From positions 1 through 31,659 of the IMG/VR virus record IMGVR_UViG_3300046010_007449: a stretch of DNA of 31,659 nt; one strand, 5' to 3'. The notes beneath the pieces are model-generated. The model was given only the letters and a program-made list of their open reading frames with translations, made no database searches and was not told the DNA's origin. Below, one piece after another: positions 1 through 31,659 of the stretch; position 1 is the first letter of the stretch, and each line of letters opens with the position of its first letter. The position numbers were made by a program, and so were the translations under genes. The DNA comes from a virus.

Positions 1-1101
1 AAATCTGGTAATTGGTGGGAGCATAATCCACAACGAGGACGTGCAAACAATTCGGCAACATTAATGCGTCATAAATTAACAAAAGAATTCTTTATGGATT
101 TATGGAAACGTGTTGAATTGTCAGGAGCAGGCGAACCGGGAATTTATTTGACAAATGATAAAGATTGGGGAACAAATCCATGTTGTGAAATTGCACTACG
201 ACCATTTCAGTTCTGTAATTTATGTGAAGTTAACGCGTCTGACATCGAATCACAAGAAGATTTAGAAGCAAGAGTACGAGCAGCTGCATTCATTGGAACA
301 CTTCAAGCCGGTTACACTGATTTTCATTATCTTCGTCCGATATGGAAACGTACGACTGAGAAAGATGCTCTCATCGGAGTATCAATGACAGGAATCGGTT
401 CTGGTACGGTATTAGGCTATGATATGAAAGCTGCTGCAAAAGCAGTTAAAGAAGAAAACGAACGTGTAGCTGAATTGATTGGAATTAACAAATCAGCTCG
501 TACTACCACAGTTAAACCTGCAGGAACAACATCATTAGCATTAGGAACATCATCAGGTATTCATGCATGGCACAATGATTATTATATTCGTCGTATTCGA
601 GTAGGAAAGAACGAAGCAATTTATTCATACCTAGCAATCAATCATCCAGAATTAATTGAAGATGAGTATTTCCGTCCACATGACACTGCAGTTATTTCAA
701 TTCCTCAAAAAGCACCAGAAGGCGCTATTATGAGAACAGAATCTCCATTCCAATTATTAGATCGTATTAAAAAAGTACATTTAGAATGGGTTAAACCAGG
801 ACACCGATCAGGAAATAATACTCACAATGTATCAGCTACCGTATCATTGAGAGATGATGAATGGGACTTGGCAGGAGAATGGATGTATGAAAATCGGGAA
901 CACTATAACGGATTATCAGTTTTACCCTATAATGGAGGAACTTATACTCAAGCTCCTTTCGAGGATTGTACCAAAGAAACATATGAACAGATGATGAAAT
1001 CTCTTCATAATATTGATTTGAGTCAAGTAATTGAATTAGATGACAATACGGATCTCGCTGGAGAATTAGCGTGTGCCGGCGGAGCGTGTGAGATTAAATA
1101 A
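1..1101 (+). CDS. nrdJ: Adenosylcobalamin-type ribonucleotide reductase, C-terminal part (5' end outside window)
   Basis: This is the C-terminal part of a ribonucleotide reductase, which makes deoxynucleotides from ribonucleotides. The frame is open from base 1, so the true start lies upstream. The active-site motif N-P-C-C-E (about bases 175-189) fits the N-x-C-x-E triad in which the first Cys carries the thiyl radical. FCNL follows, as in monomeric class II enzymes. The phosphate-binding motif TTVKPAGTTS is present. The last residues contain C-x4-C (CAGGAC), the shuttle pair that thioredoxin re-reduces, and a thioredoxin gene lies at 5453-5701. The class II (RTPR-like) assignment rests on the FCNL context and this tail; a class I alpha subunit is less likely. 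No metal-binding beta subunit gene is seen nearby, which fits class II. The gene overlaps the next by one base (TAATG). Confidence 0.88.
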   Translation, partial: KSGNWWEHNPQRGRANNSATLMRHKLTKEFFMDLWKRVELSGAGEPGIYLTNDKDWGTNPCCEIALRPFQFCNLCEVNASDIESQEDLEARVRAAAFIGTLQAGYTDFHYLRPIWKRTTEKDALIGVSMTGIGSGTVLGYDMKAAAKAVKEENERVAELIGINKSARTTTVKPAGTTSLALGTSSGIHAWHNDYYIRRIRVGKNEAIYSYLAINHPELIEDEYFRPHDTAVISIPQKAPEGAIMRTESPFQLLDRIKKVHLEWVKPGHRSGNNTHNVSATVSLRDDEWDLAGEWMYENREHYNGLSVLPYNGGTYTQAPFEDCTKETYEQMMKSLHNIDLSQVIELDDNTDLAGELACAGGACEIK

Positions 1102-1322
1102 TGATACAATCAGCATCAAAAGATTGGATACAACAACAGTTCGTGAGGGAGTTTGGAAACAAGCTCCTTCCAACAGACTTTTATTATGACGATGAAACTG
1201 GATATCGCGTAATGACCGAATCATATCACAAACGCTGTGGTTCATGCTGTGGAAACGTCTGTCGACACTGTCCATATGATCCACAACATGAAAAAGGTGA
1301 AAAAACTTTGAAAACCCAATAA
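1101..1322 (+). CDS. Small Cys-rich protein, DUF5522-like
   Basis: A 73-residue protein whose second half resembles the DUF5522 family: FYYDDETGYRVMTESYHKR followed by a Cys/His cluster (C46, C49, C50, C54, H56, C57, P58, Y59). The clustered cysteines suggest a metal site. The family has no known function that I can state. The start codon overlaps the stop of the reductase gene (TAATG), so the two are probably translated together. A link to the reductase is suggested only by position. Confidence 0.7.
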   Translation: MIQSASKDWIQQQFVREFGNKLLPTDFYYDDETGYRVMTESYHKRCGSCCGNVCRHCPYDPQHEKGEKTLKTQ

Positions 1323-1334
1323 AATATTCTATAT

Positions 1335-1340
1335 TATAAT
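1335..1340 (+). promoter_or_regulatory. Possible -10 element upstream of folE
   Basis: TATAAT sits in the short AT-rich gap before folE, 14 bases from its start codon. No convincing -35 box lies at normal spacing. It resembles the TATAWT cores found in several other gaps in this window, but in AT-rich DNA a single hexamer is weak evidence. Confidence 0.25.
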
Positions 1341-1354
1341 TAATAAATCAAGTT

Positions 1355-2041
1355 ATGACAGATACGCACAGAAAAAATTTAGAATTGGTTAAAGTAGGGC
1401 ATGCAAATGGTGTTGCACCTGGATTTCCTTTAACTGAACAAGAAAAATGGAAAATGGTAGATGCAGCTGCAGAAGCATATGGAAATTTCTTAGATGCGTT
1501 AGGCTGCGATTGGCGTAATGATCCAAATAGTTCAGATACTCCCCGCCGAGTTGCAAAAGCATATGTATTTGATTTGTGGTCTGGCAGATATACAGAAATG
1601 TCAGATATTACCGCATTTCCAAGTGATGGTTATGATGGCATTGTTCAGGAAAGTAATATACCGGTAACATCGATGTGTTCACATCATCACGAAACCATTA
1701 TGGGTAATGTTAGTATTGCTTATATTCCAGCCAAAGATGGAAAAGTTGTCGGACTTAGTAAATTGAATCGAATCGTAGAGCATTTTGGTAGACGTGGCGC
1801 AATTCAAGAACAATTAACTGTTGCTATACATAATGCTATTGATCAAATATGCGAAGGCAATTTAGGAGTAGCTGTAATGATTAATGCAACTCACAATTGC
1901 GTACAGTGCCGCGGCGTTAAACATAGAGGCGCATCGATGCAAACATCAAAGCTTTCGGGTGCTTTCTTAGACGATCCAGCAGCTCGAGCAGAATTTTATA
2001 AAAACATGGAATTTGCAACTAGTTGTAAACATAATCATTAA
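1355..2041 (+). CDS. folE: GTP cyclohydrolase I
   Basis: Converts GTP to 7,8-dihydroneopterin triphosphate, the first step of both folate and 7-deazaguanine synthesis. The 228-residue length fits the family. Residues C108 and H111 (in CSHHH) and C182 (in ATHNC) match the zinc ligands C110, H113 and C181 of the E. coli enzyme. GLSKLNRIVEHFGRR, the QE(Q/R)LT helix and MQTSKLSGAF are family signatures. A second Cys (C185, in CVQCRG) replaces a usual Met. With queD, queE and dpdA in the same window, the role is probably supply of the deazaguanine pathway rather than folate. The ATG at 1355 was chosen because it follows the preceding stop closely and gives a normal N terminus; no strong ribosome site is visible. 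Confidence 0.95.
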   Translation: MTDTHRKNLELVKVGHANGVAPGFPLTEQEKWKMVDAAAEAYGNFLDALGCDWRNDPNSSDTPRRVAKAYVFDLWSGRYTEMSDITAFPSDGYDGIVQESNIPVTSMCSHHHETIMGNVSIAYIPAKDGKVVGLSKLNRIVEHFGRRGAIQEQLTVAIHNAIDQICEGNLGVAVMINATHNCVQCRGVKHRGASMQTSKLSGAFLDDPAARAEFYKNMEFATSCKHNH

Positions 2042-2068
2042 CCAGGTTGTAGATTATGGAGGTCGTAT

Positions 2069-2082
2069 ATATTTATATTAAA
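2069..2082 (+). promoter_or_regulatory. Promoter-like motif ATATTTATATTAAA before the GIY-YIG gene
   Basis: The 14-base string ATATTTATATTAAA lies in the 51-base gap before the homing endonuclease, followed at once by a good ribosome site (GGAG) and ATG at 2093. Near-identical strings with consensus ATATTTATAWTAAA occur at 4483, 15901 and 17923, always in a gap just upstream of a + strand gene. The central TATAWT resembles a -10 box and no -35 is seen. It may be a phage late-type promoter. Confidence 0.5.
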
Positions 2083-2092
2083 GGAGTCTTTA

Positions 2093-2821
2093 ATGTTTGT
2101 ATATATGACTACATGTAATATTAACGGCAAAAAGTATGTCGGCAAATATGAAGGAAAAGAAACTGATTTATATTTAGGTTCCGGTAAATTATTACGACGT
2201 GCCATACGTAAATATGGTTTAGAAAATTTTACCCGTATAATATTGGAACGATATCAAACAGCTGAGGAAACTAGATTAGGAGAACAATATTGGATATCAA
2301 AATTCAATGCAGTTGATTCAGATGAGTTTTATAATATAGCCGCCGGAGGTGAAGGCGGAAATACATATGCTGGTATACGGGGTTCTCATAGAATTCAATT
2401 AATTGAAAAACTAAAACAACGTAAAAAACCGGAGCCTCGACCTAATATGACAGTTATATTAGATCTAATGGCAAACGAACGAAAGTCAGTACATATCAAT
2501 GAGTTTACACAGACTTCGTATTATGTAGGACAACAATGCAACGGGATATATATTACTCCATATGGCGTATTTTCTTCTCTATTAAAAATGTCAATTGATA
2601 TCGGAATTGATATGAGTAGCATGAAAAAGAAATGCGTGAATAATACCATGTTTATACGAAAATGTCATCTGCAAGGTTTGAAAGAAGGGACAGAATATTA
2701 TATTGATATTATAACTAATATAGGTAAAACCTTTAAGGATATTGGATATGATTTTATATCAATTGACAAACTTTTATATAAAGACTTGGAATTTTATAAA
2801 CAATTAAATATATTAAAATAA
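2093..2821 (+). CDS. GIY-YIG homing endonuclease
   Basis: A 242-residue protein with an N-terminal GIY-YIG nuclease domain (about residues 1-95). The first motif is degenerate (V3-Y4-M5) and the second is KKYVG (13-17). RKYGLENF and the helix GEQYWISKFN supply the usual Arg and Glu region. The rest is probably the DNA-binding part, where I recognise no domain. T4-type phages carry many such free-standing endonucleases, which spread by cutting alleles that lack them. It separates folE from queD and has its own promoter-like motif and strong ribosome site, as expected for a mobile insertion. The AAGGAG before the ATG fixes the start. Confidence 0.88.
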   Translation: MFVYMTTCNINGKKYVGKYEGKETDLYLGSGKLLRRAIRKYGLENFTRIILERYQTAEETRLGEQYWISKFNAVDSDEFYNIAAGGEGGNTYAGIRGSHRIQLIEKLKQRKKPEPRPNMTVILDLMANERKSVHINEFTQTSYYVGQQCNGIYITPYGVFSSLLKMSIDIGIDMSSMKKKCVNNTMFIRKCHLQGLKEGTEYYIDIITNIGKTFKDIGYDFISIDKLLYKDLEFYKQLNILK

Positions 2822-2825
2822 AACT

Positions 2826-3302
2826 ATGGCACGGTATTTAAGTACAAAAAGATTTGATAATTACTCAGTTGCAATACGCCAATGGAAAGCTCAACATTCT
2901 CATTGTCAGCTTCTCCACGGATATGCACTTAAGTTTAAAGTTTGGTTTGCATCTAATGAACCAGATATTGATAAACAATTAGATGATATGAATTGGATTG
3001 TTGATTATTCAGGATTTAAACCTGCTCCGCAAGGTAATGGATTAAAAGATTGGATGAACCATATGTGGGATCATACTACACTTATTCAAGCTGATGATCC
3101 ATATCGAGATATGTTTGAGATGCTTCAAGTATCCGGTTTAGCAAAAGTGCACTTCTTAGAAAAGATGGGTGCCGAATCATGTGCTAAATTAGTTTATGAT
3201 AAATTCAATGAAGTATTGTCAAAGACCGATGCTGGTCGATGTAAATGCATCAAAGTAGAATGTTTTGAAAACGATAATAATTCTAGTATATATGAAGAGT
3301 AA
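2826..3302 (+). CDS. queD: 6-carboxy-5,6,7,8-tetrahydropterin synthase (QueD)
   Basis: A tunnel-fold enzyme that converts dihydroneopterin triphosphate to 6-carboxytetrahydropterin, step 2 of 7-deazaguanine synthesis. C27 (in HSHCQLLHGY) matches the catalytic Cys. The DH pair (WDHTTL), the GAESCAKLV helix and the final VECFEN Glu match the family. Oddly, of the three zinc histidines of the E. coli enzyme (H16, H31, H33) only H31 has a clear equivalent: position 33 is Tyr, and the first may be replaced by H24 or H26. I recall this HGY form from phage QueD proteins, so it may be a phage subfamily. The 158-residue length is longer than bacterial QueD (about 120), with extra sequence after residue 40. 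The stop overlaps the next gene. Confidence 0.88.
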   Translation: MARYLSTKRFDNYSVAIRQWKAQHSHCQLLHGYALKFKVWFASNEPDIDKQLDDMNWIVDYSGFKPAPQGNGLKDWMNHMWDHTTLIQADDPYRDMFEMLQVSGLAKVHFLEKMGAESCAKLVYDKFNEVLSKTDAGRCKCIKVECFENDNNSSIYEE

Positions 3303-3663
3303 TGATCAATACATGTCCCTGTATGATTACAGTGGTAAAGCATCTCGCGAATCCGGATTAGGTCAAAAGGTGTATGAAGCTGCAAAGGAAAAAAACATTC
3401 ACGTTATATATCAAGATTTACCGCCGGACTTATCAAGACCAGAATACAATCGAGTAGCAACATATCCTAAGTCATTTTTAGATGAATATTTTGGTAAGAC
3501 TACACCTAGTGATACATTTGCTTCTGAACTAGCACATTCTGATTTAGTTTATTTGATTGAAAGATTAGAAGCATTAGAAAAAAAGTTTGCAGAAGCAATA
3601 AAGAAATTAGAAACAAATGTTGCCGATAATATTAAGTCAGTCGATGACGACTTACCATTTTAA
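3292..3663 (+). CDS. Unknown protein with an SSB-like acidic C-terminal tip
   Basis: I do not recognise this 123-residue protein. It lies between queD and queE. The first 70 residues are mixed polar sequence with a YDYSGKASRESGLGQK stretch. About residues 76-110 are rich in Glu, Lys and Leu and look like a coiled coil. The last six residues, DDDLPF, closely match the acidic tip of bacterial single-stranded DNA-binding proteins (DDDIPF), which docks onto replication and repair partners, but no OB-fold is apparent. Start choice is uncertain: ATG 3292 overlaps queD by 11 bases, and ATG 3265 or 3313 are alternatives. A role in deazaguanine synthesis is suggested only by position. Confidence 0.65.
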   Translation: MKSNDQYMSLYDYSGKASRESGLGQKVYEAAKEKNIHVIYQDLPPDLSRPEYNRVATYPKSFLDEYFGKTTPSDTFASELAHSDLVYLIERLEALEKKFAEAIKKLETNVADNIKSVDDDLPF

Positions 3664-3670
3664 AGAATTT

Positions 3671-4447
3671 ATGAAACCAGGAAGAATAACAGACTACAAC
3701 AAAACGTTACCGATCGTAGAATTGTACCGATGTGTGCAATCAGAAGGAAGTCGTTTCGGTAGACCAACTATTGCAGTAAGAACAACCGGATGCACACATC
3801 GATGCTATTTTGGTGAGGGTGGATGGTGTGATTCGTGGTATACATCAATACATCCAGAAAAAGGTACTTTTACATTCAATGATATTATTAAAATTTACGA
3901 CGAAAATCCACATATTAAAGAAATGATGTTAACTGGAGGATCACCAACAATGCATCCGGCACTAGTTAATGAATTGACACATTTTGCACATGAAAGAGAT
4001 ATTCTTATTACTATTGAAACTGAAGGTTCTCATTATATTGAAACTGATTACCCTATTGGCCTCCTTTCTATTAGTCCTAAGTTTGCCAATAGCATACCCG
4101 TTGTGGGTGTTGCTACACCGCAAGGGACGATTACGGATGAAAAGATGGTTAACCAACACAATAAATTCCGTCTCAATCACGAAGCGATAGATTTCATGTT
4201 AGCATATCATACGGATTATCATTACAAACCAGTTTGGGATGGCACTACGGAAAATTTACATGAAATTGAATTGTTTAGGATTCAACATAATATTCCAAAA
4301 AACAAAACATACGTTATGCCGGCCGGCGATACTAGAGAGGAACTTGTTAAGATGTATCCGTTAGTATTCGAAATGTGTGCAGAACATGGTTATAACATGA
4401 CAGGAAGAGACCACATAATAGCATGGGATACGCGCCGCGGGGTGTAA
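3671..4447 (+). CDS. queE: 7-carboxy-7-deazaguanine synthase (radical SAM, QueE)
   Basis: Radical SAM enzyme that contracts 6-carboxytetrahydropterin to 7-carboxy-7-deazaguanine (CDG). VELYRCVQSEGSRFGRPT is the QueE N-terminal signature (the usual form is SxQGEG.xxGxP). The iron-sulfur motif is GCTHRCYFGEGGWCDSW, a C-x3-C-x7-C spacing instead of the radical SAM C-x3-C-x2-C, with the normal WCD after the third Cys. MLTGGSP matches the GGE-type SAM-binding motif but has Ser in place of Glu. SISPKFANS is the usual substrate-side SPK motif. The start at ATG 3671, 8 bases after the preceding stop, gives a natural N terminus of 258 residues. Upstream ATGs at 3644 and 3617 would overlap the preceding gene. 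Confidence 0.9.
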   Translation: MKPGRITDYNKTLPIVELYRCVQSEGSRFGRPTIAVRTTGCTHRCYFGEGGWCDSWYTSIHPEKGTFTFNDIIKIYDENPHIKEMMLTGGSPTMHPALVNELTHFAHERDILITIETEGSHYIETDYPIGLLSISPKFANSIPVVGVATPQGTITDEKMVNQHNKFRLNHEAIDFMLAYHTDYHYKPVWDGTTENLHEIELFRIQHNIPKNKTYVMPAGDTREELVKMYPLVFEMCAEHGYNMTGRDHIIAWDTRRGV

Positions 4448-4482
4448 TCTGCATTTAATACTAAAAAAAGAATATAATGTAC

Positions 4483-4496
4483 ATATTTATAATAAA
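4483..4496 (+). promoter_or_regulatory. Promoter-like motif ATATTTATAATAAA before the HNH gene
   Basis: Second copy of the ATATTTATAWTAAA motif, 8 bases before the ATG at 4505 and after the 3' end of queE. It would give the HNH gene its own transcript. No -35 box is seen. Confidence 0.5.
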
Positions 4497-4504
4497 GGCT
4501 TGAT

Positions 4505-5194
4505 ATGACATATGTACGAACCGAAAAAATAGGAACGAAATATAAATTTATTCATGGCAGAACTTGCGATATTTGTAATTCATATTATGAAACCGTTAAA
4601 GCAAATAAAACTGCAGTAACTGCTAAAAATAGTTGGTGTAGTTTAGAATGTAGAAAAACATATTTTAAACAAACTGCATACAAAACACTAGAATGTAAAT
4701 TTTGTAACAATATGATAAATGTTTATAAATCAAATATATTTAAGTTTTGTAGTCATAAATGTTATACGGAATATGCAAAAATACATCCAGCTGAGTTTGG
4801 ATTAGATATTCGGTCAGCTCATATGAGAAAGTATTCAAACACGCCAGAAGCAATTGCAAAAGGTATACAGACAAAAAAAGAAAAAGGTTTGATACAACAA
4901 TGGGTAGATGAACGAAACATTGAATGGAAAAAATATTGGAAAGTGTGTAATTATCATACCAGACGAATGCGTAAAATAATGTTAGAAACATGGGACGGAT
5001 ATGATTATATTGATGGCGAATACATAAAAGATAATTTATCATTACATTATTCAGATAAAAATTATCCTAGTTTAGATCATATTAAACCTCGCAGTAAATG
5101 TTTTGAAGAAGGAATGACAGTTAGGGAATGTTGTGATCCATCTAATTTAGCTTGGACGAAGAGAATAAATAATAGTAGAAAATATAACAAATAA
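4505..5194 (+). CDS. HNH homing endonuclease with two N-terminal zinc fingers
   Basis: A 229-residue endonuclease. Two Cys4 fingers come first: C21/C24/C45/C49 and C64/C67/C82/C86, each CxxC then CxxxC, probably for DNA binding. The C-terminal HNH nuclease has D191-H192 (SLDHIKPRS) as the first catalytic motif and N214 in PSNLAWTKRINNSRK as the central and last part. This fits phage free-standing homing endonucleases. It lies directly after queE with its own promoter-like motif, so together with the GIY-YIG gene it brackets queD-queE. The start at 4505 follows AAAGG at a short distance. Confidence 0.88.
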   Translation: MTYVRTEKIGTKYKFIHGRTCDICNSYYETVKANKTAVTAKNSWCSLECRKTYFKQTAYKTLECKFCNNMINVYKSNIFKFCSHKCYTEYAKIHPAEFGLDIRSAHMRKYSNTPEAIAKGIQTKKEKGLIQQWVDERNIEWKKYWKVCNYHTRRMRKIMLETWDGYDYIDGEYIKDNLSLHYSDKNYPSLDHIKPRSKCFEEGMTVRECCDPSNLAWTKRINNSRKYNK

Positions 5195-5202
5195 CAGAAC
5201 AT

Positions 5203-5397
5203 ATGAAATCATTACAAGACCAAAATCTTAAAATAAAGATTCAAATTTTAGATGCTGAAGACAATGTACTTATATCATCGGTAATATCTCAACAACAAGT
5301 TCATGACTTAAATGTATACCATGGTATTAGTGGGGTAAATGAAGCATATCATATGTTGTTAGATGAATTAGAGAAAAAACAACAGGCAGAACAATGA
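5203..5397 (+). CDS. Small hypothetical protein, 64 residues
   Basis: No family recognised. The sequence starts as an alternating strand pattern (LKIKIQILDAEDNVLISSVI) and ends in a Glu/Lys/Gln-rich helix (LLDELEKKQQAEQ), so it may be a small beta hairpin with a C-terminal helix. It follows the HNH gene by 8 bases. Its stop overlaps the start of a 20-codon gene (ATGA at 5394), which leads on to thioredoxin. The coupled arrangement supports it being real. Confidence 0.6.
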   Translation: MKSLQDQNLKIKIQILDAEDNVLISSVISQQQVHDLNVYHGISGVNEAYHMLLDELEKKQQAEQ

Positions 5398-5456
5398 ATT
5401 GGACAACGACAACAACATTTGGAAATTACCAAATTAATTATATTTTAACAAAATGA
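5394..5456 (+). CDS. Candidate 20-residue micro-gene between the 64-residue gene and thioredoxin
   Basis: This reading frame exactly fills the gap between its neighbours. Its ATG overlaps the upstream stop (ATGA, 5394-5397) and its stop overlaps the thioredoxin start (ATGA, 5453-5456). The product starts MNW, has a run of five Thr, then aromatic and hydrophobic residues (FGNYQINYIL). It may be a real peptide, or may serve mainly to carry ribosomes to the thioredoxin start, which has no obvious ribosome site. The double ATGA junction is the main evidence. Confidence 0.45.
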   Translation: MNWTTTTTFGNYQINYILTK

Positions 5457-5701
5457 AACAAGTATTATATTTTTCAGCAGAATGGTGTGGTCCATGCAAA
5501 ATGATAAAACCACAAATACAGCAACTACAATCTAAAATGTCAATTACGTTTATTGATGCTGATATCAGTCCAGATACATGTAGAAAATACAATGTACGAA
5601 ATGTACCTACATTGTTAGTAATTAACAACGGTATGGAATCTGGACGATTAGTAGGTACTGCAATAAGCGCAGATGCAGTAATAAATTTGTATAATAAATA
5701 A
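5453..5701 (+). CDS. trx: Thioredoxin
   Basis: An 82-residue thioredoxin-fold protein with the W-C-G-P-C redox site (C12, C15), the cis-Pro motif VPT and the FSAEWCGPCK signature. It is shorter than E. coli thioredoxin (108) because it lacks the first strand and helix, as is common in phages. Its likely partner is the ribonucleotide reductase at the start of the window, whose C-terminal C-x4-C needs a dithiol reductant. The start codon overlaps the stop of a 20-codon frame. Confidence 0.93.
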   Translation: MKQVLYFSAEWCGPCKMIKPQIQQLQSKMSITFIDADISPDTCRKYNVRNVPTLLVINNGMESGRLVGTAISADAVINLYNK

Positions 5702-5713
5702 AAGGAATAAGTT

Positions 5714-6013
5714 ATGAATTGGAAACCAATTGGAGATCAAGTTCTTGTTAAACAGCAAGAAAAACAAGAAAAAACGGCAAGCGGTATTATTGTAATGACC
5801 GGAATGGATGATTATGTAACGTGTGATGTTATTGCAACTGGCGATGGATTATTTACACAAACAGGTGATCGAATCCCGATGACAACAAAGCCGGGTATGC
5901 AAATTAAAGTGTATAACGGTAATATCGGATCACAGAAAAAACTGACAATTGAAGGCGAAGAATATATTCTACTTAGAGAGTCAGAAATTGCAATGATAAA
6001 TATTGCTCAATGA
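5714..6013 (+). CDS. GroES-like co-chaperonin
   Basis: A 99-residue GroES/Cpn10-type protein. It begins WKPIGDQVLVKQQ (compare GroES RPLHDRVIVK), followed by a mobile-loop region (EKTASGIIVMTG), a middle domain with GDRIPMTTKPGMQIKVY, and a final ILLRESEIAMI (compare LIMRESDILAI). Phage co-chaperonins such as T4 gp31 replace host GroES on GroEL to fold the large capsid protein. A ribosome site (AAAGGA) lies before the ATG. The last bases overlap the next gene (ATGA). Confidence 0.88.
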   Translation: MNWKPIGDQVLVKQQEKQEKTASGIIVMTGMDDYVTCDVIATGDGLFTQTGDRIPMTTKPGMQIKVYNGNIGSQKKLTIEGEEYILLRESEIAMINIAQ

Positions 6014-6231
6014 TAGAATCTATCGGATGGATTAGCACGGCGTTGGTATTGTTAGGATATATTACCAACGCCAATGGCTTAACTAAAACTGCCATGATCT
6101 CTTGGATTATTGGAGATATTGGTTGGATCGTATATGATATTTTTATATATAACATCAGCCATATGTTTTTAAGTTTTGTTATAATTTGTATTAATTTATA
6201 TGGCATTTATAGATTATGGAAAAAATATTAG
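6010..6231 (+). CDS. Small membrane protein, three predicted helices
   Basis: A 73-residue hydrophobic protein with about three membrane segments (residues 5-23, 29-47, 50-68) separated by short polar turns, ending in RLWKKY on the likely cytoplasmic side. The pattern of WIIGDIGWIVYD and CINLYGIYR recalls small PnuC-like or CBU_0592-like proteins, but I cannot assign a family. It overlaps the co-chaperonin by 4 bases and the following phosphoribosyltransferase gene by 16. Confidence 0.65.
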   Translation: MIESIGWISTALVLLGYITNANGLTKTAMISWIIGDIGWIVYDIFIYNISHMFLSFVIICINLYGIYRLWKKY

Positions 6232-6722
6232 AATTTAATCATATACAACATCGAGTATCAGAATTAGCTCAAGAAATTTCAAATGACCACATTCAATCCG
6301 GCAATATATTGCCTCCGGTAATGATATGTGTATTGAATGGTGCATTACATTTCTTTTCTGATTTAACAAGATATATGTCAATTGATTGTGAAATAGATTT
6401 TATTCGTTTGAAATCATATGACGGACAAGATAATTCAGGTGGCGTACACATTATCAAAGATTTAGAATTAGAACTCAAAGGAAAGCGAGTTTATATTGTT
6501 GATGATATTTTAGATACCGGTGCAACCATAATAGAAGCATTGCATATGATATCTAGCAAAATAGCTCTAGAAGTAAAAGTTGTCACGTTATTAAAAAGAA
6601 AATCTAGTCCAATGAACCCCGATCTTTATGGATTTGAAATTGGAGATGAATGGGTGGTTGGTTACGGATTAGATGATTATGGATTAAAACGAGAATTACG
6701 AGACATATATAAAATTAATTAA
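6216..6722 (+). CDS. hpt: Hypoxanthine/guanine phosphoribosyltransferase
   Basis: A 168-residue purine salvage enzyme that joins hypoxanthine or guanine to PRPP, giving IMP or GMP. The PRPP loop VYIVDDILDTGAT (about residues 92-104) is diagnostic. LNGALHFFSDL matches the HPRT loop with the non-proline cis peptide. The C-terminal EWVVGYGLDDYGLKRELRDI matches the Hpt signature with the catalytic DY...R region. In a phage that swaps guanine for a deazaguanine, this enzyme could recycle the guanine released by DpdA; that is inference. It overlaps the preceding membrane-protein gene and lies 3 bases before the polymerase gene. Confidence 0.93.
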   Translation: MEKILEFNHIQHRVSELAQEISNDHIQSGNILPPVMICVLNGALHFFSDLTRYMSIDCEIDFIRLKSYDGQDNSGGVHIIKDLELELKGKRVYIVDDILDTGATIIEALHMISSKIALEVKVVTLLKRKSSPMNPDLYGFEIGDEWVVGYGLDDYGLKRELRDIYKIN

Positions 6723-6725
6723 ACT

Positions 6726-9236
6726 ATGGCATATCAAGCAATCGGGTACGATAAGAAAAATGGAATAATGCACGTATGGGATGATGAATTAGGACATCAA
6801 AAATTTCCATTTCAGCCATACGGATATTTACCAAACCCAACCGGACAATATCAATCATTAGATGGAACTAAATTAGATAAAGTTCTGGGTAATCATCGCG
6901 ATAATCCTAAATCATATGAATCTGATTTAAATGAAGAAGTCCGGACATTAATCGATTTGTATTATGAATCAGATGAACCATCTAAAGGACATCGCGATTT
7001 CTTTTTTGATATTGAAACGGCAAAAGATGAAAATGGATATAGTACCATCGATGATGTACGAACTGCAATTACTTCAATTGCATATTATGATAAAGCCGGC
7101 AAAGATCGACGAGTTTTAATTTTAGATGAACAGAATAGAATTAAAGACCAAGAGATACAAGGTGATGGATATACATTAGAAATATTTCGAGATGAGCGAG
7201 ATTTATTAACTAGATTCATAAATAAATTTGCTGAAATACAGCCTACAGTAATTACTGGTTGGAATACTGATGGATATGATGTTCCGTATTTAATTGGTCG
7301 ATGTAAAAAAGTATTAGGTGCACAAACTGTTAAAAAACTATCACCTGCAGGTATTGTTGAACAAAGTAAATCAGGCAAATGGAAAATATTAGGTGTATCT
7401 AGTTTAGATTATTTAAAATTGTATAAAAACTTTACATATACAGAATTACCAAATTATCGATTAGATACGGTTGCTAAAACAGAATTAGGCAGAGGTAAAG
7501 TTGAATATGATGGTGATTTAGATACATTGTTTACTCAAGACATTCACAAGTTTGCTTATTATAACATGACAGACGTTGATCTAGTTTATGAATTAGATGA
7601 AAAACTTCAGATGTTAAGTTTAGCACGAACGATTTGCCATAAAGGTCACGTTCCATATGAAGATGTATATTATGCATCTAAATATCTAGATGGTGCTGCA
7701 ATAGTAGATTTAAAACGTAATGGTTTTGTAGCTCCCAATAAACAATTTAGATTTATTGAAGAAGAAACAATGTCTGATGCGTTAGAAGGTGCATATGTCA
7801 AAGCACCAGTACCTGGTTTATATAAATGGATCTATGACTTAGATTTAACATCACTATATCCTAGCATCATTATGACACTGAATATTTCTCCTGAAACTAA
7901 AATCGGTGTTATATCGAATTGGAATCAAGAATGCATGATGCGAGATGAACCAACTCACGCAATAATAAACGGACAGTCAATTGCAGATATCAAATCTTGG
8001 TTAGTTGAAAATAATTATAGTATTGCTAGCAATGGCACTGTTTATAGAAATGATCAACGAGGGTTCTTGCCAACAATTCTAGAAAAATGGTTTGACGAAC
8101 GGGTAATATTCAAAGACAAACGAGATACTTATGAAGTTGGAACTGAAGAATATAAATTTTATGATGCTCTGCAGTTAACACAAAAAGTATTGCTCAATTC
8201 ATTCTATGGTGTTTTAGGATTAAAAACATTTCGATTTCATGATTTAGATAATGCAGGCGCAATTACAGCTGTTGGCCAAAGTATAATTAAATTTTCTGGT
8301 CGTGTTATTAACAATCAATATCAAAAAGAATTAGGCATTGACCATTTTATTAATGCAAGTGGAGATAAAGCAGAATTTGCATTTTATACAGATACAGATT
8401 CAACTTTTTGTAGTAGCGAACCATTAATTACAAAACGTTTTCCGGGGTGCAATACTGAAGATGAACAGTTTATGATTGAACAAACGAATGCAATTGCATC
8501 TGAAATTCAAGGCACTGTTAATACCATGTATAATCAGTATGCTAAAGTATTTCATAATACCGATAAACATCGATTCCAAATCAAGCAAGAATACATTGCA
8601 AAATCAGGTTTGTGGATTGCAAAAAAGAGATATGCTCAATGGGTTATATTTAGAGAAGGCAAACCTACAGATAAATTAGATGTAAAGGGATTAGATGTTG
8701 TTAGGTCAAGTTTTCCTACGGATTTCAAAAAGATAATGAAAGAAACACTTTGGTATATTCTCAAAGGAAGAGACAAACAAGAAACATCTACATTGATACA
8801 TGATTTCAAAAGTAATATTAAGAAATCAGAAATATTGAATATTATGAAGAATTCAAGTGTTAAAGAATTATCTAAATATATAAAAGGACGAAAACCATTT
8901 ACGGGATATATAAAAGGATCTACGGCACATGTTAAATCCGCTATCAATTTCAATGATATGTTAACACGATTAGATACTGATATATTGCCTATATCTGACG
9001 GTGAGAAAATTAAATGGGGCTACTTGCTTAATAATCCATATGGATTCAATACAATTGCATTACGAGGATATCAAGATCCCCCGGAGATAGTTGCATTTGT
9101 AGAACAATATATTGATAGAAATAAAATGTTTACATCAGATCTAAGTAATAAATTTGACGATTTTTATTCAGCAATGGGATGGGGTCAATTACCAGAAAAT
9201 AATAATGCAAATAAATTTTTTACATTTGGAAAGTAG
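6726..9236 (+). CDS. 43: Family B DNA polymerase with 3'-5' exonuclease (T4 gp43-like)
   Basis: The 836-residue replicative polymerase. Exonuclease motifs are ExoI FFFDIETA (about 92-99), ExoII ITGWNTDGYDVPY (about 176-188) and ExoIII YYNMTDVDL (about 278-286). Polymerase motifs are A, DLDLTSLYPSI (about 371-381); B, KVLLNSFYG (about 487-495); C, YTDTDST (about 555-561); and the later KKRYA. All catalytic acids appear intact. T4 gp43 has 898 residues, so this is slightly shorter. The C-terminal tip NKFFTFGK is a candidate clamp-binding peptide, since T4 gp43 ends in a motif that binds gp45. A similar tip ends the DpdA protein (NKFFTF). Confidence 0.97.
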   Translation: MAYQAIGYDKKNGIMHVWDDELGHQKFPFQPYGYLPNPTGQYQSLDGTKLDKVLGNHRDNPKSYESDLNEEVRTLIDLYYESDEPSKGHRDFFFDIETAKDENGYSTIDDVRTAITSIAYYDKAGKDRRVLILDEQNRIKDQEIQGDGYTLEIFRDERDLLTRFINKFAEIQPTVITGWNTDGYDVPYLIGRCKKVLGAQTVKKLSPAGIVEQSKSGKWKILGVSSLDYLKLYKNFTYTELPNYRLDTVAKTELGRGKVEYDGDLDTLFTQDIHKFAYYNMTDVDLVYELDEKLQMLSLARTICHKGHVPYEDVYYASKYLDGAAIVDLKRNGFVAPNKQFRFIEEETMSDALEGAYVKAPVPGLYKWIYDLDLTSLYPSIIMTLNISPETKIGVISNWNQECMMRDEPTHAIINGQSIADIKSWLVENNYSIASNGTVYRNDQRGFLPTILEKWFDERVIFKDKRDTYEVGTEEYKFYDALQLTQKVLLNSFYGVLGLKTFRFHDLDNAGAITAVGQSIIKFSGRVINNQYQKELGIDHFINASGDKAEFAFYTDTDSTFCSSEPLITKRFPGCNTEDEQFMIEQTNAIASEIQGTVNTMYNQYAKVFHNTDKHRFQIKQEYIAKSGLWIAKKRYAQWVIFREGKPTDKLDVKGLDVVRSSFPTDFKKIMKETLWYILKGRDKQETSTLIHDFKSNIKKSEILNIMKNSSVKELSKYIKGRKPFTGYIKGSTAHVKSAINFNDMLTRLDTDILPISDGEKIKWGYLLNNPYGFNTIALRGYQDPPEIVAFVEQYIDRNKMFTSDLSNKFDDFYSAMGWGQLPENNNANKFFTFGK

Positions 9237-9248
9237 TAATTATTTTAT

Positions 9249-9254
9249 TATAAT
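9249..9254 (+). promoter_or_regulatory. Possible -10 element close to a start codon
   Basis: TATAAT in TTATTATAATAAGG, the 23-base gap after the polymerase gene. It ends 5 bases before the ATG at 9260. AAGG between them could also serve as a ribosome site. The same core-to-ATG spacing recurs at 16325, 17297 and 20738. Confidence 0.3.
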
Positions 9255-9259
9255 AAGGT

Positions 9260-9685
9260 ATGATTGGTTATAGAACTCATTGGTATGGTAAAGAAGTAGA
9301 AGGTCGTTTTACCGACATCGAAACATTATTTATTGCAGATATCAAAGCACTTGATAAAATTGTACAAGGAAAAATTGCTCATGTTTATTTTTGTTCAGGT
9401 GCTACGGCACAATTAATTGAACATAATAAATGGGATATGGTATTTAAAATGATATCTGATACTAGCTTCGTAACAATCGAAGTTACTCCGGGTATGTTAG
9501 AAAAAATACCTCCAATGATTAGAATTCGTGCACACATCTTATTAATGTTAGATTGCAAAGATGCTGAATTATTAAAAAAGACAGACAGCATAAAAGTTGT
9601 GTATGCAGATTATTCATTGTATTGTACAACTGTGCACAATATGCAACAAGTAACACCTGATGATTATAAATTTGACAGACAATGA
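9260..9685 (+). CDS. Hypothetical protein, 141 residues
   Basis: No family recognised. The sequence looks like an alpha/beta domain with repeated hydrophobic strands (HVYFCSGA, FVTIEVTP, HILLMLDC, IKVVYADY) separated by helices. It lies between DNA polymerase and a nucleotidyltransferase and overlaps the latter by 4 bases (ATGA), so a related task is possible. The start has AAGG just upstream. Confidence 0.7.
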   Translation: MIGYRTHWYGKEVEGRFTDIETLFIADIKALDKIVQGKIAHVYFCSGATAQLIEHNKWDMVFKMISDTSFVTIEVTPGMLEKIPPMIRIRAHILLMLDCKDAELLKKTDSIKVVYADYSLYCTTVHNMQQVTPDDYKFDRQ

Positions 9686-10098
9686 AAATAGGAGTTATAG
9701 CAGGTAATTTTGATGTAATACATCCAGGTTATATTTACATGTTTAAAGAATGTGAAAAAAATTGCGATCAATTGATAATTTTATTGCATGAAGATCCAAC
9801 AATTGAGCGTCCGACAAAGTTAAAACCGGTATTGTCAACATATGAACGCCGCGAGATGTTAACGTATCTTGTTAAAGGATGCATAGTAATGACTTATAAT
9901 ACAGAAGCTGAATTAACATTCTTATTACAATCAATTGAACCGGATGTTAGATTTTTAGGCGATGATTATCGATTTGCAGACTTTACCGGTGCAGAATTAA
10001 GAATTCCTATTCATTATATTGATAGATTTCACGGATGGTCGACAACAAAATATAAACAGTTAATTTCAGATGAAGTACAGCGTAGTAGTAACATTTAG
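9682..10098 (+). CDS. Cytidylyltransferase-like nucleotidyltransferase (TagD/RfaE-like)
   Basis: A 138-residue protein of the HxGH nucleotidyltransferase superfamily, which includes glycerol-3-phosphate cytidylyltransferase and ADP-heptose synthase. GVIAGNFDVIHPGY (residues 4-17) is the nucleotide-binding motif, but the second His of HxGH is Tyr (Y17), which may weaken catalysis. RREMLTYLVKG and LGDDYRF match the family middle. WSTTKYKQLI near residue 120 takes the place of the usual ISSTxIR motif. The substrate cannot be told. It lies away from the sugar cluster and next to the tunnel-fold protein, whose gene it overlaps by 29 bases. Confidence 0.75.
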   Translation: MKIGVIAGNFDVIHPGYIYMFKECEKNCDQLIILLHEDPTIERPTKLKPVLSTYERREMLTYLVKGCIVMTYNTEAELTFLLQSIEPDVRFLGDDYRFADFTGAELRIPIHYIDRFHGWSTTKYKQLISDEVQRSSNI

Positions 10099-10420
10099 TA
10101 TCGAAGGATTTCATAATTGGCCTTCTGCCAAAGATATTTTTCCAGAAGTAGCATTCTTATCGGATAGACACAGACATATGTTCGGATTTCGTTGTTATGC
10201 AACAGTAACACATACGGACCGAGATAAAGAATTTATTTTATTGAATCGTGAAATAAAAAGATGTCTTCAATTATATTTTGAAAAAGATGTTACCAATGTA
10301 TTAGAATTTGGATCAATGTCTTGTGAAGCTATTGGTGAATGGTTATTAGATCAGTTTCCAGAATTATACAAAGTAGAAGTATTTGAAGATTGGGAGAATG
10401 GTGCAATCATTGAAAGATAA
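10070..10420 (+). CDS. Tunnel-fold (QueD-like) paralogue near dpdA
   Basis: A 116-residue protein that resembles QueD in layout. H15 (GFHNW), H34 and H36 (RHRHMF) are spaced like the zinc triad H16, H31, H33 of E. coli QueD. A SMSCEAIGEWLLDQF helix matches NPTSEVLAKWIW, and VEVFEDWENGAII matches the final VKETxxxxxIY strand with its Glu. The catalytic Cys four residues before the HxH and the DH pair of QueD are not evident, so the chemistry should differ. It complements the QueD at 2826-3302, which keeps the Cys but lacks most of the His triad. I recall a QueD-like decarboxylase called DpdL proposed in phage deazaguanine pathways; membership is unproven. The start overlaps the preceding gene by 29 bases. 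Confidence 0.7.
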   Translation: MKYSVVVTFSIEGFHNWPSAKDIFPEVAFLSDRHRHMFGFRCYATVTHTDRDKEFILLNREIKRCLQLYFEKDVTNVLEFGSMSCEAIGEWLLDQFPELYKVEVFEDWENGAIIER

Positions 10421-10421
10421 G

Positions 10422-11450
10422 ATGAAGATATTTTTAGTAGACATAGAATCAGTACCAACACGGTATACTTGTGAGTGGAAGACACATATTCCAAAATTAT
10501 TACGAGATAACGGGTTTGATGTTGTAGTTGTAGAGGGAGATTTAACAATCCCAGAAGCAACGACACCCGGAGCTTTTTTAAATTTCGGTGGTACTAATAT
10601 GTATAAAGCAACACAAGTACATAAGTTAGCAGAATTGTTTACGCGTGGGCTTATCAAACCAGGAGACCATATTATTTTTACAGATGCATGGCATCCAGGC
10701 GTTATCAATGTAAAATATATGAGCGAACTTCTAAATATTCCCGTTGTAATGCATGGGTTATGGCACGCGGGTTCATATGATCCAAATGATTTTTTAGGTC
10801 GTCTCGTAGGAGATACGCCCTGGATACGACACGCTGAACAAGCAATGATTGCATCATATGATCATAATTGGCTAGCAACGGCAGCACATTTTAATTTAAT
10901 GCGTAAAACATATGATATATTTTTAAATCAAACGTTTAATAAAACGGGCTGGCCAATGGAATATACACGTGATATGATTACAGCTAGACCTTGGAATCAA
11001 AAACAAGATATTATTGTATTTCCACATCGAATTGCACCAGAAAAGCGTTTAGATTTATTTCAAAAACTTGCAAGTAGACCTGAATTATCACACTATCGAT
11101 TTTGTGTAGCAATGGAAATGAACTTAAATAAACGACAATATCATGAATTACTTCAACGTGCACGATTTGCAGTATCATTTGCAGAACAAGAAACATTGGG
11201 CATTTCAATGTATGAATCAGCCTGCGCAGGGGCTTGTCCAATTGTACCTACTAGATTATCATATGTAGAAATGTATGATCCAATGTTTAAACATGCAAAC
11301 AGCGTTGATGATGCAGTAAATACAATTTTAAAATACGAGAAGATGGATTTATCTAAACAAATTGAAAAATTAGTAGATAAATTGCATACTAATTATTTTT
11401 CAGCAATTAAATTAATTAATAAACTAAAGGAATACGATGGAAGAAAATAA
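10422..11450 (+). CDS. GT-B glycosyltransferase next to dpdA
   Basis: A 342-residue protein with a GT4-like C-terminal half: FPHRIAPEKRLDLFQKL (acceptor/nucleotide region, about residues 199-215) and FAEQETLGISMYESACAGACP, whose E-x7-E (ETLGISMYE) is the sugar-nucleotide motif. The N-terminal half has Rossmann-type strands (IFLVDIES, FDVVVVEG, HIIFTDAWHPG). It sits among replication and DNA-modification genes, not in the glycan cluster. It starts 1 base after the tunnel-fold gene and overlaps dpdA by 14 bases. DNA base glycosylation, as by T4 GT-B enzymes, is one possible role. ATG 10422 was chosen over 10383 because MKIFLVDIES is a natural first strand. Confidence 0.8.
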   Translation: MKIFLVDIESVPTRYTCEWKTHIPKLLRDNGFDVVVVEGDLTIPEATTPGAFLNFGGTNMYKATQVHKLAELFTRGLIKPGDHIIFTDAWHPGVINVKYMSELLNIPVVMHGLWHAGSYDPNDFLGRLVGDTPWIRHAEQAMIASYDHNWLATAAHFNLMRKTYDIFLNQTFNKTGWPMEYTRDMITARPWNQKQDIIVFPHRIAPEKRLDLFQKLASRPELSHYRFCVAMEMNLNKRQYHELLQRARFAVSFAEQETLGISMYESACAGACPIVPTRLSYVEMYDPMFKHANSVDDAVNTILKYEKMDLSKQIEKLVDKLHTNYFSAIKLINKLKEYDGRK

Positions 11451-12696
11451 AAAGTTCATATACTTTCCTTCATTATCTGCAGGATCAATGGTATCTGCAT
11501 TTAAGAAAGATATGAAATTTTCAAATGGAGATCCTGTAAAGTTTTTCGATTCACGTTATCCAAAAGAATGGAGGCATCCATATTTTTTGGTTACGGCCGG
11601 ACATCATTACAAGAAAATGGATTTTCGTGATCAACTAGGATTAGAAAAAGATGTACTAGTATTTGGTGACTCTGGAGGCTATCAGATAGCAACCGGAGCA
11701 TTACCGTATAGTAATGCATTACGAGAAAAAATCTTTCATTGGTTAGAAGCAAATTCAGATGTAGCTGCTAATTTAGATATTCCACCAAAGACTAAATATA
11801 AAAATAAATTTGCAGAATGTGCAGATATTAGTTATGATAATTTTGCTTGGTTTGAAAAAAATCAGAGTGGAAAAACTAAATTCTTAAACATGTTGCAAGG
11901 ATCGAATACCGATGAGTATACATGGTGGTATCATAAATTTAAGCATTTTGATTTTCAAGGATGGGCGATTGGAGGTCCTCAAAAATTAGTGGATTTCATG
12001 TTTGCTATATCTTTGATGTTGAAAGAACGAGAATTTGAAAATAAACGTTTAGAATATGTTCACTTATTAGGAATTAGTAAGATTTCAGATTTCTTTATTC
12101 TGTCAACGTTACAGAAACTAATGAATGAATTAACTGGTAATAGAATTTATATAACAACAGATTCAAGTTCGCCAGGACAATATCCGGTATTTGGAACATA
12201 TTTGCATTCTACAAATTACAAAACACAAACATTCTCAGAATTATATTTTCCTAAAAATGCTGAATATCGCAGACAAGCACATATTCGTCAAGGTAAAACC
12301 GGAGAAGTTGCAATCGATTTAACTCAACATGTTCCATGTGTATTAGGATGTCCTGCGTGTGAAGATTTTACATATGACTATTTAGGAGGACAAACATCCA
12401 CCGGATTAGATCGATATTCACAAGAAGCTATGCCTAGGATGGTTGTTCACAATACACATTTGTATGTACAAGCAGCGAATGAGATTAATCGATTAGTTGA
12501 CAGTCATGTAGAATTATTAGAAACAGTAGTGCCTAAAGATTTATATGATGTAATTTTATCATTACATGAAATGTTTGCCAATCCGGATGAAGCTCCGCAG
12601 GTATACGAAAAATACATTAAAACATATAAAAAATTCGGCGGAAGTAGTATATCAACTACCGATGCAGAAAATTTTAATAAATTCTTTACATTTTAA
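11437..12696 (+). CDS. dpdA: DpdA-type DNA guanine transglycosylase
   Basis: A 419-residue member of the tRNA-guanine transglycosylase superfamily, of the type that exchanges guanine in DNA for a 7-deazaguanine. FGDSGGYQIATG carries D78, matching the catalytic Asp of TGT (DSGGFQ). ITTDSSSP carries D242, the candidate nucleophile. MLQGS matches the VVQGG loop. The zinc site is C301, C305, C308 (CVLGCPAC) plus H338 or H341 (VHNTH). The spacing C-x3-C-x2-C differs from the C-x-C-x2-C of tRNA enzymes. The HVPCVLGCPAC context and length resemble phage DpdA as I know it. folE, queD and queE in the same window supply the substrate. AAAGGA lies upstream. The C-terminal FNKFFTF resembles a clamp-binding peptide. 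Confidence 0.9.
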   Translation: MEENKKFIYFPSLSAGSMVSAFKKDMKFSNGDPVKFFDSRYPKEWRHPYFLVTAGHHYKKMDFRDQLGLEKDVLVFGDSGGYQIATGALPYSNALREKIFHWLEANSDVAANLDIPPKTKYKNKFAECADISYDNFAWFEKNQSGKTKFLNMLQGSNTDEYTWWYHKFKHFDFQGWAIGGPQKLVDFMFAISLMLKEREFENKRLEYVHLLGISKISDFFILSTLQKLMNELTGNRIYITTDSSSPGQYPVFGTYLHSTNYKTQTFSELYFPKNAEYRRQAHIRQGKTGEVAIDLTQHVPCVLGCPACEDFTYDYLGGQTSTGLDRYSQEAMPRMVVHNTHLYVQAANEINRLVDSHVELLETVVPKDLYDVILSLHEMFANPDEAPQVYEKYIKTYKKFGGSSISTTDAENFNKFFTF

Positions 12697-12709
12697 ATTT
12701 GGATAAATA

Positions 12710-13420
12710 ATGGAAAAAAGCAAATTACAATCGTTTATTAATCGTTATTACTTAGCAGGAAATTGCGAGGCAGTTACATTAAAAGAATCAAATGATTCAA
12801 TCAGTTGTGAATTAATTGATATGGATCAAACAATCGTTGGTAAAATTAAATGGAATACTAATCCATTTATGTCTGGAATGTTAGGTATCAATCATACCGG
12901 AGCATTAATTAAAATGCTCGGTGCATTAGGAGAAAATATTTCAATTGAAGTAAAGGATGCTGCAGGAAAAAATTATGCAATGAAAATTTCAGAAGGAACC
13001 ACTCAAGCAACATTCATGTTAGCAGACACGACAGTTATTCCTACGGTACCAACAATTAATGCAGAACCAGATTATCAGATAACAATTCCCGTAAACGAAG
13101 AATTTATCAGTAAATTTATCAAAGCAAAGAATGCGTTGCCAGATGCTAAGAATTTTGCAGTTCAAGTAGTAAACAATCAGATTAAATTTATTATTAATTA
13201 CACAACGGTTAATGCAGATAATATTTCATTTGAAGTTGGCCCGACTGCAGTTTCTAATATGGAACCGGTATGTTTTTCAGCAGATAAACTTAAAGAAGTG
13301 TTAACTGCAAATAGAGGAGACTCCGGAGAATTACATGTATCTCCAGAAGGATTGGCACGAATCAATTTTACTGGGCCTGACTTTGAATCTACATATTGGC
13401 TTGTAATGTTACAAAATTAA
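12710..13420 (+). CDS. 45: Sliding clamp (T4 gp45-like)
   Basis: A 236-residue processivity factor, close to T4 gp45 (228). It lacks catalytic motifs, as expected. The pattern of repeated beta strands with a helix per domain, the N-terminal FINRYYLAGN, and the final strand with FTGPDFESTYWLVMLQ fit the phage clamp family. The assignment is strengthened by dut and the clamp-loader genes that follow. In T4, gp45 is also the activator of late transcription. The start is 13 bases after the dpdA stop. Confidence 0.85.
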   Translation: MEKSKLQSFINRYYLAGNCEAVTLKESNDSISCELIDMDQTIVGKIKWNTNPFMSGMLGINHTGALIKMLGALGENISIEVKDAAGKNYAMKISEGTTQATFMLADTTVIPTVPTINAEPDYQITIPVNEEFISKFIKAKNALPDAKNFAVQVVNNQIKFIINYTTVNADNISFEVGPTAVSNMEPVCFSADKLKEVLTANRGDSGELHVSPEGLARINFTGPDFESTYWLVMLQN

Positions 13421-13422
13421 TT

Positions 13423-13851
13423 ATGATAGTATCTGTAGTAAATAAATCAAACAATATGCTACCCGAATATGAAACCCCGGGTAGCGCTGGTTTAGATATC
13501 CGATGTAGTGTAGATGTTGCTATTGATTCTGGAGGTAGATGTTTAGTTGACACCGGACTATTTGTAGAAATACCACACGGATATGAATTGCAAATAAGAC
13601 CTAGAAGTGGATTAGCATTAAAACATGGAATTACTGTTTTAAATTCACCAGGAACAATTGATTCTGATTATCGGGGAGAAATAAAAGTTATTTTAATTAA
13701 TCATGGTCCGCATTCCATAATCTTCAATGCCGGAGATCGTATAGCACAAATGGTTCTGTGTAAAGTAGAACAAATACAATGGCATCCGGTATCGGCATTA
13801 ACTGGAACTAAACGTGGAGAAAAAGGATTCGGATCTACTGGGGGCAAATAA
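13423..13851 (+). CDS. dut: dUTPase, trimeric type
   Basis: Hydrolyses dUTP to dUMP, limiting uracil in DNA and supplying thymidylate synthesis. All five motifs are present: SAGLDI (I), RPRSGLAL (II), NSPGTIDSDYRGEI (III), GDRIAQM (IV) and RGEKGFGSTG (V). The length from ATG 13423 is 142 residues, usual for the family. An upstream in-frame ATG at 13396 overlaps the clamp gene and adds residues with no counterpart in the family, so it was not used. Confidence 0.96.
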   Translation: MIVSVVNKSNNMLPEYETPGSAGLDIRCSVDVAIDSGGRCLVDTGLFVEIPHGYELQIRPRSGLALKHGITVLNSPGTIDSDYRGEIKVILINHGPHSIIFNAGDRIAQMVLCKVEQIQWHPVSALTGTKRGEKGFGSTGGK

Positions 13852-13858
13852 TTATATT

Positions 13859-14785
13859 ATGTTTAATACACAAGAAAATACACTATGGGTTGAATCATTT
13901 AGACCCGACACATTAGAAGGATACATAGGCAATGAACATATCATTGAAAAAGTACGCATCTTTATTAATAATGGTGATGTTCCTCACTTATTATTCTATG
14001 GTACCGCGGGTACCGGGAAGACCACGCTCGCAAAAATTATTGCAGGTAGTGTGGATGCCGATGTTATGTATATAAATGCATCTGATGAAAACTCAGTAGA
14101 TGCTGTACGAGATAAAATTAAAAGATATGCATCGACAGTAGGATTTCGTCGTTGGAAAATCATTATTTTGGATGAAGCTGATTATCTTACTCCTAATGCT
14201 CAAGCAGCATTACGTAATCTAATGGAAACGTATAGCAAAACAACTAGATTCATTTTAACATGTAATTATGTAGAGAAGATTATTGATCCAATACAATCTC
14301 GTTGTCAAACATTTGCAATTACTCCTCCGAATAAAACAGATGTAGCAAAGCGGCTTGTGCAAGTATTAGAAGAAAAGCAAATTGAGTTTGATATTAAAGA
14401 TGTTGCTGCAATAATTAATGCATCATATCCAGATATTCGTCGTGCAATCAACGCAGCACAAGCATCGGTTGTTAATAATAAGTTGCAACTAGATAAAGCA
14501 AGTGCGATACAAGCAAATTATATGACTGAAATACTAGATATTTTAAGAAATGCTAAAGATAAAAAAGCTGCATTTACAAAAATACGGCAAATTATTGCAG
14601 ATAGTAAAGTACGAGATTTTACAGCATTATATACATTTCTGTATGACAATTTAGATGAGTTCGCCCATGGACATGTAGCACCATGCATTTTAATTATTGC
14701 AGAAGCTCAGTACAAAGATGCTCATGTGGTAGATCATGAAATCAACATTATGGCCATGTTCGTGCAAATTTTAGGAGAAATATGA
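13859..14785 (+). CDS. 44: Clamp-loader ATPase subunit (T4 gp44-like)
   Basis: A 308-residue AAA+ protein like T4 gp44 and RFC small subunits; it opens the sliding clamp and loads it on primed DNA. LWVESFRPDTLEGYIGN is the RFC box. Walker A is GTAGTGKT (48-55), Walker B IILDEAD, sensor I has ILTCNY, and the QSRCQ arginine finger is the RFC SRC motif. ATG 13859, 7 bases after the dut stop, begins the natural N terminus; the in-frame ATG at 13814 lies inside dut. The 3' end overlaps the next gene by 4 bases. Confidence 0.95.
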   Translation: MFNTQENTLWVESFRPDTLEGYIGNEHIIEKVRIFINNGDVPHLLFYGTAGTGKTTLAKIIAGSVDADVMYINASDENSVDAVRDKIKRYASTVGFRRWKIIILDEADYLTPNAQAALRNLMETYSKTTRFILTCNYVEKIIDPIQSRCQTFAITPPNKTDVAKRLVQVLEEKQIEFDIKDVAAIINASYPDIRRAINAAQASVVNNKLQLDKASAIQANYMTEILDILRNAKDKKAAFTKIRQIIADSKVRDFTALYTFLYDNLDEFAHGHVAPCILIIAEAQYKDAHVVDHEINIMAMFVQILGEI

Positions 14786-15000
14786 GTAAATTAAATGTTA
14801 ATATTGGCCCAAACGATATGCAGCCAATTCAATGCAAAGAATGTGATGGAATGTATTTTCGTCAAGTAATGGCAATTAACAAAGTATCAAAATTTCTAAC
14901 AGGTGGAGATAAAGATACGATGGTTCCGGTTCCTGTGTTTCGATGTGATGATTGCGGGTCTATTCCAGAAGAGTTTCAACCTATTAAAATGAAAAAATAA
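14782..15000 (+). CDS. Small zinc-ribbon protein, 72 residues
   Basis: Two Cys pairs, C18/C21 (CKEC) and C55/C58 (CDDC), should form a zinc ribbon with an insertion between them. The remainder is polar. No specific family is recognised. It is coupled by ATGA to the gp44-like gene and by TAATG to the following small gene, so it is co-expressed with the clamp loader. Confidence 0.72.
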   Translation: MSKLNVNIGPNDMQPIQCKECDGMYFRQVMAINKVSKFLTGGDKDTMVPVPVFRCDDCGSIPEEFQPIKMKK

Positions 15001-15212
15001 TGTCTAGCCCATACTATAAAGACGATGTAACAATTGTTTTTAAAACATCAGCTCGGAGCAATGCTAAAACCAAAATGAAAACATTGCGCAATAAAAGCAT
15101 TGACGATGTATTAGAACGTAAAATTCCCGGAATACCAGATACAGCAGTTATACTAGAAATGGGTATTGGTCCAAATTTCGAAAAACAATGGCGAACTAAA
15201 TATAAACTATAA
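15000..15212 (+). CDS. Hypothetical basic protein, 70 residues
   Basis: No family recognised. It is Lys/Arg-rich (SARSNAKTKMKTLRNK; final WRTKYKL) with one hydrophobic strand (DTAVILEMGI). It lies between the two clamp-loader subunit genes, overlapping the zinc-ribbon gene by one base and abutting the gp62-like gene with no gap. In this tight unit it is very likely translated. Confidence 0.65.
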   Translation: MSSPYYKDDVTIVFKTSARSNAKTKMKTLRNKSIDDVLERKIPGIPDTAVILEMGIGPNFEKQWRTKYKL

Positions 15213-15665
15213 ATGGCAGAAGAAAAAAAGAGTGCAACTATGTTTGATTTTATTGATGGCGTAACAAGCAAAAAGAAAGCATGGAATAAATGGAGTGAAA
15301 CTGATCAAAAAGCATTTTCACCATACATGACAAATCGCTTTCTATCAATGCGACAGGATTTAGTTGAATTAATTAATGAGTTACAAACATACACTATCGG
15401 ATTGTTACGGCCACAAGAAACATATCGTCTTTATTACGAACTATTACCGCATAACAAGGCATTTGCTAAATACATTAAAGGTAAACAAGAAGATAAATTT
15501 TCCGATAAACTAATCTCTCAAGTTGCAGAGCACTACAAAGTAAGTCGTTCTGAAGCAACTGATTACGTGGATTTGATGGATCAAACTAGTTGCACTCGTC
15601 TGCTAAATTTATATGGATATACGGAGAAAGAAGTAAAGAATATGATGAAAGGAGTTAGGAAATGA
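15213..15665 (+). CDS. 62: Clamp-loader small subunit (T4 gp62-like)
   Basis: A 150-residue, mostly helical protein. The arrangement FSPYMTNRFLSMRQDLVELINELQ, then LYYELLPHNKAFAKYIKG, then a helix ending ATDYVDLMD, fits the gp62 family pattern (xPFIVNRxLS ... prkrfxkWik ...). Gp62 is the non-ATPase subunit that completes the gp44/62 loader. Phage gp62 proteins are short and diverge quickly, so the call rests on the weak pattern plus position after the gp45- and gp44-like genes. It overlaps the next gene by 4 bases. Confidence 0.75.
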   Translation: MAEEKKSATMFDFIDGVTSKKKAWNKWSETDQKAFSPYMTNRFLSMRQDLVELINELQTYTIGLLRPQETYRLYYELLPHNKAFAKYIKGKQEDKFSDKLISQVAEHYKVSRSEATDYVDLMDQTSCTRLLNLYGYTEKEVKNMMKGVRK

Positions 15666-15877
15666 GTGTAAATACACAATCACATTACCGAGGCAAAGAT
15701 AGCCTGTATAAATTCGCAGAAGAATGGCAACTTACAAGTTATGAGTTTGATATCATTAAACGAGTTGTTCGATGTCGACATAAAGGTACGTTTCAACAAG
15801 ACTTAGAAAAGACCAAAGATTTAATTGATATTTATCTGAAAGAAAAATTACCCAGTTATTCGGATCTTACAAAATAG
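15662..15877 (+). CDS. DUF3310-like protein (T7 gp1.7-related family)
   Basis: A 71-residue protein with the DUF3310 pattern: SHYRGKDSLYKF, then YEFDIIKRVVRCRHKG, then DLEKTKDLIDIYL (family form: SHY ... GNAIKYxxRxxxKG ... DLxKAxxYl). T7 gp1.7, a nucleotide kinase acting on dTMP and dGMP, carries this domain, so a nucleotide-handling role is possible but unproven. A good ribosome site (AAAGGAG) precedes the ATG. The start overlaps the gp62-like gene (ATGA). Confidence 0.65.
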   Translation: MSVNTQSHYRGKDSLYKFAEEWQLTSYEFDIIKRVVRCRHKGTFQQDLEKTKDLIDIYLKEKLPSYSDLTK

Positions 15878-15879
15878 TA

Positions 15880-15900
15880 TTTTTGTTTTTGTTTTTGTTT
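15880..15900 (+). repeat. Short tandem repeat (TTTTTG)3TTT
   Basis: Three exact TTTTTG units plus TTT lie between the DUF3310-like gene and the promoter-like motif that starts at 15901. It may act as an AT-rich upstream promoter element, or may vary in length by slippage. Confidence 0.85.
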
Positions 15901-15914
15901 ATATTTATATTAAA
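15901..15914 (+). promoter_or_regulatory. Promoter-like motif ATATTTATATTAAA before the candidate head-protein gene
   Basis: Third copy of the ATATTTATAWTAAA motif, identical in all 14 bases to the copy at 2069. It directly follows a T-rich repeat and precedes a ribosome site (TTAGGA) and ATG 15930. The gene it serves ends in a strong terminator, so this looks like a complete single-gene transcription unit. Confidence 0.55.
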
Positions 15915-15929
15915 AATTAGGAAATATAC

Positions 15930-16241
15930 ATGAAAAATCTTAAAGATCTTTTGTCAGAAAATATGCGACGTTTCGGTACAAAAAATTTATCAGAACAAGT
16001 AGATGCACAAACAATACAAATGAAATTAATTTCTAAATTTGTAGATGAAAAGAAGATTGGGATGGAATATAAAGACCCGTCGATGAAAGATGAGTTTTTT
16101 AATGATTACAGTGCAGAATATCAAGATTGGTTATTAAAAAACGGATTTAAAATGTCTGACATCGATATCACAGCATCAACCGGCGCATCTCAAGCAGATT
16201 TAATGCGTATTAATAATCTAATCACACAAAAACGTTGGTAA
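15930..16241 (+). CDS. Small protein with possible T4-type capsid-targeting signal
   Basis: A 103-residue protein of unknown family. Residues 1-22 form an amphipathic Lys/Arg/Leu stretch (MKNLKDLLSENMRRFG, then TKNLSE). T4 internal head proteins carry such an N-terminal targeting signal, cut by the prohead protease after (L/I)-x-E; LSE at residues 20-22, or 8-10, fits. The remainder is acidic and helical. It forms its own unit, with a promoter-like motif ahead and a strong terminator behind, as expected for an abundant late product. The head-protein role is inferred from this pattern only. The ATG is preceded by TTAGGA. Confidence 0.7.
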   Translation: MKNLKDLLSENMRRFGTKNLSEQVDAQTIQMKLISKFVDEKKIGMEYKDPSMKDEFFNDYSAEYQDWLLKNGFKMSDIDITASTGASQADLMRINNLITQKRW

Positions 16242-16263
16242 TAAATTTAAATTAAAAATATTG

Positions 16264-16292
16264 AGTGCTAGCAGTAATGTTAGCACTTTTTT
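16264..16292 (+). terminator. Rho-independent terminator
   Basis: Inverted repeat AGTGCTAGC / GTTAGCACT (9 pairs with one G-T) around a 6-base loop (AGTAAT), followed by six T. It lies 22 bases after the stop at 16241 and is the only strong intrinsic terminator noticed in the window. Confidence 0.88.
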
Positions 16293-16324
16293 ACTGTTCG
16301 GTTGTTTCCTAACATATTTTTTCT

Positions 16325-16330
16325 TATATT
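16325..16330 (+). promoter_or_regulatory. Possible -10 element before the nuclease gene
   Basis: TATATT lies between the terminator and the ATG at 16336, ending 5 bases before the start codon. A new promoter is expected here because the terminator blocks read-through. The spacing would place the transcript start at or next to the ATG. Confidence 0.4.
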
Positions 16331-16335
16331 ATAGT

Positions 16336-17295
16336 ATGAAACAAGGAAACTATATTAATCCTATTTATAAGTTATCTTTACGCGATGCTGACACAGTTCC
16401 TCGTAGAATATCATATTCACAATGGTCCATGTATGAACGGTGTCCGTTATCCTGGAAACTTGCTTATATAGATGGATTAGCTCCATTTCAAGCATCAATC
16501 GATACATGTTTTGGTACAGCATTCCATGAGACTATGCAGTATTATATTGAAGTTATGTATACCGATTCTGTTAAACGGGCAGATTCTTTAGATTTGCGAA
16601 GTATACTAACTAACAAACTGCGAGAAGAATATCAACGCAATGTAACTGATACCGGATCTCACTTTTCAAATCCATTGCAATTAGCAGAATATTTAGAAGA
16701 TGGTGTTGCTATTTTGGAATGGTTCAAGAAACGACGTAAGCAGTATTTTTCTACTAAAGATTATGAACTAGTAGGAATTGAAATAGAATTATGTACCCCA
16801 GCATCTCCCAATAACCCATCGGTTTATTTATTTGGATTTATTGATTTGGTTATACGCCATATTCCAACTAATACTATACATGTATATGATATTAAAACAA
16901 GTCGTGGCGGTTGGAACAAATATCAAAAATCAGATCCTTTAAAAGCAGCCCAACTCGTATTATATAAAAATAAATTTTCCGAGCAATTTGGTGTCCCGAA
17001 AGAAAATATTGTGGTTGAGTTTTTTATTGTGAAACGCAAAATGATTGAAGAGTCAATGTTTCCACAAAAACGCATACAATTATTTAAACCTAGCTCCGGC
17101 ACGGTAACACAACGCAAAGTTCAAAAACAAATTGATGCATTTGTAGAACATTGTTTCGATTCCGAAGGCAATAAACTTGCAGATAAACCATATATGGCTA
17201 TTTCCGGCAAGGGTGATAAAAATTGCAAATATTGCCCCTGGAAAACTGATTATGAAAATTGTCCTAAAGAAAATAGGATTCGTGTTGAAAAATAA
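16336..17295 (+). CDS. Cas4/RecB-type PD-(D/E)XK nuclease with iron-sulfur cysteines
   Basis: A 319-residue nuclease of the PDDEXK_1 group. SYSQWSMYERCPLSWKLAY and GTAFHETMQYY are the N-terminal signatures; FGFIDLV gives D170 and VYDIKTSRG gives D185 and K187 as metal and catalytic residues. C36, C297, C300 and C309 (CKYCPW ... NCP) fit the four-Cys iron-sulfur site of Cas4 and AddB nucleases. It probably processes DNA ends in recombination or host DNA breakdown. A TTG at 16261 would extend the frame by 25 residues, but it lies in the terminator and adds a spurious hydrophobic leader, so ATG 16336 was chosen. No Cas genes or CRISPR array are present. Confidence 0.88.
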   Translation: MKQGNYINPIYKLSLRDADTVPRRISYSQWSMYERCPLSWKLAYIDGLAPFQASIDTCFGTAFHETMQYYIEVMYTDSVKRADSLDLRSILTNKLREEYQRNVTDTGSHFSNPLQLAEYLEDGVAILEWFKKRRKQYFSTKDYELVGIEIELCTPASPNNPSVYLFGFIDLVIRHIPTNTIHVYDIKTSRGGWNKYQKSDPLKAAQLVLYKNKFSEQFGVPKENIVVEFFIVKRKMIEESMFPQKRIQLFKPSSGTVTQRKVQKQIDAFVEHCFDSEGNKLADKPYMAISGKGDKNCKYCPWKTDYENCPKENRIRVEK

Positions 17296-17296
17296 C

Positions 17297-17302
17297 TATA
17301 AT
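17297..17302 (+). promoter_or_regulatory. Possible -10 element close to a start codon
   Basis: TATAAT overlaps the end of the nuclease-to-next-gene gap and ends 5 bases before the ATG at 17308. No ribosome site is visible between them. In a 12-base AT-rich gap the match could be chance. Confidence 0.22.
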
Positions 17303-17307
17303 ATATT

Positions 17308-17517
17308 ATGATTCAATATAAACATAAACATGCATACGTATACCGTTTTGAAATACAAAAGCGAGCTCCATTTGTAGGATGGGAAGTTATGGAATATGTT
17401 TTATTAACTGATGAAACTGGACCTAATAGTAAAAGTAACCGACAACTATTAGAAACTGGATTACGAATAGCATATAATCATATGCCTAAGAGTGTTAAAT
17501 TTTCATATGAAAAATAG
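17308..17517 (+). CDS. Hypothetical protein, 69 residues
   Basis: No family recognised. The first half is rich in aromatic and basic residues with strand-like pattern (HAYVYRFEIQKR, GWEVMEYVLLTDE). The second half looks helical (RQLLETGLRIAYNHM). It follows the nuclease by 12 bases and the next gene starts at or just before its stop, so it is likely expressed in the same unit. Confidence 0.62.
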   Translation: MIQYKHKHAYVYRFEIQKRAPFVGWEVMEYVLLTDETGPNSKSNRQLLETGLRIAYNHMPKSVKFSYEK

Positions 17518-17518
17518 C

Positions 17519-17923
17519 ATGGCAAAAGTAGCATTAATCGGAAATACGGGTTGGCAGAACAAACGAAAAGTTCAACAAACATTGCAAGAATTAAAACGCA
17601 AATTTTCTGATGAATTGATTATCATAGGTGGTGGCGGAAATGAAGGTGCTAATAGTATGGTACGTAAATATGCATTGGAATTCGGAATTGAATACAAAGA
17701 ATTCAACCCATCATTTTCCGGATACAATTTATACTCAGCAATGCCAGAATCATATTATGGTAAAAAATATCATTTTTCACAATTACATCACCGCATGAAA
17801 CTAATTGCAGAACATTGTGATTACATGCTCATAATGACAAATGAAACACAATTAGATCCTGTTTTAAAAACAGCATATACCAATGTTAACAAGTTAAAAA
17901 AGCCAGTAGTTATACTAGGCTGA
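17519..17923 (+). CDS. SLOG/YspA-like Rossmann protein
   Basis: A 134-residue protein. VALIGNTGW (4-12) is a first strand and nucleotide loop. LIIIGGGGNEGANSMVRKYA (33-52) matches the SLOG/DUF2493 pattern of strand, GG-x-x-GA and helix. CDYMLIMTNE and KPVVILG are the last strands. SLOG domains bind nucleotides or nucleotide-derived ligands; some act in stress or defence signalling and DprA binds DNA. The ligand here is unknown. ATG 17519 lies just after the preceding stop; an in-frame ATG at 17507 is possible. Confidence 0.65.
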   Translation: MAKVALIGNTGWQNKRKVQQTLQELKRKFSDELIIIGGGGNEGANSMVRKYALEFGIEYKEFNPSFSGYNLYSAMPESYYGKKYHFSQLHHRMKLIAEHCDYMLIMTNETQLDPVLKTAYTNVNKLKKPVVILG

Positions 17924-17936
17924 TATTTATAATAAA
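17923..17936 (+). promoter_or_regulatory. Promoter-like motif ATATTTATAATAAA before the glycan cluster
   Basis: Fourth copy of the ATATTTATAWTAAA motif. It starts at the last base of the SLOG-like stop codon and is followed by AAAAGGA and ATG 17955. It could drive the long run of glycosyltransferase genes that follows. Confidence 0.5.
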
Positions 17937-17954
17937 GTTATATAAAAGGAATAA

Positions 17955-19445
17955 ATGGAGTTACCAAAATTAAAAAAAATCGATCCGAACAAACCAGCAA
18001 AAAAGAAAATTTTATTGTTAGCAGATGATTTTCGTTTGCCATCTGGAATTGGAACAATCAGTAAAGAAATTATTTTCAACACAGTTAAAGAATTTGATTG
18101 GATTCAAATTGGAGGTGCAATTAATCACCCAGACGCCGGAAAAGCATTTGATATGTCTGCAGAAATTGCACACGAAACTGGTATAGCAGATGCATCCGTT
18201 AAACTAATTCCATATAATGGATATGGTGATCGTAATATTCTATTTGCAATCTTAAATCAAGAACAACCCGACGCAATTCTTCATTTTACAGACCCGCGTT
18301 ATTGGACTTGGTTATATGCATTAGAACATGAAATTAAAACAACATTTCGTATTCCAATTACATATTATTCCATATGGGATGATTTACCGTATCCTATGTG
18401 GAACGCCCCATATTACGGGTCATGTGATATGATTATGGGAATTAGTAAGCAATCGGATAATATTCATAGAGAAGTTCTTAAACAGAACGGATTTGGGGTG
18501 GTAGATTACGATGATGGAGATTCAGTACCCGCAGATATTAAATGGAATGAAGTAATCACCGGTTTTGTGCCTCACGGATTAAATCATAACACGTTTATAC
18601 CAATTTCTAAAGATTCTGAAGAATACAAACAAATGCATTCTAGAATTAAAACTAATAATAATGTTGATTTTGTAGTAATGTGGAATAATCGCAATATTAG
18701 ACGTAAACAGCCTGGCGATTTAATTCTATCATTTAAACATTTTGTTGATAAGTTACCGAAAGAAGATCAGTCTCGTGTAGCTCTATTAATGCATACACAA
18801 GCAATTGACGACAATGGAACAGATCTTAGAACTGTAGCAAAATCATTAGCCCCAAATTGTAAAATAATCTTTTCAGAACAAAAAATGTCAGCAAAAGAAT
18901 TAAATGCAATGTATAATGTAGCTGATGTTGTAGTGAATATAGGTTCTAATGAAGGATGGGGTCTTAGTTCAACCGAAGCAATGCTATCAGGCACGCCAAT
19001 TATTAATAATGTTACTGGCGGATTGCAAGATCAATGTGGATTTACGGATGAAAATGGTGAATGGGTTCGATTCAATGGTAAATTTTCAACAAATCATACC
19101 GGGCAATACAAGAATCACGGAGAATGGGTGAAACCAGTATTTCCTAGTAATCGTTCATTGCAAGGATCTCCGCAAACACCGTATATTTTTGATGATCGAG
19201 TAAATTTCGAAGATGTTGCTGATGCTATTATGTATTGGTATGAGATGGATGAGGCGGAACGAATGGTATGTGGTATGATGGGACGTAGTTTTTGTTTTGA
19301 TAACGGATTAACTGCGGAATCAATGGGTAATAAAATGATTGAGATGTTCGGCTATTTATTTACAGCTGATAAACAACCAAGACCTTTATATACTCTAAAC
19401 AAAGTAAATGCAGTAAAATACGAACAAATGGGAATAGTAGAATAA
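17955..19445 (+). CDS. GT4-like glycosyltransferase, 496 residues
   Basis: A GT-B enzyme. The N-terminal domain begins ILLLADDFRLPSGIGTISKEI, a typical GT4 glycine-rich loop. The C-terminal domain has NNVDFVVMWNNRNIRRKQPGDL, a GT4 second-domain opening strand, and NEGWGLSSTEAMLSGTPII, whose E-x7-E is the sugar-nucleotide site. The extra N-terminal tail MELPKLKKIDPNKP contains LPKLKK, which recurs at the C terminus of the next enzyme. Donor and acceptor are unknown. The start has AAAAGGA upstream. It overlaps the next gene by one base. Confidence 0.88.
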   Translation: MELPKLKKIDPNKPAKKKILLLADDFRLPSGIGTISKEIIFNTVKEFDWIQIGGAINHPDAGKAFDMSAEIAHETGIADASVKLIPYNGYGDRNILFAILNQEQPDAILHFTDPRYWTWLYALEHEIKTTFRIPITYYSIWDDLPYPMWNAPYYGSCDMIMGISKQSDNIHREVLKQNGFGVVDYDDGDSVPADIKWNEVITGFVPHGLNHNTFIPISKDSEEYKQMHSRIKTNNNVDFVVMWNNRNIRRKQPGDLILSFKHFVDKLPKEDQSRVALLMHTQAIDDNGTDLRTVAKSLAPNCKIIFSEQKMSAKELNAMYNVADVVVNIGSNEGWGLSSTEAMLSGTPIINNVTGGLQDQCGFTDENGEWVRFNGKFSTNHTGQYKNHGEWVKPVFPSNRSLQGSPQTPYIFDDRVNFEDVADAIMYWYEMDEAERMVCGMMGRSFCFDNGLTAESMGNKMIEMFGYLFTADKQPRPLYTLNKVNAVKYEQMGIVE

Positions 19446-20725
19446 TGAGAAAAGTAGTTATAGCATCGCCAGTAGCGACACAATCAGGTTATGGTCATCA
19501 CGCGCGTGAAATCATAACAAATTTTATAGAACAACGAGGAAATGAATGGGACATTAAATTAGTTTCATTGCCATGGGGTCATACACCAATGACATATCCA
19601 ATATCAACAGATCTTCAACTAAGAATTGTTCCGTTGCCATTAACAGAACAACCGGATGTTTGGATTCAAATAACTGTTCCAAATGAATTCCAGGCAGTAG
19701 GAAAACTTAATATCGGAATAACTGCAGGTACTGAAGGAGATGTTTGTCCAGAATCATGGATTGACAATCTTAATTCGATGCAATTGGTAATAGTTCCATC
19801 TGAATTTACCAAAAACGTATTTGAAAATACAGCAAGAACGAAAGGTAAATTACTTACTACACCAATTGAAGTAATTCCTGAATATTTTGATGAAACGGTA
19901 TATTCAACAAAATCGTTATCAGCAACTAATGCAAAAAACATGTTGCCGCAATTAGATGAAATTTCAGAATCATTTGCATTTTTAGCAGTAGGGCATTGGT
20001 TGACTGGTGCAATAGGCCAAGATCGTAAAAATTTAAGTGGATTGATTCATTGTTTCTTCGACACATATAAAAATACAAAATCGGCGCCCGCTCTTATATT
20101 AAAAACGAGTGGAGCTACGTACTCAACCATGGATCGACTAGAAATTGAAAATAAAATCAACCAGATTCGAGATATATTCGGTACTGCAAAGTTGCCTAAT
20201 GTATATCTGTTACATGGTGAATTAACTGATGATGAAATGAATGCATTGTATAATCATCCAAAAGTAAAAGCAATGATATCATTCACAAAAGCAGAAGGAT
20301 TTGGTCGACCATTGTTAGAATTTTCTACTACAGGAAAACCTATAATTGCACCACATTATTCAGGTCAAGCCGATTTTCTTAAAAAAGATTTTATTTGTGA
20401 AATACCAGGCGGTTTAACTCCAATACATCCTTCAGCTCAAAATGATTTTCTAATTGGTGAAGCAAAATGGTTTTCTCCTGATTATGCATATGCAGAAAAA
20501 TTAATAAAAGAAGTTGAAAAGAATTATAAAAAATGGTGCGATTTAGCTAAACGACAACGTTATTTTGTTAATTCAACATTCTCTAAAACTGCAGTAAAAA
20601 CAACATATGAAAGTGTTTTAAGTAAAGTCGATGTACTTGTAGACAGATTACCAAAACCCGTACAATTGCAATTGCCAAAACTTAAAAAATTAGAATTGCC
20701 AAAATTACAAAAGGTTGGTGAATAA
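19445..20725 (+). CDS. GT4-like glycosyltransferase, 426 residues
   Basis: A GT-B enzyme with N-terminal ASPVATQSGYGHHAREI (glycine loop) and C-terminal FTKAEGFGRPLLEFSTTGKPIIAP, containing the E-x7-E motif. The last 25 residues carry a Lys/Leu repeat: QLPKLKKLELPKLQKV, two LPKL units. The N terminus of the preceding enzyme has the same peptide. The start overlaps the preceding stop (TAATG), so the two are translated together and may act as a pair. Confidence 0.87.
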   Translation: MRKVVIASPVATQSGYGHHAREIITNFIEQRGNEWDIKLVSLPWGHTPMTYPISTDLQLRIVPLPLTEQPDVWIQITVPNEFQAVGKLNIGITAGTEGDVCPESWIDNLNSMQLVIVPSEFTKNVFENTARTKGKLLTTPIEVIPEYFDETVYSTKSLSATNAKNMLPQLDEISESFAFLAVGHWLTGAIGQDRKNLSGLIHCFFDTYKNTKSAPALILKTSGATYSTMDRLEIENKINQIRDIFGTAKLPNVYLLHGELTDDEMNALYNHPKVKAMISFTKAEGFGRPLLEFSTTGKPIIAPHYSGQADFLKKDFICEIPGGLTPIHPSAQNDFLIGEAKWFSPDYAYAEKLIKEVEKNYKKWCDLAKRQRYFVNSTFSKTAVKTTYESVLSKVDVLVDRLPKPVQLQLPKLKKLELPKLQKVGE

Positions 20726-20737
20726 TAAATAATTTCT

Positions 20738-20743
20738 TATAAT
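20738..20743 (+). promoter_or_regulatory. Possible -10 element close to a start codon
   Basis: TATAAT in the 23-base gap between two glycosyltransferase genes, ending 5 bases before ATG 20749. No ribosome site is visible in the gap. Confidence 0.3.
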
Positions 20744-20748
20744 ATGTT

Positions 20749-21396
20749 ATGAAGATATCATACGCAATTACGGTTTGTAATGAATTCATCGAAATTCAAC
20801 GATTATTAACTTTTTTGTTAGAACATAAACGACCTCAAGACGAAATTGTTATTCAAATGGATTTGTCTGTAGCCGATCTTAATAGTATGCCAGAAGCTAA
20901 AAAATTAGTTTGGCAGTATATTATGAAGCATAATGAGCAAGGGCATTGCCGAGTTATATTTAACCCATTAAATAGCGATTTCTCAGCATTTAAAAATCAT
21001 TTAACCCAACAATGTACCGGAGATTATATCTTCCAAATTGATGCTGATGAATACCCATCAGAGGATTTAATTAAACATTTACATGAGCTTTTAGAATTGA
21101 ATCCTGAAATGGATATTTTCTTAGTACCACGAGTAAACACAGTTGAGGGTTTAACACCTGAACATATTCAACAATGGGGCTGGAGAGTAAACGAAAAAGG
21201 TTGGGTTAATTGGCCTGATTTTCAATGGCGTATTTGGAGAAATGTACCTGAAATTAAATGGATAAATAAAGTACATGAGCGGTTGGATGGGTTCAAAACA
21301 TATACTATTCTACCAGATGTAGAATATTTTGCTTTATATCACCCAAAAACAATTGAACGACAAATAAAACAGAATAGTTATTATGAAACATTATGA
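20749..21396 (+). CDS. GT2 family glycosyltransferase, 215 residues
   Basis: A GT-A enzyme: ISYAITVCNEFIEIQRLLTFL is the GT2 first strand and helix, and FQIDADEYPSEDL carries the D-x-D metal motif (DAD, about residues 99-101). VPRVNTVEG and WPDFQWRIWRN and KWINKVHERLDG match the acceptor side of GT2 proteins of LPS core type. It is short but seems complete. It overlaps the next small gene (ATGA). Confidence 0.87.
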   Translation: MKISYAITVCNEFIEIQRLLTFLLEHKRPQDEIVIQMDLSVADLNSMPEAKKLVWQYIMKHNEQGHCRVIFNPLNSDFSAFKNHLTQQCTGDYIFQIDADEYPSEDLIKHLHELLELNPEMDIFLVPRVNTVEGLTPEHIQQWGWRVNEKGWVNWPDFQWRIWRNVPEIKWINKVHERLDGFKTYTILPDVEYFALYHPKTIERQIKQNSYYETL

Positions 21397-21551
21397 GTAA
21401 TGAAACTTATACCGACTTAGAATATGAATTCTTAAAAGAAAAACATGAAACTTTGAGAATGGAAGTTATAGAAACATTTGTTAAACAATATCCTAATGAT
21501 GCTGAGTTAGGTAAGGCTATTAGGGAATTTATAAATTTAAATAAAAAATAA
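21393..21551 (+). CDS. Small hypothetical protein, 52 residues
   Basis: A frame that fills the 156-base gap between the GT2 gene and the 3-dehydrase gene. Its ATG overlaps the upstream stop (ATGA, 21393-21396) and it stops 1 base before the next start codon. The product is charged and helical (DLEYEFLKEKHETLRMEVIE ... YPNDAELGKAIREFINLNKK). No family is recognised. The exact fit and coupled start make it likely to be real. Confidence 0.65.
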   Translation: MSNETYTDLEYEFLKEKHETLRMEVIETFVKQYPNDAELGKAIREFINLNKK

Positions 21552-21552
21552 C

Positions 21553-22869
21553 ATGGATGAAATTTTAAATCTAGTAGAACAATATATTAAAGAAAAGGAT
21601 TCTAAGAAAGAATGGATTCCAGGAAAAGATTTAGTACAATATGCAGGTAATTATTTTGATGAAAAAGAATATGTAGCCGCAGTAAAAACTTTGCTAGGAG
21701 GTTGGTTAGTATTAAATCAAGAAGGCATTCGATTTGAATCTAGATTTCCTAAAAGATTAGGTAAAAAATTAGGTATTTTAACTAATAGTGGTTCTAGCGC
21801 CAATTTATTGATGTTAGCAGCATTAACATCGAAACGGGGTATGAATTTGCCTAAAGGCACTAAAGTATTGACTCCGATAGCTGGATTTCCTACAACAATT
21901 AATCCGATATTACAATTAGGATTCACTCCTGTATTCGTTGATATTGAATTAGATTCATTAAATTTGGATTTAGACCAGGTAGAACAGAAATTAAAAGAAG
22001 ATCCAGAAATTAAAGTAATTACCTTTGCTCACGTATTAGGTAATCCGCCGAACATGGATCGTTTAATGGAATTAGTTGAAAAATACAATTTAATTTTCTT
22101 AGAAGATTGTTGCGATGCATTAGGGTCTTCATATAAAGGGCAAATGCTAGGTTCATATGGTAAAATGGCAAGTTGTTCATTTTACCCAGCACATCATATC
22201 ACAATGGGTGAAGGTGGATTTGTAGCGTGTAATGATATGGAAACAGAACGCATCCTAAGAAGTTTTAGAGACTGGGGTCGTGGATGTTATTGTGTAGGTA
22301 AACAAAACCAACTTGAATGTGGTATGTGTAATCAAAGATTCAATAATTGGTTACCAGCATTACCGGATGATGTATTTGATCACAAATATGTTTATGAAGA
22401 AATTGGTTATAATTTAAAGCCAATTGAAATGCAAGCTGCCATGGCATTTGTGCAAATGCAAAAATTAGAAGAAATAGGCCAAATTCGAAGAAAGAATCAT
22501 AAATTAATTACTTCTATCTTTGAAAAATACAGTGAATATTTTATTTTACCTAAAGCAACTGATGGTGCAGATCCAGATTGGTTTGCAGTTGCATTGACAG
22601 TAAAAGATGGAGCTGGATTTAGTAGAGCAGATTTTTGCCAATTTTTAGAATCAAATAAAATTCAAACACGTCCATATTTTGCAGGTAACATTATGTTGCA
22701 ACCAGCATACCAAGGAATCATGGATTCTGAACAAGTAATCAAAGATTTTCCGGTAGCACGAAAAGTAACGACTGACACATTCTTTTTAGGTTGTAGTCCC
22801 GTAATTACAGAGCAACAAATTGAATACATTGGTACAATTGTAGATAAATTTTTTAGTGAGTTAAAATGA
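21553..22869 (+). CDS. rfbH: NDP-4-keto-6-deoxyhexose 3-dehydrase (E1/RfbH-like)
   Basis: A 438-residue PLP enzyme of the sugar aminotransferase fold. The active-site Lys is replaced by His (H214 in FYPAHHITMGEGG), the hallmark of 3-dehydrases that remove the C3 hydroxyl. Cysteines C245, C247, C256 and C259 (GCYCVGKQNQLECGMC) match the [2Fe-2S] region of CDP-6-deoxy-4-hexulose 3-dehydrase E1, whose length (437) is also matched. DHKYVYEEIGYNLKPIEMQAA is the family signature. ColD, the GDP-sugar enzyme of colitose synthesis, lacks the cluster. No CDP-glucose dehydratase or E3 reductase is seen here; the neighbours handle GDP sugars, so the true substrate is open. Confidence 0.9.
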   Translation: MDEILNLVEQYIKEKDSKKEWIPGKDLVQYAGNYFDEKEYVAAVKTLLGGWLVLNQEGIRFESRFPKRLGKKLGILTNSGSSANLLMLAALTSKRGMNLPKGTKVLTPIAGFPTTINPILQLGFTPVFVDIELDSLNLDLDQVEQKLKEDPEIKVITFAHVLGNPPNMDRLMELVEKYNLIFLEDCCDALGSSYKGQMLGSYGKMASCSFYPAHHITMGEGGFVACNDMETERILRSFRDWGRGCYCVGKQNQLECGMCNQRFNNWLPALPDDVFDHKYVYEEIGYNLKPIEMQAAMAFVQMQKLEEIGQIRRKNHKLITSIFEKYSEYFILPKATDGADPDWFAVALTVKDGAGFSRADFCQFLESNKIQTRPYFAGNIMLQPAYQGIMDSEQVIKDFPVARKVTTDTFFLGCSPVITEQQIEYIGTIVDKFFSELK

Positions 22870-23765
22870 AAAGATTAGTTACCGGTGGTACTGGTTTAGT
22901 TGGATCTGCAATATATGCAGATGTAAAAGTCGGGCGAAATTATAATTTAACTGATTCTAATACATGTGATGCAATGTTTTCTAAATATCAACCAACACAC
23001 GTAATACATTGTGCAGCAAAAGTTGGTGGATTAGGCGGAAATATGAATTACAAGGGTGAGTATTTTCATGACAATATTTTGATTAATACAAATGTTATCG
23101 AATCTGCTAGAAAACATGGAGTTACGAATTTAGTTTCATTTTTATCTACATGTATATTTCCAGATAATATTGAATATCCGCTAACAGAGAAAAAAATACA
23201 TTTGGGTGAGCCTCATTTTTCAAATTATCCGTATGCATATGCAAAAAGAATGGCTGATATTCAAATTAGAGCATACCGAGAACAATATGGAGTAAAGTAT
23301 ACATCAGTAATACCATGCAATATATATGGTCCTAATGATAATTTTTCATTAGAGCATGGACACGTAATTCCTATGTTAATGCATAAATTATACTTAGCTC
23401 AACAACGTAATGAAGATTTCATTGTTTGGGGCACCGGAAAGCCATTACGAGAATTTATCTTTTCTAAAGATGTAGCAAAGTTAGCAGAATGGGCATTACA
23501 TAATTATGATGAATCGGAACCAATCATATTTAGTACTTCGAATGAAATTAGTATTATGGATTTGGTAGATTTATTAGTAAAAGAATTTGAATTTAAAGGA
23601 AAAGTTATATTTGATACAACTAAACCCGATGGACAATTTAAAAAACCATCGGATAACAGCAAATTAAAATCATATCTTCCGAAGTTTGAATTTACTTCAA
23701 TTGAAGAAGGTATAAGAGAAACAGTACATTGGTTTAAAGAAAATTATGACACAGCAAGGAAATAA
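22866..23765 (+). CDS. fcl: GDP-L-fucose synthase
   Basis: An extended short-chain dehydrogenase of 299 residues that epimerises and reduces GDP-4-keto-6-deoxymannose to GDP-L-fucose. VTGGTGLVGSAI is the NADP loop. CAAKVGGLGGN and LSTCIFPDN match the family motifs AAxVGGIxxN and SSCIYP. The catalytic Y-x3-K is in PYAYAKRM. CNIYGPNDNF and WGTGKPLREFIFSKDVA are also typical. It overlaps the 3-dehydrase gene by 4 bases and the gmd gene by 20. Confidence 0.95.
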   Translation: MKRLVTGGTGLVGSAIYADVKVGRNYNLTDSNTCDAMFSKYQPTHVIHCAAKVGGLGGNMNYKGEYFHDNILINTNVIESARKHGVTNLVSFLSTCIFPDNIEYPLTEKKIHLGEPHFSNYPYAYAKRMADIQIRAYREQYGVKYTSVIPCNIYGPNDNFSLEHGHVIPMLMHKLYLAQQRNEDFIVWGTGKPLREFIFSKDVAKLAEWALHNYDESEPIIFSTSNEISIMDLVDLLVKEFEFKGKVIFDTTKPDGQFKKPSDNSKLKSYLPKFEFTSIEEGIRETVHWFKENYDTARK

Positions 23766-24729
23766 AATAGCACTTATTACAGGTATCAACGGACAAGATG
23801 GTTCGTATTTATCTGAATTTTTATTAGAAAAAGGATATGAGGTCCACGGGATTCTAAAAAGAAATTCTGTATCAGAAAATCAGACAGCGCGATTGGATAA
23901 AGTATATTCTAGATTAAAATTGCATTATGCTGATATGTCAGACTTATCATCATTGATACGAGTTATTCAAGAAATACAACCAGACGAAATTTATAATTTA
24001 GCAGCACAATCCCACGTAAGAATTAGTTTCGATCAACCTTTATATACAGCTAACGTAACTGGGTTGGGTGCATTAAATCTTTTAGAAGCAGTTAAACTAT
24101 CAAAACCAGATTGTAAAGTTTATCAAGCATCATCATCGGAAATGTTTGGGAATACAATCGACACAGATGGATATCAAAGAGAAACTACGGCAATGAATCC
24201 AGTATCTCCCTATGGATGTGCTAAGGTATTTGCATACAACATAAGTAGAAACTACCGTAATTCATATAAAATGTTCGTATCTAACGGCATTTTATTCAAT
24301 CACGAATCGCCTAGACGCGGAACAAATTTCGTAACAAATAAAGTAGTAAAAGAAGCCGTAAAAATTAAATTAGGTTTATCCGATCAATTGCGGTTAGGTA
24401 ATTTAAGTGCTACGAGAGATTGGGGTCACGCAAAAGATTATGTACGTGCAATGTGGATGATATTACAATTAGATGAACCAAATGATTTTGTTTGTTCAAC
24501 GGGTATATCACATTCGGTGCAATATTTATGCGAATATGTTTTTTCTAAATTGGATTTGAATTGGAGAGAATATGTAAAAGCTGATTCAAAATTTTTAAGA
24601 CCTGAAGAATTACATGATCTCAAAGGAGATTGTACTAAATTAAAAACAGCAACCGGTTGGGAACCTGATTATACATTTGAATCAATGCTTGATGAAATGA
24701 TTGCATATTGGATGGAGTTTTATAAATGA
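23746..24729 (+). CDS. gmd: GDP-mannose 4,6-dehydratase
   Basis: Converts GDP-D-mannose to GDP-4-keto-6-deoxy-D-mannose, the substrate of the fcl product next door. ITGINGQDGSYLSEFLL is the GMD nucleotide-binding start; AAQSHVRISFDQP, YQASSSEMFG, the Y-x3-K in SPYGCAK, and NHESPRRGTNFVTNKV are diagnostic. The 327-residue length is a little short of E. coli Gmd (373). The ATG lies inside the end of fcl. Together the pair makes GDP-fucose from host GDP-mannose. Confidence 0.96.
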   Translation: MTQQGNKIALITGINGQDGSYLSEFLLEKGYEVHGILKRNSVSENQTARLDKVYSRLKLHYADMSDLSSLIRVIQEIQPDEIYNLAAQSHVRISFDQPLYTANVTGLGALNLLEAVKLSKPDCKVYQASSSEMFGNTIDTDGYQRETTAMNPVSPYGCAKVFAYNISRNYRNSYKMFVSNGILFNHESPRRGTNFVTNKVVKEAVKIKLGLSDQLRLGNLSATRDWGHAKDYVRAMWMILQLDEPNDFVCSTGISHSVQYLCEYVFSKLDLNWREYVKADSKFLRPEELHDLKGDCTKLKTATGWEPDYTFESMLDEMIAYWMEFYK

Positions 24730-25736
24730 AAATAGCATTTTTAACAGAGATGGGATTTGAAGGAAAGATTCCTGCAGATCACACTAATATGAGAACGGAA
24801 TTTGCTTGGATGCATGCATTAGATGCAGATCATTATAATATACAAAATTATAATTCAATTATTGGGTATGACATTGTCATTATATTGTTCCCGCAGGGCA
24901 ATGTTATGGTAGATACCCATGGCGTAGAAATATCAGCTAGAAAACATGATGTATTAGGATCTATTTTAGAAACTGATTTAGTCAATGTATTAAAATCTAA
25001 TAATAAAATTATTTGTCATATGCAAGAAGGCCCGATTTGGTTATTCAATGAATATGACTTAAATGTACAATTTAATTATTATAATAAGTTAAATGATTTT
25101 GATTTATTATTGGCACACAATGAAAGTGATGTTTTATGGTATAAAGGTTTATTTCCAAATAAGACAGTCGAAGTTATGCCAACATTAATGATTGAACACC
25201 ATTTGCAAAACTTCATAAATTATAAAACAGACAATGTTATCATTGGAGGTAATTTTTCTAGATGGTACGGCGGCTTTCAGAGCTTTATCGTTGCAAATGA
25301 ATTTGATGGAGAAAAATGGACTCAAGATTCTCATTCTAAACGAACAAATGAAGAACATATCGAAGGATTAAATCATTTACCTAGATTAATGTGGGTAGAA
25401 TGGATGAAACAATTGTCTACATTCAAATATGCAATACATTTAATGCCAACCGTAGCAGCAGGTACATTTAGTTTAAATTGTGCTTATTTTGGAATTCCAT
25501 GTATAGGAAATAAAAAATTAGATACACAAAAATTATGTCATCCAGAATTATCAGTTGATGTTGAAGATATTGATATGGCTAGGCAATTAGCTTATAAACT
25601 TAACACAGACTCTGAATTTTTTATGCATTGTAGTAAAGTAGCAAAAGAAAATTATACAAAATATTATGATTTAGAATTGTGGAAATTAAAAATGTATGAT
25701 ATCTTTAAAGAAACTATTAAAAAAGGAAATATATGA
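24726..25736 (+). CDS. Glycosyltransferase-like protein, 336 residues
   Basis: Probably a GT-B type enzyme. It has an N-terminal Rossmann half (KIAFLTEMGFEGKIP, DIVIILFPQG, KIICHMQEGP, DLLLAHNESDVLWYKGLFPN) and a second half with NVIIGGNFSRWYGG, then FKYAIHLMPTVAAGTFSLNCAYFGIPCIGN, resembling the donor-site helix of GT4-like proteins. The usual E-x7-E is not present, so the family is uncertain. It overlaps gmd and the following methyltransferase gene by 4 bases each. Confidence 0.72.
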   Translation: MKIAFLTEMGFEGKIPADHTNMRTEFAWMHALDADHYNIQNYNSIIGYDIVIILFPQGNVMVDTHGVEISARKHDVLGSILETDLVNVLKSNNKIICHMQEGPIWLFNEYDLNVQFNYYNKLNDFDLLLAHNESDVLWYKGLFPNKTVEVMPTLMIEHHLQNFINYKTDNVIIGGNFSRWYGGFQSFIVANEFDGEKWTQDSHSKRTNEEHIEGLNHLPRLMWVEWMKQLSTFKYAIHLMPTVAAGTFSLNCAYFGIPCIGNKKLDTQKLCHPELSVDVEDIDMARQLAYKLNTDSEFFMHCSKVAKENYTKYYDLELWKLKMYDIFKETIKKGNI

Positions 25737-26464
25737 ATAAATTTGAAATAAAAGGTACTAAATTAGTCGAAATACCATATCTAGAACGCGAACTAGAAAA
25801 ACAAGTTGAATCTGATAAAATTTTAATTGTTGGAGAACGTATTGCAACTGAAGGAATTCTTCAAGCAGTTTTAAAAAGACCATTTGATTCATGTTTATGT
25901 ACTGATATTATGCCTATGGGTGCTAAAAGTACATTAGAATATATTATCGATACTGATAACAGAGTTTCATTTATACAACAAGATTTTATCGAAGCTGATG
26001 AAGAAACAAAATACAAATATATTATATGTATTAATGTATTAGAACATTTCGGAATGAATTTTGCAGAATTTTCAGGATTTTCTGGTGAGTACGCCGGCGA
26101 TGATTTTATTCGATGGAATCATGATTTACGTGCAATAGAAAAAATGATAACGTTATTGGATGATTCAGAAGATGCAAAAATAATTATTACAGTTCCAGCT
26201 GGACAACCAATAATGTCTGGTGATATTAATCCTGGTAATAAGATGCCATTTCTTCGAAGATATGATTGTGATAGAATACAATTGATTGAACAATTGGCAA
26301 CTAGAAATAAATGTAACATTGAAAATACATTTTATTTTTCTGAAAATTTTAATGATTGGTTTGAAACATCAATTGACGCAACAACAATGCAATATGCATC
26401 AACAAATAATCCATATTCTCCAAATCTAATTTGGGCGTTTACATTGCAAAAAAATCAAAAATAA
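25733..26464 (+). CDS. SAM-dependent methyltransferase-like protein
   Basis: A 243-residue class I methyltransferase-like fold: ILIVGERIATEG (motif I position, though the usual G-x-G-x-G is degenerate), CLCTDIMPMG (acidic residue after strand 2), VSFIQQDFIEAD (motif II), and YIICINVLEHFG (motif IV region, with the common VLEH). It probably methylates a sugar or a glycan terminus in this cluster, as phage and LPS loci often do, but the substrate cannot be read. It overlaps the next gene by one base (TAATG). Confidence 0.75.
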   Translation: MNKFEIKGTKLVEIPYLERELEKQVESDKILIVGERIATEGILQAVLKRPFDSCLCTDIMPMGAKSTLEYIIDTDNRVSFIQQDFIEADEETKYKYIICINVLEHFGMNFAEFSGFSGEYAGDDFIRWNHDLRAIEKMITLLDDSEDAKIIITVPAGQPIMSGDINPGNKMPFLRRYDCDRIQLIEQLATRNKCNIENTFYFSENFNDWFETSIDATTMQYASTNNPYSPNLIWAFTLQKNQK

Positions 26465-28107
26465 TGAAACAAAATAAATTTAGGATCGTAACACCTTCAT
26501 ACAATAATGAAGAATGGGTTGAATTTAATATTGCTAGCATATTAAATCAAACATATACTAATTATGAAGTTTTATATCTTTGTGATGCATCTACCGATAC
26601 GACATTTGAACGAGTTACTGAACTAGTAGGAGATAATCCTAAATTTAAACTTATCAATAGATCTGAGAATAAAGGTGCAATGTATAATTATTCTCATGAA
26701 TTGGAAGAATTTTTAGCTGACGATGATAGTATCATGATTCATCTAGATGGTGATGATTGGTTATATGATGAAACAGTCTTAGAAAAATTTAATCAATATT
26801 ATAATGAGCATGATTGTTGGATGACATACGGTGGCTTTATTGCATGGAATGGGTTTGATGAAGAACCAACATTACCATATCCGCAATCAACACCATTTCC
26901 AGATTTCATACATCAACATAAATTATATCGACAAGATTATTGGCGAGCAAGTCATTTACGTACATATCGATCCTTTTTATACAAGGCAATCAATATGAAT
27001 GATTTTGTTTCTAAATTAGATAATAAATTATATTGGCACGCAGCTGATTTAGCAATGCAATATCCATGTTTAGAAATGTGTACTCCAGAAAAAATTGGAT
27101 TGATTGATTTTTATGCGTGTGTATATAATCATAGTAAATCTAATCAAGTACGAACACATGAACGCGAAAGTGTTGATAATAGTAAATATGAATTTGAGAT
27201 TCGCAATAAAAAACATTACAAAGAAGGTTTAAGTGGAGAAACATTGCCGCAAGTAAATGTAATTGGCGATTTCCGAGAACGAAATAGTATACCTAAAACG
27301 TTTTCATATACATATGGATTATCCGATGGCGAGTTTGATATAACATTGATTCAAGATATGGATATTATTAAATTCATTAATGGTGAGATAACTATTAACA
27401 GAGGTAAAATTATTGCCGATATACATGAAGCTCCGCATTTATTACAACAAAATCAAGTATATGACGCAGTTAAACAAAATGCCGATAAATTTGATAGAAT
27501 TTTAACATTTGATTCAGAATTATTGAAATTACCCAATGCTGTGTTTAGAAATGGTGGATATGAATCAGTTTTAAATAAAAATGTTCATTCACAAGAATAT
27601 CCTTTATTACAAGATGAATCTTTATATAAAATTTATGATAAAACAAAATTAATATCATTTATTACATCAAATAAAGTAATGACTAAAGGTCATCAATTTA
27701 GAATCAATTGTGCACAAACATTAATGTCTAAACAAGTTAATGTTGATTATTTTGGTCAAGGAATTAATGATATTGTAGGTAAGATTGAAGGATTACAAGA
27801 TTATAGATTCTCGATAACTATTGAGAATGGAAGATATGATAATTATTTTACAGAAAAAATATTAGATTGTTTTCTAACTGGTACTATTCCAATTTATAAC
27901 GGATGTGAAAATATTTCGGAATTTTTTGATATGAATGGAATCATTGTATTCGATACAATTGATGAATTACATGATATTATTTCTAATTTAACAGATTCAG
28001 ATTATGAATCTAAAAAAGATGCAATACAGCGAAATTTTGAATTAGCAAAACAATATGCATATAATAATGATCGAGTATTTGATAAATTTCTTAAAGATTT
28101 AATTTGA
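26464..28107 (+). CDS. Two-domain glycosyltransferase: GT2 fused to GT10 fucosyltransferase
   Basis: A 547-residue fusion. Residues 1 to about 240 are a GT2 domain: FRIVTPSYNNEEWVEFNIAS, SENKGAMYNY, and the metal motif HLDGDDW (about 93-99). The C-terminal part, about 385-547, is GT10 (alpha-1,3-fucosyltransferase family): YRFSITIENGRYDNYFTEKI (about 449-468) followed by LTGTIPIYNG matches the GDP-fucose-binding signature FxIxxENS..xdYxTEKl....GxVPIyxG. GT10 enzymes use GDP-fucose, made by gmd and fcl 2-4 kb upstream. The middle part (about 240-385) is less clear. ATG 26464 was chosen over 26431, which lies inside the methyltransferase gene. Confidence 0.9.
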   Translation: MKQNKFRIVTPSYNNEEWVEFNIASILNQTYTNYEVLYLCDASTDTTFERVTELVGDNPKFKLINRSENKGAMYNYSHELEEFLADDDSIMIHLDGDDWLYDETVLEKFNQYYNEHDCWMTYGGFIAWNGFDEEPTLPYPQSTPFPDFIHQHKLYRQDYWRASHLRTYRSFLYKAINMNDFVSKLDNKLYWHAADLAMQYPCLEMCTPEKIGLIDFYACVYNHSKSNQVRTHERESVDNSKYEFEIRNKKHYKEGLSGETLPQVNVIGDFRERNSIPKTFSYTYGLSDGEFDITLIQDMDIIKFINGEITINRGKIIADIHEAPHLLQQNQVYDAVKQNADKFDRILTFDSELLKLPNAVFRNGGYESVLNKNVHSQEYPLLQDESLYKIYDKTKLISFITSNKVMTKGHQFRINCAQTLMSKQVNVDYFGQGINDIVGKIEGLQDYRFSITIENGRYDNYFTEKILDCFLTGTIPIYNGCENISEFFDMNGIIVFDTIDELHDIISNLTDSDYESKKDAIQRNFELAKQYAYNNDRVFDKFLKDLI

Positions 28108-28125
28108 AAATAAAGAAAAATTTAT

Positions 28126-28131
28126 TATAAT
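28126..28131 (+). promoter_or_regulatory. Possible -10 element
   Basis: TATAAT within TTTATTATAATAAA in the 32-base gap after the GT2-GT10 gene, 8 bases before ATG 28140. The wider string resembles the ATATTTATAWTAAA motif. Confidence 0.3.
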
Positions 28132-28139
28132 AAATAAAC

Positions 28140-28919
28140 ATGTATAGATTATTACACCCTACCCAGCCCAATTCTGGAATGTTTGCATTTATATGGCAAA
28201 CAATTAGAGCAATGTATCATTATCCAAATGATAACTATTATGTTTGGTTTGGAAGAGAATCTTGTTATTTTGATGAAGAAATGTATCAACAACAAGATAT
28301 TAGCAATGTATGGGATTATTATTTCAAACAACCACATACGAATACGATGCCAACCGAAATAAGTTCAGAAGTTGGATTACTACATGATGAATTTAGTGAA
28401 TTTCGAGATATTCTTTTAACACCAGATGTATATGAAAAACGCAGAGCTGAATATCATGATATCATAACAAAACATGTACATTTACTCCCACACGTTCAAC
28501 AAAAGATTGATGCATTTTATGAACAAAATTTTAAAGATACGAAAATATTAGGAGTTCATTGCAGAGGTACCGATCATCCGGATAAAAAAAATATGTCATA
28601 CTATATCGAACAAATTTCAAAATATGTTGATGATTATGATTATATCTTTATAGCATCTGATGAACAATATAGAGTTGATTGTATTAAACACGCATTTGGT
28701 GATAAAGTTATCGAATATGATGTAACATTTAGAAGTATATCAGAATCTCCATTGCATTATCATAATTCATATCAATGTAGCAAATATTATATTGGTGAGG
28801 ATGTGATTATTGAAGCATACTTATTAGCTAAAGTTAACATGTTGTTATGTTGCACTGGCTCAAATGTAAACTATTTTATTCGCGCATTAAATTTAAACTT
28901 AAAATATTCATACTTATGA
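28140..28919 (+). CDS. Candidate GT23-like fucosyltransferase
   Basis: A 259-residue protein. ILGVHCRGTDHPDKK (about residues 135-149) matches motif I of the alpha-1,6/O-fucosyltransferase group (NodZ, FUT8: GxHxRxTDK). DYIFIASDEQYRVDCIKHAFGD is the next conserved strand-helix. DVIIEAYLLAKVNMLLCCTGSNVN is the final donor-binding region (compare DLxxLSxxDxxVxTxSSNV). It is shorter than NodZ (about 320). Given GDP-fucose synthesis in the same run, a second fucosyltransferase is plausible. It overlaps the next gene by 4 bases. Confidence 0.72.
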   Translation: MYRLLHPTQPNSGMFAFIWQTIRAMYHYPNDNYYVWFGRESCYFDEEMYQQQDISNVWDYYFKQPHTNTMPTEISSEVGLLHDEFSEFRDILLTPDVYEKRRAEYHDIITKHVHLLPHVQQKIDAFYEQNFKDTKILGVHCRGTDHPDKKNMSYYIEQISKYVDDYDYIFIASDEQYRVDCIKHAFGDKVIEYDVTFRSISESPLHYHNSYQCSKYYIGEDVIIEAYLLAKVNMLLCCTGSNVNYFIRALNLNLKYSYL

Positions 28920-29887
28920 TACAAATTAATTTATTTAACAGTTCAGAAAGTCAATATAGATTGCCGCTTGTTAAAGCTGCATTAAAAGAATTTTCTAATA
29001 TTAAATCTGAAAACAAACAAAAAGTACATCTCGTTGTATATTTCCATGAAAAAAATGAAGAAGTATGGAATGAATTATTATATCCTGTAATCGAAGCAGG
29101 TATTGATGTTTCAGTAGCAGCAATGCCAGCTGATACATATATGGATAAGGTTACTATTGCAACCCAATCTGAATATCCTTATTTATGTAAATGGGATGAT
29201 GATGTATTTATCAATCGATATGTCTGGGACTTCATGATCGAAAATGTATCAGTTGTCGATCGACCAGATGTGAGTGTTTTAGCACCTACATTATCTAATG
29301 GTATGCCATCATTAGGTTTATTTATTGAAGATTTTTTAAATGAAGCGGAAACGTCAAAAGTACATGAAATTTTCTTAAAGGATAACGTTGTACCGGATAT
29401 TTGGGGATGTAATCATCATGCAGTATACAATGCTGTAAAAAATATGGATCATTGGGATGATAGAAAGTATTGGAAACTTGTCGATACAAATAATCCAATT
29501 AAAAATACAAATCATCCGTGGCATATGTTTTTAGCAAAAGGTTTGCACCCAGGTAGATTTTCATATGATTACAATATGTTCTTAGCAAAACATGCAGAAA
29601 ATAATATCGAAAAATTATTAGAACCAAATGATTATTTTTTAGATACATATAAAGCTCCATATTTTTGTAATAATTTATTTATTTCAACAACGGAATTTTT
29701 TAGAGAATCGCAAAAACTTTTCTTCAATCATTGGGATGAAGGACAAATGACAGCGTATATGAATTTACTTGATCAAGTACCAATGTTTGTCAGAAACTGT
29801 TACGGTATACAACCTGCATATGGATGTACTGTTAATCAAAAAGAAATTGAAAATTATTATATATCTAACATATTTGAAAAACTATGA
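28916..29887 (+). CDS. GT-A-like glycosyltransferase, 323 residues
   Basis: I cannot name the family. LCKWDDDVFINRYVWDFMIE (about residues 93-112) is a typical GT-A metal motif (DDD) followed by a helix, with strands VHLVVYFHE and IDVSVAAMPAD before it. HPWHMFLAKGLHPGRFSYDY could be the acceptor-side loop. The ATG at 28916 overlaps the previous stop (ATGA); an earlier in-frame ATG at 28847 lies inside the preceding gene. It overlaps the next gene by 4 bases. Confidence 0.7.
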   Translation: MIQINLFNSSESQYRLPLVKAALKEFSNIKSENKQKVHLVVYFHEKNEEVWNELLYPVIEAGIDVSVAAMPADTYMDKVTIATQSEYPYLCKWDDDVFINRYVWDFMIENVSVVDRPDVSVLAPTLSNGMPSLGLFIEDFLNEAETSKVHEIFLKDNVVPDIWGCNHHAVYNAVKNMDHWDDRKYWKLVDTNNPIKNTNHPWHMFLAKGLHPGRFSYDYNMFLAKHAENNIEKLLEPNDYFLDTYKAPYFCNNLFISTTEFFRESQKLFFNHWDEGQMTAYMNLLDQVPMFVRNCYGIQPAYGCTVNQKEIENYYISNIFEKL

Positions 29888-30525
29888 AACAATTATTAAA
29901 TGTAGATTTAATATCTATTAACTGTGTCAATCCTGAACAAAGTGTAAAAGCATTATTACATAGTTCGCAACATATAGAATTTGGATCAATAAAATTATTT
30001 GCACATTATAAACCAGATAATTTACCAGATCATATTCAATATATTCAAACTGAAAAATTAACACATCAAACAATCAATTGGTTTGCATTAAACAAATTAT
30101 CAGATTTTATTGACAATGAATATATGTTATCAATTCATGATGATGGTTTTATTATCAACCCGCATTTATGGTCAGACGAATTTTTAAAATATGATTATAT
30201 CGGTGCGCCATGGCCAGTACTGGATTGGTGTTCGAAGAATCGAGTAGGTAATGGAGGATTTGTTTTAAAAAGTAAAAAATTCATGAATTTAGAACAATCA
30301 CTTCCTAAATCAGATGATCATAATGATACTGTAGTAACTAATACATACTATGACTTCTTTAAAATGTATGGTTGTAAATATGCACCTATAGATGTTGCAA
30401 TGAAATTTTCATTAGAACATGCAATACCAGAATGCGAATATAATTTAGAAAATACATTTGGCTTTCATGGAAAATTAGATGAACAAGCATTAAACAAAAT
30501 TAAATTATTGGAGAAATATGATTGA
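29884..30525 (+). CDS. DUF5672-like glycosyltransferase-related protein, copy 1
   Basis: A 213-residue protein. The core IHDDGFIINPHLWSDEFLKY then DYIGAPWP and RVGNGGFVLKSKKF match the DUF5672 family, thought to be glycosyltransferase-like: a D-x-D-type acidic motif, then YDYIGAPW and VGNGGFSLRS. The next gene is a tandem paralogue, and the two share a 74-base identical stretch. C-terminal KYAPIDVAMKFSLE and FGFHGK are also shared. It overlaps the next gene by 8 bases. Confidence 0.82.
   Translation: MKQLLNVDLISINCVNPEQSVKALLHSSQHIEFGSIKLFAHYKPDNLPDHIQYIQTEKLTHQTINWFALNKLSDFIDNEYMLSIHDDGFIINPHLWSDEFLKYDYIGAPWPVLDWCSKNRVGNGGFVLKSKKFMNLEQSLPKSDDHNDTVVTNTYYDFFKMYGCKYAPIDVAMKFSLEHAIPECEYNLENTFGFHGKLDEQALNKIKLLEKYD
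30133..30206 (+). repeat. 74-base direct repeat, copy 1 (in DUF5672-like gene 1)
   Basis: Bases 30133-30206 are identical to 30770-30843, in the same frame of the neighbouring paralogue. After one mismatch, 8 more bases match. The block encodes the core motif from IHDDGF to YIGA. Flanking parts of the two genes differ much more. Confidence 0.95.
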
Positions 30526-31159
30526 TTTAACAAATGTAACAATATTGTCAATAAACACGCACGCCCCGGAAATGTCTGTACGTGCATTACAATATAGTTC
30601 TAAAGAAATTAATTTTAAAAATAAAAAGATATTATCTAATAGGATTCCTAATAATTTAACTGATGATATCGAATTTATACAAATACCAGAATTCCACGGA
30701 CGAGATCAATATAGTGATTTCGTAATGAACAATTTAAGTGATTATGTCGATGGTGATTTTGCTATGATGATTCATGATGATGGTTTTATTATCAACCCGC
30801 ATTTATGGTCAGACGAATTTTTAAAATATGATTATATCGGTGCACCATGGCCCGGACCGATAGAACAAACTACAGAAAGAGTTGGCAACGGAGGATTTTG
30901 TATCCGAAGTAAAAAATTAATTGATTTTTGTAAAACTATAAAAGCAGAACCAGGTCATGATGATTGGACTATAGGAGTAACTCATAATAAGTATTTACGA
31001 GAACAAGGATTTACATTTGCTCCGGTACATGTTGCAATGAAATTTTCTTTAGAATCTGTAATATCGGAATGTCTTTTTGATTTAACACAAACATTTGGAT
31101 TTCATGGTAAACGTCATCCATCAACTCAATCAATGATAAATTTATTAAATGAAATATAA
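30518..31159 (+). CDS. DUF5672-like glycosyltransferase-related protein, copy 2
   Basis: A 213-residue paralogue of the preceding gene, with the same length. Shared core: IHDDGFIINPHLWSDEF, YDYIGAPWP and RVGNGGFCIRSKK; shared end: FAPVHVAMKFSLE and TFGFHGK. The N-terminal 80 residues differ, mainly in the substrate-facing part, so the two may act on different acceptors. The copies arose by tandem duplication. The start overlaps the end of copy 1, with GGAG upstream. Confidence 0.82.
   Translation: MIDLTNVTILSINTHAPEMSVRALQYSSKEINFKNKKILSNRIPNNLTDDIEFIQIPEFHGRDQYSDFVMNNLSDYVDGDFAMMIHDDGFIINPHLWSDEFLKYDYIGAPWPGPIEQTTERVGNGGFCIRSKKLIDFCKTIKAEPGHDDWTIGVTHNKYLREQGFTFAPVHVAMKFSLESVISECLFDLTQTFGFHGKRHPSTQSMINLLNEI
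30770..30843 (+). repeat. 74-base direct repeat, copy 2 (in DUF5672-like gene 2)
   Basis: Second copy of the identical block described at 30133-30206, 637 bases downstream. Confidence 0.95.
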
Positions 31160-31160
31160 T

Positions 31161-31659
31161 ATGGAAAAAATTAATGTATTCGGCGGCCATGGATTTATTG
31201 GCAGTCGTTTTTGCGAAATGTTTAGTGATCAAATAGTAGTTAATGATCGGGATGATTATAAACCGCAAACAGATAACATATTGTATTTCATTAGTACAAT
31301 AGATAATTACAACATACATACGGATTTACACATCGATGTGGACACAAACTTAACAGTACTGTTAAATGTGTTAGATCACCTTAAAACGCGTCCTAACGCA
31401 ACGTTTAATTTTGTTAGTTCTTGGTTTGTATATGGTCAAAATGATAAAACACCGTTCCGAGAAGATGATTTAGCTTGTAATCCAACAGGTTTCTATTCTA
31501 TTACAAAAAGATGTGCAGAACAGTTAATTATTAGTTTTTGTAATACATATGGTATTAAATATCGTATCTTTCGATTAGCTAATGTATTAGGTGAAGGTGA
31601 TTTTAAAATTTCTAAAAAGAAAAATGCATTACAGTTTTTAATTAAAGAAATTGTCTTAC
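31161..31659 (+). CDS. NAD-dependent sugar-nucleotide epimerase/dehydratase, 5' part (runs off window)
   Basis: The frame is open from ATG 31161 to the end of the window, 166 complete codons, with no stop. INVFGGHGFIGSRF is the Rossmann loop of extended short-chain dehydrogenases (GGxGFIGS). FNFVSSWFVYG is the strand with the catalytic Ser region, and FYSITKRCAE has the Y-x3-K pair. FRLANVLGEGD matches the R-xx-NxxGxx motif. The specific sugar cannot be told. The start is 1 base after the preceding stop. Confidence 0.82.
   Translation, partial: MEKINVFGGHGFIGSRFCEMFSDQIVVNDRDDYKPQTDNILYFISTIDNYNIHTDLHIDVDTNLTVLLNVLDHLKTRPNATFNFVSSWFVYGQNDKTPFREDDLACNPTGFYSITKRCAEQLIISFCNTYGIKYRIFRLANVLGEGDFKISKKKNALQFLIKEIVL

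Follow-up and report, generated by a model that had tools for sequence, protein, structure and literature searches.

A glycosyltransferase encoded beside a DNA guanine transglycosylase in a T4-like phage fragment probably attaches a sugar to a 7-deazaguanine once the transglycosylase, DpdA, has inserted that base in DNA; we put this reading at roughly 60%. The fragment, which is 31,659 bases long and makes up a complete IMG/VR record, is referred to below as the window, and its glycosyltransferase gene (GT) lies between the gene for a QueD-like tunnel-fold protein (TF) and dpdA. The TF-GT-dpdA arrangement is not a product of chance, since most of the lineage's IMG/VR loci share it, with tight overlaps and spacings, and a strong case can be made that GT is a pathway enzyme linked to DpdA, not a stray glycan gene.

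Gene organization of the window

GT (10422..11450, plus strand; ATG at 10422, stop at 11450, 342 aa) encodes a GT-B/GT4-type glycosyltransferase. It starts 1 base past the TF gene (10070..10420, plus strand, 116 aa; phrog_17812), whose product is classed by its predicted fold, and overlaps dpdA (11437..12696, plus strand; ATG at 11437, stop at 12696, 419 aa), encoding a DNA guanine transglycosylase of the TGT superfamily, by 14 bases (11437-11450). The original prediction had described both junctions in these terms and had placed GT among replication genes, 6.5 kb from a glycan cluster, and its description is accurate: the neighbours are DNA polymerase, clamp-like and clamp-loader-like genes, and the cluster begins downstream at 17955. 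Within the glycan cluster, two adjacent genes (29884-30525 and 30518-31159) encoding 213 aa each share long identical stretches (FIINPHLWSDEFLKYDYIGAPWP) and represent a tandem duplication.

The window also encodes FolE (GTP cyclohydrolase I; 1355..2041, plus strand), QueD (2826..3302, plus strand) and the CDG synthase QueE (3617..4447, plus strand), which together constitute the route from GTP to 7-carboxy-7-deazaguanine (CDG). FolE and QueD display 46% and 41% identity, respectively, to the annotated proteins of phage ACP17, and QueE falls in the same ORF family as the annotated QueE of ACP17 and Paride. A search of the window for QueC found none. A small protein (9260..9685, plus strand), which differs in sequence between phages with the two GT types described below, weakly matches the ACP17 gp122 family in profile alignments (its counterpart in locus L083 lies at 7320-7718) and is a possible DpdA accessory. 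A nucleotidyltransferase-like gene (9682-10098, PF01467) overlaps the start of TF and is present in many, not all, related loci.

DpdA types

HMMER searches with the Pfam TGT family (PF01702) gave no match at E 1 in 12 phage records, including that of Vibrio phage 2.275.O, and DpdA was therefore tested by profile alignment. With hhalign, the window protein aligned to E. coli Tgt over 214 columns (E 3.9e-7), the DSGG[FY]Q motif included, which bears out the earlier naming of 11437-12696 as dpdA; base insertion itself is predicted. DpdA2 of Vibrio phage nt-1, the DNA of which contains dPreQ0, dADG and dG+, was likewise found via its context, not by PSI-BLAST (PMC6884629).

The type present in the window was named DpdAw. 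Its relative in Vibrio phage 2.275.O adjoins queF, a yhhQ-type transporter gene, queC and folE in a preQ0-type cluster. Phages ACP17, X1 and BUCT-ZZ01 carry another type (phrog_10773), homologous to nt-1 DpdA2 (E 8e-38). The name DpdA3-like is used for a different, shorter protein of the phiST type, which has no direct match to E. coli Tgt and is treated as a putative transglycosylase because its profile matches that of DpdAw, though weakly (E 1e-4).

GT accompanies TF and DpdA across phage loci

Searching IMG/VR with the window GT retrieved 80 loci, and TF, GT and DpdA stand together in nearly all of those that are sufficiently long: 68 show both TF and DpdA, and the other 12 have GT close to the end of a contig. 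Of 57 loci scored for the GT-DpdA junction, 55 have an overlap of 1-20 bases; the distance from TF to GT falls between -4 and +11 in 57 of 67. The original prediction had named close GT homologues in phages lacking dpdA as counter-evidence; wherever the sequence sufficed, no close homologue was seen without DpdA or TF. Xanthomonas phages PhiXhv-12/15/16 and Erwinia phage Ep032, which lack dpdA, have GT-like genes that were considered as counterexamples and set aside; the PhiXhv-15 gene, the one inspected, is about 23% identical and, lying with genes for a BshB-like deacetylase and for glucosamine synthase, belongs to a different GT4 enzyme. These BshA-like GT, deacetylase and synthase genes of PhiXhv-15 (L247, 6744-9978) make up a separate small pathway. 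PADLOC holds no model for GT, DpdA or TF.

A search with TF, not GT, as the query also gave 80 loci. Among these, GT was present in 59 of 59 loci with a DpdAw or DpdA2 type versus 0 of 12 with a DpdA3-like protein; seven of the remainder carry GT with no DpdA in view, and two carry neither. After dereplication at 75% TF identity the figures were 23/23 versus 0/8, counts that still carry phylogenetic dependence. When the neighbouring ORFs were clustered, the GT family fell in 63/65 GT-type loci versus 0/14 DpdA3-type loci, and family-level searches yielded at least 596 GT and at least 594 TF homologues. Membership of GT in the DpdA pathway, as originally proposed, is thus supported, and both its exclusion from DpdA3-like loci and the joint exchange of GT and DpdA alleles (below) add weight to it.

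The same ORF clustering found a phosphoribosyltransferase family, represented in the window at 6216..6722 (plus strand; PF00156, E 1.3e-24), in 41/65 GT-type loci versus 1/14 DpdA3-type loci; it also occurs in L081, L099, L165 and L234. The window enzyme might serve in salvage of the guanine freed by DpdA.

Predicted structures of GT and TF

A sequence search of the window GT against PDB sequences gave no meaningful match, and its Pfam match to PF00534 (Glycos_transf_1; E 6.1e-5) lies slightly under the gathering cut-off. The AlphaFold2 model (mean pLDDT 94.3) has a two-domain GT-B fold whose best structure matches are GT4-type enzymes such as BshA and sucrose-phosphate synthase (Z 25-26.6, at least 300 residues aligned), confirming the GT-B assignment that had been made for 10422-11450. 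The EX7E motif corresponds to E257-E265. Among 53 GT family members, with identities down to 20%, the donor-site residues Arg203, Lys208 and Glu265 are invariant, and the first Glu of the motif, Glu257, is either Glu or Asp. Basic overall charge was considered as a sign of DNA binding, and the GT family is not basic. GT is likeliest to be an NDP-sugar-dependent glycosyltransferase of the DpdA pathway, its use of a sugar donor being predicted.

The AlphaFold2 model of TF (pLDDT 93.8) matches E. coli QueD over 106 residues (Z 12.4, rmsd 2.2), in agreement with the tunnel-fold call for 10070-10420. Three His that match the zinc pattern of QueD are retained in TF, as are conserved acidic residues close to its end. 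In alignments inspected by eye, an invariant Leu of TF occupies the position of the QueD catalytic Cys and the Asp-His segment is absent. Lacking both features, TF is a relative of QueD, not QueD itself, and its reaction is probably a different one. It may be the CDG decarboxylase DpdL; Cui et al. 2023 reportedly described such a CDG decarboxylase together with 7-deazaguanine in phage DNA. A macro-domain annotation on a Rhizobium phage gene adjoining TF received no confirmation from Pfam.

Five complete GT phage genomes carry no clear QueC

The TF-GT-DpdA set is also found in unrelated isolated phages: in the Pseudomonas Paride/PA5oct group and in Acidovorax phage ACP17, Xanthomonas phage X1 and Synechococcus phage BUCT-ZZ01; Sinorhizobium phage Phosso has the same set with DpdA elsewhere in the genome. 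QueC was absent at the family cut-off from the complete genomes of these five, with one sub-threshold match in X1, whereas Vibrio phage nt-1 and Pseudomonas phage pf16 (DpdA2) and Vibrio phage 2.275.O (DpdAw-type) have QueC and do not appear among the GT or TF matches. Phages thus display two patterns, QueC without GT, or TF and GT without a clear QueC. Since the complete GT genomes contain no clear QueC, the precursor is probably CDG rather than preQ0, and GT probably accompanies a base derived from CDG.

Weak matches resembling QueC occur at a distance from the module in a few IMG/VR records with GT; several are other PP-loop proteins. The exceptions are a 210-aa protein of record G005 (L089, 1084-1713, minus strand) and a protein of Vibrio phage D479 (L243, 1024-1857, minus strand), off-module PP-loop proteins with a cysteine cluster that look QueC-like; a weak match in G018 is counted with them. 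The ThyA family (PF00303) is absent from the complete ACP17, X1 and BUCT-ZZ01 genomes and from five large IMG/VR records. With several complete GT genomes devoid of ThyA-family hydroxymethylase candidates, hydroxymethylcytosine (hmC) or hmU is unlikely as the acceptor.

GT and DpdA are exchanged as a pair

The same slot is filled by two GT types, GT-1 and GT-2, that are only about 20% identical. Record L168 has a backbone close to that of the window (clamp loader 97%, QueE 93% and TF 91% identity) but differs in GT (19%), DpdA (72%) and the small protein at 9260 (30%). This small protein diverges sharply in GT-2 phages (30-35% identity), as GT and DpdA do.

Trees were built from up to 55 related loci bearing GT-1 or GT-2. 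The distribution of GT types requires a single change on the DpdA tree (support 100/100), versus six on the TF tree and five on the clamp-loader (gp44) tree, and a single GT-2 clade is rejected on the latter two (AU p 2.6e-6 and 4e-4, respectively). Quick trees gave four changes for the polymerase, two for the clamp and two for the 9260 protein. GT and DpdA therefore move between phage backbones as a pair, and TF does not follow. The gene overlap accounts for part of this linkage, yet the equally close TF stays behind. Movement of GT with DpdA and without TF fits a substrate shared by GT and DpdA, with TF supplying a common precursor.

Chromosomal copies

A collection of bacterial and archaeal genomes also contained GT, in 21 contigs, several of which probably derive from phages. 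In Azospirillum, Devosia, Sulfitobacter, Shimia and Pelagibacterium, GT and DpdA follow a gene for a Vut_1 protein, a family to which the deazaguanine transporter YhhQ belongs, and TF is not adjacent; in Magnetospirillum, GT adjoins both TF and DpdA. It appears from this context that the GT-DpdA pair persists where the base is probably imported. Some of the alphaproteobacterial Vut_1-GT-DpdA loci (L253-L258) have recombinase-like genes nearby, and the Shimia locus (L256) is close to Lamassu LmuA/LmuB genes. A second glycosyltransferase gene is present in the same clusters in BUCT-ZZ01 (L099, 6358-7701), Shimia (L256, 14275-15468, minus strand) and Sulfitobacter, with about 32% identity between the BUCT-ZZ01 and the Shimia/Sulfitobacter proteins; its product could extend the sugar.

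Discussion

We propose a pathway in which FolE, QueD and QueE would produce CDG, the route probably stopping short of preQ0, and the QueD-like TF would process CDG. DpdA would then exchange the TF product for guanine in the phage DNA, and GT would add a sugar to the inserted base, likely after insertion by analogy with T4, which glucosylates hydroxymethylcytosine in this way. The sugar on the base may have a role against restriction. The nature of the acceptor is a puzzle if TF is a CDG decarboxylase, as a decarboxylated base would offer no obvious acceptor at C7; a bare C7 would mean that TF does something else, or that the sugar is carried on the carboxylate or another atom.

The joint change of GT and DpdA alleles would also be expected if the sugar came first, with GT glycosylating a free deazaguanine (for example at the CDG carboxylate, forming an acyl glycoside) and DpdA having to accept each glycosylated base. 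CDG does carry a carboxylate, a group through which bases are known to be hypermodified, albeit by amide formation (PMC12783734). However, glucosylation by T4 takes place on DNA, post-replication (PMC13216743), and the known substrates of DpdA are small bases; we consider this order of events, the leading alternative, rather unlikely. It is improbable that GT has some other target, be it a different DNA base, a surface glycan or a protein of phage or host, and is tied to dpdA merely genetically. GT4-type enzymes are known to use many acceptors and the window does contain a large glycan cluster, but GT accompanies two types of DpdA, in numerous phage lineages as well as on bacterial chromosomes, and is absent from DpdA3-like loci, and the lack of ThyA-family candidates in the complete ACP17, X1 and BUCT-ZZ01 genomes speaks against hmC or hmU.

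If GT were a physical subunit of DpdA, binding DNA or nucleotides through its GT-B fold with no catalysis of its own, strict pairing and joint swapping would be expected as well, and TF loci with a DpdA3-like enzyme do lack GT. The donor-site and EX7E residues, however, are invariant or conservatively changed in proteins at 20-23% identity to the window GT, which is unusual for a dead enzyme and makes such a role highly improbable. Glycosylation by GT of the base already inserted by DpdA is the reading we prefer. The odds seem to us about even that glycosylated 7-deazaguanine is, more broadly, a widespread hypermodification of large tailed phages and some bacterial integrative elements, made from carboxy-deazaguanine by a QueC-free route, with the sugar changed through swaps of GT-DpdA cassettes bearing one of two enzyme types.

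Several known systems resemble the proposed one in part. Glycosylated queuosine in tRNA likewise bears a sugar on a 7-deazaguanine in a nucleic acid, there on the cyclopentenediol of queuosine. Phages of the type of Cellulophaga phiST, which we take to be a DpdA3/DpdL-type phage, share FolE, QueD, QueE, TF, a putative transglycosylase and the absence of QueC, but lack GT and have the different, short transglycosylase candidate. The DpdA/DpdA2 systems, such as that of Vibrio phage nt-1, share FolE, QueD, QueE and a DpdA-type transglycosylase, whereas GT phages have no clear QueC and carry TF and a glycosyltransferase instead; the text describing those systems does not mention glycosylation, and no QueA, QueG or QueH was reported in phages (Hutinet 2019, PMC6884629). 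The alpha- and beta-glucosyltransferases of T4, which act on 5-hydroxymethylcytosine (PMC13216743), also have features of the present case: a T4-like phage with a GT-B enzyme, a proposed sugar on a modified DNA base and alternative GT types among related phages. The acceptor proposed here is, in contrast, a base-exchanged deazaguanine rather than hmC, and several complete GT genomes lack a ThyA-family enzyme.

The original prediction had noted no described glycosylated 7-deazaguanine in DNA, and literature searches likewise found none, a mention elsewhere being possible. A jumbo-phage survey from 2021 mentions a deazaguanine system in PA5oct, with no GT named for it in the passages concerned, and a search of the MIJ3 and Paride papers found no passage on DNA modification in these phages. 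As far as the literature was searched, the GT-DpdA module probably represents a new variation on phage DNA hypermodification. The module is common (at least 596 GT and at least 594 TF homologues) and is present in the cultured phages Paride, PA5oct and ACP17. If the proposal is true, a DNA base derived from guanine and carrying a sugar would constitute a new class of DNA hypermodification and of phage escape from restriction, the swapping of GT alleles would be a counterpart to the varied sugars of T-even phages, and the chromosomal GT-DpdA copies raise the question of what use bacteria make of it.
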